Source: an uncultured Methanobrevibacter sp. (GTDB lineage: Archaea > Methanobacteriota > Methanobacteria > Methanobacteriales > Methanobacteriaceae). Taken from it: a stretch of DNA of 64,000 nt. Below the pieces are notes generated by a model that did not search any database, was not told where the DNA came from, and saw only the letters and a list, made by a program, of their open reading frames with translations. Location: assembly GCA_900314635.1 (NCBI GenBank), contig OMVY01000003.1, positions 186,001-250,000 of the forward strand, given 5' to 3'. Both the position numbers and the translations under genes were made by a program. Shown in pieces: positions 1 to 64,000 of this stretch; position 1 is the stretch's first letter; the number at the start of each line of letters is the position of its first letter.

Positions 1-142
1 GTAACACAATATTTAAATAAAATCTGGATTATAAGAAAGTATATAATAGATTATATTTCTATAATAAATTATATTTTTAAAATTATTATTGAAGCATTAT
101 AAATTCAAATGCTAGGTAAACTTATAAAAAAGAGGCAGTTAA

Positions 143-793
143 ATGTCTGAAGAAGTATTTTCAATTGCTGAAAAACATCCTCCAAGGGATTTTTTAACTA
201 TTTCAACCAATTCTGGAATCTCATCTGAAAACAACATCACATACTTTTCTCTTGGGAAAAACACGGATATTAGTGAAGAAACTTACCCTAATAATGTTGT
301 CTTGATTGGGAACCATGGATTAGGCGAGATAACTCTGGAGGGCTGCAGTTTGTCTTTAGGGGAAAACGAATTTGTTTTCATCCCCGGAGATTCTCTTTAT
401 GGAGTCTCTACAAAAGTAGGCTTTGTTTATACTGAAATTCTTTTAAAAAAGGTGGAATATAATATGAATGAACTTATAAATGCAGGAGAAGTATTTAAAT
501 TAGCTGATCTGCTTCCTTATGAGGAAGGCAGTGTTGTAAATATGGATATCCTATCCAATGATGGTTTTAAATTTGTCATAATGGCCTTTGATGAGGGAAC
601 AGGTCTTTCAGAGCATGCCGCTCCTGGCGAGGCAATTATCTTTGCATTGGATGGAAAAGGAGTAATCGGCTATGAAGGTGAAGATCATCCAATTCAAGCT
701 GGTGAAAACTTCCATTTTGCAAAAGGAGGCATGCACAGCGTAAAGGCAGTTGACAGCAAATTCAAAATGGCTTTGATTTTAGCTAAAAAATAA
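143..793 (+). CDS. Cupin-domain protein
   Basis: Predicted cytosolic protein of 216 residues with no signal peptide or membrane segment. The C-terminal half reads as a single-stranded beta-helix cupin barrel: a HAAPGEAIIFALDGKGVIGYEG-type run followed by the turn GENFHFAKGGMHSVKA, with histidines and a glutamate in the usual metal-ligand order. The N-terminal half (about residues 50-105) may be a second, degenerate cupin repeat. The ATG at 143 follows a GAGG-type ribosome-binding site. Substrate and reaction cannot be told from sequence; small stand-alone cupins often act as sugar or amino-acid binding or detoxifying enzymes. It stands alone upstream of a tRNA gene. Confidence 0.75.
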   Translation: MSEEVFSIAEKHPPRDFLTISTNSGISSENNITYFSLGKNTDISEETYPNNVVLIGNHGLGEITLEGCSLSLGENEFVFIPGDSLYGVSTKVGFVYTEILLKKVEYNMNELINAGEVFKLADLLPYEEGSVVNMDILSNDGFKFVIMAFDEGTGLSEHAAPGEAIIFALDGKGVIGYEGEDHPIQAGENFHFAKGGMHSVKAVDSKFKMALILAKK

Positions 794-1032
794 TATTATT
801 TGAAGTTGGTAATTGCATGACCTTCTCAGCAATTACTACAAAACTTTTTTTCACTCAGATGAAAAGTTCATCTTGGAGATTTTGAAAATTTTTCATATCA
901 ATGAATTCAAAAATCTTTCTCGAGGATTTAAAATCTTTTAAAAAAATTGTTTTTGAAATTTATTTAAGCAAAATTATATAAGTTAAGAAATCTAAATAAT
1001 ATTTGTAAAAACTTATTTTTTTTACAACCATT

Positions 1033-1107
1033 GCTCCGTTAGTGTAGTCCGGCCAATCATTTGGGCCTCTCGAGCCTAAGACTCGGGTTCGAATCCCGAA
1101 CGGAGCA
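1033..1107 (+). tRNA. tRNA-Glu (anticodon CTC)
   Basis: A full cloverleaf can be folded. The acceptor stem GCTCCGT pairs with ACGGAGC, the anticodon stem TGGGC pairs with GCCTA around loop CTCTCGA (anticodon CTC, reading GAG), and the T arm is TCGGG-TTCGAAT-CCCGA. CCA is not encoded; the A at 1107 is the discriminator. A run of seven T follows at once and can serve as terminator. No intron is visible. Confidence 0.95.
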
Positions 1108-1610
1108 TTTTTTTATTCAATCTATTTTTAAAGCACTTCTCAATTTTTTATGGGTACTTTTCAATTCTACTTTTTATGGTAAAATAAATTAACTATTGGG
1201 AAAATAGTTATATACTTGAAAAATTTAAAATAACAATACAAAATTTATAATTAATTTTTTAATTTTCAAATCTAAAAATTCTGTTTTTAAATTTATTTAA
1301 TCATCTTAAATATTAAAATTACTGTTCTTTGTTTTTTATATTTTAAAATGATTGGGATAACACAATGATTTGATTTGTTTAAATTTAAAATTCTAAAAAT
1401 CAGGGTTTTGATTTGAATAGATGTCTTTAATAAATTAATTGTAATTTTTCATAAAATTTTCTTTATTTGGAATTTGTTTAAGTATTCTCAAGTGTTTTAA
1501 AGGTTTTTAAGGCTTTGATTATTTTAAGTCATTGCATTTAAATACTACTTTAAACATATTTATAATTACTTTATACTTATATAATAATCAAAATACTGTG
1601 GGGTTAACAA
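1108..1610. other. AT-rich intergenic region upstream of ftsZ
   Basis: No gene is supported here. It holds the tRNA-Glu T-tract terminator and, close to ftsZ, a TATA-like stretch (about 1570-1585) suited to an archaeal promoter. No repeat or strong hairpin stands out. Confidence 0.5.
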
Positions 1611-2789
1611 GTGAAATTTATAGATGATGCTATTAAAGAATCAGAAGAAAGTGTCGAAAACAACAATACTCTCCCTGAAACTGCAGAGGATGATTTAGAT
1701 AATGAATTAATTGAAATAATTAAGCAAAGTCGTGCTAAAATTACTGTAGTTGGTACTGGTGGAGCTGGAAACAATACCATTTCCAGATTGAATGAAATCG
1801 GTATTGAAGGAGCAAGAACTATTACTGTAAATACTGATGCTCAAGATTTATTCTACAGCCGCGCTGATAAGAAATTACTGCTCGGCAGACAAATCTGCGG
1901 TGGTCTCGGTGCTGGCGGAGAACCTACTGTGGGTGAAGAATGTGCTGAAGAATCTGAAGAAGATATCAGAGAGGAATTAGAAGGATCAGACATGGTATTC
2001 GTAACATGTGGTCTTGGTGGAGGAACAGGTACCGGTTCCGCACCTATTATTTCTAAAATCTCTAAAAAAGCAGGTGCATTAACTGTTGCAGTGGCTACCA
2101 TGCCGTTTTCAGCTGAAGGTGTAAAAAGAAGGGAAAATGCGGAAAGAGGTTTGGAAAAACTCCAAGCTGCATCCGATACTGTCATTGTAATTCCAAATGA
2201 CAAGCTTTTAGAAGTTGCACCAAATCTTCCTTTGAACAAGGCTTTCATGGTTTCCGATGAAATCCTTGGAAGGGCTGTAAAAGGAATAACCGAACTCATT
2301 ACTAAAACAGGTCTGGTCAGTCTGGACTTTGCAGATATTAGATCCATCATGAAAGGCTCTGGAATGGCAATGATTGGTATGGGTGAGTCTGAATCCGGTG
2401 ACAGAGCTATTGAATCTGTTCACGAAGCACTTTCAAGCCCATTATTAGATATTGACATTTCCAATGCTAAAGGAGCATTAATTAATATTTCAGGTAGCTC
2501 AGACCTGACATTGCAGGAATCCGAGAAGATTGTGCAGATTGTTGCTGACAAGCTGGATCCTGAAGCCAATATTATTTGGGGTGCTCAAATCGATGAGTCC
2601 TTGCACAATATTATCAGGACTACCATCGTAGTTTCCGGTGTAAAATCCAAATACAATATGGCTAGCGAAGATGATGAATTTACAGACGATGATTTCGAAG
2701 ATACTGATTTTGGTGAAACCATTTCATCAGGTGCTGTAAATCCACAATCCGATGATCCTTTAGATGAATTCCTTGATGGAATATTCTAA
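1611..2789 (+). CDS. ftsZ: Cell division protein FtsZ
   Basis: Tubulin-like GTPase that polymerises into the cytokinetic ring at midcell. Of 392 residues, the first 40 form an acidic extension. The GTP-binding domain follows with GTGGAGNN (about 48-55) and the tubulin signature [10 protein letters not shown] (about 136-145). The tail is acidic and ends in [12 protein letters not shown], typical of FtsZ C-terminal interaction peptides. Start is GTG at 1611, with GGGG just upstream as ribosome-binding site. It is monocistronic here, ahead of secE as in many euryarchaea. Archaea often have two FtsZ paralogues; which one this is cannot be settled from one sequence. Confidence 0.97.
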
Positions 2790-2931
2790 ATTTAAAAATA
2801 GTCTTAATTTGATAGATTTCAATCTATCAAAATCTTATTTTATTTTTCATTAAATTCAAATCAGATTATTTAATAAAAAATTGTTTTTATTGGAATGTTA
2901 GTGGTATGATAAAATTTAATTAATTGGAATT

Positions 2932-3041
2932 TAACTGGTAATTTCTTTAAGTTTTATTTATTGGGATTTAGCCGGTATTTCTTTAAGTTTTATTTATTGG
3001 GATTTAGCCGGTATTTCTTTAAGTTTTATTTATTGGGATTA
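2932..3041 (+). repeat. 36-bp tandem repeat downstream of ftsZ, about three copies
   Basis: Units of about 36 bp with core ATTTAGCCGGTATTTCTTTA repeat at 2968 and 3004, and a diverged first copy begins near 2932. The array lies in the ftsZ-secE gap (2790-3255), which contains no other gene. Each unit carries T-rich stretches, so it may act as a multiplied transcription terminator. Confidence 0.85.
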
Positions 3042-3255
3042 ATAATTTGCTTATTATAGTTAATCTGTGATGATTTAATAAAAATTTAATTTTTTTTGGT
3101 TTTTCATTTGAAAAATTTTATTTATTATCTTTTGAATAAACCAAAACTTTATTAATGTAATTTAACATAAACTTGAATATTATTAATAATAATATAAAGA
3201 TTGATTTATTAAATTTTATCTTAATCAAATTATATTTATTTAATGCGTGATTTCA

Positions 3256-3435
3256 ATGAATTTAAAAGCTTCTACAAATGATTTTTTAAAACAATGTAAA
3301 AGAGTATTGAGAGTAGCTAGAAAACCGGATCGTGAAGAATATTTCCAATTCTCAAAAGTTACAGCACTCGGCATTGCTATTATTGGTGTAATAGGTTTTA
3401 TATTTGTTTTAGTCGCTACACTGGTAGGATTGTAA
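3256..3435 (+). CDS. secE: Preprotein translocase subunit SecE (Sec61 gamma)
   Basis: Essential small clamp subunit of the SecYE(beta) protein-conducting channel in the cytoplasmic membrane. The 59-residue protein has an amphipathic, basic N-terminal part (KQCKRVLRVARKPDREEY) and one C-terminal membrane helix (about residues 35-56), the standard archaeal layout. A GTG at 3247 is in frame, but GTGA at 3247-3250 fits better as ribosome-binding site for the ATG at 3256. It precedes spt5 and rpl11, the conserved archaeal order, but a 589-base gap with its own promoter signals separates it from spt5. Confidence 0.93.
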   Translation: MNLKASTNDFLKQCKRVLRVARKPDREEYFQFSKVTALGIAIIGVIGFIFVLVATLVGL

Positions 3436-4024
3436 ATATTTTACTTTAACGGATATTTGAGAATCTATTATTATAAAAAATAATAAATAATGTTTCTAAA
3501 TATTCCATACATGTTTTTTTATTCTATGCCTAAATAGAAAATTAGTTTTAGTTATTTGTAGCTATTGAAATAAGATATTAATTAATTTGGCTATTAATAG
3601 CGGTTTTTAGAATGAATGGATAAATCATTATGGTTTTCCATTCCTTTTTTTATTTGTTTTAAAATACTGAAATTTGAAACATTTATATACTTGTTTAGAT
3701 AAATATATTTTTATTATATGAATTTAATTTTATTTATTTTATTAAAAACTTCAAGTTTTTAATTGAAACATTTTTGTTTCTGAAATATTAAAATTCATAT
3801 CTTATGAACTTATTAACCTGCTTAATTTTATTGAATTTGACTATTTCTAGTTTTCAATTGGAATTCAAAGAAAGTCTAAATTTTCAAACCATTTCAACGA
3901 TAAGCAGGGTGCATTATGCATAATTTGTTGATAATTTATGATAAATAATGAAATTTTATTTTATATAACTTTAATTTAATCTATAAATTTATTAATAATC
4001 AACATGAATTATAGGTGAATTTAA
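3436..4024 (+). promoter_or_regulatory. Intergenic region with spt5 promoter(s) and hairpin cluster
   Basis: No gene is supported. TATA-like boxes lie at about 3681-3688 (TTTATATA) and about 3958-3966 (TTATATAAC). Three short hairpins follow each other: AAAAACTT/AAGTTTTT (3744-3760), GAAACA/TGTTTC (3765-3780) and TTCATA/TATGAA (3794-3808), then TGAATTTGACTATTT (from about 3833), a motif also found after rpl12. If the distal TATA is used, the hairpins lie in the spt5 leader. Confidence 0.55.
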
Positions 4025-4516
4025 ATGGAAGATAATCAAAATTCCATATTTGCTCTTAAAACATCAGCAGGTCAAGAAAGAAATGTTGCTATGTTGTTAA
4101 AATTAAAAGCGGATAAGGCAGGCGTTGCGATCAAGTCAATAGTTGTACCTGAGTCTTTAAAAGGCTACATCATTGTTGAATCAGCATCAAAAATTGACAT
4201 GAAGAATCCTGAAATGAGAATTCGTCATTTAAGAGGTATTGTTGGTGCTCAAAAAGACGGTACTATTGATATGAAAAGCCAGATTACCTTGGAAGAAGTT
4301 AAAAGGTTCCTGAAACCTAAGCCAATTATTTCTTCAATACAAAAAGGAAGTGTCGTTGAGCTTGTATCTGGTCCTTTCAAAGGTGAAAGAGCTAGAGTTG
4401 TTCGTTTAGACGAATCTCGTGAAGAAGTAGTTCTCGAGTTAGTCGAAGCAGCAGTTCCTATTCCTGTTACTGTTAAAGCTGATCAAATTAGAATTATTAA
4501 AAAGGAGGCTAACTAA
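4025..4516 (+). CDS. spt5: Transcription elongation factor Spt5 (NusG-like)
   Basis: Processivity factor that, with Spt4, clamps RNA polymerase on DNA and couples transcription to translation. The 163-residue protein has an N-terminal NGN domain (about 5-90: [23 protein letters not shown], then the RHLRGIVGA segment) and a C-terminal KOW domain (about 105-140: [20 protein letters not shown]). GGTGA precedes the ATG at 4025 by six bases. Its stop overlaps the rpl11 start by one base (TAATG), so the two are translationally coupled. Confidence 0.96.
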
Positions 4517-4998
4517 TGGCTAAAGATACAGTTGAAGTTCTTATCGAAGGCGGAACCGCTACTCCTGGACCACCTTTAGGTCCTGCTATCGGTCCTTTCG
4601 GTATTAATATGATGAAAGCAGTTGAAGAGATCAACGCAAAAACTGCTGATTTTAAAGGAATGAAAGTTCCTGTTAAAATAATTATTGACGGCAGCACTAA
4701 AGATTTCGAAATTGAAATCGGTACTCCTCCAACTACTGCACTCATTATGAAAGAACTTGGCATTGAAAAAGGAGCTCATGAACCTGGTGCTGAAGTTGCA
4801 GCTGATTTATCTGTAGAGCAAGCTTTAAAAATTGCCAGAATGAAATTCGATTCATTACTTGCAAATGACTACAAGCATGCTGCTAAAGAGATCATGGGTA
4901 CCTGTGTAAGTATGGGAATTACCGTTGACGGCAAAGACCCACGCGAAACTCAAAAAGCTGTAGATGCTGGAGAGTACGATGACATATTAGTAGAATAA
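4516..4998 (+). CDS. rpl11: Ribosomal protein uL11
   Basis: Large-subunit protein binding the GTPase-associated centre of 23S rRNA at the base of the P stalk. Its 160 residues start with the glycine/proline-rich N-terminal domain ([20 protein letters not shown]) that contacts elongation factors. The C-terminal RNA-binding domain includes [24 protein letters not shown] ribosome-binding site AAGGAGG lies inside the end of spt5, and the ATG overlaps its stop. About 300 bases and a new promoter separate it from rpl1. Confidence 0.97.
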
Positions 4999-5199
4999 GT
5001 TTTCTTATTTTATTTTTATTGTTCTTACATTTAATGCTGAAAAACTTATATTATAGATTTAAATTATGCTAATTTAGATTTGCTTAAGTGATTAATTGGT
5101 TTGATTGGGGATTGATTGACAATTGCCCTGCGGCTGATTATGATAAGCAAAGAATAAATTTTTCATTTTAACAAATGTAGATGATGTTATAGGATTCTT

Positions 5200-5298
5200 T
5201 TTTGGAATTTTATAATTGATATATTGTTTTATTTATCATGGGAAATTTCTCATGAACCGAAAAGAAAATTTCATGAACACTGTTCGTGGAGGATTTAT
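5200..5298 (+). promoter_or_regulatory. Promoter and structured leader of the rpl1-rpl10-rpl12 operon
   Basis: A TATA-like stretch (TTTTATAAT, about 5205-5215) would place the start near 5237. The short leader then holds two hairpins: CATGGG/CTCATG (about 5238-5255) and CATGAAC/GTTCGTG (5272-5278 with 5282-5288). The second stem ends at the first G of the ribosome-binding site GGAGG (5288-5292). The sequence CATGAAC occurs twice. Ribosomal protein L1 is known to autoregulate this operon in methanococci; the placement suggests translational control here, but binding is inferred. The rest of the rpl11-rpl1 gap (4999-5199) holds no gene. Confidence 0.45.
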
Positions 5299-5934
<636 letters not shown>

Positions 5935-5935
5935 G

Positions 5936-6949
5936 ATGGCTCACGTTGCTGAATGGAAAAAAGATGAAGTTAATGAACTTAAAGATTTAATTGCTAAATC
6001 TGAAGTTGTAGGTATTGTAAACCTCTTAAACATTCCTGCTAGACAACTCCAAGAAATGAGAAAGTCTCTTGTAGGAAAGGCAACCATCAGATTATCCAAA
6101 ATTAATCTTATGAATTTAGCTTTAGAAGATTGTAATGAAGAAAGAGAGAACATTACAGGTCTTTCTGATTATATGGAAGGTCAAGCTGCACTTGTTTGTA
6201 CCGACATGAATCCTTTCAAATTGTATAAAATATTGGAAGACAGCAAAACCCAAGCTCCTGCTAAAGCAGGCGCAATTGCTCCTGAAGATATTGTTATACC
6301 TGCTGGAGATACCGGATTCCCACCAGGACCTTTCCTTGGTGAATTACAACAAGTAGGCGTACCTGCTAAAATCGATAAAGGTAAAATCGTAGTTTCTAAA
6401 GACACTGTTGTAGTTGAAGCTGGTGAAGAGGTTTCCAAAGCAATCGCTGCCACATTAACCAGACTTGATATCAAACCTATGGAAGTAGGTATGGATTTAA
6501 AAGCTGTATACGAAGAAGGATCAGTTTTTGAAGCAAGTCTCCTGGCTATCGATGAGGAACAAACCTTAGCAGATATTCAAAGTGCATTCAACAAAGCATT
6601 CAATTTATCTGTATACGCAGCAATCCCAACTGAAGAAACTATATCCACTATTATCAGCACAGCTCACAGAAAAGCTGTCAATGTTGCTGTTGAAGCAGGA
6701 ATTGTAAACTCCGAAACTTCCGATATTATAATTGGTCTTGCTCATGCTAAGATGTTAGCATTAGCTGGTGAATTAAGCTCTGACGCTATCGATGATGAAT
6801 TAGCTGATAAATTAGCTAATAGAGCATCTGCAGCAGCTCCTGTTGTTGAAGAAGCTCCAGCAGAAGAGGAAGAAGAGGAAGAAGAAGAGGAAGATGAAGC
6901 AGCAGCTGAAGAAAGTGCACTCGGTGGATTAGGTGCTTTATTCGGTTAG
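5936..6949 (+). CDS. rplP0: Ribosomal protein uL10 (P0 stalk protein)
   Basis: Anchor of the ribosomal P stalk: its N-terminal domain binds 23S rRNA and uL11, and C-terminal helices each bind L12 dimers. At 337 residues it has the archaeal length. The C-terminus is alanine-rich, then strongly acidic (a run of glutamates), and ends in LGGLGALFG, nearly identical to the L12 tail that recruits elongation factors. GTGAGGGTGAT overlapping the end of rpl1 supplies the ribosome-binding site, so the two genes are coupled. Confidence 0.97.
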
Positions 6950-7080
6950 ATAAAATTATACTTTATACTTTTTAATTGTTTTAAAACACTGTGTTTACAA
7001 ACACAACAAATTCAATGCATGATTGTATTGGATTATTTCAAAAAAAGAAAATAAATATTATTAATAAATATGGTGATAAC

Positions 7081-7392
7081 ATGGAATACATATATGCGGC
7101 AATGATTTTGCACACTACTGAAAAAGAGATTAATGAAGAAAACGTAACTAAAATTTTAGAAGCAGCTGGCGTTGAAGTAGAAGATTCTAGAGTAAAAGCT
7201 TTAATCGCAGCATTAGAAGATGTTGACATCGAAGAAGCTATTGAAACTAGCGCTATCGCAGCAGCTCCTGCAGCAGCTCCTGCAGCAGCAGCTCCAGCAG
7301 CAGAAGAAGAGGAAGAGGAAGAAGAGGAAGAAGAAGACGAAGAAGAGCAAGAAGAAGCAGCAGCAGCTGGTTTAGGTGCTTTATTCGGATAG
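7081..7392 (+). CDS. rpl12: Ribosomal protein P1/L12
   Basis: Multicopy P-stalk protein that recruits and stimulates translation factors. Its 103 residues start [11 protein letters not shown], followed by the helical dimerisation domain, an Ala/Pro-rich hinge, a long glutamate run and the factor-binding tail GLGALFG. The open frame extends upstream to 6991, but the conserved N-terminus and GGTGA at about 7070-7074 define the ATG at 7081. It closes the L1-L10-L12 operon and is followed by an unusual group of hairpins. Confidence 0.97.
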
Positions 7393-7422
7393 ATTCTTTT
7401 CTATCCTTTTATTTTCTTTTTT

Positions 7423-7521
7423 TTAAAACTCAAAGAGTTTTAAGTTAGAAATAAATTTATTTATTTCTTCATTTAAAACCATAAATGGTTTTGGTCTGAA
7501 ACAAATTTTTAAAATTTGTTT
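7423..7521 (+). repeat. Four consecutive perfect hairpins downstream of rpl12
   Basis: Starting 30 bases after the rpl12 stop there are four back-to-back inverted repeats: TTAAAACTC/GAGTTTTAA (7423-7443), GAAATAAA/TTTATTTC (7448-7467), AAAACCAT/ATGGTTTT (7475-7492) and AAACAAATTTT/AAAATTTGTTT (7499-7521). All arms match perfectly. They lie beyond a first U-tract (7411-7424). They may protect the 3' end of an abundant mRNA or be an intergenic repeat family; function is inferred. Confidence 0.85.
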
Positions 7522-7639
7522 TCATACTTTTTTGAATTTGACTATTTTTTGACTGTTTTTTTAAAATTTTGATTTTACTGCTATTTTTATAAAATTTCAA
7601 CTTATTAAATTATCATACTTTATTTAAGACTTATTTTTT

Positions 7640-7743
7640 AATTTCGATGACTTAATCACTTTTTTTTTAATTTCGATGACTTAATCATTTTTTTTAATTG
7701 TGATGACTTAATCACTTTTTTTTAATTGCAATGACTCAAGCAC
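7640..7743 (+). repeat. Four tandem 27-29 bp units each ending in a T-tract
   Basis: Units begin at 7640, 7669, 7696 and 7724, with consensus AATTTCGATGACTTAATCAC followed by 7-9 T. The third copy forms a small hairpin GTGAT/ATCAC directly before the T-run. The array lies in the 426-base gap between rpl12 and the next gene and looks like a multiplied archaeal terminator. Confidence 0.9.
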
Positions 7744-7818
7744 TATTCATTATTGATTAAATTTATTAATCAAGATAGTTTAATTATATATTGTATCAAG
7801 ACTCGTTATGGTGAAAAC

Positions 7819-8247
7819 ATGAAATGCCCTCGCTGCGGTTTGGAAAATCCAGATGATTTTAAATATTGTCATGAGTGTGGAACTTATCTCGCCCCTGAAT
7901 TTGATGCTTATAATGCTAAAAACCATCAAAATGGTTACGGATTTCAATTTTATGGCGATTCTGAATTTACTGTTTCAACTGATGACTTGATTGGGGCCAA
8001 TAGCAGCAAAGTAATCCTAATCGGATATTTAGTTGCTATTTTATTCGGTTGGGGAGGAATACTTTTGAATCTACTGCTTGGGGCTATGGGATCATTCGGA
8101 TTCTTCGGCTTTGTAGGATTCGTATTTCCGGGATTTTTATTAAACAGCTCAATTCCAAGCATTCGAAAACATGCGCGCATTCAAATGATCATAATGATTG
8201 TTGGTTTTGCTTTAACACTTTATATGATGTTTAGAGCATTCTTATGA
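7819..8247 (+). CDS. Zinc-ribbon membrane protein
   Basis: Protein of 142 residues of unknown function. It begins with a double zinc-ribbon knuckle, CPRCGLENPDDFKYCHECG (C-x2-C and C-x2-C), followed by a soluble stretch rich in aromatic and Asn residues. Two or three hydrophobic helices follow (about residues 62-105 and 117-140), giving an N-terminal cytosolic ribbon tethered to the membrane. The ATG at 7819 follows GGTGA; an upstream in-frame ATG at 7753 lacks such a site. Proteins of this build are common in methanogens and are only described by their domains. Confidence 0.75.
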   Translation: MKCPRCGLENPDDFKYCHECGTYLAPEFDAYNAKNHQNGYGFQFYGDSEFTVSTDDLIGANSSKVILIGYLVAILFGWGGILLNLLLGAMGSFGFFGFVGFVFPGFLLNSSIPSIRKHARIQMIIMIVGFALTLYMMFRAFL

Positions 8248-8464
8248 TTTTAACAAATAGTTAATGCTGTTTTTTAAATTATTTTCAGGCTAAAATAGCT
8301 TAATACATTTTAAAACTATTTATTACCAATAATTTACTTTTTTTTAAAATTTTATACAAACTCTTTAATAGATTAAGCAACAAATATAATAACATAATGT
8401 TTAATTAATCATTTATCATTTTTACTGATTACTTAAAATCTAAAAAATTGCTTAGTTGATATTT

Positions 8465-11194
8465 ATGCTTAAGATATTTGAAGAACTTGGTTATAAAAAA
8501 CAGATTTGTAAAGAGTGCGGCCATGAGTTTTATGCGCAAGTGGACTGTGATACTTGCGGTGATGCTCCTTGTGACGAGTATGAATTCATTGGAAACCCTG
8601 CAACAGACAATCCTTATGACTTATATGAAATTCAGAAGACTTTCAGGGAATTTTTAGAAAGCGAGGGCCATGAGGCGATTCCTCGTTACCCTATCCTTGC
8701 TAAACGTTGGAGAGATGATGTGTTCCTGGTTGGAGCAAGCATATTCTGTTTCCAGCCTTGGGTGACCTCAGGAATGGTTGAACCTCCTGCAAACCCTCTT
8801 GAAGTAGAACAGCCTTCAATCCGTCTCAATGATGTAGACAATGTCGGAAGGACAGGAAGACACATGACCTGTTTTACAATGGGATCACATACAGTAATCA
8901 ACAAGCCAAATGAAATGATCTACTGGGAAGACGAGACAATCAGGCTTTGTCATGAATTCTTCAAGTCAATAGGAATCGATACAAAAGAGATCAGATTCAT
9001 CAAATCATGGTGGAGCGGTGGAGGAAATGAAGGTCCTTGCTATGAAGTATGCGTACGTGGTGTAGAACTTGCAACCCTTGTATTCATGCAATATAAAACC
9101 TTGGAAAACGGTGAAAGAGAGGAAATTCCTATCAAGGTTGTGGATACTGGATACGGACTTGAAAGAATCGCATGGATTTCTCAAGGAACTCCTACTGCAT
9201 ATGATGCATGTTTCGCTCCTGTAGTCAACAAGCTTAAGGAAATCACAAATGTTCAAGTAAATGAGGAAATTCTTGCCCGCAATGCTCAAATTGCAGGAAT
9301 GATGGATATTGAAGATGTTGGAGATATCAGAGAGCTCCGTCAGCAGGTAGCTGACAGCCTGGGCATCAGCCTTGATGAATATCTCTCTAATGCCGAGCCA
9401 ATGGAAGCCATTTACATCATTGCAGACCATACTCGATGTCTTGCATTCATGCTGGCAGATGGTATTATCCCATCCAATGTAAAAGAGGGCTACCTGGCAA
9501 GACTGGTGCTTAGAAGAACCATCAGATTCATGAAAGAGCTTGATATGAAGGAATCATTATCAGAGGTCATGGAGATTCAATTAGACTTCCTCACTAAATT
9601 CTATCCTGAAATTGCAGATGCTCAGGACCATATCATGAATATCATCAATCTTGAAGAGGAGCGCTATGCGAAAACCATCGAAAAAGGTAAGAAAACAGTT
9701 AAAAGAACCATTAAAAAACTTAAAAAAGAAGGAAAAACTGAAATGCCTTTGGAAACTTTGATAGACCTTTATGACGCACAGGGAATGCCTCCTGAAACTG
9801 TTGAAGAAATGGCAAGCGGAGATGCCGATTTCGAGGTGAATATTCCGGATAATTTCTTTACAATAGTTGCAGATATGCATGAAAGTGATGTCAAAGCTAA
9901 AAAAGAGACCTTTGAATTGGATTTGGATGAAACTGACTTGCTCTTCTATAAGGATTTCTATCAAAAGGAAGCTGATGCCAAGATTTTAGATGTTGTGGAA
10001 AAAGAGGACACAGTCAATATAATACTTGACCAGACAGTATTCTATCCTGAAGGTGGAGGTCAGCCTTCAGATGTCGGTATTATTTCAATCGATGGAAAAA
10101 TATATGAAATTGAATATGCAAGCAAGGTAAATAATATTGTCCTTCACCAGGTGGCTGTCAAAGAAGATGAGAAGGAGGAAGTCTTGAAGACTTTGAAGGC
10201 AGCTGTTGGAAAAATGACTCATATTGCAATCAATTGGAATAGAAGAATAACCCTTGCAAGGCATCACACAGGAACCCACATTGTAATTGCATCTGCTAGA
10301 AAGATATTAGGATCTCATATCTGGCAGGCAGGTTCCCAAAACGGACTCGAAAGGGCACGTATAGACTTATCCCATTATAAGCGCATTTCACAAGAGGAAA
10401 TTGATGAAATCGAGAAACTGGCTAATGAAATCGTAATGCAGAATATTGATTTGGATATTCAATGGCTCACTCGTGATGAAGCAGAGAAGGAATATGGATT
10501 CAAGCTCTACCAGGGAGGAGTTGTTCCAGGTTCCCAGATTAGAGTTGTCAAGATTCCGGGAATTGATGTGCAGGCTTGTGCCGGTACTCACCTTTCAAGA
10601 ACCGGTGAAGTGGGTCCTATCAAGATTAACAAGACTGAAAGGGTTCAAGATGGTGTTGAAAGAATAGATTTCTCAAGCGGACTTGCAGCTATTGATGCTA
10701 TTCAAGAGGACAATGTTATCTTAAGAGAAAGCGCGGATGTTTTCTCTGTAACCAATGACCAATTGCCTAAGACATGTGAAAGATTCTTCACCGAGTGGAA
10801 GGCTCAAAAGAATGAAATTGAAAAACTGCAAAAAGAAATAGCCGAACTCAAAGTATCCGGTTTATCTGATAATATCGTCGAAGTCAATGGTTTGAAGGTA
10901 TTGAAGGAGATTCTCTCTTCAGATATCAAGGAGCTTGTAAAGATAGCTACCGATTTCACCGACAATGGTGAGGCGGATGTTGTAATCATGGGTAATAATG
11001 ATGGTAAAATCGTTGTTACCGCTTCAAGCAATGCGATTGATGCAGGCTATAAGGCTGGAGACATTGTAAAAGTTGCGGCTCAAGTGCTCGGCGGTGGAGG
11101 CGGAGGCCGTCCAACTCTTGCTCAAGGAGCAGGTAAAAACGCTGAAGCAATGCCTGAAGCTTTGGAAAAAGCAGTTGTCATGTTAAAAGAATAA
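8465..11194 (+). CDS. alaS: Alanyl-tRNA synthetase
   Basis: Class II synthetase charging tRNA-Ala and hydrolysing mischarged Ser/Gly-tRNA-Ala. The 909 residues match the archaeal form. The N-terminus carries a cysteine cluster (ICKECGHEF ... DTCGDAPCDEYEF) typical of archaeal AlaRS, followed by the class II catalytic domain. The editing domain keeps its metal ligands: HHTGTH (about 600-605) and CAGTH (about 705-709). The C-terminal DHHA1 domain ends with the GGGGGGRPTLAQG loop. An in-frame TTG at 8456 is possible, but the conserved start MLKIFEELGYKKQ supports the ATG at 8465. Confidence 0.97.
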   Translation: MLKIFEELGYKKQICKECGHEFYAQVDCDTCGDAPCDEYEFIGNPATDNPYDLYEIQKTFREFLESEGHEAIPRYPILAKRWRDDVFLVGASIFCFQPWVTSGMVEPPANPLEVEQPSIRLNDVDNVGRTGRHMTCFTMGSHTVINKPNEMIYWEDETIRLCHEFFKSIGIDTKEIRFIKSWWSGGGNEGPCYEVCVRGVELATLVFMQYKTLENGEREEIPIKVVDTGYGLERIAWISQGTPTAYDACFAPVVNKLKEITNVQVNEEILARNAQIAGMMDIEDVGDIRELRQQVADSLGISLDEYLSNAEPMEAIYIIADHTRCLAFMLADGIIPSNVKEGYLARLVLRRTIRFMKELDMKESLSEVMEIQLDFLTKFYPEIADAQDHIMNIINLEEERYAKTIEKGKKTVKRTIKKLKKEGKTEMPLETLIDLYDAQGMPPETVEEMASGDADFEVNIPDNFFTIVADMHESDVKAKKETFELDLDETDLLFYKDFYQKEADAKILDVVEKEDTVNIILDQTVFYPEGGGQPSDVGIISIDGKIYEIEYASKVNNIVLHQVAVKEDEKEEVLKTLKAAVGKMTHIAINWNRRITLARHHTGTHIVIASARKILGSHIWQAGSQNGLERARIDLSHYKRISQEEIDEIEKLANEIVMQNIDLDIQWLTRDEAEKEYGFKLYQGGVVPGSQIRVVKIPGIDVQACAGTHLSRTGEVGPIKINKTERVQDGVERIDFSSGLAAIDAIQEDNVILRESADVFSVTNDQLPKTCERFFTEWKAQKNEIEKLQKEIAELKVSGLSDNIVEVNGLKVLKEILSSDIKELVKIATDFTDNGEADVVIMGNNDGKIVVTASSNAIDAGYKAGDIVKVAAQVLGGGGGGRPTLAQGAGKNAEAMPEALEKAVVMLKE

Positions 11195-11610
11195 TTTTTA
11201 TTCTTTTATTTTATTTTTTCAGACTTTTTTTAATTAGTTTTTATTAATTTATTTTATTTTTTTTAGACTTTTTTAAATCTATTTTTATATTTTTTCACAA
11301 AATTATTTTACCTTTCTCCAATCCAAAACATAATAATTATATATTATAGCAAATAAAAATAATCATGTTTAAGGTATTGATTTTTAATAAACTTCTATTT
11401 GTTAAAATTTAAGTTTATTTTTTGATTGGTGCCTTTAAATTGCGTTTTATTTAGTTTAAATTATTTTAATTATTTTATATTAGCTATTAATTCATTTAAT
11501 TGATTATTATCATAATTGATTATTTATTTTGGTAGTTAATTGTTTTAATAGTTAATTATAATTTAATAGATGAATTAAGGCTAAATATTTTTTATATTAG
11601 AGGTGTTTAT
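11195..11610 (+). other. AT-rich intergenic region with duplicated T-tracts
   Basis: No gene is supported. Directly after alaS the pattern TTATTTTTT(T)..AGACTTTTTT occurs twice (about 11205-11275), a duplicated oligo-T terminator. Further on there is only AT-rich sequence, including a likely promoter for the next gene. Confidence 0.5.
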
Positions 11611-12708
11611 TTGAAAACTACTGTAAGTGTAATTAAAGCGGACATTGGAAGTGTCTCTGGACACTGTGTATCTCACCCTGCATTACTTGAAAAATGTGAT
11701 GAGGTCTTAGGTGAAGCATTGGAAACTTCAATCTTGGAAGATTACTATATCACCCGCTGCGGTGATGATATCGACCTTATTATGACTCACAAAAACGGTG
11801 AGTTAAACGAAGAAGTTCACAAAACTGCATATGACGCATTCATGCAAGCTACTGAAATTGCAAGAGAATTAAAGTTATACGGTGCAGGTCAGGACTTATT
11901 ATCCGACACTTTCTCAGGAAACATCAAAGGTATGGGTCCTGGATGTGCTGAAATGGAATTTAAAGAAAGACCAAGTGACCCTGTAGTAGTATACTGCTGT
12001 GATAAGACAGAACCTGGTGCATTCAACCTGCCTATTTACAAAATCTTTGCAGATCCATTCAATACTGCAGGTCTTGTAATCGACCCTAAATTACACGAAG
12101 GATTCAAATTTGAAGTCTACGATGTAATTGACCATAAGAAGGTAATTTTAGACTGTCCTGAAGAAATGTACGACTTACTTGCATTAATCGGTTCCACCGG
12201 CAGATATGTAATTAAAAGAGTATTCAGAAAAGATGGTGAAATCGCAGCTGCTGTAAGTACTGAAAGATTAAACTTAATGGCTGGAGAATATGTTGGTAAA
12301 GACGACCCTGCAGCTATTGTAAGAGGACAATCTGGTTTCCCAGCTAATGGTGAGCTCGTAGAGCCATTTGCATTCCCACACATGGTAAGCGGATGGATGA
12401 GAGGTTCCCACAACGGTCCTTTAATGCCAACCAGTCAGGAAGAAGCAAACCCAATCAGATTCGATGGTCCTCCACGTGTCATTGGTTTAGGTTTCCAAAT
12501 TTCCGATGCTAAATTAGTAGGTCCTGTTGACTTATTCGACGACCCTGCATTTGATGAAACCAGAAGAACTGCTTCCAGAGTAGCTTCATACATCAGAAGA
12601 CACGGTCCTTTCGAACCACACAGATTACCTTCTGAGGAAATGGAATACACTTCATTACCTGGTGTAATGGAAAAATTAGAACCTAGATTTGTTGACATGG
12701 ATGACTAA
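11611..12708 (+). CDS. fbp: Bifunctional fructose-1,6-bisphosphate aldolase/phosphatase
   Basis: Archaeal gluconeogenic enzyme that condenses DHAP and GAP to FBP and dephosphorylates it to fructose-6-phosphate in one active site, making gluconeogenesis unidirectional. The 365 residues show the family N-terminus TVSVIKADIGSVSGHCVSHP with the metal-binding Asp and His. Conserved blocks further along include GMGPGCAEMEF, EPFAFPHMVSGWMRGSHNGPLMP and RFDGPPRVIGLGFQ. The start is TTG at 11611, preceded by GAGGTG. It appears monocistronic. Confidence 0.96.
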   Translation: MKTTVSVIKADIGSVSGHCVSHPALLEKCDEVLGEALETSILEDYYITRCGDDIDLIMTHKNGELNEEVHKTAYDAFMQATEIARELKLYGAGQDLLSDTFSGNIKGMGPGCAEMEFKERPSDPVVVYCCDKTEPGAFNLPIYKIFADPFNTAGLVIDPKLHEGFKFEVYDVIDHKKVILDCPEEMYDLLALIGSTGRYVIKRVFRKDGEIAAAVSTERLNLMAGEYVGKDDPAAIVRGQSGFPANGELVEPFAFPHMVSGWMRGSHNGPLMPTSQEEANPIRFDGPPRVIGLGFQISDAKLVGPVDLFDDPAFDETRRTASRVASYIRRHGPFEPHRLPSEEMEYTSLPGVMEKLEPRFVDMDD

Positions 12709-12867
12709 ATCGTCTGTGTGATTTGGTTTTTAATTGGAAAATAATTATTTATTTTCTATTTTTTTCTTTTTTTATTTTAGACTTTTTTTAGTTAGTTTTT
12801 TGCTTTTTTTTAGTTAGGTTTTTGTTTTTTAGATTATTTTTGTTGATTTTGGTTTGGAGAGGGGATT

Positions 12868-13617
12868 ATGAAAATTGTTATTCTTTATGGAAGTCCTAGA
12901 AAAGGGGACACTTATGAAATCGTGGATAAGGTAAAATCGGAATTAAATGATCTTTCAAGTGTTAGTCTGGAAATTGATGAGGTTTTTCTAACTGATTATG
13001 ACTATGGCTTCTGCAAGGGATGCTATAACTGCTTTGAGTTTGGCGAGGATAAATGTCCTCACTACAATCAGATAAATCCGATTATTGACAAGATCAAAGC
13101 ATGTGATGGTTTGATTGTCACAAGCCCTGTTTATGTTCTTCATGTGACTGCAATGCTTAAAAACTTCTTTGACCATATGGCTTATTTTTATCACAGGCCT
13201 TATTTCTTCACTAAAAAGGCATTGGCGGTCTCATCAACAGGAGGTGCTGGAGTAAAAGGTGTCCTATCCTACATGGAGGAAGATCTGGAGAATATGGGCT
13301 TCAACAAGGTTTACAAAATTGGCCTTACAAATGCCCGCCGAGATGATGAAAAACTGGAAAAGGAGATTAAAAAGGTATCCAAGAAATTTTATGATGATGT
13401 AGCTAATGGAAAAACATATTCTCCAAGTTTTAAAAGATTAACCATGTTCAATGTCTGGAGGGCTATGAATAGTAAGTCCACAGCTTTAAAAGCAGATTAT
13501 GAATATTGGGAAAGCACAGGACTGAAATATCATGAATTTTCTCCAACTATCAAGCTGCCTTTAATAAAAAAAGCTTATGCGAAATTATTGCATTCGATTT
13601 TATCAAGGGTTTTTTAA
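12868..13617 (+). CDS. Flavodoxin-like NAD(P)H-dependent FMN reductase family protein
   Basis: Cytosolic flavoprotein of the NADPH-dependent FMN reductase / iron-sulfur flavoprotein superfamily. The 249 residues start with the phosphate-binding loop YGSPRKGDTY (about 6-15) after a hydrophobic strand. A four-cysteine-like stretch CKGCYNCFEFGEDKCPHYNQ (about 49-68) matches the compact cysteine motif of archaeal iron-sulfur flavoproteins. The block TSPVYVLHVTAMLKNFFD is the typical second flavin-contacting segment. It stands alone. Electron transfer or oxygen detoxification are plausible roles; the partner is unknown. Confidence 0.8.
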   Translation: MKIVILYGSPRKGDTYEIVDKVKSELNDLSSVSLEIDEVFLTDYDYGFCKGCYNCFEFGEDKCPHYNQINPIIDKIKACDGLIVTSPVYVLHVTAMLKNFFDHMAYFYHRPYFFTKKALAVSSTGGAGVKGVLSYMEEDLENMGFNKVYKIGLTNARRDDEKLEKEIKKVSKKFYDDVANGKTYSPSFKRLTMFNVWRAMNSKSTALKADYEYWESTGLKYHEFSPTIKLPLIKKAYAKLLHSILSRVF

Positions 13618-13724
13618 AAATAGGATTTTTTTATAAAATATTTTGGACAAGTTATATTGATTTTAACTATGTTTATTATAGGGTTTACTAATATAACTTA
13701 CCATTTAATTTACTGTGTTTTTGT

Positions 13725-13973
13725 TTATATCAATCCATGAATCATTCTCAAGGCATCGAGTAATCCATGGCTATATTCAATGCAACCAAAAGCTGTTCGT
13801 GTGTCTTCTTTTTCAAGATAATACTTTGAATCATTCCAATAATCGACTGCTCTGTCATAGACTTCCTTTTCTTTTCCTTCAAAGCTGATATCTGATACCT
13901 GATTCAGGTTTCTCTCTAGTTTAGCTATGTCGACAGCTATTTTATCCTTGCTTAGAAGTGCTTTATCATCCAT
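13725..13973 (-). CDS. DUF357 family protein
   Basis: Small (82 residues) all-alpha archaeal protein of unknown function. The run YWNDSKYYLEKEDTRTAFGCIEYSHGLLDALRMIHGL is characteristic of DUF357. The frame extends to 13988, but GGAGGA just upstream makes the ATG at 13973 (MDDKALLSK) the better start. It lies divergent from the flavodoxin-like gene and tail-to-head with the phospholipid synthase on the same strand; a functional link is not evident. Confidence 0.8.
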   Translation of the reverse strand: MDDKALLSKDKIAVDIAKLERNLNQVSDISFEGKEKEVYDRAVDYWNDSKYYLEKEDTRTAFGCIEYSHGLLDALRMIHGLI

Positions 13974-14085
13974 ATAAATCCTCCTCATTAGCAGTATTCT
14001 AATCGACCTGGCTTGCTTTAAAATAGCGGCATCCTTGGGATTATTAAAAAATAATAGAAGAATATTTTAAAAAATATTCTTTTAT

Positions 14086-14706
14086 TCATTGTTTGTTTAG
14101 TCTTTTTTGCTGCGGAGTCACAGGTCCTCCGGTGTCATCTTTCAATGCTTTCCACACATGATGAATTCTCTGGCCTACAGTGAAATAGGATAGGATTACA
14201 AGAGCATATATGAAATAAGTAAAAATGATGTTTGAATTTGCAAAAGCAGCTATTGCAGCACCTGCCATTAAAATTATCATTCTAACTGCGCGTTCAGCTA
14301 TTCCAATATTGCAGTCCACCCCTTGGGATTCTGCTCTGGCTCTAACATAACTGACTGTAATTGCAGAGTGAATAGCTAAAACTCCGACCAGCCAACTGCA
14401 ATATCCTCCGAATATTATTCCAATAAATATGATTGCATCAGCGAACCTGTCCATTGTGGAGTCAAGAAATGCGCCGAATTTGCTTGCTCTGTTGTGATAT
14501 CTGGCGACAGCACCATCGACGACATCTAAAAATCCGCTGAGCAGGATGAACAATGCCCCGAGAAGGAGCTGATGCTGTGCAAAGAAATATGCGGAAGCAA
14601 GTGCTAAAAAGGGTGAAATCACGGTCACAATATTTGGGTTGATATTCAAGCGTTTAGCTAGTGGTTCTAAAATTCTTGTAAGTAATGGTCTTAAATTATC
14701 AAGCAT
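14086..14706 (-). CDS. CDP-alcohol phosphatidyltransferase (archaetidylinositol-phosphate synthase type)
   Basis: Membrane enzyme of archaeal polar lipid synthesis that transfers the archaetidyl group of CDP-archaeol to an alcohol phosphate, most likely inositol-1-phosphate. The 206-residue protein holds the family signature D-x2-DG-x2-AR-x8-G-x3-D-x3-D within DVVDGAVARYHNRASKFGAF and LDSTMDRFAD. It has about five or six hydrophobic helices. The N-terminus (LRPLLTRILEPLAKRLNINPNIVTVIS) resembles archaetidylinositol-phosphate synthases more than the serine enzymes; the substrate is inferred from that resemblance. Confidence 0.85.
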   Translation of the reverse strand: MLDNLRPLLTRILEPLAKRLNINPNIVTVISPFLALASAYFFAQHQLLLGALFILLSGFLDVVDGAVARYHNRASKFGAFLDSTMDRFADAIIFIGIIFGGYCSWLVGVLAIHSAITVSYVRARAESQGVDCNIGIAERAVRMIILMAGAAIAAFANSNIIFTYFIYALVILSYFTVGQRIHHVWKALKDDTGGPVTPQQKRLNKQ

Positions 14707-14855
14707 AATTTTAATTATATTGATTTACTAATATATACTTTAGTTTATATTAATTTTAAAATCATTTGATTTTTAATTTCTCTAAATTTAGTTCATATTA
14801 ATTTTAAAATCATATTTGATTTTTAATTTCTCATTAAATGGAATTCGGTGTTTTT

Positions 14856-15737
14856 ATGAAAATATTTAAAATGAATCCAGTTCATCCGGATAAGAAGCTT
14901 ATCGACAAGGCTATTGATATAATGGCTGATGGTGGGGTTATTTTATATCCTACTGATACTGTTTATGGACTGGGAGCTAATATTTTCAATAATGAGGCTG
15001 TCAAGAGAATTTATGAAATTAAACAACGTGAACCCTCAAAACCCTTATCTATTTTAGTTTCAAATGTTGAAAGCATTCCTTTAGTTGCTCAAACAAGCAT
15101 GAAACAAATGGATATTATTAATAACTGGCTTCCAGGGCCTTATACATTCATTCTTCCCAAGAAAAGCATAGTCTCCTCTTTTGTAAGTGCAAATGCCAAG
15201 GTGGGTGTCAGGGTTCCGGATTATGAGATTGCAACAGGACTTGCATCAATATTTCCAATAATAACAACCAGTGCCAATGTTGCAGATGAAGAAACCCTAT
15301 CCAATCCCCAGGATATCTTAAAGCAGATAGGAGATGATGTGGATCTGGTTATTGATGTCGGGCAATTGGACAACCTTGAACCTTCTACAATCATTGACTT
15401 GTCAATGCCTAATCCATATCTTGTGAGAAGAGGTTTGATAGCGGACAAGATAAGCGATTTGAAAGAGAGCGGTGATGAGATTGATTTTGAAATCATTAAG
15501 GATATCACTGGGATAAAGGACTTGCTGAATCTCATAGAAAGCCTGCTGCTTAAGGGAAACAATACTTTGATTGAAATTCTTGAAAAACTGGGTATTAGAG
15601 ACATATTGGAGAAAATATTTGGGATTAGTCTTGAAGATATAAGTTTCAAAGAATTTAAAGAGATATTGGGTGGATTGAATCTTTCTGAAATTACAAATCT
15701 TATGGATGCTTTGAAAATCAAAGAAAAAGAGAAATAG
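14856..15737 (+). CDS. Sua5/YrdC threonylcarbamoyl-AMP synthase with C-terminal extension
   Basis: Makes threonylcarbamoyl-AMP from threonine, bicarbonate and ATP, the first step of the universal t6A37 tRNA modification. The YrdC fold spans about residues 5-205: GGVILYPTDTVYGLGANIFN, KPLSILV, VGVRVPDY, ITTSANVADEETLSNP and PSTIIDLS, then LVRRGLI. The remaining roughly 85 residues are not the usual Sua5 domain; they are Leu/Ile-rich repeated helices (LLNLIESLL, LIEILEKLGI, ILEKIFGI). GGTG upstream supports the ATG at 14856 over the in-frame ATG at 14838. Confidence 0.9.
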   Translation: MKIFKMNPVHPDKKLIDKAIDIMADGGVILYPTDTVYGLGANIFNNEAVKRIYEIKQREPSKPLSILVSNVESIPLVAQTSMKQMDIINNWLPGPYTFILPKKSIVSSFVSANAKVGVRVPDYEIATGLASIFPIITTSANVADEETLSNPQDILKQIGDDVDLVIDVGQLDNLEPSTIIDLSMPNPYLVRRGLIADKISDLKESGDEIDFEIIKDITGIKDLLNLIESLLLKGNNTLIEILEKLGIRDILEKIFGISLEDISFKEFKEILGGLNLSEITNLMDALKIKEKEK

Positions 15738-15878
15738 ATTTTTTTTATTTTGGTGAAAATGTTCAGGTGCCTTAAGTGGAATTATATCACATCTTATTTG
15801 ATGGAAAAATTATTTTAATAAAACTGTATAATACTTTAAAATATGATAAGAATCAAAATTATGTTTGAGTGATGGAAA

Positions 15879-16580
15879 ATGAAAATTTTATCTAAAATGG
15901 GCAATCAAGAGAAAATAATCACTAATTCTCCTTTAGATGATTTATTGCAGGGGGGAATTGATAAAAAGAGTGTGACTCAGATTTATGGTCCTCCAGGTTC
16001 TGGCAAAACCAATATTTCCCTTAATGTAACAGTTAATCTGGCTAGAGCAGGCAAGAAAGTTATTTATATTGATACTGAAGGTGGAATATCAATTGACAGA
16101 ATCAAACAGCTGGCAGGGGATGATTTTGATACTGTCGCAAGTAATATAATCGTTTTTGAGCCAAATGACTTTGAAGAACAGGATGATGATTTGAAATTAA
16201 TTGAAACATGGGTGTCATCAAATCATGAGAATCTGGAATTGATCGTGCTTGATTCTGCAGTGGCATTGTTCCGTATTGAAGAGAGCAAGGGCAAATCAAG
16301 TGTTCTGGGGAAAGAGATGAATCTTCTGGCCTCACTTGCAAGAACTTATGACCTTGCGGTTTTAGTAACAAATCAGATTTATGCGTCATTTGATGAAGGC
16401 AGTGATGAAAATGCTCCTGTTGGGGGAACCATTCTGCAATATTGGTCCAAGACAATAGTTGAGCTTAAGCGTGAAGATGACTCCCCTAAAAGAATAGCTA
16501 TTTTAAAAAGGCACAGGTCTATAGAAGAAGATGTGGCTGTTCGCTTTAAAATCACCAATAGAGGCATTGAAAAAGCTTAA
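15879..16580 (+). CDS. radB: DNA repair and recombination protein RadB
   Basis: Euryarchaeal RecA/RadA paralogue lacking the N-terminal HhH domain; it assists RadA in homologous recombination. In 233 residues the ATPase core shows Walker A GPPGSGKT (about 37-44), then YIDTEGG, and the Walker B strand LELIVLDSAVALFR. The QIYASFDEG and VGGTILQYWSKTIVEL segments are typical of the RadA/RadB core. ATG at 15879 follows GAGTGATGG; the in-frame ATG at 15897 is an alternative. It stands next to the Sua5 gene on the same strand but with a gap of 141 bases. Confidence 0.92.
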   Translation: MKILSKMGNQEKIITNSPLDDLLQGGIDKKSVTQIYGPPGSGKTNISLNVTVNLARAGKKVIYIDTEGGISIDRIKQLAGDDFDTVASNIIVFEPNDFEEQDDDLKLIETWVSSNHENLELIVLDSAVALFRIEESKGKSSVLGKEMNLLASLARTYDLAVLVTNQIYASFDEGSDENAPVGGTILQYWSKTIVELKREDDSPKRIAILKRHRSIEEDVAVRFKITNRGIEKA

Positions 16581-16862
16581 ATTTTTCAATTCGTATTTAA
16601 TTTTTTAAAGATGATAAGTTTCCTTTCTATTTGCTTTCAATTCATAATTTAAATTTCAAATTTTTGATTTTTTCATTATTTTCATTTTTTATTATTTTTC
16701 TTAATAGTTTTATTATTTATTTCAGCATTTAATAAGCATTTTAATCTTTTTACAATAATTTTATATGTAATGTTTGATAAATAGATAATAGATGAATCTT
16801 TGACTATATTATAGTTATTTTATTCTCATTATTCAACTAATTTTTATTATTAATGTGATAGT

Positions 16863-17999
16863 ATGATCCAAGGAAAAAAATATGCAAAGGCTAAAAAAGT
16901 GGTTCCTGATGGGTATGAATCCGTCAACGCTTTTTTCGAGTCTGTTTTTGAAGATAAAGAAATGATTTGGATGGGTCAGAATACTAATGAACTGCATTTT
17001 GGATATAATGAAGATGTACACAAGGCAATGATCGATTGCATTTTAAGTGATGAATATAACATGTACCCACCACCAGAAGGTTTTACTGAACTTCAATCCC
17101 TGATTCTTAAAGATCTGGATTTGGAGGATATGGATATTTTCGTAAATGCAGGAGCTACCGAGGCGATTTATCTGGCATTTAATGCCATCTTGTCCCCTGA
17201 AGATAATGTGATAACTCCTGATCCTGGTTATCTGATTTTGGATAATTTCGCAAGCAGATTTGCTGGCGAGATTCGTTCAGTTCCAATTTACAGCGAGGAA
17301 AATCAGTATAAGTTAACTCCAAAGCTTGTTAGGGAAAACATGGATGAAAATACCAAGGTGATTCTTTTAATTGATCCGTTAAATCCATTGGGAAGTTAAT
17401 TTGCAGAGATTGCAAAGGAGAATGATATAATTTTAATGCATGACATAACCTATAAGGACTTTGCTCAGGAACACTTCCTTGCTGCAAAATATGCTCCTGA
17501 AAATACTGTTTCAGCATTCAGTTTCTCCAAAATCTTTGGAATGGCAGGTCTTCGTCTTGGAGCGGTAGTATCAACTCCTGAAAATATTGATGCAATCCGC
17601 AATGTAATCATAAATGACGTAGGTACAAACATGATTGCTCAATGCGGTGCAATTGCAGCCCTCAAATCAAAACCTGATTGGATTGACAGGGTAAAACAGA
17701 CAACTTTGGACAATCAGAAGATCATCAAGGAATGTGTTGATGAAATAGATGGTGTTTTCCTGCCTGTTTATCCATCCAGTGCAAACATGATGGCTATTGA
17801 CTTATCCGGTGCCGGAATCGACCCTGAAGACATGTCCACTTATCTGATTGAGAAGAAAGTCTTTACAAGACAAGGTTCATATACCAGCAAGAGATTTGGT
17901 GACAGATATTTGAGAGTCAGTTTCTCCATTGCCCCTGAAAAGGTCAAGGTATTTGCAAGGGAATTCAAATTAGCTGTTGAAGCCTTAAGAACCAAATAA
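16863..17999 (+). pseudogene. Aminotransferase class I/II, interrupted by an in-frame TAA
   Basis: A fold-type I PLP aminotransferase of about 378 codons is broken by TAA at 17397-17399. Both halves are in the same frame: upstream ends ..LLIDPLNPLGS, and downstream continues FAEIAKENDIILMHDITYKDF and FSFSKIFGMAGLRLG, which carries the PLP lysine. Homologues normally have several residues (a short helix start) between NPLGS and FAEIA, so a small internal deletion may accompany the stop. The start has GTGAT upstream. Readthrough is unlikely with TAA, and the first half alone lacks the PLP lysine, so the gene is probably inactive unless the base is an error. Confidence 0.8.
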
Positions 18000-18021
18000 T
18001 AAATAGCATTTTTTGCTATTT

Positions 18022-18136
18022 TTTCTTTTTTTTTATTTTAAAACTTTTTTCACAGGTTTTTTCTTTTTTTATTTTAAAACTTTTTTCACAGGTTTTTTTC
18101 TTTTTTTATTTTAAAACTTTTTTCACAGGTTTTTTT
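18022..18136 (+). repeat. 36-37 bp tandem repeat, three copies
   Basis: The unit, with core TTTTAAAACTTTTTTCACAGG followed by T-runs, recurs with its CACAGG at 18051, 18087 and 18124. Each unit carries two oligo-T tracts. It follows the broken aminotransferase and a small hairpin at its stop (AAATAGCA/TGCTATTT), so it looks like a multiplied terminator. Confidence 0.9.
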
Positions 18137-18230
18137 GAATCTTTTTACTGTTTTTTAAATTTAATTATTTTCAACATATTTTTATAATGGTTTTAATAAA
18201 TTATTTTTAATAATTATTGGAGGGAGTATT

Positions 18231-19424
18231 TTGTTTTTTAAAAAATCTCTGCTAGCTATTCTAATCTTTTTGGCTCTGCTGTGTTCTCTATCTGCAGTTA
18301 GTGCTGAAAATACTGGCATGATGGATGATTTAATCAATAATCAAATCATGGATTCTGAATCACAGTCTCCAGTTTCCATAGAAGATGTTAGTGATTCAAC
18401 TGAGGATGCTTCTTCATCCATTTCTGATGAGAGCAGTTCTGTTGATTCTAATTCTGGGGGTGTTGTCAGCAGTTCTGTTGATTCCATTCTTGGTGATGAT
18501 GTTGCCAGTAGTTCTGTTGATTCCAATCAGAGTGCTGATTTAACCAGCAATTCCACATCATCCAGTAAAAAAACTCCCCATGTGTGGATTAATAAGATGT
18601 CAATAAAATCTAAAAAAACAGTTATAAAACTTAAATCTGATAAGAAAGGAATTATTTATTATACCACAAACGGCAAGAAGCCTACTGTCAAAAGCAAAAA
18701 ATTCAAGAACAATATAACTTTATCTTCAAACAAGGTTTTGAAATACTTCATTTTAGCTAATGACGGAACCAAATCCAAAGTATTCACTTATAAAAGGATT
18801 TTAGGCAAGACTTCAAAAGGATATGTTGAAAAGTTGTACTATGGTAATTTATCCTCAAATCAAACCATTGCCTTGATTGTTGGAGTTCATGTTCAAGAGA
18901 GCGGAATGCATAAGGCAATCCAAAAAAGCCTTAAGAAGAAAAATAAAAAATTGAATAGGCGATTTGTCCTGTATTTCATTCATGTGACTAAAGATCAAAA
19001 CAGTTATCCAAAAAGCAGAATGAACGGTCAGATTTTAGGTCAGAAATATGTTGTAAAAGACATATCCAAGGAAAATCCTCAAATAGTTACTGATGTTCAT
19101 GAGACAAACTATAAACTTAGCGGATACAAGTATCCCAGATTTATTCACATGATATCAAATAATAAAATTAAAAGTGTTAAAATATCTAAAAAACTTCATA
19201 AAAAGTCTTCGACTTATTTAAAAAGACTGCTTAAATTGGCGCCTCATATAAAAAGGTTTGATCCTCAATTAGGCTCAAGTCCGGCTTTTATAACTGTTCC
19301 TATTGCAAACAAGGGTTTTGTTTCTTATATTTATGAAACTGAGCTTTCCTATTCTAAGACTCTTAAACAAAAGTATGCGGACAAATATGTTAATGCTTTA
19401 AATAAGGTTGATTTGACTTTTTAA
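18231..19424 (+). CDS. Secreted protein with M14 carboxypeptidase-like domain
   Basis: Exported 397-residue protein. A signal peptide (KKSLLAILIFLALLCSLSAVSA, about 4-25) is followed by a Ser/Asp-rich linker with SSSVDS repeats (about 40-110). A chitobiase/hexosaminidase C-terminal-like beta module comes next (TPHVWINKMSIKSKKTVIKL ... GKKPTVKS, about 115-190). The C-terminal part holds the zinc-peptidase pattern of M14: HVQE (H220-x2-E223), DVHE (H290) and a late YETEL with E369/E371 where M14 has its catalytic Glu. A role in cutting the peptide part of pseudomurein or surface proteins is inferred. TTG start at 18231 follows GGAGGG with six-base spacing. Confidence 0.7.
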   Translation: MFFKKSLLAILIFLALLCSLSAVSAENTGMMDDLINNQIMDSESQSPVSIEDVSDSTEDASSSISDESSSVDSNSGGVVSSSVDSILGDDVASSSVDSNQSADLTSNSTSSSKKTPHVWINKMSIKSKKTVIKLKSDKKGIIYYTTNGKKPTVKSKKFKNNITLSSNKVLKYFILANDGTKSKVFTYKRILGKTSKGYVEKLYYGNLSSNQTIALIVGVHVQESGMHKAIQKSLKKKNKKLNRRFVLYFIHVTKDQNSYPKSRMNGQILGQKYVVKDISKENPQIVTDVHETNYKLSGYKYPRFIHMISNNKIKSVKISKKLHKKSSTYLKRLLKLAPHIKRFDPQLGSSPAFITVPIANKGFVSYIYETELSYSKTLKQKYADKYVNALNKVDLTF

Positions 19425-19437
19425 TCATTTATTTTAT

Positions 19438-19600
19438 TTTTTAATTTTTTTTATCTGATATCTGTAAACCGCTTATTTTATTTTTTTTAATATTCTTTTT
19501 TATTTTTTAATTTTTTTTATCTGATATCTGTTTAATATTCTTTTTTATTTTTTAATTTTTTTTATCTGATATCTGTAAACCGCTTATTTTATTTTTTTAA
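19438..19600 (+). repeat. Tandem repeat with TTTTTATCTGATATCTG core, three copies
   Basis: TTTTTTTTATCTGATATCTG occurs at about 19447, 19512 and 19558. Copies one and three are followed by TAAACCGCTTATTTTATTTTTTT; copy two lacks that part. The 315-base gap after the M14-like gene holds this array and the promoter of the small membrane protein, nothing else. Confidence 0.85.
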
Positions 19601-19739
19601 ATTTTTAAATATCTTTTTTTATTTTTTAATTTTTTAACTTTTTTCACGCTCTAAATTCAGTAAACTATTTATTTTTATTTTTATAAAGTTAAATTAAAAA
19701 CAGTCAGAGGATTTTGATTTTAACTACAGAGGTGATTTT

Positions 19740-19895
19740 TTGATTATAACTACCGGAATGTTCATTGGATTTATTTTGACCATTATCTTGATTTATGTGG
19801 TATATAAGATATTCAAGGCAGCTGCTAGAAGTATTTTCCACATTATTCTGGCAATAGTTCTCTTCATAATTGTAATATTCCTTTTCACAATATGA
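19740..19895 (+). CDS. Small membrane protein (51 residues)
   Basis: An unrecognised mini-protein starting at TTG 19740, four bases after GAGGTGA, a ribosome-binding site of the same quality as those of its neighbours. It has two hydrophobic helices (about 5-23 and 31-50) joined by a short basic loop, YKIFKAAARS, so both ends probably face outside. It ends at TGA 19895, just 36 bases before the next gene, and probably shares its transcript. The good start signal and near-complete hydrophobicity argue for a real gene. Function is unknown; a partner for the flanking secreted proteins is only a guess. Confidence 0.6.
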   Translation: MIITTGMFIGFILTIILIYVVYKIFKAAARSIFHIILAIVLFIIVIFLFTI

Positions 19896-19931
19896 TTGTT
19901 TATTTTCATTGAAATTAGTATGTGTGATTAA

Positions 19932-21071
19932 ATGAAATTTAAAATTTTATATCCCTTATTGTTGATTCTTCTAAGTTTAATGTTGGCATCTTCGGTTTCT
20001 GCAATGTCCTATGATGATGCGGGAGATATTTTATCAGATTCAGTAAATTTTGAAGCGTCCGTTTTTGATAATTTTAATTTAAGTGATTCAGATTCCAATA
20101 GTGGTTATGAGGATTCAGTTTCTGTGGATGATGCGGGTTTTGACGGTGCATCTATTTCCGATTCTCATGAATCAGACAGTTCTCTAGTCACATCTGATTT
20201 GGATGGTGATGCCCTTTTAGATTCTCAGGAATCTAACGATCTTGAGTCTTCCACTAGTTCAAATAGCTCAGAAAACTCTGCAAACACTTCCCAACCGGTT
20301 GTTAAAACAAAAACCACTTTAAAAAACAATAATCTGTTTGTTTTAAAGAAAAAGAATTTCAGCATAACCCTAAAGGATGTAAATGGCCATGTTTTAAAGA
20401 ATAAGCTTGTCTATTTCACCATTAATGGAAAAACATATAAGCGAACAACCAACTCCAAGGGCAGGGCATATCTTAAGATAGCTTTAAAGAGAGGCACTTA
20501 CACTATAAAATCAGTATTCAAAGCTGATGAGCACTATTATGGTTCCAGCAATAAGATTCGCTTGACTGTTGTTGATCCTAGTTCCCAATGGAAAAGGGGC
20601 TTGAATGAGAAAAATGCTAAAAGCGCTAAAATGTATAGGATTACGGCGGCTCATACAAAATTAAACAAGAAACTCAAAAATTTGGCTAAGAAATTAACCA
20701 AAGGCTATTCTTCTGAATTGGATAAGGCAGGAATAATATTTACATATGTTAGGGACAACATCAAATACAGCAGGTACGGAGGATTCAAAAAGGGTGCTAA
20801 AAAGACATTTTCAACTAAAAAAGGCAATTGCTGCGACCAATCTTCTTTAGTTGTGGCTTTGTCTAGGGCTTGCGGACTTTCTGCAAGATTCTGCAATGCT
20901 CCTGGATGCAGATTCAGCAACGGCATCGTTACAGCTCATGTCTGGGCTCAGATAAAGGTTGGAAATAAATGGTATTCCGCTGATGCAATAAGCAATAAGA
21001 ACAGCTTGGGCAATATTAAGGATTGGAATACTAAACGCATGTACGGCCTCAAGCAATTTCCTAATATTTAA
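19932..21071 (+). CDS. Secreted transglutaminase-like cysteine protease with Ig-like domain
   Basis: Exported 379-residue protein: signal peptide (about 1-24), Ser/Asp-rich linker (to about 120), one Ig-like module of the kind found in archaeal adhesin-like proteins (about 125-215; VYFTINGKTYKRTTNSKGRAYLKI), then a transglutaminase-like domain. The catalytic triad is visible: C300 in GNCCDQS, H336 in AHVWA, D351 in YSADA. Known pseudomurein endoisopeptidases (PeiW, PeiP) use the same fold and C-H-D triad, so a wall-cutting or wall-remodelling role is plausible. The Ig module is closely similar to those in the large secreted protein at 61.9 kb. Confidence 0.82.
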   Translation: MKFKILYPLLLILLSLMLASSVSAMSYDDAGDILSDSVNFEASVFDNFNLSDSDSNSGYEDSVSVDDAGFDGASISDSHESDSSLVTSDLDGDALLDSQESNDLESSTSSNSSENSANTSQPVVKTKTTLKNNNLFVLKKKNFSITLKDVNGHVLKNKLVYFTINGKTYKRTTNSKGRAYLKIALKRGTYTIKSVFKADEHYYGSSNKIRLTVVDPSSQWKRGLNEKNAKSAKMYRITAAHTKLNKKLKNLAKKLTKGYSSELDKAGIIFTYVRDNIKYSRYGGFKKGAKKTFSTKKGNCCDQSSLVVALSRACGLSARFCNAPGCRFSNGIVTAHVWAQIKVGNKWYSADAISNKNSLGNIKDWNTKRMYGLKQFPNI

Positions 21072-21120
21072 ACTATTCTTTTAAATCAAAAGTTCTGAAC
21101 TGATTATTTTTAATTTTTTT

Positions 21121-21229
21121 ATTTTTTTATCTTTCATTTAATGAATTTTCTTATTTTTTTATCTTTCATTTAATGAATTTTCTTATTTTTTTATCTTTCA
21201 TTTAATGAATTTTCTTATTTTTTTTATCT
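21121..21229 (+). repeat. 32-bp tandem repeat, three and a half copies
   Basis: The unit ATTTTTTTATCTTTCATTTA plus ATGAATTTTCTT has a period of exactly 32 bp: copies start at 21121, 21153 and 21185, with a partial fourth from 21217. It follows the transglutaminase-like gene, and every unit holds a seven-T run. Confidence 0.92.
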
Positions 21230-21354
21230 GGTTTAGCAGATTTTTTTCAATCTTTTTTTGGCAGGGTTGATTTTTTCAATCTTTTCTGGTTTGGGCATTT
21301 TTTTCAAATAATGGCTTAGTTAATTTTATTAATCAGTTTAATAGATAATTAAAT

Positions 21355-21888
21355 ATGGATTTGGCATTTAATTTAATAATTGGTAATATAATCTCCTTTA
21401 TTGCAGGCATTTTTATTATCTTGAGCATGTGGGTGAATGACGAAAAGGAAGCCTATAAATACCAATTTTTAAATGCTTTCATTTTAATGATATCATCAGT
21501 ATTCTTTTTTTCATGGACAGGCGTCACTACTATGGCAATAGCTGCCAGCAGGAACGCTTTTGTCTATAAGGACAAATTAACATCCAAATGGACCGTATTT
21601 TTCATTGTTATTTCAATCGTTTTGGGATTTTTGGTAAACACCCGTGGAATAATAGGATTTCTGCCGATAATAGCCATAGTTCAGATTACAATATGCAACT
21701 ATTATCTCAAATCAATTAAATCCATTAAAACCAGCTTCATTATAAACAGCGCAGTTTATATAGTTTATTTCATTGCTATTTGTGATTATTCGTCATTTGC
21801 CTTTGAAAGTGTTACTGTGATAGTGGGTTTGATTTCCCTATTTAAACTGATTTTCAGCTCTGATGCTGATAATAAAATTAGTCAATGA
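21355..21888 (+). CDS. YgjV-like multi-pass membrane protein
   Basis: Integral membrane protein of 177 residues with about six hydrophobic helices arranged in pairs, with conserved-looking SFIAGIFIILSMWVNDEKEAYKYQFLNA near the N-terminus and an ASRNAFVYKDK loop. This layout resembles the YgjV inner-membrane family (internal duplication of a three-helix unit). No function is established for the family. The start codon at 21355 has no strong Shine-Dalgarno sequence and may be near-leaderless after the TATA region at about 21320. Confidence 0.6.
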   Translation: MDLAFNLIIGNIISFIAGIFIILSMWVNDEKEAYKYQFLNAFILMISSVFFFSWTGVTTMAIAASRNAFVYKDKLTSKWTVFFIVISIVLGFLVNTRGIIGFLPIIAIVQITICNYYLKSIKSIKTSFIINSAVYIVYFIAICDYSSFAFESVTVIVGLISLFKLIFSSDADNKISQ

Positions 21889-22070
21889 AAAGTTTTGAAA
21901 TGGTTTTTATTTAATCAAAACGCTATTTGGTAATAAAATTAGCCAAAAAAAATTTAAAAACTGATTTTCAGTAAAAAAGTGGTTTCGCAAATAAAAAAAA
22001 TTTAAAAAGAATTAGTTTAATTAATGTATTTAAAAAGTTTTAAAAAAGAAAGAAAATTAAAAGTAATGGA

Positions 22071-22259
22071 TTATATAATTCCCATTGCTTCCAATTCTTC
22101 AATAATAACACTGTAAGAAATCTTGGTCATTATCTGTCTGATAAGGAATTCGTCTTTTCCCTTATAATTGTAACCATTGTTTTCAAGAATGCTGGTTAAC
22201 TGCTCCTTATTAAGACCTTCCAAAACAAATCTTAATTCAGTTTCATCAATTGCCGCCAT
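22071..22259 (-). CDS. Hypothetical small helical protein
   Basis: A 62-residue acidic protein I do not recognise. It is predicted to be helical, with the pattern LEGLNKEQLTSILENNGYNYKGKDEFLIRQIM loosely recalling small nucleic-acid-binding helix-turn motifs, but without a clear family signature. The ATG at 22259 has an excellent GGAGGAGATT-like ribosome-binding site (positions about 22266-22274), which supports expression. It lies tail-on behind rli1 on the same strand, separated by the 117 bases upstream of its start. Confidence 0.6.
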   Translation of the reverse strand: MAAIDETELRFVLEGLNKEQLTSILENNGYNYKGKDEFLIRQIMTKISYSVIIEELEAMGII

Positions 22260-22376
22260 AATTTAATCTCCTCTTAATTCTTTTAGTAATTGAACTTCTA
22301 TATATTTATAAAAGTATTTAAATTTTGTTTTATAGTCCTAGAATATTTAATGCTTAATCTACAAGCTAAACATAAA

Positions 22377-24155
22377 TTAATTCTCTTTAAGGTAGTAGTA
22401 TTCTCCCTGCTCTTTCTGTTCTCTGTCAAGGTAGCTGTCATATTTGTTTACTCTAGGTCTCTTGGTTTCCTTGTCCCTTCTGAATGTGATTCCCAGATCT
22501 TTCAGGAATGTGTTCATTGAAGTTCTAAGGTCTGTTGGCTTGGATGCCTTACCGCTGAGTCCAGGTTCTCCATTGAATACCATTGCCCTATCGGATATGT
22601 AATCGATGAACACAATGTCGTGGTCTACGATTAAAGAGGCCGCATTCCTGCTTTCAACTATTTTCCTAATGGCTCTTGCAGCTATTAATCTCTGTTCGAC
22701 ATCTAAAAATGCAGTTGGCTCGTCGAAAAGATAGATATCTGCATCCTGAGATAATGTGGTAGCTACTGCAAGGCGCTGGAGCTCTCCTCCACTTAAGTTC
22801 TTGACTTTCTTGTCAAGGAGGTCATTCAATGCAAAAGGCTTTCCTATTTCACTGTTGAAGATATTTGTGCCGAAAGTCGGTGCATTTTCAAAGAGGTATT
22901 CCTGTGCGGTTCCATCAAAGTCGGATACGATATACTGAGGCTTGTAAGCAATCTCCACTTTCTCCAGAATCTCTCCTTCGCTAGGCTTTTCCTCGCCTGC
23001 GAGTATTTTAGCAAATGTGGTCTTACCAATACCGTTTGAACCGAATGCTGTAACGATTTCCTCATGGTAGATTTTTCCAGCATCTGCTTCAAGGGTGAAT
23101 CCTTCAAATTCCTTTCTAAGATCGCTGTATTCACTTAAGATTTCTCCATCGTCTTCTGGAGTTGGAGGGCGGATGCTGAATTCGATTGCCTGTTTTCTGA
23201 TTCTCACATTCTCTTCCTGCAGGAATCCATTGATATACGCATTGATTCCAACTCTTACTCCTTTGTTTCCAGAGACAACACCGTATGCTCCTGGCTCTCC
23301 ATAGAGAATGTGGATGTTGTCGCTCATAGCATCCAGGGTAGCCAGGTCGTGCTCGATTACAAGCACGGATTTTCCCGCATCTGCAAGGGATCTGATTACT
23401 TTTACAGCATTAAGCCTTTGACGGACATCAAGCCATGATGTCGGCTCGTCGAAATAGTAGAAGTCTCCATCCCTTAAAATACTTGCTGCAATAGTCACTC
23501 TCTGGAGTTCTCCTCCACTCAGGTTTTTAATGTCCCTGTCGAGAACATTTTTCAAATCAAGGTCTTCAACGATTTCATCAAGCTTGTCCCTTTCATTTAC
23601 CTGGGTAAGCAGGTTTTTAACATTGCCTTTCACTACTTTTGGAAGCTGATCCACCATTTGAGGCTTGTGAACGGCTTTAATTTCCTTATTTGCCAATGCC
23701 TTGAAGTAATTCTGCAATGCTGAGCCTTTGTAATGCTCGATTACTTCATCCCAGCTTGATTCTTTCTCATAATCTCCAAAATTAGGAATCATCAATCCGG
23801 ATAATATGTTCATGATTGTGGATTTGCCTATACCGTTTTGTCCAAGCAAACCGAGTACTGTGCCTTCTTTTAATGTAGGCAGTCCGAATAATTCAAAACT
23901 GTTTGGTCCGTACCTGTGTGTCGGCTCGTCAAGAGCTTCAGGCAGGTTTATGACATTTACAGCGCCGAAAATGCATCTGTTGGTGCATATACCACATCCG
24001 GAACATAACTCTTCAGAAATCACAGGTTTCTTGCTTTTCTCGTCGATTACTATTGTGTCCTCTTCCATTCGCACTCCAGGACAGTAATGCATGCAAACGT
24101 AATTGCATTTTTTTGGCTGGCATTTGTCTTTTTCAATGATTGCAATTCTGCTCAT
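22377..24155 (-). CDS. rli1: Ribosome recycling ATPase Rli1 / ABCE1
   Basis: Soluble twin-ATPase that splits terminated ribosomes after aRF1/Pelota. The 592 residues have the full layout: N-terminal Fe-S domain with eight cysteines (C12, C17, C21, C25 and C51, C54, C57, C61) binding two [4Fe-4S] clusters; NBD1 with Walker [10 protein letters not shown] and signature [11 protein letters not shown]2 with GSNGIGKTT and a second LSGGELQR; D-loops SWLD and AFLD. The ribosome-binding site TAGGAGAT lies next to the ATG at 24155. GGAGAT is complementary to the AUCUCC core of the small RNAs described here, and Rli1 is an abundant Fe-S protein. Confidence 0.97.
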
Positions 24156-24359
24156 TTTATCTCCTAAATCCTCATAATCAATAAGTCAATAATAATTTAA
24201 AAATAAATTATTTCTCTTTTATCAAATCTTAGAAAAATAATAAATATGATAAAAAAGAATAAAATAAGTATAATAAATATAATATATTTTTAATAGTTTA
24301 TAATTATTTTTATGGTTTCATTGCCATATTCTTATTCTATAAAACTTAGGGATGAAATT

Positions 24360-24698
24360 ATGAAGCAGGTCATGGTTGTTAGAACCGATTTGAAGATGGG
24401 AAAAGGAAAAATAGCCGCTCAATGCTGTCATGCTTGTCTTGGGGCTTATAAGAAGTGCGACAAGGATAAGATTAGAAAATGGGAAAGCGAGGCATATGCC
24501 AAGGTGGTTGTCAAAGCTCCTGATTTAGAGACCCTTTTTGAATTGAAGGAAATGGCTAAAAAGAACGATATAGCTAATTATCTGGTAACCGATGCTGGAA
24601 GAACCCAGGTTCCAGAGTCTACAATAACAGTTTTAGGCCTGGGTCCTGACGAAGATGAGATTCTGGACAAAATAACCGGTGATTTGAAGCTTTTATGA
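24360..24698 (+). CDS. pth2: Peptidyl-tRNA hydrolase, archaeal/eukaryotic type (Pth2)
   Basis: Cleaves peptidyl-tRNA released from stalled ribosomes. The 112 residues carry the Pth2 hallmarks: MKQVMVVRTDLKMGKGKIAAQCCHACLGAY, where the conserved Lys, and the downstream TDAGRTQVPESTITVLGLGP block, form the active site. An open frame reaches up to 24312, but homology sets the start at the ATG 24360. The last six codons and the stop are part of a 41-bp tandem duplication that continues into the 3' flank without changing the protein. Confidence 0.95.
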   Translation: MKQVMVVRTDLKMGKGKIAAQCCHACLGAYKKCDKDKIRKWESEAYAKVVVKAPDLETLFELKEMAKKNDIANYLVTDAGRTQVPESTITVLGLGPDEDEILDKITGDLKLL

Positions 24699-24752
24699 TA
24701 TTTTCCTTTGTATTAACCGGTGATTTGAAGCTTTTATGATATTTTCCTTTGT
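24673..24752 (+). repeat. 41-bp tandem duplication across the pth2 stop codon
   Basis: A 39-base stretch beginning TAACCGGTGATTTGAAGC is repeated without mismatch at 24673-24711 and 24714-24752. The first copy codes for the end of Pth2 and its TGA; the second is non-coding. The perfect match implies a recent event. Confidence 0.95.
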
Positions 24753-24967
24753 TTCATTTCCATTTTCAGCTATTTTTCAATCATTATTAATCTATTTTAA
24801 ATTTCTTTCAAATAAGAAATTTTTAATATGGAAAACTTTTTTTTAATATGATGGGATAAATTATATAAATGTTGAAAATAAATATTTAATAAATGCTATT
24901 TTTATTAGTATATTAAATCATTATATTTTTAATTTTTACAAATTTAACATTCAGTTGTGATATTATT

Positions 24968-25621
24968 ATTGAATGGGTTATTAAGATTGGAGGAAGCCTC
25001 TTTCCTAAAAAGGCTATAAAGTTGGCAGCTTCACTTGAAGGAACCAATTCCTTGATTATCATAGGCGGCGGCGAGTTTGCCAATCTTATTAGAAAATATG
25101 ATGGTGATATTGGATTTTCTGAGGATGTAACTCATGAAACAGCTATTGATTGTATGGATATCATGGCTAAACTACTGGATGATAAATTAGCATTTACAGA
25201 AATTAGCTATTCCATTGAAGATGCAATGGAAGTATCTGATTCTGGAAAAATACCGATTCTGATTTGTTCGGAGATTCTAAGGGAAAACGATCCCTTAATG
25301 CATTCCTGGAATGTGACCTCTGATTCAATTTCTGCCTATGTGGCGGGCTTGTTGAATGCTAGATTGTTAATAGCAACGGATGTCGACGGTATTTATGATA
25401 AGAATCCCGATTTGCCTGGGGCGGAATTGATTAATGAAATTGATGTTAATGAACTGCTGTCTTTTAAAGAATCATCAATTGACTTAATGCTGCCTTCTTT
25501 GTTAATCAAATTCGGATTGAATTGTTTTGTTGTAAACGGGGAGCATGTGGAGAGAGTCTTGTCTTTGATGGATGACGATGCTTTGAAAGCTTTCCCTTAT
25601 ACATTCATACGATGCGATTAA
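24968..25621 (+). CDS. mfnE: Amino acid kinase family protein, MfnE-like, with ATT start
   Basis: Small (about 217 residues) amino-acid-kinase fold protein. The N-terminus EWVIKIGGSLFPKKAIKLA, followed by IIIGGGEFANLIRKYD and LLIATDVDGIYDKNPDLPGA, matches the archaeal kinase that phosphorylates aminomethylfuran-methyl phosphate in methanofuran synthesis (MfnE); family members of this size fit better than UMP or acetylglutamate kinases. No ATG, GTG or TTG exists in frame before the essential KIGGS loop; the next, TTG 25022, would remove it. GTGA (24957-24960) is followed seven bases later by ATT at 24968, giving (M)EWVIKIGGS. I take ATT as the start. Confidence 0.72.
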   Translation: MEWVIKIGGSLFPKKAIKLAASLEGTNSLIIIGGGEFANLIRKYDGDIGFSEDVTHETAIDCMDIMAKLLDDKLAFTEISYSIEDAMEVSDSGKIPILICSEILRENDPLMHSWNVTSDSISAYVAGLLNARLLIATDVDGIYDKNPDLPGAELINEIDVNELLSFKESSIDLMLPSLLIKFGLNCFVVNGEHVERVLSLMDDDALKAFPYTFIRCD

Positions 25622-25691
25622 TTGGATAAATTAATCATAATAATTAGATTTATAAATCAATAAATCAAATATTAAAATATTAGGTGATTAT

Positions 25692-25853
25692 ATGGAAAAA
25701 GTTAAATGTCAATCTTGTAAACAAGAAATCCCATTAATTGAACCTTATGTTGAATTCAAATGCCCAGTATGTGGCAAAGCTATTGCAAGATGTGAGAGCT
25801 GCCGTACTTTCGGTCACGCTTACAAATGCGAATGCGGTTTTGAAGGACCATAA
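25692..25853 (+). CDS. Small zinc-finger protein (HVO_2753-like)
   Basis: A 53-residue protein, too short for usual ORF cut-offs, with GGTGAT six bases before its ATG. It has four zinc knuckles: CQSC (6-9), CPVCG (24-28), CESC (34-37) and CECG (46-49), giving two zinc sites. This layout, ending in a GFEGP-like tail, is that of the archaeal HVO_2753 family of tiny zinc-finger proteins. It lies directly before aEF1-beta (51 bases), probably in one transcript, so a translation-linked role is plausible but not shown. Confidence 0.85.
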
Positions 25854-25904
25854 GTTTGGTTAATAGATAATGATTATTTTTTAAAATGTTACGGAGGAAT
25901 GATT

Positions 25905-26174
25905 ATGGGAGAAGTAATGAATACTTTAAAAGTTATGCCTGAAAATCCTGATGTAGATTTGGAACAATTAAAAGCAGCTATTGCTGATTTAGTTAAAGAA
26001 CCTGCATCCTTACACGCTATCGAAGAGGAACCTATTGCTTTTGGTTTAGTAGCTTTAAACACCATGGTCATCGTTGAAGACGGTGAAGGTGGAACTGATG
26101 CTATTGAAGCAGCAATTGCAGAACTCGAAGATGTTGCTAGCGTGGAAGTAACTGCAACCGGAAGATTAATGTAA
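25905..26174 (+). CDS. ef1b: Translation elongation factor 1-beta (aEF1B)
   Basis: Guanine-nucleotide exchange factor that recharges aEF1A with GTP. The 89 residues match the compact archaeal form, which keeps only the exchange domain: MGEVMNTLKVMPENPDVDLEQLKAAI, then EEEPIAFGLVALNTMVIVEDGEGGTDAIEAAI and the terminal EDVASVEVTATGRLM. CGGAGGA lies seven bases before the ATG at 25905; an earlier in-frame ATG at 25899 overlaps the site and is less likely. Confidence 0.96.
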   Translation: MGEVMNTLKVMPENPDVDLEQLKAAIADLVKEPASLHAIEEEPIAFGLVALNTMVIVEDGEGGTDAIEAAIAELEDVASVEVTATGRLM

Positions 26175-26369
26175 ATTTAATTTTTTAAATTTACTTCTTT
26201 TTTTTAATTTTTTTTATTTTGAGTATTTTTGTTCTTTTTTTAGTTTTTTTATATTTTTATCAGATTATCTTATTTTTAGCACAATTATAGAATTCTAAGT
26301 TTTTTCTTATCAAATGCTCACTGAAAATTTATATGTCATTATGAATAATATATAATAGGAGGTTTTATT

Positions 26370-26633
26370 ATGAACCCTGAAGATATGAAATTTTGTCAAT
26401 CCTGTGGAATGCCAATGAGCGATGAACACTTTGCAAGTGAGAAAGACGGATCTAAAAGCGAAGATTACTGTAAATACTGCTATCTGGATGGTGAGTTTAC
26501 CAGTGACATTACAATGGAAGAAATGATTGATTATTCTGCTCCAAAAGCAGCTGAAGTTACAGGCATGAGTGAAGATGAAGCTAGAAAAATGTGTGCGGAA
26601 ATGTTTCCAAAACTAAAACGCTGGATGAAATAA
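26370..26633 (+). CDS. Putative zinc-ribbon domain protein
   Basis: An 87-residue soluble protein with one zinc ribbon, FCQSCGMPM (C-x2-C) and YCKYC (C-x2-C), at about residues 8-37, followed by a helical acidic tail ending KMCAEMFPKLKRWMK. This matches the widespread putative zinc ribbon domain (zf-ribbon type found as stand-alone proteins in methanogens and clostridia). No function is known. The start has AGGAGG at normal distance. A group of hairpins and T-tracts follows it. Confidence 0.8.
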   Translation: MNPEDMKFCQSCGMPMSDEHFASEKDGSKSEDYCKYCYLDGEFTSDITMEEMIDYSAPKAAEVTGMSEDEARKMCAEMFPKLKRWMK

Positions 26634-26693
26634 TCCTCAATTTTTCTTTTTTTAAATAGCTACTATTACTTTCAATTTAAAAACATTTTTTCA

Positions 26694-26798
26694 CATTAAC
26701 GGCAAGCATCGTTAATGTTTATTTTTTCTAAATTCAATTTTTTACAAATTGGTAAAATTTTTCAATTTTAGAAAATATTTCCAATTTAAAATATTTTC
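26694..26798 (+). repeat. Hairpin cluster after the zinc-ribbon gene
   Basis: Three inverted repeats follow one another: CATTAACG/CGTTAATG (26694-26717, followed by a T-tract), AAATTG/CAATTT (about 26745-26769) and GAAAATATTT/AAATATTTTC (26771-26798). The pattern resembles the cluster after rpl12. The rest of the gap to 27088 is AT-rich without recognisable genes. Confidence 0.75.
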
Positions 26799-27088
26799 TT
26801 TTATTTTATAATTTTACCTCTTATTTATCATTTTTATAACTAAATACTAATTTTATAATCTTAAATCAATATTTAGATGAATTTAAACTACTTATTTTAA
26901 ATATAACTTATTCTAAATTAATATTACAGAACTGCTTGAAGAAAAATTTTAAAAATTCCAAAAATATTTTTTATATCATTCTATGGGATTTGTTTTTAAT
27001 ATTTGATTTCAATTCATCTGTTAATTATATCATTCCTTAATTTTCACCTCTATCAAGCATTTTTGGGATTTTTAAAAGGAAGTGGGAA

Positions 27089-28339
27089 ATGTTTGATCTA
27101 GTAATTGCCTGTTTTATTGGGATAATGATTGGAACTGGAACTGGAATGGTTCCAGGAATTCATGTGAATACTGCAGGAGCCATAATGTTTGCATCATCCG
27201 GCTTTTTATTGAATTATATATCTCCTGAATTCTTATGTGTGATATTTGTTTCAATGTCAATAGCTCATGCTTTAATTGAATTCGTTCCATCAATGCTCCT
27301 GGGGGTTCCTGAGGAAGGTACTGCAACATCAATTCTTCCAGGTCATCGGATGGTTCTAGAAGGAAGGTCAAAAGAAGCCATTAGAATCGTATCCATCGGC
27401 GGCTTCGGTGCTATCGTGGTTGTGATTCTTATGCTGCCTATATTTTCCGTTTGCCTCCCATTTTTACAGGGCATTTCAAAGCCATATACATGGATAATAC
27501 TGACAGTTGTATCCGTGTATATGATTTACAGGTTAAGCAATGGAAAAAGAGCGTTTATATGGTCGATGCTTCTTTTTATCCTCTCTGGAATATTGGGTTG
27601 GGTAATGCTGCAGACTCCTATTTCTTCTGGAATATCTTTAATGTGTACCTTTTCAGGACTTTTCGGCATATCAACCATATTATTCAGCCTCAATGATTCT
27701 TCATCAATTCCCCACCAAAGCAAATTCTATGAATTCATTGTGGATGCGGATACAATCAAGAGCATTTTTGCAGGTGGAACTGCAGGAGCGATTTTAGGTT
27801 TCCTGCCGGGTTTCGGTCCAGCTCAGGGAAGCATCATCGCCCAGGGGGCTTGCAGGACAAGCGATGAAGGGGATGATACCAAGAATTTCCTGCTTGCAAA
27901 CAGCGGATTGAATACATCCGATACATTGTTTTCACTGATAGCTATCTACTTGATAGGAAATCCTAGAAGCGGGATTGCTGTTTACATGTCTTATCTCATC
28001 AGCGAATTTACAATAGGCCATTTGCTGGTATTTACTTTCACTTCCCTTCTTGCAGTTTCTGTATCCTTGATGATCTGCCTTAAACTGGGGGACAGCTTCT
28101 CCAATTTGATGCAGGGTGTTGACTATAAAAAATTATCAATTGCAGTAATAATTCTGATGATTGTCATTCTTTATGTATTTGCCTTTGTTTATGAAGGGCC
28201 TGTTTTATATCTTACCCTGGGATTGATTACTTCTACAGCAATGGGATTGCTTCCTCATTACCTGGGGGTCAGCAAATCTCATTTGATGGGAGTTTTAATC
28301 CTGCCGGCAATCATAATCTACATGCAGATGTTTGTTTGA
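27089..28339 (+). CDS. TctA-like membrane permease
   Basis: Polytopic membrane protein of 416 residues with about ten hydrophobic segments in two halves. Glycine-rich loops GTGTGMVPGIHVNTAG (about 17-32) and GFLPGFGPAQGS (about 236-247) are the pseudo-repeated signature of the TctA large subunit of tripartite tricarboxylate transporters. No periplasmic binding protein (TctC) or TctB gene is nearby, so it may work as a stand-alone carrier. Substrate unknown. Archaeal members are usually annotated only as tripartite tricarboxylate transporter permease. Confidence 0.78.
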   Translation: MFDLVIACFIGIMIGTGTGMVPGIHVNTAGAIMFASSGFLLNYISPEFLCVIFVSMSIAHALIEFVPSMLLGVPEEGTATSILPGHRMVLEGRSKEAIRIVSIGGFGAIVVVILMLPIFSVCLPFLQGISKPYTWIILTVVSVYMIYRLSNGKRAFIWSMLLFILSGILGWVMLQTPISSGISLMCTFSGLFGISTILFSLNDSSSIPHQSKFYEFIVDADTIKSIFAGGTAGAILGFLPGFGPAQGSIIAQGACRTSDEGDDTKNFLLANSGLNTSDTLFSLIAIYLIGNPRSGIAVYMSYLISEFTIGHLLVFTFTSLLAVSVSLMICLKLGDSFSNLMQGVDYKKLSIAVIILMIVILYVFAFVYEGPVLYLTLGLITSTAMGLLPHYLGVSKSHLMGVLILPAIIIYMQMFV

Positions 28340-28406
28340 GTTCTAAATTGGCTATCTATTTTTTATAGTTATTATTGTTTTTTGATTTGTTTAAATAGGT
28401 GATTTG

Positions 28407-29810
28407 ATGGAAAATAATTTCATTCCAAGGTATGATGCTGTGAAATTCAACTTTAGCGATGAAGAGAAGATTATTCTGGAAGAGTTGAGGGAAAATCTGA
28501 TAGATCTTGCTGTTTCACAAGACAGCTCCTCATTTAATGAAAATCTGATCTTGATGGATATAGCTCGATTTTTAAAAAATCGATTGCATGATAAGTCCTT
28601 AAGCGGTGAATATATTGATCAATTGGCTCGAAACATGTTGCAGGAGTTAATTGGATATGGAGAAATGAGTTTTTTAATAAATGATGATGATTTGGAGGAA
28701 ATCATGGTTATAGGAGTTGGAAAGCCTGTTTTTGTTTATCACAGAAGACATGGCATGATGGAGACGGATTTGATTTTTGACAGCGAAGATGCAATCATCT
28801 CCATAATCAATTCAATAGCCCGTAATGTAAACCGCCGCATAGACCAGCAGTCTCCGATTCTTGATGCCCGTTTGAGTGATGGTTCGAGGGTGAATGCAAC
28901 CATTCCCCCATTATCTGCAGACGGACCTACAATAACCATACGAAAATTTAAAAAGGATCCATTAACAATCATTGATTTAATCAGGTTCAATACATTGAAT
29001 AGTGAAATCGCCTCCTTTTTATGGCTTTGCGTAGATGGATTGGGGGTAAAACCGGCAAACATCATTGTCTCAGGCGGAACCAGTTCAGGAAAAACCACTT
29101 TGCTCAATGCCCTTTCTATTTTCATAAATCCCAAGGAGAGAATCATAAGCGTTGAAGATACTTTGGAGCTTCAGATTCCTCATAAGCACCTTATTCGCAT
29201 GGAAGCAAGATCTGTCAACATTGAAAATGAAGGTGAAATCACCATTCAGGACCTGGTCAAGAACTCTCTCAGGCAAAGGCCCGACAGAATCATAGTCGGC
29301 GAAGTGCGGGGATCTGAAGCCATAACATTATTCAATGCATTGAATACCGGCCATTCCGGTTTTGGAACCTTGCATGCAAACAGCTCACGAGAAACAATCA
29401 CTCGACTTACCAATGCTCCCATGTCAGTTCCAAAGATAATGATATCATCAATAGATTTCATCATCATGGAAAAAAGAATATACAAGTCAAATGGAAGGTC
29501 CATAAGGAGAATAACCGAAATAGCTGAAGTGGCGGGTGTTGAAGAGGGGACCATACAACTGAACAAGCTCTTTCAGTGGGATAGTGAAACTGACTCCTTT
29601 GAAAATCTGACTATTGTAAGTAAGACATTGGCTGAAATAGCCAATTTAAGAGGGGTTTCAATTAATGCGCTGAATAAGGAATGGGAAATGAGAAAATTGA
29701 TTTTAGATTCTTTAGTTGAAAATAATATTTCAAAACAGGATAATCTATCTAAAATTTTAGAAGAGTACTATTTGAATCCTAAGGTTTTATTATCTAAAAT
29801 AAATCCTTAA
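28407..29810 (+). CDS. Type II secretion/Tad-like ATPase (CpaF/TadA family)
   Basis: Hexameric secretion or pilus-assembly ATPase of 467 residues. It has an N-terminal all-alpha domain, the CpaF-typical LINDDDLEEIMVIG and RNVNRRIDQQSPILDARLSDGSRVNA segments, Walker A SGGTSSGKTTL, Asp box RIISVEDTLEL, Walker B PDRIIVGEVRG and His box GHSGFGTLHANS. GGTGA four bases upstream supports the ATG at 28407 rather than the adjacent TTG. It pairs with the downstream platform protein, forming a minimal archaeal type IV filament machine; no pilin or prepilin peptidase is in the window. Confidence 0.93.
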   Translation: MENNFIPRYDAVKFNFSDEEKIILEELRENLIDLAVSQDSSSFNENLILMDIARFLKNRLHDKSLSGEYIDQLARNMLQELIGYGEMSFLINDDDLEEIMVIGVGKPVFVYHRRHGMMETDLIFDSEDAIISIINSIARNVNRRIDQQSPILDARLSDGSRVNATIPPLSADGPTITIRKFKKDPLTIIDLIRFNTLNSEIASFLWLCVDGLGVKPANIIVSGGTSSGKTTLLNALSIFINPKERIISVEDTLELQIPHKHLIRMEARSVNIENEGEITIQDLVKNSLRQRPDRIIVGEVRGSEAITLFNALNTGHSGFGTLHANSSRETITRLTNAPMSVPKIMISSIDFIIMEKRIYKSNGRSIRRITEIAEVAGVEEGTIQLNKLFQWDSETDSFENLTIVSKTLAEIANLRGVSINALNKEWEMRKLILDSLVENNISKQDNLSKILEEYYLNPKVLLSKINP

Positions 29811-29893
29811 TATTTTTTATGTTTTTGTAATTTTATTTAATTTAATTAGTCGAATTTTGAATAATTTTGATTTGTTTTTTGGAGGTGATTTTT

Positions 29894-30994
29894 ATTTTTG
29901 ATGCTTTTTTCATTGGATTGACTAATGTCATAATAAATTTTTTCTTGAACATGCTTAATTTTTTATTATCATTCTCGGATAATATTGGAAATTCATCTAA
30001 TAATCACGGGGGAGGTGTTTTAAGCAGGGATAATATTAAGAGTTTCTTATCTGCTCGCTTCGGAGATTGGGATGGTGGAGAGAATTCATCATCTGGCAGT
30101 TTCATGGAGCGGGGTGCTGACAATATCTTTGAAGAATTGGAGAACAGATATTCAAATGGCAATATCAAGGAATATGATAGTGTAAGATTTGATAGAAACA
30201 AAGTGGGCGGGGATAGCAGATTTGATGTGAATTTAAAAAAGGATTTTTTCAATGAATTTTTGGAAAATAAGAATATTTTGAATTTCAAGTCTTTAATAAG
30301 GATTGGGGCTATGGTTTTCAGTCTTTTAATTATTATTGTTCTATTTGTAAGCTATTTTGTTTCATTTGAAATAGGTCTTGTGATACTGCTTTTATTTGCT
30401 CTTTTAACTATTGCTTTAGTTTATATGCCTCAGATAAAAAGACAGAACAGATATTCCCAGTTTTCAAATGAGCTTCCATATGCCCTAAGACAGCTGTCAA
30501 CCGAACTGAGGTCCGGCAAAAGCCTATTTGATGCTCTTGATTCAGTTGTGAAAGCGGATTATGGGGTCTTATCAGTTGAATTTTCAAGGCTTCTAGGGGA
30601 GGTGAGATATGGTGAATCAACTGAAAATGCTTTCATTCATCTGAATTCCAGAGTAAAATCCAAAGGCTTGTCCCGTGCCAGTTCTGAAATCCTTTCCACC
30701 CTCCGTGTTGGAGGCAATCTTTCAAATTCATTAAGCATTATTGCAGAGGATATAAATTTTGACATGCGTATGAAGCTGAAGGAATATTCCCAGAAGCTGA
30801 ATGCATTCATCATGATTTACACTTTTTTAGCTATTCTTGCTCCAGTCATAGTGCTTACATTGCTTCTGGCGGCTTCCATTGTCATGGGTGATGTTGTTCC
30901 AGCTAATTTGATTTTGGTTCTTTATGGACTTTTCTTTCCTATGATCATAGTCTTTTTAGGATTTCTTATTAAAAAAATGGAGCCTAAGGTCTGA
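29894..30994 (+). CDS. TadC/GspF-like pilus or secretion platform protein, possible ATT start
   Basis: Inner-membrane platform partner of the preceding ATPase. The protein of about 366 residues starts with a hydrophobic helix, then an Asn/Ser-rich soluble part (about 30-130), two membrane helices (about 140-190), the T2SSF domain (QFSNELPYALRQLSTELRSGKSLFDAL ... EILSTLRVGGNLSNSLSII) and two C-terminal helices. A perfect GGAGGTGA (29881-29888) is followed after five bases by ATT 29894. In-frame TTG 29867, TTG 29879 and GTG 29885 lie before or inside this site, so none fits it. It may thus initiate at AUU. Confidence 0.8.
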   Translation: MFDAFFIGLTNVIINFFLNMLNFLLSFSDNIGNSSNNHGGGVLSRDNIKSFLSARFGDWDGGENSSSGSFMERGADNIFEELENRYSNGNIKEYDSVRFDRNKVGGDSRFDVNLKKDFFNEFLENKNILNFKSLIRIGAMVFSLLIIIVLFVSYFVSFEIGLVILLLFALLTIALVYMPQIKRQNRYSQFSNELPYALRQLSTELRSGKSLFDALDSVVKADYGVLSVEFSRLLGEVRYGESTENAFIHLNSRVKSKGLSRASSEILSTLRVGGNLSNSLSIIAEDINFDMRMKLKEYSQKLNAFIMIYTFLAILAPVIVLTLLLAASIVMGDVVPANLILVLYGLFFPMIIVFLGFLIKKMEPKV

Positions 30995-31006
30995 TACTTT
31001 GCAATG

Positions 31007-31110
31007 GATGGAATTTTGGGTAAAATCATTAAAAAAATCGAGTGGGGTTTAATATTTTCAATCGATGGAATTTTGGGTAAAATCATTAAAAAAAATCGGG
31101 ACTGGAGTTG
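31007..31110 (+). repeat. 57-bp tandem repeat downstream of the TadC-like gene
   Basis: GATGGAATTTTGGGTAAAAT with its flanks starts at 31007 and again at 31064, giving two imperfect copies of about 57 bp with runs of A. It lies just beyond the TadC-like stop codon and before the A-run that marks the end of the minus-strand RNA. Confidence 0.8.
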
Positions 31111-31136
31111 AATATTTTAAATGGGATAAAATTTTT

Positions 31137-31514
31137 AAAAAAAGATTTAGAGGCAGTACATAGAATTTATATTTGTATTTGGATGTTTAGTTAGGTTTTA
31201 TGGTTTTTAAATTTGGGGACATTTTGTCTATAAATTCTATGTACTATTTTGGAGATTGAGACAAATTATGTCTATATCAATAATTTTAACTCTCTCACTA
31301 ATTAGATTATTAATAATTAATTCGGTTCGGAAAAGAAAATATGTTTTGTTTACTTATTAATAAATGATTATAATAATTCTATTGTTTGACAACACGTATT
31401 AAGAGATTAAATATGAATATTTTTTTTTAGAATCATTATAATCAATGTCTAATTAAAGAATGTATTTAATTAAAATTATTTCAACAAAAATTTAGGTGAA
31501 CCTAAATATTTGTT
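31137..31514 (-). ncRNA. Candidate iron-regulated small RNA C
   Basis: Predicted transcript on the minus strand, about 380 nt, starting about 25 bases past the TATA box at 31536-31543 and ending at a seven-U run (31138-31144). No ORF above about a dozen codons is present. Reading along the RNA, it has the hairpin AGACA/TGTCT, the conserved unpaired box CAATCTCCAAA (31258-31248), and a perfect 16-bp terminal stem (31245-31230 with 31170-31155) opening with AGTACATAG. The box and stem start match RNAs A and B at 47 kb. It lies downstream of, and is parallel to, the metal P-type ATPase. Assignment as RNA gene is inferred from conservation, promoter and lack of coding capacity. Confidence 0.7.
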
Positions 31515-31570
31515 AATTATAGTTTGTTTTAATAGTATATAAACTTCTCTAAAATTTAGGTATTCCTAAA
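31491..31570 (-). promoter_or_regulatory. Iron-box promoter of small RNA C
   Basis: Two perfect palindromes TTTAGG-N4-CCTAAA, at 31555-31570 and 31491-31506, bracket a minus-strand TATA box (GTTTATATACTATT, 31531-31544). One box lies upstream of the TATA, the other just after the expected start, so a bound repressor would block both factor and polymerase. The layout and spacing equal those at 47.10-47.19 and 47.53-47.61 kb. Confidence 0.8.
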
Positions 31571-31787
31571 AAAATTAATTTTGCTTTTATAAATGCTTAA
31601 ATAGATTTAAAAAGATTTTTATTGCTTAAAATTAGTTAATTATCTTTAATTTTTATTAATTTGTTAAAAATAGAAAAATAATGAATTGCTTGGTAAATCA
31701 AACAATGTTCTTTAAATTAACATTTTTTATTAATGTCAAATTTATAAGTTTGTTTCAAATACTTTGCAATTCATTTTAAGTTCAATA

Positions 31788-33914
31788 TTATTTGGCTTCT
31801 AAAAGCACGGGTTCCTCGCTGTTCAATACGGATCTTGTGCTTCTAACTCCAAAGAGCATTGTAGACAGGTTATGGAGCAGAGATGATGTGCCTGGAGTAA
31901 TCAATCCGAATATTCCCAGAGCAAGCAATGTTCCATTGAACATCACAATGTGTCTGTAATTTGCATTGATCTTGTCTATCATTCCAACAGATAATTTCCT
32001 GAGGGTTATCAGGTCATACAGGTCATCGCTGAGCAGTGAGATGTCTGCTACTTCCCTTGCAATGTCTGAAGAGTTTCTCATAGCTACTGAAACATCAGCT
32101 GCAGATAATGCAGGAGAATCGTTGATTCCATCTCCAACCATGATGACTTGATGTCCCTCTTTCTTGAGGCTGTTGATGATGTTTGCCTTGTCTTCAGGAA
32201 GAACCTGGGACTTGTATCTTGTAAGGCCAAGATCGCTTGCTATCTTGCTTGCAGCATTTTCACTGTCTCCAGTCAGCATTACAACATTCTCGATGCCTAA
32301 TGATTTAAGCTCTTGGATTACATCGTGTGCTTCCTCTCTTACAGGGTCTTCAATACATAATATTCCCTGAAGCTTCTTGCCTATTGCCAGATAAATTACT
32401 GAATATTGGGCCACCTGTTCTTCGATGAGTTCCTTCTGCTTTTTAGTGAATTTTATCCCCTCATCTTCTTCAACAAAGTGACGGCTTCCGATGATGGCCT
32501 TCTTGCCATGATATTTTGTGGAAATTCCGTGAGCAACTATATATTCAACTTCACTATGTTCTTCTTCATGTTTCAATCCTTCAGCTTCTGCCTGCTTGAC
32601 AATCGCAGTAGCTACGCTGTGAGCGAAATGCTCTTCAATGCATGCTGAAATTCTTAAAACCTCATCCCTTTCGTATTTGCCGCATGGTATGACTTTTGCA
32701 AGTTTCGGACTTGCATTTGTCAGGGTTCCTGTCTTGTCAAACACGATAGTGTCTGCAGTTGAATAAGCCTCCAGGAATTTTCCTCCTTTAACCATCATTC
32801 TGTTATCTGAAGCTTCTTTCATTGCTGAAATGACGGAAATAGGAGTAGTCAGTTTGATTGCGCATGAGAAATCAACCATCAGGACTGACAATGCTTTAAC
32901 AGAATTTCTAGTAATCAGATAAGTCAATGCTGTTAAAAGCAGGCTGTAAGGCACAATAGAATCTGCTAATTTTTCTGCTTTGCTGTGGACTCCCGCTTTC
33001 AAGTCTTCTGAGTCTTCAATCATCTGGATGATCTTATTCAATCGAGTCTCTTCATTTACGGAGGACACTTCAATAATGATGGAGCCTTCCTCCACAACAG
33101 TACCTGCATGAACGGCTCTTCCTTCAGTTTTATGAACTGCAAGGGATTCTCCGGTCATGGAGGCCTCGTTAATCATCGCATCGCCATCTGCAATGACTCC
33201 GTCAACAGGAATGATTGCTCCGGTTCTGATTCTTACCTTTTCACCTTTTTTAACTTTGGATAATGGCTTCAGGCTTTCTACTTCATTGCCTTCGTCATCG
33301 CATTCAACTACCCAGACATTATCAACATTGAGCGCAAGACTGTTTTTCAATGTGTTTTTGGTCTTTTGCATTGTGTAGTCTTCAAGCAGATCTGATATTC
33401 CAAGGAGGAAGATCATTGATCCGACGGAGTTGAAGTTTCCTTTATATAACGAAGCAGCAATTGCAGTACCATCTAAAAGGGCGACATCGATTCTGAAGCT
33501 TGTCAGGCTGTCAAGCCCTCTCCATATGTAAGGTATTGCATGAGCTAGCAGTCTTATTCTTCTTAAAGGTATTGGAAGAATGATTTTGAAGAGATATCTC
33601 TTCACAAATCTTTTAGCCAGTCTTAAAAAGAATTTGTCAGACAACTCTTTAGAAGTAGAAGCATTATCAGGTTTAGCTTCAAATAAATCGTCTTGTGTGA
33701 TTTTATCCAGTATTTTAAGGATAGTTCCTTTCTTTTCTGGATCATTATAATAGATGAGAATGCTTCCGTTTCTATGGGAAATCAAACATTCATCAATAAA
33801 ATCATATTCAAGTAGTACAGAAGTCAGTCCGTAGCTTTCCCCTTCAGTAAAAGCATCTTTACCAGCTCGAACTCTCAAACGAGTGCCTTTGTCATAAACA
33901 ATATCATAAATCAT
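31788..33914 (-). CDS. Heavy-metal P1B-type ATPase with SCAIKL membrane motif
   Basis: Metal-pumping membrane ATPase of 708 residues. The first 85 or so residues resemble an HMA-like domain without the CxxC pair. Cytosolic signatures are complete: TGES in the actuator domain, phosphorylation loop DKTGTLT, and MVGDGINDSPAL. The metal-coordinating membrane motif reads DFSCAIKLTTPISV instead of CPC or SPC, so the transported ion differs from the copper and zinc pumps. With iron boxes upstream of its operon and DUF6110 beside it, iron or manganese transport is a fair inference. It is preceded by the DUF6110 gene on the same strand. Confidence 0.9.
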   Translation of the reverse strand: MIYDIVYDKGTRLRVRAGKDAFTEGESYGLTSVLLEYDFIDECLISHRNGSILIYYNDPEKKGTILKILDKITQDDLFEAKPDNASTSKELSDKFFLRLAKRFVKRYLFKIILPIPLRRIRLLAHAIPYIWRGLDSLTSFRIDVALLDGTAIAASLYKGNFNSVGSMIFLLGISDLLEDYTMQKTKNTLKNSLALNVDNVWVVECDDEGNEVESLKPLSKVKKGEKVRIRTGAIIPVDGVIADGDAMINEASMTGESLAVHKTEGRAVHAGTVVEEGSIIIEVSSVNEETRLNKIIQMIEDSEDLKAGVHSKAEKLADSIVPYSLLLTALTYLITRNSVKALSVLMVDFSCAIKLTTPISVISAMKEASDNRMMVKGGKFLEAYSTADTIVFDKTGTLTNASPKLAKVIPCGKYERDEVLRISACIEEHFAHSVATAIVKQAEAEGLKHEEEHSEVEYIVAHGISTKYHGKKAIIGSRHFVEEDEGIKFTKKQKELIEEQVAQYSVIYLAIGKKLQGILCIEDPVREEAHDVIQELKSLGIENVVMLTGDSENAASKIASDLGLTRYKSQVLPEDKANIINSLKKEGHQVIMVGDGINDSPALSAADVSVAMRNSSDIAREVADISLLSDDLYDLITLRKLSVGMIDKINANYRHIVMFNGTLLALGIFGLITPGTSSLLHNLSTMLFGVRSTRSVLNSEEPVLLEAK

Positions 33915-34177
33915 GGATAAACACTCTTGAAATTTAGTATGAATTAGTTTTTTACTCGCCTTTAAAAAGTGATTTTTCTTTAGATATTTCGAATATTTGG
34001 AAAATCTTTAAAAAGTGACTTTTATTCTGGATTTTATTAATATTTGAAAAATCAAAATTTTTATAAATACTTTCCTGATATATTAAATGCAAATTTTTTA
34101 TGATCATTTAAGATATCTTGAAATAGATTTATAAAAACAGGCTGCATGAAAAACTAATTTCTTTAAAAAATAACTCT

Positions 34178-34276
34178 CTTAGACTTTGAAATATAATATC
34201 AATTTATTTTACGGAAAATAATTGGTTTTTAATTTCAAGTCTAAGATTTTAGACATATAGATCTTTAAAGATCTAT
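34178..34276 (-). terminator. Stacked inverted repeats between DUF6110 and the P-type ATPase gene
   Basis: The palindrome TAGATCTTTAAAGATCTA (34259-34276) overlaps the DUF6110 stop. It is followed on the minus strand by a second inverted repeat, CTTAGACTT(T)GAAAT with ATTTCAAGTCTAAG (34232-34245 and 34178-34192), and then a U-rich stretch. This could end or attenuate the DUF6110 message before the ATPase. A minus-strand TATA-like AGTATTTATAAA near 34060 may give the ATPase its own start. The remaining gap (33915-34177) shows nothing else. Confidence 0.55.
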
Positions 34277-34539
34277 TCGTCGTCAGCAACATCAACTAAA
34301 ATTTTTTCTTTTTTAGCTTCTTTAGCATCAAGAGCGATATCTTCTGCATTGTCTTTTATGTCTTGGAAAGCTTCTTCAGCTTCGCTTTTTACAGCTAAGA
34401 CTTTAGCCATTGCATTTGTGCAAGCGTTTTTAGTTGTTTCAGCTTCAAGGATTTTCTTACCAACTACTGCAGTAGCAATTCCGCCTAAAAAAATAAGTGC
34501 ATGTTTGTGTTCCATACATTTGTCATAATATTCTCTCAT
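34273..34539 (-). CDS. DUF6110 family protein
   Basis: An 88-residue protein with a single N-terminal hydrophobic helix (ALIFLGGIATAVVGKKIL, about 14-31) after MREYYDKCMEHKH, and a long helical, strongly charged tail (EAEEAFQDIKDNAEDIALDAKEAKKEK). This is the DUF6110 pattern, a small membrane-anchored family commonly found next to metal P-type ATPases like the one downstream. A chaperone or regulatory partner for that pump is inferred from linkage. The gene is under an iron-box promoter (34705-34756). Confidence 0.75.
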   Translation of the reverse strand: MREYYDKCMEHKHALIFLGGIATAVVGKKILEAETTKNACTNAMAKVLAVKSEAEEAFQDIKDNAEDIALDAKEAKKEKILVDVADDE

Positions 34540-34704
34540 AATATCACCATATCTTTTTTATTTAATTGCAAAATTCCTCATTTTCGCCATAAATTTTGCA
34601 ATAATCTTGCCATAGGTTTTAAAATAATTAGTTTTTATCATTTATTTATTCAGTAAAAATTTCTTAATGTTTTTCGCCAATAAAACCAAAAAGGAATAAA
34701 AAAA

Positions 34705-34756
34705 TTTAGGTTTTCCTAAAATAGATTTATATTATTCTTTTTTAGGTCTATCTAAG
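34705..34756 (-). promoter_or_regulatory. Iron-box promoter of the DUF6110/P-type ATPase operon
   Basis: TTTAGG-TTTT-CCTAAA (34705-34720) and the weaker TTTAGG-TCTA-TCTAAG (34741-34756) flank a minus-strand TATA-like AATATAAA (34726-34733). The start would be near 34705, giving a leader of about 165 nt before DUF6110. This matches the other iron-box promoters but with closer spacing. Confidence 0.75.
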
Positions 34757-34890
34757 TTTTTTTCCAATATTTTAGTAAAACTAAGTAATTTATTACTAAT
34801 TTTGGTAAAACTAATCTTTTAGCCCTACATTTGAAGATATAATTTATTATTTGCTTTATATAGTATTTAAAGTTTTTTATTTTTTAATTT

Positions 34891-34906
34891 TTTAGGAATG
34901 CTTAAA
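34891..34906. promoter_or_regulatory. Degenerate iron box in the 34.5-35.2 kb gap
   Basis: TTTAGG-AATG-CTTAAA lies 36 bases from a TATA-like CTTTATATAG (about 34855). Two further weak palindromes, TTTTAGTAAAACTAAG and TTTTGGTAAAACTAA, occur near 34770-34815. The gap 34757-35199 has no supported gene; the direction of any transcript from here is unclear. Confidence 0.4.
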
Positions 34907-35199
34907 TTTAAAACAGACGAGTATTTGTAATTATTTTTTGTATTTGGGAAATTTAAACTATTTATTGGGTGTTTGGGCGTTTTATAATTATTTTTTTCAG
35001 TTTTATGTTTGTTCTTTTTTAATCTCTAAAAATTTATTTTTTGGCCATGTTGGAAAAATTTTAAACCAGTTTTGATTTGAAAATAATTTTGGATTGATTT
35101 TTGATTTGAAAATAATTTTTTGATTGATTTTTGATTTGTAAAATAATAATATATTAAATATAAACTATCTTAAAAATTTCAAGGCAAATGTGTGGTGCG

Positions 35200-35424
35200 C
35201 TACTTCATCAAGCCTATGGCCAGGCCAATTATTAATAGGATTATCATTCCCGTCAGCTTGATCAGCACTCCTTTTCTAGTGGCTTTCATTTCAGCATCTT
35301 TCATATCCGAGTGGAAGGGGTTCTTTGTCTTGTAATTTTTTTCTTTCAGCCTGTTTTCACAATGGGGGCAGAATATATATTCTGAATGTATTTCCTCTCC
35401 ACAATATGGGCATTTTTCCTTCAT
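35200..35424 (-). CDS. Zinc-ribbon protein with C-terminal membrane anchor
   Basis: A 74-residue protein: double zinc knuckle CPYCGEEIHSEYIFCPHCE (5-23), a basic linker, and a C-terminal membrane helix (GVLIKLTGMIILLIIGLAIGLM, about 52-73), so a tail-anchored ribbon facing the cytosol. It stands divergent from the feo genes. No known function; such zinc-ribbon tail-anchored proteins are frequent in Methanobacteriales. AAGGA lies before the ATG at 35424. Confidence 0.7.
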   Translation of the reverse strand: MKEKCPYCGEEIHSEYIFCPHCENRLKEKNYKTKNPFHSDMKDAEMKATRKGVLIKLTGMIILLIIGLAIGLMK

Positions 35425-35555
35425 GGTTTTCCTTCTTTATATTATATATATTTTAATTCATGTTTTTCGAATTGATTTTTTTTTAATTATCTTTAATTTG
35501 CTTTTTTGATTGTTTAATCGAGATTTTTTTACACTAATTGTTAACTATATTTATT

Positions 35556-35859
35556 TTTAGGCAAACTTAAAAAAATTTTTTATTTTTTGTTAAACCTAAA
35601 CTTTATATAGGATAAAAATGTAAACTAATATTAGGTTTTAGGTCTACCTAAACAATATTTTGTGTGGGGGCTGAATCATTTTATTTGGCTCTTTTTAATT
35701 AAATTTTAATAAAAGTTTTATTATTTTTTCATTTTAATCAACAAAAAGTTCATAATTTATTAATTTAAAAATACCCAATTTTTAAAATTTTAATATGCAA
35801 AAAATACCTCAAAATTAATAAAATTTTATTAAAAAAATATTTTTTTAGGCATACCTAAA
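35556..35859 (+). promoter_or_regulatory. Double iron-box promoter region of feoA-feoB
   Basis: Distal promoter: a degenerate box TTTAGG-CAAA-CTTAAA (35556-35571) and a half site CCTAAA (35595-35600), then TATA TTTATATA (35602-35609) and a perfect box TTTAGG-TCTA-CCTAAA (35637-35652) at the expected start. Proximal: a further perfect box TTTAGG-CATA-CCTAAA (35844-35859), 55 bases before feoA. The 190 bases between carry GTGTGGGGGCTGAAT and AT-rich DNA without an ORF; they may be a leader or a short RNA. Confidence 0.75.
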
Positions 35860-35913
35860 TTTCCTATCAAATTTGAATAACTTAATTTTTATAATATTGA
35901 GAGGTTATGAAAT

Positions 35914-36144
35914 ATGATAAAAACATTAAATGAACTCAAAACTGGAGAAGAAGGTACTCTGGTTTCCTATCAAGGAGGAGATGTCGAACTGAGAAGACAT
36001 TTGCTCGGTATGGGTTTTGTAAAGGGAGCAACAATAAAGCTTGAAAAAGTGGCTCCTCTCGGTGATCCCTTAGAATTGAAAGTTAAAGGATATGCGGTTT
36101 GTTTAAGAAAAGAAGAAGCTAAATTTATTAAAGTGGAAGTTTAA
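35914..36144 (+). CDS. feoA: Ferrous iron transport protein A
   Basis: Small SH3-like cytosolic partner of the FeoB iron channel. The 76 residues show the FeoA core: LNELKTGEEGTLVSYQGGDVELRRHLLGMGFVKGATIKLEKVAPLGDPLELKVKGYAVCLRKEEA. It is transcribed towards feoB1 with 110 bases between. GAGAGGTTATG is the ribosome-binding region. Only one feoA serves the two feoB genes in the window. Confidence 0.95.
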   Translation: MIKTLNELKTGEEGTLVSYQGGDVELRRHLLGMGFVKGATIKLEKVAPLGDPLELKVKGYAVCLRKEEAKFIKVEV

Positions 36145-36254
36145 TTGGCGATGCTTCCATTTTGATATTCTTCTATCAGAATTGCAGATTTTAATTTTTA
36201 ATTAAATATATGGTTTATAAAATTTTAAAAAAACATTAACTAAAAGGTAAAACT

Positions 36255-38273
36255 ATGGCGAATTTAAAAATAGGTTTAGCTGGTAACCCTAATGTAGGTA
36301 AAACCACCTTATTTAACAATTTGACTGGTTTGAACCAACATGTGGGAAATTGGCCAGGTAAAACCGTAGAAAAGGCAGAAGGGCACTATAATTATAATAA
36401 CAACCGAGTTGACGTTATCGACTTGCCTGGAAACTATGCATTAAGTGCTCATTCAATCGAAGAGATTGTATCAAGAGATTTCATTGTAGATGAAGACTCT
36501 GATGTGATTGTAAATATTATAGATGCATCCAACCTTGAAAGAAACCTTTATTTAACAGTTCAAATGATGGAGCTTGGAGCTAATTTGGTTGTTGCACTGA
36601 ACATGAACAAGTTTGCTCAGGATAAAGGGTACACAATAGATGCTAAAAAACTTTCTGACTTGTTAGGAGTGCCGGTAGTAGAAATTGAAGCTAACAGTAA
36701 AATCGGTAAGGATCAATTGTTAAAAACTATTGAAGAGGCTGCAAAAAATCCTGTTAACACAGTAAACAGATTATCTTACGGTCCTGAATTATTTGATCAT
36801 TTAAATGAGCTTCAAACTGCTATTGAAGAGGATAAGAACTTGGGTGATGTCCCATCCCGTTGGATTGCAATCAAATTGCTTGAAGATGATGAAATCATTC
36901 TTGATAGAATTGAAGACTCTTCCAAAAGAAATAATATTTTAAATACAACTGAAAAAGTGAAAAAACACTTTAAGGATATTTATAACGAAAGCAGTGAAGA
37001 AGTTATTGCAAATGCAAGATATGCATACATTGAAGGATTGCTTAAGGAAGTTTTAACCAAGCCTGCAACCGAAAAGAAAACTCTCACTGACAAAATCGAC
37101 AGTATTGTAACTAACAGACTCTTAGGATTCCCTATATTCTTAATTATAATGTACCTGATGTTCCAGATTACATTTACTGTAGCAGCTCCATTCCAGGACA
37201 TGATTGATGAAGGATTTGGAATTTTAGGTGAAATGGTGGCAGCAGCTCTTGGTGATGGAATGCTCACCTCATTTATCGTAGATGGTATCATCGGCGGAGT
37301 AGGTGGAGTATTAGTGTTCCTTCCACAAATTATACTCTTGTTCTTGATCATTAGTTTCTTGGAAGACAGTGGTTACCTTGCAAGAGCAGCTTTTGTTATG
37401 GATAAAGTAATGCACAGTTTAGTTGGCCTGCACGGTAAAGCATTCATTCCTATGATTTTAGGATTCGGATGCGGTATTCCAGGTATTATGGCAACAAGAA
37501 CCATGGAAAACGAGAAAGACAGATTAATCACCATGCTGATTGTTCCATTCATGTCTTGTACTGCAAGAATGCCTGTATACTTATTATTAGTAGGTGCTTT
37601 CTTTGCTGCAGCAGACCAGACCAATGTAATCTTCTCATTATACGTCTTAGGTATTGTTGTAGCAATTATTGTGGCATTTATTTTAAGAAAAACCTTGTTT
37701 GATGATATGGATGCTCCATTCGTAATGGAATTGCCTGATTACAAATTGCCAACCCTCAGAGGTATTTTAATGCACACTGCAGAAAAATCCTGGGGATTCG
37801 TAAGAAAAGCAGGTACCATTATCTTAGCAGCAGCAATTATTGTATGGATTTTAAGCAGTTTCCCAGCTGGAGTGGAATATGGTTCTCAAGAAAGTGCAAT
37901 CGGTATGATTGGTACTGCAGTAGCACCTGTATTCGCACCTCTTGGATTCGGCAGCTGGCAACCTGCAGTAGCATTGATCTTCGGATTAGTTGCTAAGGAG
38001 GTTGTAGTCGGAACCTTCAGTTCACTCTTCGGAGTAGCCGAGGAGGGAGCGGGAATAGCGGCGGCAATGCATGGAATCTTTACTCCGTTAACCGCTTACG
38101 TATTCATGGTATTCGTACTGTTATACATCCCTTGTTTCGCAGCGCTAGGTACTATCAAACAGGAAACCGGCGGCTGGAAATGGCCTTTAATAATGTCAGT
38201 TACTACTTTGATAACCGCTTATGTGGTTGCATTCATTGTTTACATGGTAGGTCTGGCACTAGGTTTCGGATAA
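36255..38273 (+). CDS. feoB1: Ferrous iron transport protein B, copy 1
   Basis: GTP-gated Fe(II) importer of the cytoplasmic membrane, 672 residues. The N-terminal G domain carries G1 [14 protein letters not shown] (about 9-22), G3 DLPGNYAL and G4 NMNK, followed by the helical GDI region. The C-terminal half has two gate domains ([34 protein letters not shown] and the second around VGTFSSLFG) and ten or so membrane helices. It is highly similar over its whole length to the second copy at 39.7 kb, clearly by duplication; this copy is linked to feoA. Confidence 0.97.
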
Positions 38274-38556
38274 TCTAAATTAAACTGGAATTTGGTTATT
38301 AACCAAATTCTTTTTCTTTATTTTTTCATTTTGTTTTTGCTTTAAAATATTTTAAAATTTATTTTAATTTATGTGATATTTTTGAATCTCTATTTTTCAT
38401 GTTTTAATTGATTATGGAAAATACCGGATTTTTTATTGAGTGTTCGTTTGTATTTCTTTGTTTTTGATTTTTGATTTGGAAGTTTGATTTATTAGTTTAT
38501 TTTAGTCTGATTTGGAACTTTATTTGATCATATTTATTTTTATTTAGAGGAGTTTT

Positions 38557-38898
38557 ATGTTGATAGATACTGTAAAATCATTAGCATTCTTTATCATAGC
38601 TGGTTTCTTTGAAATCGGAGGAGGATATATGGTCTGGTTATGGCTTCGTGAAGGCAAGGGCTTTGAGTTTGCAATTCTAGGTGCCATAATGCTGATTCTT
38701 TATGGTATTATTCCAACATTCCAGCCTGCTACATTTGGAAGGACATATGCGGCCTATGGAGGAATATTCATTGCATTGTCTGTTCTGTGGGGCTGGAAGA
38801 TTGACAATGTTGTTCCTGATCAATTTGATATAATTGGTGCATGCATAGCGCTTGTAGGTGTGTTTATCATAATGTACTGGCCGAGAGCTATAGCTTGA
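38557..38898 (+). CDS. YnfA/UPF0060 family membrane protein
   Basis: Four-helix small membrane protein (113 residues) of the UPF0060/YnfA family, with the conserved AGFFEIGGGYMVWLWLREGK near the N-terminus, YAAYGGIFIALSVLWGW in the middle and PDQFDIIGACIALVGVFIIMYWPR at the end. The family is distantly related to small multidrug resistance transporters, but its natural substrate is not established. It lies between the two feoB genes; AGAGGAG precedes the ATG. It may be a bystander or help with metal export. Confidence 0.88.
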   Translation: MLIDTVKSLAFFIIAGFFEIGGGYMVWLWLREGKGFEFAILGAIMLILYGIIPTFQPATFGRTYAAYGGIFIALSVLWGWKIDNVVPDQFDIIGACIALVGVFIIMYWPRAIA

Positions 38899-39038
38899 AA
38901 TCATGATTTTTTTATTGAGTGATAACAAATTATAAATATCTTTAAAAAAATTAAAATAAATTATTCAAGATAATATTTTATGCAAAACAAACTATTATAT
39001 TTTTAAAACAATTTGGCAGAAAAAAGAAGGTGAACTAT

Positions 39039-39239
39039 ATGCAATGTAGAATGTGCGGATATGAATTCGATGAAACAAGAGTTGGGGGATGTGCAGGTTG
39101 TGGAAACTGTGCAGATGGCAAGAAAGCCCATTGTCCAAATTGTGGATATGGAAATCCCATTGTATATGAGGAACGAGATTTCGAATTCATTGAAAAACTG
39201 AAAGTCAAATTAGGCTTGAAATCTGAGAATGGTGCATAA
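39039..39239 (+). CDS. Small cysteine-rich metal-binding protein next to feoB
   Basis: A 66-residue rubredoxin-like protein with eight cysteines: CRMCG (3-7), CAGCGNC (18-24) and CPNCGYGNP (32-40). The first and last pairs can form a rubredoxin or zinc knuckle; GCAGCGNC is an additional cluster. The tail EKLKVKLGLKSENG is basic. AAGGTGA precedes the ATG at 39039 (a GTG at 39030 is in frame but overlaps that site). Its place between feoB1 and feoB2 suggests a role in iron handling similar to small FeoC-like or Fe-S sensing proteins; this is inferred from linkage only. Confidence 0.75.
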   Translation: MQCRMCGYEFDETRVGGCAGCGNCADGKKAHCPNCGYGNPIVYEERDFEFIEKLKVKLGLKSENGA

Positions 39240-39511
39240 TTCTTAGATTTTAATTATTTTTCTATTAGATAGTCGTTTTATAACTGTTTTTTTCTATTAT
39301 ATGGTCGTTTTTTAACTTTTTTTCTATTTTTTAACTGTTTTTTGGTTTTTTATAGTATTTTTTTTACTTTGTGTTTTTTATTTATATGAGGGTATTATCT
39401 TTTTTTCGTTGCTGTTTTTTGTTTTTATTTTTGAAAATTTTTTTATTGGCTATTTCTTTTCCAATTAGCTAAATTATTAGTTTTTCATGCTTTTTCATGA
39501 TTATCAAAAAT

Positions 39512-39577
39512 ATTTGGCTAACCTAAACTTTAAATATCATATATATTAAAAGTAATACTATATTTGGGTAGACGTAA
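39512..39577 (+). promoter_or_regulatory. Degenerate iron-box promoter of feoB2
   Basis: ATTTGG-CTAA-CCTAAA (39512-39527), then a TATA-like CATATATATTA (about 39538-39548), and a second weak copy ATTTGGGTAGACGTAA (39562-39577) at the expected start: the same plan as the other iron promoters with poorer boxes. A GTAATAC heptamer like those before the nik genes is at 39552. The remaining part of the gap (39240-39511) holds repeated T-tracts (TTTCTATTATATGGTCG units at about 39258-39310) and no gene. Confidence 0.55.
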
Positions 39578-39690
39578 CGGATTATGGATTTTTGTGGTTT
39601 TTTTTAATCAAAATTTTAATCAAATGTCTATTTTTTCTTTCATTTAGTTTTAAATTAAACTGATGATAAAATTTATTTTGGAAAGGTATT

Positions 39691-41709
39691 ATGGCAGATT
39701 TGAAAATAGGTTTTGCAGGCAATCCCAATGTGGGAAAAACCACTCTCTTCAATCAGCTGACTGGTATGAATCAGCATGTGGGAAACTGGCCTGGCAAAAC
39801 AGTTGAAAAGGCGGAGGGGCACTACGATTTTAATGGCAGGCGAGTTAATGTGGTTGATTTGCCTGGAAATTATGCATTAAGTGCTCATTCAATAGAAGAA
39901 ATAGTATCAAGGGACTTTATTGTAGATGAAGACTCAGATGTTATTGTAAATGTTGTAGATGCTTCTAATTTGGAAAGGAACTTGTATTTGACTGTTCAAA
40001 TGATGGAGCTTGGAGCTAATTTGGTTCTTGCTTCAAATATGAATAAATTCGCCCAGAGAAAAGGTTATGAAATCAAATACGATGTCTTGTCTGAATTGCT
40101 TGGAGTACCTGTTATTGAAATAGAAGCCAATTCTAATATCGGCATAAACAGATTGCTTGAAACTATTGAATATGCTGCAGAACATCCTGTTGATACAGTT
40201 GAAAGGCTGGTTTATGGTCCCGAGCTATTCGAGCATTTAACTGAACTTCAAGAGGTCATAGATGAAGATAAAAATATGAGCAAAGCTCCATCACGCTGGA
40301 TTGCAATCAAACTGCTTGAAAACGATGAAATAGTTCTTGACATGGTGGAAAACTCACCCAAAAGAAACAGGATCCTGAAAACAACTGATGATGTCAGAAG
40401 CCATTTGGAATCCATTTACGGCGAAAGCTGTGAAGAGATCATTGCAAATGCAAGGTATGCGTTTATCGATGGTTTGCTCAAGGAAGTTCTATTCAAGCCC
40501 CAAGTGGAAAAGGAAACTATTACTGATAAAATTGACAATATCGTGACCAACAGGATTTTCGGCCTTCCAATATTTTTACTAATCATGTTTCTAACCTTTG
40601 AGATAACATTCGTGGTTGGAGCTCCATTCCAGGATTTAATTGGAGAAGGATTCAATCTTCTGGGGGAGTGGATTATTTCGATTCTCGGACATTCAATGCT
40701 CTCATCATTTTTAGTTGACGGCGTAATCGGCGGAGTTGGAGGAGTGCTTGTTTTCGTTCCTCAAATCGCCATTCTGTTCTTCATTATAAGCTTCCTTGAA
40801 GACAGCGGATATCTGGCCAGAGCGGCTTTTGTAATGGACTGGGTAATGCACAAGCTTGTTGGACTGCATGGAAAGGCCTTCATCCCAATGATTCTCGGAT
40901 TTGGATGCGGTGTTCCGGGCATTATGGCAACAAGGACAATGGAGCATGAAAAGGATAGGATTATAACAATGTTCCTTATTCCATTCATGTCATGTTCTGC
41001 AAGATATCCCGTCTATCTGCTCCTTGTAGGTGCTTTCTTTGTCAAATCCTTGCAGGGCATAGTGATATTTTCATTGTACATGATAGGAATAATAGTGGCC
41101 ATCATCGTCGCATACATGCTTAAGAAGACATTGTTCAAGGATTTATCCGCTCCTTTTGTAATGGAACTGCCTGATTACAAAATGCCTACTGCAAAAGGCA
41201 TTCTCATGCATACCTGGGAGAAATCTTATGGGTTTGTCAGGAAGGCAGGTACGATTATTCTTGCCGCAGCTGTAGTAATCTGGATTTTAAGCAGCTTCCC
41301 TGCAGGAGTCACCTACGGATCACAGGAAAGTTTCATAGGCATGATAGGAACCGCAATCGCTCCGATATTTGCTCCTCTTGGATTTGGCAGTTGGCAGGCT
41401 TCTGTTTCCATACTATTCGGTCTGGTTGCAAAGGAGGTTGTCGTATCCACATTCAGTTCATTATTCGGAGTGGCTGAAGGAAGCTTTGCCATGATGAATG
41501 CAATGCATGGGGTTTTCACACCGCTTTCAGCATATTCATTCATGGTGTTCGTGCTGCTTTATGTTCCTTGCTTTGCAACCCTTGCAACTGTAAAGCAGGA
41601 AACCGGAGGTTGGAAATGGCCAATGGTCATGACAGCAGTTACAATTATCACTGCATTCATAGTTTCATTTGCAGTTTACAATATAGGATTATTACTTGGA
41701 TTTGCTTGA
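39691..41709 (+). CDS. feoB2: Ferrous iron transport protein B, copy 2
   Basis: Second 672-residue FeoB with the same motifs as copy 1 ([29 protein letters not shown], and gate segments). The G domain and membrane gates are nearly identical between copies; differences concentrate in the helical linker (about 150-270) and some membrane helices ([22 protein letters not shown]). It has no adjacent feoA of its own and only weak iron boxes, so expression may differ from copy 1. Confidence 0.97.
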
Positions 41710-41914
41710 TTTTTTGCAAATCTTCTTTTTTTATTTAAAAGTAGTTTTTTTTAAAATTTTCATTTTTTATTAAAAATAGTTTTTTAATCTTCTTTTTATT
41801 TAAATAGACATTGATAAATGTTTTTTAAAAATCTTGTATAAAAAAAATAAATTTATAGAAATATTGCCGATAATTTTTTAGTTTGTTTAAAGCAGATAAA
41901 ATAAGATTTAATGG

Positions 41915-42424
41915 TTAATCGAAACCATAAATCTTTGATAAAATTCTATTGTGCAGTTTTTTGGATTCAAAATCCAACTTTATCTTTTCTGCTTTTTCAA
42001 TGGCCTTTTCTGCTTCTTCCTTTTCCAATCTGGCATCATGTATTTCAGATTTCAATATCCATGTTGGAAAATAAGCATTATTTTCTTTTATAGATTTATT
42101 GCAGTATTTCAAGGCTTTTTCATAGTCCTTTTCAGTCTTTAAGATTTCAGCTTTTTCATTCAAAGCAAGTATGCATTTTTCATCCTTGCTTAAAACCTTA
42201 TCGCAGAGTGAATGTGCCTTGTCAAAGTTTCCCCTTTTCAAATAATAATCGCCTATGAAAACATAGATATCCTTCCAAAACATCAGAAAAATTATTCCAA
42301 GCAATGCCAGGGATACAATTACCAGCATCCAGTCATTAATGATTGCTGAGAACACTGCCATGACGGTTAAGAGCACTGCAATGACTGAATCATACCATTT
42401 CCAATTTAAATCTTGCTTAGTCAT
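41915..42424 (-). CDS. Membrane-anchored TPR-like protein
   Basis: Protein of 169 residues with two adjacent N-terminal membrane helices (about 12-55) and a cytosolic C-terminal part built from two or three TPR-like helical hairpins (GNFDKAHSLCDKVLSKDEKCILALNEKAEI, KDYEKALKYCNKSIKENNAYFPTWILKSEI). Such repeats bind other proteins; the partner is unknown. GTGA lies five bases before the ATG at 42424. It is convergent with feoB2. Confidence 0.75.
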   Translation of the reverse strand: MTKQDLNWKWYDSVIAVLLTVMAVFSAIINDWMLVIVSLALLGIIFLMFWKDIYVFIGDYYLKRGNFDKAHSLCDKVLSKDEKCILALNEKAEILKTEKDYEKALKYCNKSIKENNAYFPTWILKSEIHDARLEKEEAEKAIEKAEKIKLDFESKKLHNRILSKIYGFD

Positions 42425-42590
42425 AAAATCACAGGATTAACATTATATTTATAAAATAGTTTAAACTTTGTTTAACAAATGAAAAATTTATGTTTTTCTT
42501 TTTCTCTTATGAAATAGTTTAAACCTTGTTAAACAAATGAAATTTATGCTTTCTTATCTTTTGAAATATCTGGGATAAATATGGCAATAG

Positions 42591-42845
42591 CTATTTCATT
42601 GAGTTATAAAAATCCCTCAGAGTGTCTTTATCATGGGGGGATAGATCATGCCAGCGAATATTCTGTATGGCTCCTTCTAATGCCATTAGCCTATTTAAGC
42701 ATGCACTTTCATCTATTTCTCTAATTTTCAGCCATGCTTCCTGACTGCCGATGTCGTTCAATTCATCAACGGTATTTATTCCAACCTCGTTCAATTGATT
42801 TTCCAATACCTTGCCGATATTTGGCAGTTTTGAAAGTTCTCCCAT
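42591..42845 (-). CDS. TfoX C-terminal-domain protein (helix-hairpin-helix)
   Basis: An 84-residue protein matching the stand-alone TfoX C-terminal domain: LSKLPNIGKVLENQLNEVGINTVDELNDIGSQEAWLKIREIDESACLNRLMALEGAIQNIRWHDLS. The start GIGKVLE-type helix-hairpin-helix suggests DNA contact. TfoX is tied to competence in some bacteria, but the isolated domain in archaea has no known function. GTGATT places the start at ATG 42845; the frame itself opens nine bases earlier. Confidence 0.85.
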   Translation of the reverse strand: MGELSKLPNIGKVLENQLNEVGINTVDELNDIGSQEAWLKIREIDESACLNRLMALEGAIQNIRWHDLSPHDKDTLRDFYNSMK

Positions 42846-43451
42846 TTCAATCACTTTTTAGCATAAAATCATTGTTTTACAAAAAATAATCATTTTCAAA
42901 TTTTTTATCATGATTGTTTTTTTTAGAAATTTATATTTATACATTGTAAATTTAATTATATAAATACCTTCTTTTTTTTTAAAAAAAATCTATAAATTTC
43001 ATCTTTAAATCTTTTTTTATGAACTTCATTAATTATTAAATAATCTCTAGTTTATAAATATTGTTTAATATTAAAAAATAATTCCTTTTAAGAAAAATTA
43101 TTACTTTTTGACACATAGGATTAAGTTTAGTAATAATATTCTTTGTTTTTCAATATTTTTTTATAAATTTTATTACCATTATTGGAAAATTATTAAATTT
43201 TTTATTAATTTTTATCTTTTTGCATATTCTTTTATGATAATTTTATGACAATTTTGATTTTTTCATATTTACGAATTTATTAATTCAAATACACTTGATT
43301 TTTCTTTTTTATTTATTTCTATTGTTCTGAATGTGTTAAATTTGATTTTTTTAATAGACTATCATTTAATTAATAAAAAATTGTTTTTTATTATTAATTT
43401 GATAATTTTAATGGATTTTTGCTTTTTGTTTATCTTGGATTTTTGTAAAAT
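42846..43451. other. AT-rich gap without recognisable gene
   Basis: Over 600 bases of very AT-rich DNA. A reading frame opens at 43333 but its composition (almost only Phe, Ile, Leu, Asn, Lys, Tyr) reflects base bias and it has no ribosome-binding site. Nothing else is supported before the GTATTAC boxes. Confidence 0.5.
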
Positions 43452-43553
43452 GTATTACTTTTTTGGCTTATTTTTTAAAAAAGTAATACAAAATTGCTTG
43501 GTTTATAATTTAAAGTATTACAATTTCTTTAATTTTAATTTTAAAGGTAATAC
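43452..43553 (+). promoter_or_regulatory. NikR-like inverted repeats before the nickel/cobalt importer
   Basis: Two pairs of GTATTAC ... GTAATAC: pair one at 43452-43458 and 43483-43489, extended to perfect 13-bp arms through T/A runs; pair two at 43515-43521 and 43547-43553, right before the TATA box TTTATAAA (43564-43571). A third GTAATAC sits alone at 43829. The palindromic heptamers resemble operators of the nickel regulator NikR, although the spacing is wider than in the bacterial examples I know. Confidence 0.65.
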
Positions 43554-43593
43554 TTTCGTAAAGTTTATAAATAGGACATAGAAATTATTAAAC

Positions 43594-43913
43594 ATTAAAC
43601 TTATTGATTATTTTCATAAGTTTAATTATAAAAATTAGAGACTTTGTACAATATATGATCAAATTTGGTTTTTATAATTAAATTTTAAGATAAACTATTC
43701 ATGGGTTAGGCATAATCCAATGTCTTCTTATGTTTAATTTTTTGTATTGTCTCATCCTAATTTTTAAATCTACAAAAAATATTTTTTATTTTAATTTTTT
43801 ATGGGAATTGATAGTTTAGATTTTAAAAGTAATACTAAATTATCTTTTTTTATTAAAAATTTTCATTAAATAAAACAGTATTAAATAATATCTTAATTTG
43901 AGGAGGAAAAATA
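43594..43913 (+). promoter_or_regulatory. Long structured 5' leader of the nik/cbi operon
   Basis: The TATA at 43564 would start RNA near 43594, exactly at a perfect 11-bp hairpin ATTAAACTTAT/ATAAGTTTAAT (43594-43626). Immediately after it a long-range stem forms between 43630-43642 (AAAAATTAG, AGAC) and 43749-43765 (GTCT, CTAATTTTT), enclosing about 105 nt. No ORF and no recognisable cobalamin riboswitch is seen. It may be a new regulatory leader or a separate small RNA. Confidence 0.5.
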
Positions 43914-44543
43914 ATGCACATACCTGATGGTTTCATACCACTTGGACAATGCGCAATCTATTATGTAATTTTAATTATCGCATTGTACTTTTCTATTAAA
44001 TGGGCTAAAAACAATCTTGATGAAAAACGTATCCCATTAATGGCTGTACTCGCTGCAGGTATCTTTGCTATTATGTCCATGAACATGCCAATTCCATTTG
44101 GTACCAGTGGACATATGGTTGGAGGAACCTTAGTGACTTTAGTATTTATGGCTCCAGAAGCTGCAGTATTAGTCTTTACTGTTGTTTTACTTATTCAAGC
44201 ATTATTCTTCGGTGATGGAGGAATCACTGCTTTAGGAGCAAATGTATTCAACATGGCAATTGTTGGAGGATTTGTTGGTCTTTTCACCTTCAAGGGATTA
44301 AAAGGAATAATTGGAAAATACCCATCAATCTTCATTGCAGCATGGCTTGCAACCTTTATTGCAGCTGAAGTTGCAGCAATTGAAATGTTTGTAGCTGGAA
44401 CATTCCCACTTGACATAGGTCTTGCATCTATGGGAATCTATCATGCATTTATTGGTGTAATTGAAGGAGTATTAACTGTAATTGTTATTTATGCTCTTGA
44501 AAAATTCAGACCTGATTTATTAGCATGGAACAATGAGGGATAA
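43914..44543 (+). CDS. nikM: ECF-type nickel/cobalt importer, substrate-binding membrane component
   Basis: CbiM/NikM family S-component that binds Ni(II) or Co(II) through its extreme N-terminus. The 209 residues start MHIPDGFIP, whose Met-His-x-x-His-like first residues coordinate metal in this family, and continue with several membrane helices including [32 protein letters not shown] precedes the ATG at 43914. It overlaps in operon layout with the PDGLE protein two bases downstream. Nickel is favoured over cobalt because of the PDGLE partner and NikR-like boxes, but both ions are possible. Confidence 0.85.
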
Positions 44544-44545
44544 AC

Positions 44546-44836
44546 ATGGAACTTAGTAATCAAAATAAAATGCTTATTGTAGTCGGAATTATATTCTGTA
44601 TTGCATTAGCTGTACTCTCACCTTATATTGCATCTGGAGATCCTGACGGATTGGAAAAATCTGCAGAAGACTCCAGCGTAGCTGAAGATGTAGAATCTCC
44701 AGTACTGGAAGCACCTTTCCCTGACTATACATATGAACCTCTTGACAAACTCGGCGAAATCGCTGTTTTATTCCTGGGAGGTATTATTACTTTAGTTGTA
44801 GGTTTAGGTGTTGGATATGTACTGAAAAAAGATTAA
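44546..44836 (+). CDS. nikN: PDGLE-domain protein (NikN component)
   Basis: Small bitopic subunit (96 residues) of the ECF metal importer. Two membrane helices (about 8-27 and 70-92) flank an extracytosolic loop that carries the family signature DPDGLEKSAED (about 32-42). PDGLE proteins replace or accompany CbiN and assist metal loading of the M component. It starts two bases after nikM. Confidence 0.87.
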   Translation: MELSNQNKMLIVVGIIFCIALAVLSPYIASGDPDGLEKSAEDSSVAEDVESPVLEAPFPDYTYEPLDKLGEIAVLFLGGIITLVVGLGVGYVLKKD

Positions 44837-45134
44837 ACATATCAATTAATTAGTTAGTTATTTTTTAACTAACTAATTTTTTTTTAATTTAAGTAGAATC
44901 ATTAATTATTTCAAGATTTATTTTGGAATAATTAATTATTTTATGATGCTTTTTTTTACAATAAGAATTGTAGTTGATGGCATTTTAATAGAGAATTATT
45001 AATTATATATTTAAATATTTTAATGTAATATCTATTATTGGATATGAGGGATTAGGTTAATGGATTGCCATTAATAAGTCATTCATATTAATTAGATTTT
45101 TTATTATTGATTTCAATTATTTTCGAGGAATGCG

Positions 45135-45980
45135 ATGGCAATTGAAGAAGTTATGGATTTGGATACAATATCTGCTCAGCATAGTGTCATACATGATCTG
45201 GAAGGCAGAGTAAAACTTATAGTAGCATTGGCAATTATTGTTTTCTGCGTATTCTCTGATAGATTGATTGTTCCGGTTGTTTTAGAGATTTTCCTTTTGA
45301 TTTGCATGTATGTTGCGAAACTGCCTTTTAAACAAAGCTTTAAAAGAATCGCACTGCTATTGCCATTCGGCGGATTGATTATCATATTCCAGCCTTTCAT
45401 TCACTCAGGAAATGTTATTTGGACCTGGTCCTTCCTGCAGGTTACTGATTTGGGTTTGAATTGGACCATACTGCTCTTTTCAAGATTGGTGGTATCTCTA
45501 ACCACAATTGTCTATCTTTCTTCAACCAGTCCAATGCAGGAAGTTGTACAGTCTTTTAGAAAACTGGGAATGCCAAGGGACTTGTCTATGATTTTGAGTA
45601 TCATGGTGCGTTTTCTCTTCATTTTTTATGATGAGTTGAAGATCATTCGCGAATCTCAAAAGTCCAGGAATTTCGATATTTACAATAAATCAATACCTTA
45701 TCAATGGAGATTGAAACAGGCAGGATATACCGTTGCCATGATGTTTTTAAATGCTTATGAAAAGGGTGAGGATGTCTACCTGAGCATGGTAAGCAGATGT
45801 TTTTCCGACAAGTCAGAGCTCTATAATTCTAAAATTTCCTTAGGCCGAAACGAATATGTCTATGCAGCTATTGTTGTTATACTTATTGTTGCTCTTCAGC
45901 TTTCTGTAATCTTTCTTGCAGGTCATCTGGGATATTTTGGCATATCCTTGTCCTTGCAGAATGGCCAAGTCGGCCTATGA
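45135..45980 (+). CDS. nikQ: ECF importer transmembrane component (CbiQ/NikQ)
   Basis: T component of the ECF transporter, linking the metal-binding subunit to the ATPase. The 281 residues have about five or six membrane helices and the two characteristic coupling helices: the first ends QSFRKLGMPRDLSMIL and the second holds ARG-type pattern SRCFSD after NAYEKGEDVYLSM. GAGG lies upstream of the ATG. It follows nikN after 298 bases; the gap has T-tracts and AT-rich DNA, so a second promoter is possible. Confidence 0.88.
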   Translation: MAIEEVMDLDTISAQHSVIHDLEGRVKLIVALAIIVFCVFSDRLIVPVVLEIFLLICMYVAKLPFKQSFKRIALLLPFGGLIIIFQPFIHSGNVIWTWSFLQVTDLGLNWTILLFSRLVVSLTTIVYLSSTSPMQEVVQSFRKLGMPRDLSMILSIMVRFLFIFYDELKIIRESQKSRNFDIYNKSIPYQWRLKQAGYTVAMMFLNAYEKGEDVYLSMVSRCFSDKSELYNSKISLGRNEYVYAAIVVILIVALQLSVIFLAGHLGYFGISLSLQNGQVGL

Positions 45981-46074
45981 ATAGGAAATTGTTTTAAAAA
46001 AGAAGTTAATTGTTTTATTTATTTAGTCATGAAATTATGATTGGAAATGTGATTACTATTAAAGGATGAAAATT

Positions 46075-46920
46075 ATGATAAATTCTAATGAAACTGTTTT
46101 GGAAGTAAGGGATTTAACTTACAAATATCATAATGGAACAGTAGCTATTGAAAATATTAACATGCAGATCAATCGCGGTGAGAAGGTTGCGGTTATCGGG
46201 TCAAACGGAGCTGGAAAATCAACCTTATTGTCTCATTTCAATGGATTGAAAGAGCCTACTTCCGGTGAAATTCTAATAGAAGGTCAAAAAATGGAGTATG
46301 ACAAGCCCTCTTTGATGAAAATTCGCCAGAAGGTGGGGGTTGTTTTTCAAAATTCATCAAATCAGCTCTTTGCACCTACTGTAATTGAAGATGTGGCTTT
46401 CGGACCAATGAATCTGGGACTTCCTAGAGAGGAGGTTGACAAGAGAGTAGAGGAATCATTGAAGGCCGTTGGAATGGAAGGATTCGAGGAGATGACTCCC
46501 CACCATCTCAGTGGAGGTCAGCAGAAAAGAATAGCTATTGCGGGAATTATTGCAATGCGTCCTGAAATTATCATACTTGACGAGCCTACTGCAGGTCTCG
46601 ATCCTCAAGGTGTCGATCAGGTTCTGGGCATTTTAAATCAGTTGAATGAAGAAGGAATTACCATAATCATCTCTTCACATGATGTGGAAATGATTACTGA
46701 ATTTTCAGATAAGATTTTTGTCCTTCATAATGGCCATATTATCAATCAAGGAAGCACCGAAGAGGTTTTCGCAAATCATGCGATCTTAAGGGAAGCTCAT
46801 TTGAAACCGCCTAAATCTTCTGAAATATTGCATAGGTTGCAGAAGAAAGGTTTGGATGTGGAAGTTAAATTAAAAACCGAAGAAGCTGTAGATGAAATTA
46901 TAAAGGCTAAAATGCTTTAA
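46075..46920 (+). CDS. nikO: ECF importer ATP-binding component (CbiO/NikO)
   Basis: ATPase of the nickel/cobalt ECF importer, 281 residues. Motifs: Walker [11 protein letters not shown]-loop [10 protein letters not shown], signature LSGGQQKR, Walker [14 protein letters not shown] and the switch His in IISSHD. The C-terminal 50 residues form the dimerising extension usual in CbiO. An in-frame ATG at 46066 is part of GGATGA, a better ribosome-binding site for the ATG at 46075. Confidence 0.93.
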
Positions 46921-47103
46921 AAATAGTTTTTTGGCTTGATTTTTAGTTTAATTGCTTTTCATTAAGTATTTTTTTAGTTTAACTATTTTTATCAAGTATT
47001 TTTGAATTTATTTACTTTTTATCATCTATTTTTTAATTTAATTTAATCTATTTTTTTCATCGCTTTTTCCATAATTTAAAATTTCACACATTTTTTTATA
47101 ATT

Positions 47104-47186
47104 TTTAGGTATGCCTAAATTTTTAGAAAGGTTTATATACTATGAAGTACAACTATTAAATAACAAGAAATTTAGGCGAACCTAAA
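47104..47186 (+). promoter_or_regulatory. Iron-box promoter of small RNA A
   Basis: Perfect boxes TTTAGG-TATG-CCTAAA (47104-47119) and TTTAGG-CGAA-CCTAAA (47171-47186) flank TATA TTTATATA (47132-47139). The expected start is near 47163, so the second box covers the first transcribed bases. Box-to-box distance is 67 bases, the same as in the next promoter. Confidence 0.82.
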
Positions 47187-47430
47187 TTTTTTGTTTGACA
47201 ATCTTAACATATTATTAACTTGAATTTTACAAAACAAATCAATCATCTTCAACGGAATCGCTCATCCGTCTTTTCCTCTTGTAAAATTCGAAAAACACGT
47301 AATCTAAGGTTGTTCATAAAACCATTGATAAATAGCGTGGTACTATTTATCGCAATCTCCAAAATTTAGTGCATGGTAATATAAGCCAGTTACTATGCAC
47401 GCCTCTTATTTTAATCGCTTTTTTATTTTT
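47163..47430 (+). ncRNA. Candidate iron-regulated small RNA A
   Basis: About 270 nt with no ORF longer than four codons. Fold elements in order: an 11-bp stem GAATTTTACAA/TTGTAAAATTC (47222-47232 with 47279-47289) enclosing hairpin ACGGA/TCCGT (47252-47269); a perfect 9-bp hairpin GATAAATAG/CTATTTATC (47327-47351); the conserved single-stranded box CAATCTCCAAA (47353-47363); and an 11-bp terminal hairpin (47369-47379 with 47390-47400), then a U-tract near 47418. Box and hairpin start are shared with RNAs B and C. Confidence 0.75.
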
Positions 47431-47525
47431 CAATTATCTCATTTTATTTTTCAATTATTTTTTTATTTTAGTCTTATTCTCTTTTACTGTTTGGGTTGGC
47501 TATTTCTGAAATAATATTTAAAAAA

Positions 47526-47608
47526 TTTAGCCATACCTAAAAATTCCAAAAAGTTTATATATGATGAAAACAAACTAATAAATAACAATAAATTTAGGCA
47601 CACCTAAA
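47526..47608 (+). promoter_or_regulatory. Iron-box promoter of small RNA B
   Basis: TTTAGC-CATA-CCTAAA (47526-47541) and the perfect TTTAGG-CACA-CCTAAA (47593-47608) flank TATA TTTATATA (47554-47561); expected start near 47585. Sequence between TATA and second box (ACAAACTAATAAATAACAA) is similar to the other two RNA promoters. Confidence 0.82.
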
Positions 47609-47915
47609 TTATTGTAAATGAATAATCTATAATAATCTTTTTAATAATAATTTTGAGCATTTTATTGATCTCATAAATGATATGTAGATCATGAACAGCT
47701 TGAAATTATTATTAAACATTTAAGTTTTACTTAAAAAAACACACATCATTTTCTTCTGCAGATTAATCTGTTTCTTTTGCCCAAATCTAAGTAAAACTTA
47801 AAAATCCCAAAAGATTATCTGATAAATAGTAAAAAAAGTCATTTATTATTTGTCTCAATCTCCAAATTAGTACATAGCGCTGCTATGTGCTATTCCTTAA
47901 TTGCTTTTTTTATTT
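47585..47915 (+). ncRNA. Candidate iron-regulated small RNA B
   Basis: About 330 nt; the longest start-to-stop frame is ten codons and is not shared with A or C. A hairpin with imperfect arms TGATCTCAT/ATGTAGATCA (47667-47692) is followed by a perfect 13-bp stem TAAGTTTTACTTA/TAAGTAAAACTTA (47721-47733 with 47788-47800) enclosing CAGATTAATCTG. Then come a GATAAATA/TATTTGTC stem (47821-47854), the box CAATCTCCAAA (47856-47866) and terminal hairpin GTACATAGC/GCTATGTGC (47870-47890), ending in a seven-T run near 47911. Overall order equals RNA A. Confidence 0.75.
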
Positions 47916-48205
47916 TTTTTTAAAACTATTCTTGTAACCTTTATTTTATAAACTTATTTAACTATTCTCGAGTCTTTATTTTATTAAACTTATTTCCTAT
48001 GATTCTCATTATATTTTAAATAAATCATTTTTCCTTTTGAATAATTTAAAAGAAGTTTTCTTAATTTTCATGGAAAGTGGAAAAGGAATTCAAAACTTGA
48101 AAAATTAGTTGGAATTATTAAAATCAATCCAATTCAAAAGATCTGGCAAGATTTTAATAATAAGCTTTATGAAATGGTATTGTAGGATGTATCGCAGCTG
48201 GTGGT

Positions 48206-48373
48206 TTATTCTATATACATGGCGCCTAAAGGACAAGCTTCAATGCATAATCCGCAATCATCACAGCCGTCACGGACTTTCATGGTGTATCCTATTTTTA
48301 TAATCAGGTCTTTAGGGCATTTTGGAACGCATTGTTCACAGACTCCGCAATACTCGTTATCAATCATTAACAA
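48206..48373 (-). CDS. Small 2[4Fe-4S] ferredoxin-like protein
   Basis: A polypeptide of about 55 residues holding two full cluster motifs, CGVCEQCVPKCP and CDDCGLCIEACP (each C-x2-C-x2-C-x3-C), so it should bind two [4Fe-4S] clusters as a soluble electron carrier. The frame opens at ATG 48391, but GGTGA (48382-48378) sits inside it. The TTG at 48373 (four-base spacing) or ATG at 48367 is then the likely start. It is convergent with the iron-regulated RNAs. Between RNA B (47915) and this gene is AT-rich DNA without other genes. Confidence 0.8.
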   Translation of the reverse strand: MLMIDNEYCGVCEQCVPKCPKDLIIKIGYTMKVRDGCDDCGLCIEACPLGAMYIE

Positions 48374-48600
48374 TTTATCACCATATTTCAATATTAAAAA
48401 TTTGTTATTATAAAAATTAAATATTATTAGTTTATTTGTTTATTTTTCTTTATATAATTTGTTAATAGAAAAGTGTTTGATGATTTTTTCTTAAAATTTT
48501 CTATCCTTATGTGCCTGTCATAGATGGTGGCTTGAAATATATCTAAAATTATCACAAGATTTATATATTATGAAAAACAACTTTATATTGTTGTTATAAT

Positions 48601-48683
<83 letters not shown>

Positions 48684-48742
48684 CTTTTTTAAACTTTTTT
48701 GAGTTATTAATCAATAACTGTTTTTATTTCACATTCTCGATT

Positions 48743-48815
48743 GCCTTAGTGGCTCAGCCGGTAGAGCGCTACCTTGGTAAGGTAGAAGTCGGGGGTTCGA
48801 ATCCCCCCTAAGGCT
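48743..48815 (+). tRNA. tRNA-Thr (anticodon GGT)
   Basis: Class I cloverleaf: acceptor GCCTTAG/CTAAGGC, D arm GCTC-AGCCGGTA-GAGC, anticodon stem CTACC/GGTAG with loop TTGGTAA (anticodon GGT), T arm GGGGG-TTCGAAT-CCCCC. It follows tRNA-Leu after 59 bases and is probably co-transcribed. A short T-run follows. Confidence 0.96.
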
Positions 48816-49064
48816 CTTTTTCTAACTGTTTTCACTGTTTTTAATTATTTCTACTAATCATTACTTTTTTTAAATAGTTTTTAAAATCAGAGCAGTATCA
48901 TTTTTTTTCATTAATATCAGAATTGCCCTTGATTTCATAATATTAGAGAAGTATCCTTGATTTTTCTTCTTTTCATAAATTTTATTATATAGTAAATAGA
49001 TAAGTTTAAATTGATAAAAGTATAAATTAATCGATGCTAGTGAAAAATTTATTGTGGTGATATA

Positions 49065-50063
49065 ATGGTTAAGCATTTCAATGTTATAATGGCTGGAGTG
49101 ATTTCCGGAATAGTGGCGTTATTTACTTCATATCTCGGAATATCAGGTACTATTATAGGATCTGTAATAAGTTCATTTCTTTATCAGCTCTTGTCTTCGT
49201 ATAGTCAGGAAAAATACGAAGAATATGATGAAAGAGGGGATACCCGCTCAAGGAATATTTCCATTAAAAAACCCAACTTTTCAGGGGAAATTGTTTATGT
49301 TTTTCCTATAGTGGTGATAATTCTAATTGAGCTGTTGTTTATTCTAACTGATTTGCATTACAGTTTTGCAAAGGCATTCAATCTTTTGGAGATGGCTACT
49401 GATAACAATCTTTTCAGAGTCATGGGTATTGCTTTAGTAGTCCTGGGAATTTATCCATTGCTGGGTACAAATGATATCGATAAGAAAAATGGTTATGTCC
49501 TTTTCATAATCGGATTCCTTGTTTTCCTGAGGGGAATTGGAGATATGACCTCCATATTCTATATTTTATACGATAGGATAATCAGCGTATTGGATCCATT
49601 CTTTGCATTGTTTGTTGTCATAGTCCTGGCTGCAGTTGTAATTAATATTCTGAAATCCACATTTGACAAATATGGAGGATTCAAAAAGATTGAGTCTCAA
49701 GCTCGAAAAGTTGAAACTCATATACCTTATGTCAACAAGCCGTCAGGTAGAAATGATAATGGTCCTCATAGATATCCCAAACCGAATAGAGCTGGTTCCA
49801 ATCATCCAAGAAACAGCAGGCATCACTATGCTGGAGAAAATGCGGAGGACCTGCCTATCTATGAAGAGGATTATATTTATGTGGAGAATCCAGATGATCC
49901 AAGCCGTCCAATCAGGCGCAAGATTTTAAAAAAGGTAAAACCTGCGGCAAAAGATGATTTTTACTATGATGATGTTCTTGAGGAAAACCCGGCTGAAAAA
50001 ACTTTTAATACCAATTCTGAAGACTTAGACTATTCTTCAAGAAAAAGGATTAGAAGAGAATAG
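49065..50063 (+). CDS. Multi-pass membrane protein with hydrophilic C-terminal tail
   Basis: I do not recognise the family. The 332 residues have a glycine-rich N-terminal helix (MAGVISGIVALFTSYLGISGTIIGSVISSFLYQLL) and four further helices at about 75-95, 118-135, 143-160 and 180-205. A cytosolic tail of about 130 residues follows, rich in Arg, Asn, Pro and acidic residues (PNRAGSNHPRNSRHHYAGENAEDLPIYEEDYIYVENPDDPSRP). The tail ends in a basic RKRIRRE. GGTGAT lies before the ATG. Proteins of this build occur in Methanobrevibacter without assigned role. Confidence 0.65.
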   Translation: MVKHFNVIMAGVISGIVALFTSYLGISGTIIGSVISSFLYQLLSSYSQEKYEEYDERGDTRSRNISIKKPNFSGEIVYVFPIVVIILIELLFILTDLHYSFAKAFNLLEMATDNNLFRVMGIALVVLGIYPLLGTNDIDKKNGYVLFIIGFLVFLRGIGDMTSIFYILYDRIISVLDPFFALFVVIVLAAVVINILKSTFDKYGGFKKIESQARKVETHIPYVNKPSGRNDNGPHRYPKPNRAGSNHPRNSRHHYAGENAEDLPIYEEDYIYVENPDDPSRPIRRKILKKVKPAAKDDFYYDDVLEENPAEKTFNTNSEDLDYSSRKRIRRE

Positions 50064-50320
50064 TCTTCTTTTTCCTTTTATTCATTTTTTTATTTTTAAT
50101 TTCATTCATAATACTTTTTTTAATGGTTTTCATATATTTTAAGTGTTTTTTACTGTTTTTAGGTTTTAGTTTTGATTTTTTTTAAGTGTTTGATTTATTG
50201 TTTTTACTTGCTTTATATGGATTTTTTCAAAAAATTTATAATCTATCAAGAACTAACTATTTTTAACTTTGCTATTTATGAACTTTTATTCATATTTAGT
50301 GAATTTTTAGGTGTATTTTT

Positions 50321-51208
50321 ATGACAAAACGCAATAAGACTTTAGAGGAAATTCTGGATGTGATTTTCTATAACAATCCATCCACTCAGGATGAAATAGC
50401 TGAAGAGCTGGGAATCAGCCGCCGATATGTAACAAAGTTATTGAAGCCTTTAATCGACCAGGATATAGTTAAAAGGGCATATATTCTGGATATGGACAAG
50501 CTTGAAGAAACCTATGGCTCAATGAATGGAAGTTTTAATTCCAAGGAGCATTCAGCAAACTTCTTAATTCAAAATATGATTAAAAACATGGCAAAACATG
50601 TTGGAAAACAAGTTGAACTGTCATTTGAAGCTGTTTTGGAAAACGACAAGCAAATTGCCGAAGATGCTCTCGAGATGGATTTCACCACAAACAACATGTT
50701 TGAAAAGGTGCGGTCTTCTGTTGAAACAGTGGTAAATATCAATCCCCGCTCAAAATTATCTAAAATCCTGCTTTTCAATGAAGCGGCATATAATTATGAG
50801 CGAATTGGGGATTATTGCGGACATATTGCAAAATTTGTCATAAATGATGACCGCCCTATTGATGAGGATATCATGCAGATTTTAAAGAAAATGCATAAAT
50901 ATTCTCAAAGATCCATTTCATATGCTTCAGATGCTTTTATTGATGGAAAAATAGAGCTTAAGGGAGATTTGAAGGATACTGAAGAGAAGATGCATGAACA
51001 ACAGAAAATAGCCATGAATGAAATAGCCAACCAGATGGCGGATTATTCCTTTGATGAAATTGAAGTTTCCAATTATTATCTTTATCTCTCACGTGTTGTC
51101 AAGGCTTTTGAGAGAATCGGAGACATTTCCGTTGAAATCATGGACCTGGCTGCGGAATTTCATAAGGATATTCCAAGACCAACCACACCGCGTACTTTTA
51201 GAGAATAA
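50321..51208 (+). CDS. PhoU-domain regulator with N-terminal HTH
   Basis: A 295-residue protein: the first 60 residues form a winged-helix DNA-binding domain (TLEEILDVIFYNNPSTQDEIAEELGISRRYVTKLLKPLIDQDIVKRAY), followed by two three-helix PhoU repeats (about 85-170 and 185-280) with the metal-binding pattern E-x-x-A-x-x-x-E/D-R-I-G-D seen twice (YNYERIGDYCGHI and KAFERIGDISVEI). It is typical of archaeal phosphate regulators that may repress pst or phosphate uptake genes directly. No pst genes are adjacent. Confidence 0.88.
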   Translation: MTKRNKTLEEILDVIFYNNPSTQDEIAEELGISRRYVTKLLKPLIDQDIVKRAYILDMDKLEETYGSMNGSFNSKEHSANFLIQNMIKNMAKHVGKQVELSFEAVLENDKQIAEDALEMDFTTNNMFEKVRSSVETVVNINPRSKLSKILLFNEAAYNYERIGDYCGHIAKFVINDDRPIDEDIMQILKKMHKYSQRSISYASDAFIDGKIELKGDLKDTEEKMHEQQKIAMNEIANQMADYSFDEIEVSNYYLYLSRVVKAFERIGDISVEIMDLAAEFHKDIPRPTTPRTFRE

Positions 51209-51398
51209 GTTTTTTTAATTTTTTTATTTTTTTAAATAATTTATTTTCTTATTTTTTTTAATGAGAGTTTTTTAATTCATTCTTTTTTCATATTTTTTTT
51301 ATGAGGACATTTTAATTCATTTTTTTCTATTTTTTATGAGCTCTTTTTAATTCATTCTTTTTTCTTTTTCTAACGAGGACTTTTTAAATCTATTTTTT

Positions 51399-51725
51399 TT
51401 AATTGGAACGACGCCAGGTATTTCCGCATTTCGCACATCTTATGAAAAATGTGGGGGCTTCGTCAGCGGAACGGGTTTGAACAACCCAGGAGTATCCTTT
51501 GGTTCCTCCGCACTTATAACAGGTTATATCCATTTGGGCAAGTGTTTTTGCAGCTTCGCCGTCATCCATGATTATTTCATTCTCCTTATTCAATTGTCCT
51601 TTTAGAGTATATTCATTTTCCTTGTCTTCGTCGGATAATGACTCGCTGTATCCACATGAAGCGCATTTGACTTCGTCATTTTCATTAGGCATTAAAATAG
51701 ATCCGCATTCCTGGCAAAATTTCAT
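51399..51725 (-). CDS. tfs: Transcription factor S (TFS, TFIIS/Rpb9-like)
   Basis: Transcript cleavage factor that rescues backtracked RNA polymerase. In 108 residues it has an N-terminal zinc ribbon (CQECGSILMPNENDEVKCASCGY) like Rpb9 and a C-terminal TFIIS ribbon, CYKCGGTKGYSWVVQTRSADEAPTFFIRCAKCGNTW, with the catalytic acidic pair DE in RSADE. AAGAGGA lies before the ATG at 51725. Confidence 0.95.
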   Translation of the reverse strand: MKFCQECGSILMPNENDEVKCASCGYSESLSDEDKENEYTLKGQLNKENEIIMDDGEAAKTLAQMDITCYKCGGTKGYSWVVQTRSADEAPTFFIRCAKCGNTWRRSN

Positions 51726-52160
51726 AGGTTTTTCCTCTTAAATTCTTTTTATTTAATCGTAAAATTAATATTTTTTATATTAATCTTTTATGCTATTAAT
51801 AGTTTTTCAGTAATTCCTTTTTAATTTTGACACTTGATTTTTTTACCTTTTTCTCATCATTTTTTAAAAATTTTTTCTGAATTTGGGATGTGATGTGCGG
51901 AACTGGATTTTTCCGTCAAATTAAACATGTTAAATTTTTGACTTTTCATGGATTTGTTTGTAATGTTTTAAATTTTTTTCAATGTTAATTATTGTACATT
52001 ATAATACATTTTTCAATATAAATACACATTTTTTTCTTATTTTTTTAATACTTTTTAAATATATTAGTAATAATTTGTCATGATTTTTTATGTTGAAACT
52101 AAAACTTTATATATCTTGGAATTTATAATGATTATACATGATAGAATGGAGGAAATGTCA
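51726..52160. other. Divergent promoter region between tfs and the por operon
   Basis: No gene is supported. AT-rich DNA with TATA-like sequences near 52055 (TTTTTAAATATATTAG) and 52128, suited to the strongly expressed por genes. Reading frames upstream of porC here lack ribosome-binding sites. Confidence 0.5.
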
Positions 52161-52682
52161 ATGATTGAGATTCGCTTCCACGGACGTGGAGGACAAGGAG
52201 CTGTAACTGCAGCAGAGATTTTGGCAAAAGCAGCATTTAAAGATGGTAAATACTCTCAAGCGTTCCCTTCTTTTGGTGTAGAAAGAAGAGGAGCTCCTGT
52301 AGCGGCTTTTACAAGAATAGATGAAGAACCTATTAATGTAAGATACCAGATTTATAATCCGGACTATGTTGTTGTTCTCGACGACGGTCTTTTAAATGTT
52401 GTAGATGTTTTTTCTGGAATTAAGGAGAAAAGTGAAGTTATTATAAATACTACTGGTGAAATTGAAGGGGCAACACACACTGTGTATGATATCGATGCTA
52501 CCGGCATCGCACTTGAAAACTTAGGTGTGAACATTGTAAATACTATTATTTTAGGATACTTTGCAAAGAAAACAGGTGCCGTAAGTATTGAATCTATTCT
52601 TGAAGTTATTAAGGAAACATTCCCTGGCAGACTCGGGGAAAAGAACGTCATAGCTGCTCAAAAAGCTTACGACATGGCTTAA
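52161..52682 (+). CDS. porC: Pyruvate:ferredoxin oxidoreductase, gamma subunit
   Basis: Gamma subunit (173 residues) of the enzyme that makes pyruvate from acetyl-CoA, CO2 and reduced ferredoxin, the main carbon-fixing anabolic step in methanogens. Signature [25 protein letters not shown] and [16 protein letters not shown] (52148-52152) suits the ATG at 52161; earlier in-frame ATGs at 52155 and 52080 are less likely. First gene of a porC-D-A-B-E-F cluster in the order typical of Methanobacteriales. Confidence 0.95.
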
Positions 52683-52874
52683 TTTTCAAGATCGATTGTT
52701 GTTTGTCTTATTTTATTATAATAACAAGGGGACTTTATTAATAAGCTGTAAAGATTGGTATTAGGTTTTTATTTGCTTTTTAACTTTAATTCAAAATCTA
52801 TGTCTTTTTGTTTAAAATTTAATTTGGTTTATAATAAAGGATAAAGTTAGATTTTTTTAAAAAAAGGTGATTGA

Positions 52875-53117
52875 ATGGTTTCTATTGGTTGTGTTATAAA
52901 AGATCCAGGAAGTACCCGTAATAACAAGACTGGTAGTTGGAGGACTTTTAAACCAATTCTTGATAAAGATAAATGTGTAGATTGTGATAATTGTATTTTA
53001 TTCTGCCCTGAGGGCTGTGTGGACAAGGAACATGATATCGATTACGACTACTGCAAGGGCTGCGGTATTTGTAAGGTTGAATGTCCGGTCAAGGCTATTG
53101 AAATGATTAGGGAATAG
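52875..53117 (+). CDS. porD: Pyruvate:ferredoxin oxidoreductase, delta (ferredoxin) subunit
   Basis: An 80-residue 2[4Fe-4S] ferredoxin subunit relaying electrons between the TPP site and external ferredoxin. Cluster motifs [12 protein letters not shown] and [12 protein letters not shown]; the N-terminal part [27 protein letters not shown] is typical of PorD. GGTGAT precedes the ATG at 52875. The gap of 192 bases to porC is larger than usual for the operon and holds only AT-rich DNA. Confidence 0.95.
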
Positions 53118-53203
53118 CTGGATTATGGCGGAATAAGATTGTTGCAGAAATTGATTAATAAATTATTTTGATACGGAATTAAAAGGAAATTAGGAGAAAT
53201 TTT

Positions 53204-54355
53204 ATGAGAAAAGATATAATGACTGCAAACAGAGCAGTTGCCGAGGCTGTTAAGTTAGCCAAACCGCAAGTTGTTCCTGTTTACCCTATTACTCCTCAAA
53301 CTACTATTTCCGAATACCTTGCACAATTTGTTGCAGATGGTGATTTGGATGCTGAGTACATCAGGGTTGAATCAGAACACAGTGCAATGAGTGCTACTTT
53401 AGGTGCTTCACAAGCAGGTGTAAGAGCTTTTACAGCTACTTCATCACAAGGTTTATTATACATGCACGAAGTAGTATATGCAGCAGCAGGTATGAGAGCT
53501 CCAATCGTTATGGCAGATGCAAACAGAGCAATTTCATCTCCATTGAACATTTGGAATGACCAACAGGATTCTATTGTTGAGAGAGATGCCGGCTGGATTC
53601 AAATTTATGTAGAAAGTGCTCAAGAAGCATTTGATTCAATTATCATGGGTTATAAGATTGCTGAAAATGAAAACGTATTGCTGCCGCTGATGGTTTGTCT
53701 GGACGGTTTTATTTTAACCCACACCGTAGAGCCTGTGGAGATTCCTGAGGAATCCGAGGTGGATGAATTCCTGCCTCCATATGCTCCGGACCATGCTTTC
53801 CTCGATCCTGCAACCCCTATGTCTTTAGGAACCCTTGCAGACCCTGCATATTATACCGAAGCCAGATTTGACATGAACAAGGCTTTAATGGACTCTGCTA
53901 GTGTTATCGAAGAAGTAGGTGCAGAATTCGGAGAAAAATTCGGAAGAAAATACGGCTTGATTGAAACTTACAAATGCGAAGACGCAGATATTATTCTGGT
54001 TGCCATGGGCTCATTATGCGGTACCTTGAGAGCAATGGTTGACCAATTCAGAGAAAACGGCGATAAAGTAGGAATGCTCAGAGTAAGATCCTACAGGCCA
54101 TTCCCATATGAGGAAATCAATGAAGTTATCGGGGATGCCAAACTGGCCGTTCTTGATAAAAACGTATTGTTCGGTATTGGAGGATCCCTTTACGCAGATA
54201 TCAAGGCAAAATGTGATACAAATGAAATCTACAGCTTTGTCTTAGGTCTGGGTGGAAGAGACATCACTCCTGAATACATTGAAGAAGTATTGGAAATTAC
54301 TAAGAATCCACAAGACAAGGAAGTCTACTGGATCGGATTAAAAGGAGATGCTTAA
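53204..54355 (+). CDS. porA: Pyruvate:ferredoxin oxidoreductase, alpha subunit
   Basis: Alpha subunit of 383 residues, carrying the substrate and pyrimidine-binding part of the active site: [24 protein letters not shown], the glutamate-bearing [36 protein letters not shown], and the transketolase C-like domain with [21 protein letters not shown] precedes the ATG. Its last codons overlap the open frame of porB. Confidence 0.96.
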
Positions 54356-54356
54356 G

Positions 54357-55223
54357 ATGGAATTTTCACATGAGGAATTGCTTGCGCCAGGTCACAGAGG
54401 CTGTGCTGGTTGTGGAGCTTCAATAGGAGTAAGGCTTGCTCTTAAAGCATTAGGTAGAAATACTGTAGTTTGTTCAGCTACCGGCTGTCTTGAAGTAATG
54501 ACCAGTCCGTATCCTGAAACCGCATGGGAAGTTCCTTGGATTCATGTTGCTTTTGAAAATGCATCAGCTGTTGCATCTGGTGTTGAAAGAGCATTGAAGG
54601 CACAAGGAAAAGAGGATGTAAACATTCTGGCCATAGGTGGTGACGGTGGTACTGGAGATATAGGTATTCAATCATTATCCGGTGCTATGGAAAGAGGCCA
54701 CAATTTTATCTACATCTGTTACGATAACGAAGCTTATATGAACACAGGTATTCAAAGAAGCGGACTCACTCCGTTCGGTGCTTCAACCACAACATCTCCA
54801 GCAGGTAAGGAAAGTTTCGGTGAAGACAAGCCTAAGAAGAACATGGCTTTCATCATGGCTGCCCATGGAGTTCCATATGTAGCCACAGCTTCAATTGCTT
54901 ATCCTGAAGACTTCATGAAGAAAGTTAAAAAAGCTGCCGAAATCAAGGGTCCTGCTTACATTCACTTGAACCAGCCTTGTACTACTGGTTGGGGATTCAA
55001 ATCCGAAGACACCATTAAAATGGGCAGATTAGCTGTTGAAACTGGTGCCTGGGGATTATTCGAAATCGAACATGGTGAATTCAAAGTAACTTACAGGCCG
55101 GAAATCAGAAAACCTGTCAAGGAATACTTGCAAGGTCAAAAAAGATTCAGACACCTTAGTGATACTGAAATTGATAGAATACAGGAATTTATTGACAATC
55201 AATGTGAAGAACTAGGTATTTAA
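54357..55223 (+). CDS. porB: Pyruvate:ferredoxin oxidoreductase, beta subunit
   Basis: TPP-binding beta subunit (288 residues). Cluster cysteines lie in [17 protein letters not shown]; the TPP/Mg motif is [38 protein letters not shown]. An in-frame ATG at 54348 overlaps the end of porA; AAGGAG at its upstream edge fits the ATG at 54357 better. PorE begins 12 bases after the stop. Confidence 0.96.
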
Positions 55224-55235
55224 GGAGGGTCTCTT

Positions 55236-55736
55236 TTGGAGAAATTATTATTAAATAGTGAATTGTGTGATGGCTGCGAGGACTGCGTAGGCGCTTGTGA
55301 AGGTCTTCATGGTGTTAGCAGAATGACCATTCATGATTTGGAAGATACCCACTTTTCCATTCACTGTCAGCATTGCGAGGATGCTCCTTGTGCTTTGATT
55401 TGTCCGACAGGCGCAATGTCCGTTGACCAGATTGATGTTACAAAGTGCATTGCATGTGGATTCTGCGCTCTTGCCTGCCCATTCGGAGCAGTCAGCGTAA
55501 AATACAACAATGCCCACAAGTGCAACTTGTGCAAGGACAAGGAGGAAGGTCCTGCTTGTGTAAGAGCCTGTTCTAAAAGAGCGCTTACCCTTGTTGACAT
55601 GGATGATCTTAAAGCTAAGAAGCAGAAGGCACACATTGACAAATTGTCCGGTCTTGGAAAGAAACCTAAATCAAAAGGTCTTATCGGTATTTTAACTGCC
55701 GACACAAGAGCTAGAAAACCCTATGATGAGGTGTGA
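55236..55736 (+). CDS. porE: Por-associated polyferredoxin PorE
   Basis: Iron-sulfur protein of 166 residues, co-transcribed with por and probably an electron entry point for pyruvate synthesis in methanogens. At least four cysteine clusters: CDGCEDCVGAC, CQHCEDAPCALICP, CIACGFCALACPFGA and CNLCKDKEEGPACVRAC, the HycB/DmsB-like order for several [4Fe-4S] clusters. TTG start at 55236 has GGAGGG upstream. Its TGA overlaps the porF ribosome-binding site. Confidence 0.92.
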   Translation: MEKLLLNSELCDGCEDCVGACEGLHGVSRMTIHDLEDTHFSIHCQHCEDAPCALICPTGAMSVDQIDVTKCIACGFCALACPFGAVSVKYNNAHKCNLCKDKEEGPACVRACSKRALTLVDMDDLKAKKQKAHIDKLSGLGKKPKSKGLIGILTADTRARKPYDEV

Positions 55737-55738
55737 AA

Positions 55739-56167
55739 ATGGGAGAATTAGTTGTAAATCCTGAACTTTGCGTAGACTGCGGACTTTGCGAGAGAAATTG
55801 TCCAAACAATGCAATTCGAGTACATGACAATGTTCCATTGTTCTGCATGCACTGCAGTCCTGATAAGGCACCTTGTCTAGCAGTTTGTCCTAAAGGTGCC
55901 ATTCAAGCTTTAGGCGGAGCTATCACTATAGAAAAGGATATGTGCATTGGCTGTGGATTATGTAAGGATGTCTGTCCGATTGGAGCTATCAACATCGACG
56001 AGCGTGGTCAGGCTAATAAATGCGATTTATGCGAAGAATATGACTGCCAGCAATGTGTTGAAGCTTGTCCAACTGGAGCACTTACAAACGACCAGAGCGA
56101 AATAATCCGTGCTAAGCAAGACAAGTTAGCTGACGGCTATAAAAAGATTCAATCTTTATTGAAATAG
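55739..56167 (+). CDS. porF: Por-associated polyferredoxin PorF
   Basis: Second accessory iron-sulfur protein (142 residues). Clusters: CVDCGLCERNCP, CMHCSPDKAPCLAVCP, CIGCGLCKDVCP and CDLCEEYDCQQCVEACP, so four [4Fe-4S] sites are likely. GGTGTGA, which overlaps the porE stop, points to the ATG at 55739. It closes the operon and is followed by a small hairpin (AATAGATT/..TCTATTT) and T-tracts. Confidence 0.92.
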   Translation: MGELVVNPELCVDCGLCERNCPNNAIRVHDNVPLFCMHCSPDKAPCLAVCPKGAIQALGGAITIEKDMCIGCGLCKDVCPIGAINIDERGQANKCDLCEEYDCQQCVEACPTGALTNDQSEIIRAKQDKLADGYKKIQSLLK

Positions 56168-56305
56168 ATTTTTTCTATTTCTTCTTTTTTTATATTTTTT
56201 TATTTTCAATTTTTTATTTTTGTTATAATATCTGTTTTTTGTTTTAAATATTGTCTAAATGATAACAGTTTATTTTTTATAAAAATAGTAAATTAATTAA
56301 GATTA

Positions 56306-56737
56306 TTAAATTAATTTTTCTGTAATTGTGGCAGCGGATTCGACCATTTTAGGACATAACTCGCTAAATAGATTATTTTCAATTGCATGCTCTTTTCCTT
56401 CGGGGGTTGAAATGTCGCAGTCTAATAATTCCCTGCATAAGTAAGATCCGTTTTCCTTTTTGAATTCATCTAAAAACTTGTCACAGACCTTATCCGCTTT
56501 TATTTTACTTTCTTTATCGTCTGCATTGGAATGTCCGTATTTGAGGCCCAATACCATAAGTGCGCCTGTGCATGCTCCGCATACTTCTCCTTTGCGCATG
56601 CCGCTTCCAAAACAGGCGCCAATCTTGAGTGCCTGCTCTTCAGACAATCCTAGATCTTTGGAAAATGCTGCAAAAACCGCTTGGGAGCAAAAAAATCCTG
56701 AATTAAACAGTTCTACTGATTTTTCTATTCTGTTCAT
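56306..56737 (-). CDS. C_GCAxxG_C_C family redox protein
   Basis: A 143-residue soluble protein with the signature spacing of cysteines for which the family is named: FFCSQAVFAAF (residue about 17), KIGACFGSGMRKGEVCGACTGALMVLG (about 41-67), then late cysteines in CDKFLDEF, CRELLDCD and CPK. The family is thought to bind a metal or cluster or do thiol redox work; no reaction is established. Its promoter region carries an unusual 10-bp tandem array. Confidence 0.85.
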   Translation of the reverse strand: MNRIEKSVELFNSGFFCSQAVFAAFSKDLGLSEEQALKIGACFGSGMRKGEVCGACTGALMVLGLKYGHSNADDKESKIKADKVCDKFLDEFKKENGSYLCRELLDCDISTPEGKEHAIENNLFSELCPKMVESAATITEKLI

Positions 56738-56751
56738 GTAAATACCTCATT

Positions 56752-56834
56752 ATTAGAATATTAAAATATCTTAGAATATCTTAGAATATCTTAGAATATT
56801 TAGAATATCTTAGAATATCTTAGAAATATCTTAA
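56752..56834. repeat. Ten-bp tandem repeat (TTAGAATATC) in the promoter of the C_GCAxxG_C_C gene
   Basis: About seven copies of TTAGAATATC with a period of 10 or 11 bases, starting 15 bases upstream of the minus-strand start codon. The remaining gap to 57070 holds AT-rich DNA and the promoter of the fumarase gene. A 10-bp period places every copy on the same face of the helix. Confidence 0.9.
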
Positions 56835-57070
56835 TAGTTTTTTTCATTTCTTGTTATATTATTCTATAATTTATTCCTTTTTAAATTTCTTAAATTATTT
56901 TACTTGGATGTAGATTTTATCTGAAATTTTTTATCTTTTTGAATTTCTATTTTTTGAAATTCATGTTGATTTTAAAAAATTATTTAAACATATAAAATAA
57001 ATATTCTATTTGTATGTCAATTTAATTTTTTAAATTCAATAAATAATTTATTTATCATTTACGTGATTTT

Positions 57071-57913
57071 ATGATTAGCGAGAAAACAATTGAAGATACT
57101 ATTTATCAACTCTACAAAAAGGCAGCAATCGAATTAGGTGAAGATGTCAAATCCGCACTTGAAGATGCTCTTAAAAGGGAGGATAATGATTTAGGTAAGT
57201 TAAATATTGAAGCTATTTTAAAGAATATTGAACTTGCCCAAGAAAAATCAATTCCGATGTGCCAGGATACAGGTCTTCCCATTATTTTTGTAAAACTTGG
57301 AAATGTTCAAGTTGAAAATCTTTATGAAGGAATTAAAAAGGGAGTAGCTCGAGCAACTGCTGAAGTGCCTCTTCGTCCTAATGTCGTAGATCCGATAACA
57401 AGGCAGAATTCAGGTATTAATGTCGGTAAATGCGTTCCAATAATCGATATTGAGCTAATTGACGCAGATTATGTTGAATTCACAATCATGCCTAAGGGAT
57501 TCGGTTCTGAAAACAACAATGCTCTTAAAATGGCTCTTCCTGCTGATGGAATCGAAGGAATAAAGGACTTTGTGGTGGAATCAGTTCTTAAATCCGGAGG
57601 CAAGCCATGCCCTCCAATGGTTGTAGGGGTCGGAATCGGCGGAACATCTGATATGGCTTTGAAGCTTGGAAAGAAAGCCCTTCTCGGCAAGGTTGGCCAG
57701 CGCAATCCCGACGAAACAATAGCCTCAATGGAAGAGGAAATCCTTGAGAGAATCAATAAGAATGGAAAAGGACCTATGGGGCTTGGTGGAAGAACAACCG
57801 CACTTGATGTGAAGATTTTGAAAATGGACACCCATACTGCCGGACTTCCTGTTGGTGTTGTAATTCAATGCTGGGCAGACAGGCATGCAACAACTCGCTT
57901 AAGTGATGATTAG
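57071..57913 (+). CDS. fumA: Fumarate hydratase class I, alpha subunit
   Basis: Oxygen-sensitive [4Fe-4S] hydro-lyase, malate to fumarate, in the reductive partial TCA path of methanogens. The 280 residues form the alpha domain: cluster cysteines lie in [16 protein letters not shown] (about 77-92) and [30 protein letters not shown], with a further one in NVGKCVP. The C-terminal swivel (beta) subunit is a separate protein and is not in the window. GTGAT precedes the ATG. Confidence 0.94.
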
Positions 57914-57993
57914 ATTTTTAATGAAATGATCTGTTTTTTAGAAAAAATTTTAATGATTATAGTATTATTTATGTGTAAATTTAAGGTGATTAC

Positions 57994-59589
57994 ATGATAT
58001 TGATTATTACAGGACATTTGGCTTATCCATTGGTTAAGCAAATGGCTGAAAAATCATCTAAAGAGACTATTGTTCATGTTGCAGATACTCAAGTAGCTGC
58101 ATTCCTGACACCAAGCAAAATCATAAAAGAGATAAAAGAGAATTTCTCGGATATTTTAGATGATATCGACCTCATACTAGTTCCTGGCTTGATAAGAAAG
58201 GATACATTTGAAATAGCCGAAGTTCTCAAGATTCCTTGTTACAAGGCATCTACAGATGCTGCTGACTTGGCCATGGTTCTTGACCTGGTTGATGATCTGG
58301 AACTCTCCCAGTCAACACCTGCTGACAGGCTCATCATTGAAGAGAAGAGAAAGCAGGCTTTAAAGATTATTGATGATTATGAAAATGATCTGGAGCTCAG
58401 GGAAGAGCTGCTTAAAAAGGAAAACAACATAATGGTTCGAAATCTCCCAGTGGGGGATGATTATCCTTTAAGAGTTTTGTCTGAAATCGCAAGTGCTCCT
58501 GTTTTATCAAAAGAGGCTTTAATCAGGAAGGCGGAGTATTTTGTTGCTTCAGGTTCCGATATGATCGATATAGGAATGATTGCAGGGGAGGATCGTTCAG
58601 ATGAGATTCCTGATTTGATTGATACATTGCGCCCTATTGTAGGAGACAGGCCTCTTAGTATCGATACATTAAATCCAAACGAGATCAAGGCTGCTGTCGA
58701 ACATGGGATAGACATGGTTTTAAGCCTGGACCATGGAAATTGTGAAGAGCTGTTACCTTATTTGGCTGAAAAAGGCGTTCCTGCAGTATTGCTTCCAACA
58801 AACTATTCTGAGGGCTTTGTTCCAAAGACTCCTGAAGACAGGGTGGATTCAATGCTCAAATTAAAGGACAAGTGCTCTTCAATTGATTCTGTATGTGATT
58901 TGGTTTTAGACCCTGTAAACAGCAGCAGCATAGTCGATTCAATATTTGCCTATCATGATTTCCACCAAGTCTGCAAAAAGCCGATGTTTTTCGGAGTAGG
59001 AAATGTGGTGGAACTCATGGATACTGATTCCAATGGTGCTAATGCCCTTCTTGCAGGTATAGCCATGGAGCTTGGAGCAAGCATTCTGTTCACTCCTGAA
59101 GAAAGTGGAAAAACAACTGGAAGCGTAAGGGAGCTTTCAATCGCTTCTAAGATGATGTTTCTAGCGAAACAGAGAAAATCCATTCCAAAAGATCTGGGAA
59201 TAGACCTTCTCGTCTTCAAGGATAAGAAGCGAAGAGTTGATTTGGCTGGAGAAGACTATGAAGAACTTCCTCATTATAAATCTGAAGAAGAGATGAAATT
59301 CGTTCATGACAAGGCGGGCAGTTTTAAAATCCGTGTTGAGTATGGTGTGGATGTCGAATCAAGCAAGATTGTTGTGGTTCACTTTATCCGGACAAAGGCC
59401 CAGGCGGTCATTGAAGGACGTTCTGCAAAAGAGGTTTATGAGGAGATAATCCGGAAAGGATTGGTTTCCCGTTTGGAGCACGCCGCATATTTAGGAAGTG
59501 AACTTCAAAAGGCGGAGATAGCTCTGTTGACAGGAAAAGAATATGTTCAGGACTTTGAATTGTTTAAAAATCCTGAATTAAAGGCTTGA
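57994..59589 (+). CDS. Dihydropteroate synthase-related protein
   Basis: A 531-residue archaeal protein of the DHPS-related family. The N-terminal 150 residues are a methanogen-specific domain ([39 protein letters not shown]). A TIM-barrel pterin-binding-like domain follows (about 165-420; [47 protein letters not shown]), then a C-terminal domain. The family has been linked to tetrahydromethanopterin biosynthesis by homology to DHPS, but the reaction is not proven. GGTGAT precedes the ATG. Confidence 0.88.
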
Positions 59590-59736
59590 TTTTTCTTTTT
59601 AAACAGAGCAATTTGGAAAATATATTTTTAAAATCGTATCTAAAAAAGAAGTAGTTAATTGAAATTAACTACCAATCATCTATTTTTATTATTATTTGTT
59701 TAAGGCAGTGGATGATGCTGCCAATTCTCTTTTTAA

Positions 59737-60741
59737 TTAATTTTTAAAGCATCTGCTTTCTTTTTTGCTGTAGCAGTTGTTGCATGTCTGGCAAATTGAT
59801 GTTCCCTTGCCTCCGTTTGCCTTCCAGTCTTTCAAGAAGTCTCCTTGAGCCACAAATGGCTTGGACATTGACACGAAGTCGACTTTGGTGTTGTTCAATA
59901 CATTATTTATTGATTCGCTGTCTCTCATTGTTCCGCCTAAGACAATAGGGATGTCCAGTTCATCGCTTAATTCATTGACATAGTCTAGATATGGGTTGTG
60001 GCCTTCCAAATAGCCTTGCATAAGGGTGATGGTGCGGCCGGTCAGCTGAATGCTGTCGGCACCGTTTCTTGCAAGCAGTTTAGCTATTTCCATGCTTTCC
60101 TTATAGTCCATTCCACCCTTTCTGCCATCAGTAGGGTTAATTCTAAGGCCTACATGCATGTCCATGTTGTTTTTTATGGTTCTTATTATCTCGAGAACTA
60201 TTCTTGTACGATTCAAGGTGTTTCCACCATAATTATCTGTTCTCTGGTTGAAATATGGATTTACAAATCTGGCAAGATAAAAATTGTTTCCCATGTTGAT
60301 TTGAATTCCATCAAACCCTGCAAAAGAGAATTTTTTAGCAGCCATTATCACTTCTGCCTGGAACCTTCTTATTCCCTCGATGCTGATGTCGTTGGCTTCG
60401 ACTTTTTGATTGTTTCCATCATTGTAATAGAATGGAGCCAGCTGGCCCAGTATTGGAACATTGTATTCATGGGCCATATCTGTAATTTCCTTATAATCCT
60501 TTATGAAGCTTTTATGGTTAATATTGTTGCAATACTCTGCAAAACGGTCTCTAGGGTCCATGACAAACATTTCACTATTGATAAGTCCCACGCCGGAACT
60601 AGCTATTTTTTCATACCTTTCAAACACGCTGGTTTCAAGGAAACCTCCATTTTCAATTTCCCTTTCCCATGTTCCTGTTCTTATAATCCTGCTATTAAGA
60701 TGCAGATTTCCAAATTCACATTCATCAAACAAATCTTTCAT
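59737..60741 (-). CDS. Old yellow enzyme-family NADH:flavin oxidoreductase (short form)
   Basis: FMN-binding TIM barrel of 334 residues. N-terminal LNSRIIRTGTWE, substrate-side FAGFDGIQINMGNNFYLARFVNPYFNQRTDNYGG and phosphate-binding IPIVLGGTMRDSES match the OYE barrel. The chain ends right after CQTCNNCYSKKESRCF, the C-x2-C-x2-C-x(n)-C that binds a [4Fe-4S] cluster in 2-enoate reductase-like members. The usual C-terminal FAD/NAD(P) domains are absent, so electrons must come from another protein. Physiological substrate unknown. GGTGAT lies before the ATG at 60741. Confidence 0.88.
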   Translation of the reverse strand: MKDLFDECEFGNLHLNSRIIRTGTWEREIENGGFLETSVFERYEKIASSGVGLINSEMFVMDPRDRFAEYCNNINHKSFIKDYKEITDMAHEYNVPILGQLAPFYYNDGNNQKVEANDISIEGIRRFQAEVIMAAKKFSFAGFDGIQINMGNNFYLARFVNPYFNQRTDNYGGNTLNRTRIVLEIIRTIKNNMDMHVGLRINPTDGRKGGMDYKESMEIAKLLARNGADSIQLTGRTITLMQGYLEGHNPYLDYVNELSDELDIPIVLGGTMRDSESINNVLNNTKVDFVSMSKPFVAQGDFLKDWKANGGKGTSICQTCNNCYSKKESRCFKN

Positions 60742-60888
60742 ACAATCACCTTCGTTAGTTTTAAAAATTATCTCAAGTATTATTTAGTTTTTTTTTATTT
60801 ATTAAGCAATACAGTTAAAAAAATTTTACTTATGTGCAATGGTTAATTATCTTTTAAAAGGCTTTTCAAATGGAAATCTTCAAAACCA

Positions 60889-61608
60889 TTATTCCCGTAA
60901 AGTATATATCTGCAGTTTGTATAATGTTTTACTGCTTAAAAATGATTTTCTGCAATCAATATCGTCAACAAGTACGAGGCTGTTGTTTGTTGGGAAATAA
61001 TTTCTGTACTCCCTGCTCAAGTAATAAAAGAAGATATAAATCTTTCTGGGATTTCTATCATAAGAATCTTTTATCTGATTGAAAACCTTTTGGAATATTT
61101 TTGTTGAAAATGGATTGAAGAAGTAAAAGCAATTAGCCTCATCAGGTACATATTCTTCTGCTTTAGAGTGGATGAACTGTATCTTTGGCTTGAAATCATC
61201 CGGATTGCTTTCATTGTCATCTCGGGGAGAATAGAGGGATCTGCTTTTATTTTTATAATATCTTATCAGATTGCTGTTTGATTGTCTGATGCGCCTTTCG
61301 TTAAAGTCTATTCCAATAACACGGCATCCGATTTGATTGTTTAAGAAGATTCCGACTCTGCCCTTTCCGCATCCATAATCCACCAAAGTGTCTTCTTTTC
61401 TAATCCATCCACTTTTCACCAGCTTCTGCAGTACTTGATAAGGTGTAGGGTCATATCCATAATTGGTCCTGTTCATTCCTCTATAGTCTGAGAATACCGT
61501 GTGAATGCCAAGCCTTAAATCCCAGATCAAATCATTAAAAAAGTAGAGATAAAACTGCCTCAGTCTCATGAATTGGGTTTTTTTATTAATTTTAACTTCT
61601 TCACTCAT
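60889..61608 (-). CDS. Class I SAM-dependent methyltransferase
   Basis: Soluble Rossmann-fold methyltransferase of 239 residues. Motif I is DTLVDYGCGKGRVGIFL (about 96-112), with the acidic ribose contact IGIDFNERRI and a later FNPFSTKIFQKVF strand. The N-terminal RLGIHTVFSDYRGMNRTNYGYDPTPYQVLQKL resembles bacterial methyltransferases of unknown substrate. GGGAGAT precedes the ATG at 61608. It is co-oriented with the OYE gene, 147 bases apart; a shared pathway is not evident. Confidence 0.82.
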   Translation of the reverse strand: MSEEVKINKKTQFMRLRQFYLYFFNDLIWDLRLGIHTVFSDYRGMNRTNYGYDPTPYQVLQKLVKSGWIRKEDTLVDYGCGKGRVGIFLNNQIGCRVIGIDFNERRIRQSNSNLIRYYKNKSRSLYSPRDDNESNPDDFKPKIQFIHSKAEEYVPDEANCFYFFNPFSTKIFQKVFNQIKDSYDRNPRKIYIFFYYLSREYRNYFPTNNSLVLVDDIDCRKSFLSSKTLYKLQIYTLRE

Positions 61609-61924
61609 TTTATCTCCCTTTTATTTTTCATTGCTAAATTAATGCAATTTTTTATTCAAAAAGCTTATAAAAATATAATTATCTTATATTGTTAATGCAT
61701 AATTAATTTTTATATTGTTTTGAGTTTGTTATAAACTTATAGATATATCGGTTTTTTATCTGCAAATCATAAATTATTGTAAGGATGAATTGATTGGATG
61801 TGGAGTTTTACAAAAACCTTTTTTAAGGCTTATTTTTTTATTTTAGTTCAATTTTATTCATTAAACTTTAAATAAATTGAAAAATAGAATTATACATGTT
61901 GACTTATTTGATGGAGGGACAATA

Positions 61925-63820
61925 ATCTCTAGAAAAATAATAATCATCTTGCTGCTCTTTGCTTTGGCAATCAATATGGGGCATGTTTCAGCTATGGAAG
62001 ATAATGCCTGCATTGATTTTGAAGATTCTCAAATGAGTGAAGGCAGTTCTTTGGAGGCTATATCTCCAGACAATTCTGCAGGTTCCGTTTTATTGTCAGA
62101 TTCAAATATTGATTCAGATTTAATGTCAGATTCAAAAGGGTTTTCAGATTTAAACTCAGATTCAAGTGATGAGCTTTTATCAGACTCAGAATCCAATGAT
62201 TCATCAGATGATAGTCCAATAGTAAAAAACGACACTCAGATAATCATTAAAACCACAGATATTGTCAACGGAACAAACTTTAACGCTTACCTGCAGGATA
62301 GTAATGGAAATCCGATTTATGGTGAAAACGTGAGCTTTATTTCAGATTTTGCAAATTACACCTCCAAAACAACATCAACAGGCAAGGCCAGACTTAAAAT
62401 AAACTTAGCTCCTGGAGAATATAAATTTGTTTTGCTTTTCAACGGCAGTGATGTCTATAATCCATGTCAAAAGAACGTGACAATCACAGTTTTCAAGAAT
62501 AAGGTAAAATGGTCTCTGGAAAGTTCCAAAGTCTATCAGGGAAATTACATTTCAGTTTATCTGAAGAACGCTTTTGGAAAGGCCTTTAAAAATCAGACTA
62601 TTTTATTCATCATAAATGGAAAAACCTACAATAAGACAACAGATTCCGAAGGAAGAGCCCGATTGAAAATCAAATTGAATCCGAAAACATATAATCTCAC
62701 TATTTGCTATCCAGGATATTCATCTTACCCTCCGAGAAACAAGTCATATGATCTTAAAGTTTTAAAGAATGTTGCAAAAATAAGCGTCTCAAGCAAGATA
62801 GTAATCAATAAGAATTATTTTTATGCATACTTGAAGGATGCTTCAGGAAAGGCTTTGGCTTCTCAAAAGGTCACTTTTAAGATAAACGGCAAGAAATATG
62901 TTCGAAAAACAGACTCCAAGGGAAAAGCCGCTTTGAAAATTAGGTTAAAAGCTAAAAACTACAAGCTCAGGATGTATTTCTATGGCAAGTCCTATTATCA
63001 TGCCTGCCATAAGTACATTACTCTCACAGTCAAAAAGAACTATGCGGGCAAAAATGCAATCTGGGTCTGGAGCACAGACAAGGACAAGCTTGATTTAAAC
63101 CAGTTGAAAAGGAATGGAATCACAAACATTTTCGTTCATGAGCAGGCGGTAAAAAGTTCAAACTTTAAATCCTGGCTTAAAAAAGTCAATAGGAAAGGAT
63201 TGAAGGTTCATATCTGGATGCTCGTATTTTATAAAAACGGAGAGTTTATAAATCCGATAAATAAGAATGGCAATATCAAGAAGTCATTATTCAAAAGCAA
63301 TGTCAAAAGGGCTAGGAAGTATGCTAGGATAAAAGGTGTATCTGGAGTCCATTTTGATTATATTAGATTCCCTGGAACTGCTTATAAATATAAGAAAGGG
63401 GTTTATGCGGTTAATTTGATGACAAAGCAATTATCCAAGGCTGTCAAGAAGGCAAACAGGAATGCCATGGTTTCAGCTGCTGTAATGCCTGAAAGCATTT
63501 ATAGCGATAAGTATTATTATGGTCAGGATATAAAAGCAATGTCCAAGTATATTGATGTATTTTGTCCAATGATTTACAGCCACAGTTATGGACAAAGCAG
63601 CAAATGGATTCAATCCCAAACTAAATCCTTTAAAAAAGCCATGGGTGGCAATGCTCAGATATGGGCTGGTTTGCAGACTTATGGAGCTACAGGCAAGAGG
63701 CTGTCTAACAAGGCGCTTACTGCAGATATTAAATATGCACTAAAAGGCGGTGCTGTAGGTATTACATTCTTCAGATTTGGATTATTCAACCAAGTTAATA
63801 TGAATAAGATCACTGTTTAG
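61925..63820 (+). CDS. Secreted protein with three Ig-like repeats and a GH-like TIM barrel; possible ATC start
   Basis: Exported protein of about 631 residues (counted from 61925): signal peptide SRKIIIILLLFALAINMGHVSA, an Asp/Ser-rich linker with SDS repeats (about 30-110), three tandem Ig-like modules (about 115-385; FxxxGKxYxxxTxSxGxAxLKIxL pattern), and a C-terminal TIM-barrel hydrolase-like domain with KVHIWMLVFY, GVHFDYIRFPG and DVFCPMIYSHSYG, as in the GH-like DUF4015/GHL10 group. FDYIRFP carries the likely catalytic acid. GGAGGG (61913-61918) is followed after six bases by ATC 61925; the nearest canonical in-frame start is TTG 61877 without a ribosome-binding site. A pseudomurein glycan-strand hydrolase is a reasonable hypothesis. 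Confidence 0.75.
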   Translation: MSRKIIIILLLFALAINMGHVSAMEDNACIDFEDSQMSEGSSLEAISPDNSAGSVLLSDSNIDSDLMSDSKGFSDLNSDSSDELLSDSESNDSSDDSPIVKNDTQIIIKTTDIVNGTNFNAYLQDSNGNPIYGENVSFISDFANYTSKTTSTGKARLKINLAPGEYKFVLLFNGSDVYNPCQKNVTITVFKNKVKWSLESSKVYQGNYISVYLKNAFGKAFKNQTILFIINGKTYNKTTDSEGRARLKIKLNPKTYNLTICYPGYSSYPPRNKSYDLKVLKNVAKISVSSKIVINKNYFYAYLKDASGKALASQKVTFKINGKKYVRKTDSKGKAALKIRLKAKNYKLRMYFYGKSYYHACHKYITLTVKKNYAGKNAIWVWSTDKDKLDLNQLKRNGITNIFVHEQAVKSSNFKSWLKKVNRKGLKVHIWMLVFYKNGEFINPINKNGNIKKSLFKSNVKRARKYARIKGVSGVHFDYIRFPGTAYKYKKGVYAVNLMTKQLSKAVKKANRNAMVSAAVMPESIYSDKYYYGQDIKAMSKYIDVFCPMIYSHSYGQSSKWIQSQTKSFKKAMGGNAQIWAGLQTYGATGKRLSNKALTADIKYALKGGAVGITFFRFGLFNQVNMNKITV

Positions 63821-64000
63821 AATTAATTCCTAAAATAAAGAATATTTTTCCATAGCTTTCAGCTTTTCATTTTTTATTTTTTTATTTTTTAGCTATTTTT
63901 CTTATTCAGGGGATTGTTTTTCTTTTCTTTATGAGTTTTAGCTATTTTTCTTATTTCATAAAGTTGTTTTTTTATTTATGAGTTTTAGATTTTTTTCTAA
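63821..64000 (+). terminator. Oligo-T terminator region with repeated TTTTAGCTATTTTTCTTATT
   Basis: After the last gene, the phrase TTTTAGCTATTTTTCTTATT appears twice (about 63888 and 63938), with TATGAGTTTTAG again near 63978. It is another duplicated T-tract array running to the window edge. Confidence 0.7.

Follow-up and report, generated by a model that had tools for sequence, protein, structure and literature searches.

Structured RNAs behind paired iron boxes in Methanobrevibacter-type archaea: candidate iron-sparing regulators

Iron-sparing sRNAs are characteristic of iron physiology in bacteria: FsrA of Bacillus, RyhB of enterics and PrrF of Pseudomonas are repressed by iron and reduce the synthesis of iron proteins, and PrrF occurs in tandem copies. 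To our knowledge, few archaeal sRNAs have a known role. FsrA directs a C-rich motif against the Shine-Dalgarno (SD) sequence (PMC9410917). IsrR of Staphylococcus has repressor boxes in its promoter and just after its start, three unpaired C-rich regions and a terminal hairpin; its targets are the SD sequences of mRNAs for Fe-S enzymes, fdhA included, and its conservation lies within one genus (PMC9410917). sRNA154 and sRNA41 of Methanosarcina mazei act in trans by masking ribosome-binding sites and are tied to nitrogen supply (PMC5867862). In the open-access papers searched, we found no report of an archaeal iron sRNA.

Here we analyse a 64-kb stretch of DNA (64,000 nucleotides; the window) from an uncultured Methanobrevibacter sp. 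whose genome comprises 2.29 Mb in 36 contigs. A sequence-only reading of the window had proposed three structured RNAs, A, B and C, as an archaeal counterpart of the iron-repressed sRNAs. Like IsrR, they have boxes around the (predicted) start, C-rich unpaired regions and a terminal hairpin, and their putative targets are SD regions, that of fdhA among them. Unlike IsrR, they are archaeal, have a putative DtxR rather than a Fur repressor, measure roughly 190-380 instead of 174 nt and exist in several copies, and no sequence common to the two was found. Given these differences, the likeness to IsrR is one of working, not of membership. Tandem copies (the A-B pair and some copies in a second genus) recall PrrF, whereas the archaeal promoter and repressor type, and possibly the RNA chaperones, set the RNAs apart from FsrA, RyhB and PrrF. 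sRNA154 and sRNA41 differ from them in having no iron box and in coming from another order of archaea. Searches against Rfam 15 gave no relevant match at the gathering threshold or at E<=1; this includes RyhB, FsrA, PrrF and IsrR, not all of which Rfam may contain. Homology to RyhB, FsrA and PrrF is not supported; the likeness would be a functional one.

Promoters, iron boxes and the putative regulator

In each of the three RNAs, a pair of iron boxes (TTTAGG-N4-CCTAAA, to which no strand is assigned) flanks the TATA box, at spacings of 67, 67 and 64 bases in A, B and C, respectively. Box 1 of RNA A (47104-47119; TTTAGGTATGCCTAAA, 0 mismatches) is followed by the TATA box (47132-47139, + strand; TTTATATA) and box 2 (47171-47186; TTTAGGCGAACCTAAA), a layout common to A, B, C and their relatives. 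The corresponding elements of RNA B are box 1 at 47526-47541 (TTTAGCCATACCTAAA, one mismatch), a TATA box of the same sequence, TTTATATA, at 47554-47561 (+) and box 2 at 47593-47608 (TTTAGGCACACCTAAA). RNA C lies on the minus strand, with matches to the box pattern at 31555-31570 (box 1) and 31491-31506 (box 2) and a TATA box at 31536-31543. The position of TATA sets the transcript start in archaeal promoters, and on this basis the RNAs should begin approximately 10 bases 5′ of box 2, which would leave box 1 upstream of TATA and place box 2 at the RNA 5′ end. The predicted transcript of RNA A, bounded by the start expected from TATA and by its T-tract, extends from 47160 to 47435 (+); those of B and C span 47582-47915 (+) and 31135-31516 (-). 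The sequence-only reading had located A and B at 47163-47915; the loci are real, but that span starts near box 2 of RNA A and omits its box 1 and TATA box.

The window contains 11 iron boxes with at most one mismatch, compared with 0.34 expected. One of them (35844-35859) stands upstream of feoA-feoB (35914-38273; feoB identified by TIGR00437, 682 bits), and in relatives the box is also found 5′ of feoB-like genes (loci L019, L020 and L029). Because the same box precedes feoAB, the proposed iron control of the RNAs appears well founded. Only one gene in the window's genome scores above the Pfam cut-off for the DtxR family, and a one-mismatch box is located about 130 bases upstream of this sole clear member (G000:C36:4457-4472). 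The boxes at feoAB and near this gene make an iron-dependent DtxR-type repressor the likely regulator of the box pairs.

Several further boxes deserve mention. The one at the DtxR-family gene may reflect autoregulation. Two feoB genes are present within 35844-41709 (36255-38273 and 39691-41709), of which the first, with feoA, is behind the iron box. The box at 34705 is upstream of a small-protein gene adjacent to one for a heavy-metal P-type ATPase (31788-33914); this box and another at 34891 are near that protein (88 aa; 34273-34539, -), which has no NCBIfam match and resembles a small protein found behind a box pair in a different genus (L039). Elsewhere in the genome, a perfect box lies between moaA and the gene 5′ of fwdF (G000:C19:72717-72732). 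More close pairs of perfect boxes, which enclose or adjoin a TATA-like stretch, occur at G000:C18:120345-120414 and G000:C10:30730-30785; no obvious gene lies directly downstream of either, and they may serve other iron-controlled transcripts.

Structure and distribution of the RNAs

All three RNAs fold more stably than shuffled sequence (z of -6.1, -8.4 and -7.6 for A, B and C), with no shuffle equally stable. In RNA A, the GATAAATAG stem (47327-47351, +) directly precedes an unpaired seed, CAATCTCCAAAA (47353-47364, +), that is exact in A, B and C and complementary to SD regions; a terminal hairpin (47369-47400, +), whose pairing is kept in orthologues as helix 3, and a T-tract follow. RNA B has the GATAAATAGTAAA stem (47821-47854, +), the seed CAATCTCCAAA (47856-47866, +), which reads CAACCTCC in most type-B orthologues, and a terminal hairpin (47868-47892, +; helix 6 of the type-B alignment) with its T-tract. 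In RNA C, the seed (31248-31258, -) is an exact match to the motif, the stem before it is weak (5-7 bp), and the terminal hairpin occupies 31155-31245 (-). There are three exact occurrences of CAATCTCCAAA in the window, one per RNA. The common order of parts described by the sequence-only reading was recovered at all three loci, with two corrections: the long stems of A and B, given there as 11 and 13 bp, are 13 and 15 bp in minimum-energy folds, and the terminal hairpin of RNA C opens with ATAGTACATAG rather than with TTAGTRCATRG. A 61-aa 2[4Fe-4S] ferredoxin frame (48206-48391, -) converges on RNA B.

Of the 139 genomes of the family, 84 contain double-box promoters, with boxes 46-60 bases apart; a reversed-pattern control found none. 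This pattern uncovered the family, whereas a search with CAATCTCCNAA..TAGTRCATR proved too narrow and reached one other relative only. Matches to the seed pattern in Marinoscillum, Pedobacter, Clostridia and Marinicaulis were dismissed as probable chance hits. We label the window's genus g1 and the second RNA-bearing genus g9, probably another Methanobrevibacter-type genus. In the majority of the more complete g1 genomes there are exactly two double-box promoters, 435-580 bases apart, corresponding to the A-B pair, and tandem A-B orthologues with conserved synteny are present in most g1 species. Among named relatives, the nearest to share these loci is uncultured Methanobrevibacter RUG11990, in which the pair stands behind cbiQ with two tRNA genes beyond, as in the window. 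Genomes of g9 carry up to five copies of a related, possibly homologous RNA, some in tandem. A covariance model of the g9 RNA (R1) has hits in 62 of the 67 g9 genomes and in none of the remaining 90 genomes of the class, g1 included; the g1 and g9 RNAs therefore have the promoter and seed in common and little else.

Pairing is conserved in both genera. Among 13 type-A sequences of g1, 97.8% of cells are paired and 7 pairs are changed on both sides (0/500 shuffles); among 15 type-B sequences the corresponding values are 94.2% and 5 (20/500 shuffles), with 9 both-side-changed cells (0/500). In 32 g9 copies, 93.1% of cells are paired, 12 of 32 pairs have both-side changes, and both-side-changed cells number 52 compared with 18 in shuffles (0/500). 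Sliding the partner columns by 1-3 lowers pairing to 29-52%. The covariation first claimed from the three paralogues, which are insufficient for that purpose, is established by these orthologue alignments. The predicted homologues at TTTAGG-N4-CCTAAA promoters likewise exist, in two genera of the family and with their pairing conserved.

In g9, the order of elements is box 2, a stem, CAAUCUCCAAAA, a stem, a stem with a AUCUGCCAA loop, and a terminal stem, its loop often CUCUCCUC, followed by the T-tract. Type A in g1 consists of a stem with a UCUUCCUCCCUUUC loop, a ACACAUCAUUUUCUUCUG region, a short stem, CAAUCUCCAAA and a terminal hairpin with an AAUCCC loop; RNA A of the window is shorter and does not have the first of these elements. 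Type B mostly carries CAACCUCCAAA. CTCC occurs in the RNAs 3-5 times more often than expected from composition, and GGAG is absent. A second highly conserved and mostly unpaired segment, ACACATCATTTTCTTCTG, is found in both types in g1. No target stood out for the second conserved loop. We regard it as all but certain that the RNA family is real, conserved and structured and that its operator is of the iron type.

Candidate targets and alternative roles

Complementing the seed yields UUUUGGAGAUUG, an SD sequence with its flanks. Targets were sought by pattern searches and in sampled genome stretches, which for g9 comprised 644 ATG-start frames in 800 kb of one genome. Upstream of only three of these 644 genes is TTTTGGAGATT present: fwdF, fdhA and an FMN reductase (identified with Pfam). 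Of 15 RNA-bearing g9 species, 14 retain TTTTGGAGATT at fdhA and the remaining one has ATTTGGAGATT, while the bases 5′ of the motif vary. Predicted pairing at fdhA is weaker in RNA-less genera (-3.5 to -10.8 versus about -13 kcal/mol). The fdhA leader in g1 and g3 reads TATGGAGATT, one or two bases off that of g9, which makes the g9-specific gain small in bases. Based on its complementarity and conservation, fdhA appears to be the best single candidate target. In g1, most species have TTTTGGAGAT at the gene for a 358-aa molybdopterin/[4Fe-4S] protein, which ranks second among the ATG-start frames of the sampled genome part.

Exact 12-mers at g9 start codons that lead into real genes were found many times at fwdF (the full 12-mer in about 20 genomes), twice each at a 2[4Fe-4S] ferredoxin and an 80-aa protein, and once at HypC. 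We rejected fwdF as independent evidence, since TTTTGGAG, which forms the coding end of the frame upstream, is also present in RNA-less genera, and coding thus explains the match at least partly. The best seed match in the window's genome, full length at the ribosome-binding site, belongs to DUF2193 (L068 1501-1530; L140 401-430), for which Fe-S binding has been proposed (PMC9431491). DUF2193 was discarded as a target, as the match is confined to this genome and one relative and other species have an unrelated leader.

As a group, Fe-S genes show only a weak preference in g1 (p 0.007-0.02; equalled by 9 of 150 scrambled seeds), while in the g9 genome enrichment is not significant (127 of 200 scrambled seeds equal). 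Pfam assigned 4-5 iron proteins to the 20 top seed matches and 2 to the 20 genes with the strongest SD sequences, a difference that is suggestive only. Such weak or non-significant enrichment, together with conserved loops that have no known partner (ACACAUCAUUUUCUUCUG in g1, AUCUGCCAA in g9), would also fit iron-box-controlled RNAs with another job, whose CUCC-rich loops would serve to bind or titrate other RNAs or a protein, with no specific action on iron-protein mRNAs. We consider this unlikely, given that the seed matches fdhA at full length across g9 and that the exact start-codon matches into real genes in that genus are nearly all to iron proteins, fwdF being confounded.

The boxes might instead drive unannotated small proteins, with the RNAs as their mRNAs. 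Some single RNAs do contain frames of 49-56 aa, and short frames occur in any random sequence. No ORF is conserved, however; a complete ATG frame is missing from 19 of 32 g9 RNAs, frames of at least 15 aa with an SD sequence number one in 60 RNAs, and indels do not come in threes while pairing is conserved, making this explanation very improbable. Scarcely any weight can be given to a role as leader or riboswitch for a gene downstream, which a regulated promoter followed by a structured RNA might suggest: no co-directional gene lies downstream, A runs into the B promoter, B faces the convergent ferredoxin frame and is separate from the tRNAs, the frame approached by C is convergent too, and every RNA ends in a hairpin and T-tract.

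Proposed mechanism and implications

Our preferred reading, to which we assign a probability of roughly 0.7, is that these are iron-repressed sRNAs that mask the ribosome-binding sites of iron-protein mRNAs and thereby spare iron. A, B and C would belong to a family of non-coding regulators that act in trans in Methanobrevibacter-type archaea. With ample iron, a DtxR-family repressor would occupy the two boxes around the TATA box and start site and keep the RNA genes off. Under iron limitation, the RNAs would be transcribed, adopt several stem-loops and terminate at the hairpin and T-tract. C-rich unpaired segments of the RNAs, chiefly CAAUCUCCAAAA (or CAACCUCCAAAA), would then pair with SD regions reading UUUUGGAGAUUG in the mRNAs of iron-rich enzymes, formate dehydrogenase for example, blocking ribosome binding. 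The sequence itself shows the paired boxes and the layout of the promoters, the conservation and covariation of the RNAs, the absence of ORFs, and the seed complementarity with its retention at fdhA; from this we infer that the RNAs are made, are iron-repressed, pair in vivo and lower iron-protein translation. We also lean, by a little, towards an archaeal iron-sparing system of multi-copy, double-operator sRNAs that arose independently of the bacterial ones, converged with IsrR in its logic and has paralogous seeds diverged (AUCUCC versus ACCUCC) towards different targets.

What appears to be new is a constant unpaired motif complementary to SD regions, with fdhA as the best candidate target, in a previously undescribed RNA family that would follow an iron-sparing strategy otherwise known to us from bacteria only. 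The family supplies loci, promoters, seeds and targets that are ready for testing. Fe-S proteins are very abundant in methanogens, and it is through formate dehydrogenase and FwdF that formate and CO2 enter methanogenesis. With a presence in nearly every species of two gut and rumen methanogen genera, the RNAs would link iron supply to methane formation post-transcriptionally.

Follow-up and report, generated by a model that had tools for sequence, protein, structure and literature searches.

Iron sparing by small RNAs has so far been described as a bacterial strategy. IsrR of Staphylococcus is a 174 nt RNA with two Fur boxes and several single-stranded C-rich regions, it pairs with the Shine-Dalgarno (SD) sequence of fdhA mRNA, and its targets are proven by experiment (PMC9410917, PMC11257911). 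RyhB, PrrF and FsrA follow the same logic in other bacteria, being made in iron shortage and reducing iron-using proteins; RyhB and PrrF are Hfq-dependent, while FsrA depends on FbpABC and uses a C-rich motif against SDs (PMC9410917). Among methanogens, sRNA154, sRNA162 and sRNA41 of Methanosarcina mazei act in trans by covering ribosome-binding sites, but they serve nitrogen or methylamine regulation and no iron-box promoter is reported for them (PMC5867862, PMC3510493, PMC3600222). An iron-regulated trans-acting RNA in archaea was not found in the open-access literature searched, which is weak evidence of absence.

Here we describe three structured non-coding RNAs of one Methanobrevibacter genome, located in a stretch of 64,000 nt that was analysed as a whole (the window). 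Two of them form a tandem (RNA a and RNA b) and the third, R3, is a paralogue on the other strand. Each holds one copy of the 11-nt word CAATCTCCAAA (in RNA form CAAUCUCCAAA; the box), and the window contains no other exact copy (Table 1). By analogy, IsrR would be the closest working model: the RNAs resemble it in an apparently iron-controlled promoter with two operators, in genus-wide conservation, in several single-stranded C-rich regions and in a predicted SD pairing with iron-enzyme mRNAs, the formate dehydrogenase gene fdhA included. IsrR differs in being bacterial, in being Fur-repressed rather than carrying a DtxR-type box, in its length and in sharing no sequence match with the RNAs here, whose candidate targets come from sequence complementarity. 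With RyhB, PrrF and FsrA the RNAs share the presumed logic but no homology, and the Methanosarcina RNAs are unrelated in sequence and come from distant archaea. The RNAs described here are likely a new, non-homologous archaeal counterpart of the IsrR/RyhB-type iron-sparing RNAs.

Table 1. Features of the three RNA loci and of the feo genes (positions in the window).
Feature	Position	Strand	Remarks
Iron-box palindrome 1 of R3	31555..31570	-	
Iron-box palindrome 2 of R3	31491..31506	-	
R3, third paralogous RNA	31140..31516	-	fold z -7.5; covariance model match
Box CAAUCUCCAAA of R3	31248..31258	-	
Iron palindrome before feoA	35844..35859	+	same motif; ties motif to iron
feoA, ferrous iron transport protein A	35914..36144	+	NCBIfam E 2.6e-9, under the model's cut-off
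feoB, ferrous iron transporter	36255..38273	+	Pfam FeoB_N 2.9e-63
Iron-box palindrome 1 of RNA a, TTTAGGTATGCCTAAA	47104..47119	+	IdeR/DtxR consensus TTAGGNNNNCCTAA
TATA box TTTATATA of RNA a	47132..47139	+	between both palindromes; layout matches nearly all homologues
RNA a, first of tandem	47162..47425	+	putative start from TATA spacing, putative end from T-run; fold z -6.4
Iron-box palindrome 2 of RNA a	47171..47186	+	67 nt past palindrome 1; near the putative transcription start
Hairpin immediately 5' of box, RNA a	47327..47351	+	predicted fold
Box CAAUCUCCAAA of RNA a	47353..47363	+	predicted unpaired
Hairpin immediately 3' of box, RNA a	47369..47400	+	then a T-rich tail resembling a terminator
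Iron-box palindrome 1 of RNA b	47526..47541	+	one mismatch
TATA box of RNA b	47554..47561	+	
RNA b, second of tandem	47584..47915	+	fold z -9.7; 13 homologues beyond the window's own
Iron-box palindrome 2 of RNA b	47593..47608	+	
Second conserved unpaired block CACAUCAUUUUCUUCUGCA of RNA b	47742..47760	+	nearly invariant, 14 species
Hairpin 5' of box, RNA b	47821..47854	+	predicted fold
Box CAAUCUCCAAA of RNA b	47856..47866	+	CAACCUCCAAA in most relatives
Hairpin 3' of box, RNA b	47868..47892	+	followed by T-run

The RNAs are about 260–380 nt long, end in terminator-like T-runs and fold well below shuffled sequence (z values in Table 1). A protein-coding reading was rejected, as the full-length alignments contain indels of lengths not divisible by three and show no evident common frame. 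The strong folds, the T-run ends and these frame-breaking indels point to independent non-coding transcripts with terminators. Scanned against Rfam at gathering scores, the window returned tRNAs only, with no match to IsrR, RyhB or another family. The neighbours of R3 are a P-type ATPase gene and, at a distance of about 4 kb, feoAB. Convergent to RNA b, beyond its terminator-like end, is a small gene for a two-cluster ferredoxin-like protein (48205–48370, minus strand).

In each promoter, a palindrome TTTAGGnnnnCCTAAA is followed by the TATA box TTTATATA, about 28 nt from the palindrome start, and by a second palindrome 64–67 nt after the first. The same dual operator around the TATA box was read in 27 genus homologues, mostly with 67-nt spacing, and TTTATATA is present in all but one. 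The operator consensus of IdeR/DtxR is TTAGGNNNNCCTAA (PMC8464063), and its half-site equals the palindromes at the small-RNA promoters; what sets these sites apart from known IdeR/DtxR operators is their arrangement as a pair around an archaeal TATA box, in the promoter of a non-coding RNA. Palindromes of the TTAGGNNNNCCTAA type number 18 in the genome (36 strand hits), versus 1 for the reversed control. Since the IdeR/DtxR consensus lies in the RNA promoters and the same motif precedes feoA, iron control is a well-founded reading, and we consider it very probable that the small RNAs are under such control. A crude regular-expression search over partial genome samples gave no match for a DtxR-family repressor gene.

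Further palindromes were found near other genes. The mostly intergenic region 34705–35859, before feoA, holds five palindromes or near-palindromes in 1.2 kb, and those at 34705 and 34891 adjoin no recognised gene. Besides the feoB listed in Table 1, the window contains a second full-length feoB (39691–41709), preceded by a degenerate iron palindrome ATTTGGCTAACCTAAA at 39512. Outside these regions, iron palindromes occur upstream of an EhaA-like gene (L015:1501), upstream of the fwdF region (L019:1501) and, at L012:1137, between a small ORF and what may be a methyltransferase gene. The sites near energy-converting-hydrogenase-like and formylmethanofuran-dehydrogenase-like genes point to a possible direct control of methanogenesis genes by the regulator.

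Within the genus, 16 of the 19 genomes carry the RNAs (a or b copy), mostly arranged in tandem. A first covariance model detected 15 of the 19 and missed genome G003, which a second model added; with stricter filters, the second model found no RNA in 119 genomes from 16 other genera of the family. The rumen Methanobrevibacter MAG RUG11990 carries RNA homologues. The flanking stems vary among species, with pairing retained at several changed positions, while box a is invariant across 14 species. Other conserved unpaired blocks are UUCCUCCCUUU and the loop AAUCCCAGG in a-type RNAs, and CAUCAUUUUCUUCUG in both types. The existence of the small RNAs, their promoter layout and their conservation can be regarded as practically certain.

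The box is the longest sequence block common to RNA a, RNA b and R3. It is unpaired in the minimum free energy (MFE) folds of all three, and the predicted fold places it in an open linker between two hairpins. Over the genus homologues, its mean unpaired probability is 0.84 (a) and 0.83 (b), versus 0.44 and 0.42 for the whole RNA, so that in the 14 a-type RNAs the box has the properties of an accessible conserved seed. The preliminary description had pointed to this block at 47353–47363 as the most conserved unpaired block of the three RNAs. Its presence and its predicted exposure are confirmed. Its rank holds among the window RNAs but not genus-wide, where CAUCAUUUUCUUCUG is equally conserved, and its identity holds in the three window RNAs, whereas the downstream (b) copies of relatives usually read CAACCUCCAAA. 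A chance repeat was dismissed as an explanation of the box, for the genome (2.29 Mb, 36 contigs) contains 10 exact copies of CAATCTCCAAA on both strands and none of the reversed control.

Outside Methanobrevibacter, the promoter type and the box recur on another RNA scaffold. The dual palindrome is present in 18 of 19 genus genomes, in most genomes of a sister genus (g9; usually 1–5 each) and in 3 genomes of one further genus, and in none of the remaining genera searched. We read 44 dual-operator loci of g9, of which 17 carry exact CAATCTCCAAA, 7 more carry TCTCCAAA and others carry variants such as ACACTCCGATT; in 35 of the 44, no ORF of 60 aa starts in the first 330 nt. In these RNAs the box (unpaired probability 0.87) lies near the 5' end and is followed by other hairpins and by a stem resembling a terminator, GGTGTTT...AAACACC. 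In some genomes a FeoB-like GTPase gene stands directly behind such a promoter in place of an RNA (L365, L366 and L402, the last on the minus strand), indicating a promoter type common to an iron transporter and the RNAs. At six g9 loci (L378, L381, L392, L398, L407 and L408), ACACTCCGATT replaces the box and the downstream structure is another one; these loci are perhaps another RNA family with another seed.

That one 11-mer recurs unchanged, following the same promoter type, in RNAs of another architecture argues most strongly for the box being the functional element, although this pattern is compatible with an RNA partner and a protein partner alike. The RNAs could be iron-controlled while the box is mainly a structural element or is bound by a protein such as an RNA chaperone or a translation factor, and other blocks such as CAUCAUUUUCUUCUG or UUCCUCCCUUU pick the targets. 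A protein site would equally predict a box kept in two scaffolds, in b-type RNAs the conservation of CAUCAUUUUCUUCUG equals or exceeds that of the box, and the b copy of G003 retains its promoter, the CAUCAUUUUCUUCUG block and its hairpins while its box has decayed to CAUCUUGAAA (L298). We nevertheless consider this reading unlikely, as an Fe-S bias among complementary starts is seen for the box but not for the other unpaired blocks (p 0.34 and 0.89 at 7 nt), and as the SD of an FdhA-like gene differs between the RNA-bearing genus and others precisely at the base that completes the box complement (both below). A seed acting by RNA-RNA pairing against SDs is the function that we propose for the box with moderate confidence.

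In the 10 genome copies of CAATCTCCAAA, 3 are the small RNAs themselves, and the 7 others were examined through the complement TTTGGAGATTG. Three of these are the SD of a gene (DUF2193, thiI and an MntP-annotated gene), one lies within the 5' leader of a polyferredoxin gene, and the remaining copies are intragenic, two in coding regions in sense and one antisense.

In order to examine Fe-S genes, start regions were sampled from stretches of three genomes (0.86, 0.79 and 0.40 Mb, with 700, 645 and 304 genes encoding 80 aa or more), and genes were assigned to the Fe-S set by a regular expression for cysteine motifs, which covers 4.4% of genes and misses some families. Among starts with at least 7 nt of box complementarity, 13% (16 of 124) belong to Fe-S genes, about 3-fold the overall 4.4%. 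By genome, such a match precedes 7 of 29, 5 of 29 and 4 of 14 Fe-S genes (Fisher p 0.002, 0.075 and 0.02; 0.016, 0.037 and 0.049 with a narrower start window that was tried first), the three genomes having common orthologues and thus not being independent. Control words cut from real SDs give 6.9% Fe-S genes in average, and 17 of 384 (about 4%) reach the box value, among them several words that differ little from the box itself. An Fe-S bias among box-complementary starts is therefore present and modest: the enrichment beyond other anti-SD words that the preliminary description had called for exists, but it is equalled by those 17 controls.

Other blocks were tried as Fe-S seeds and rejected. 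The complementary starts of AAUCCCAGG, the tail GCCUCUUAUUU, UUCCUCCCUUU and CAUCAUUUUCUUCUG show no clear bias; for UUCCUCCCUUU, the second anti-SD-like block of the RNAs, 5 of 88 complementary starts belong to Fe-S genes, and for GCCUCUUAUUU the Fe-S p value falls from 0.18 with 7 nt to 0.025 with 9 nt (6 genes). The word TTTGGAGAT before ATG occurs 8.3 and 8.7 times per Mb in the RNA-bearing genera versus 6.5–8.2 in several RNA-less genera. A genome-wide excess over these RNA-less genera was thus not found, and the target set must be small.

Since any anti-SD-like word fits many SDs, the Fe-S matches might be a by-product of SD composition, with the box doing something else. The control words that reach the same Fe-S fraction, the unremarkable TTTGGAGAT frequency and the matches inside the window, which are at chance, are all in line with this. 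GGAGAT stands shortly before ATG 8 times in the window, versus 5.6 +/- 2.3 in shuffles. The preliminary description had drawn its targets from here, namely rli1, a small gene at 22.26 kb and a gene led by GGGAGAT, and all three have matches of just 6–7 nt, so they are not supported as targets. The sequence before the rli1 ATG is as given there (TAGGAGATAAAATG), while the 22.26 kb gene reads AGAGGAGATT and not GGAGGAGATT. As a prime target rli1 was rejected, its match being 6 nt in the window's genome and 7 nt in G003. Several of the best matches also lack conservation in relatives: moaA and thiI match over 10–11 nt in the window's genome only, and mntP is probably to be discarded too, as MntP homologues were seen without the match. 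Against a mere by-product stand the like Fe-S trend in three genomes, the lack of bias for the second anti-SD-like block, and the complementarity of the FdhA-like gene and FwdF, which is kept across species. We hold this explanation to be quite improbable.

Better candidates than those of the preliminary description lie outside the window, namely the FdhA-like gene, FdhA, FwdF, DUF2193 and a polyferredoxin. The best of them would be the short FdhA-like gene, which encodes a [4Fe-4S] protein of 358 aa with a Molybdop_Fe4S4 domain, below the curated Fdh-alpha cut-off. Its SD contains GGAGA in 12 of 12 genus copies, with a box match of 7–11 nt (the full 11 nt in two). In other genera (15 readable copies), TTTGGTGAT with a 5-nt match is found in 10, GGAGA occurs in only 2 and 13 are without it. 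The T-to-A change in this SD would complete the box complement while weakening the pairing with the 16S end.

For FdhA proper (906 bits; cut-off 666), the SD is TGGAGATT (8-nt match) in each of the 12 readable copies of the genus, while 5 of 5 readable copies in g9 have the 10-nt TTTGGAGATT; TGGAGATT also precedes fdhA in some genomes whose genera yielded no RNAs. The SD of FwdF, TTTGGAGG(T), fits the b-type box in three genomes, and DUF2193 has an identical SD site in two. In the polyferredoxin gene, which encodes many 4Fe-4S motifs, the leader TTTGGAGATTG is enclosed by a perfect inverted repeat ATACTATTT...AAATAGTAT (L010:1440–1530; G000:C35:13825), so the box complement is predicted to be presented by a hairpin loop, in the manner of a kissing interaction.

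Genes without Fe-S clusters retain complementarity as well (TBP, valS, an aminotransferase and ribosomal protein S19e). The conserved matches of housekeeping genes such as TBP and S19e are what a general translation brake would produce, in which the ACCUCC of b-type RNAs mimics the 16S rRNA 3' end (CACCUCC) and lowers initiation at many SD-led mRNAs in iron shortage; the b-type box of most relatives, CAACCUCCAAA, would suit such a role. The a-type AAUCUCC, however, is invariant despite deviating from the anti-SD, and full 11-nt matches to the b box are almost absent outside the RNAs, which leaves a general brake very improbable.

Our preferred reading of the box is the base-pairing seed of a small-RNA family for iron starvation. 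In the proposed mechanism, a DtxR/IdeR-type repressor loaded with Fe(II) would sit on the palindromes around the TATA box and keep the RNAs off, and at low iron, as the operator and its presence before feoA suggest, the RNAs would be made. Their hairpins are predicted to leave CAAUCUCCAAA open, and the box would pair with GGAGAUU-type SDs of selected mRNAs and stop ribosome loading. The targets would include iron-expensive Fe-S enzymes (the FdhA-like [4Fe-4S] protein, the formate dehydrogenase FdhA and the FwdF polyferredoxin, the last mainly through the b-type box CAACCUCCAAA), with DUF2193 and a polyferredoxin as probable targets, and the net effect would be to spare iron.

This scheme carries over the view of the preliminary description that the RNAs block translation starts by base pairing, for which the iron-box control, the accessible and conserved anti-SD-like box and the Fe-S bias speak, while the targets named there are replaced. 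Judged from sequence, the whole explanation, iron-controlled RNAs with an SD-blocking box that spare iron, seems to us rather probable, and the sparing of iron through Fe-S enzymes equally so. With about even chances, Methanobrevibacter-type archaea may have a multigene iron-sparing RNA regulon that has retained nothing but the seed CAAUCUCCAAA and the dual-iron-box promoter, the scaffold being swapped between genera. It would be an archaeal analogue of RyhB/IsrR of independent origin, curbing formate dehydrogenase and, in formylmethanofuran dehydrogenase, the electron-transfer subunit in iron scarcity.

In summary, the box matches the ribosome-binding sites of some Fe-S enzymes, e.g. formate dehydrogenase, and the RNAs probably save iron by blocking them. 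As the named targets are few, the idea is directly testable. If it is true, the SD-blocking iron-sparing RNA arose separately in archaea, and formate dehydrogenase would be a kind of target in common with IsrR. Methanobrevibacter is a main methanogen of the rumen and the human gut. Since methanogenesis depends on Fe-S proteins, the RNAs would then be a control point that ties iron supply to formate use and methane output.
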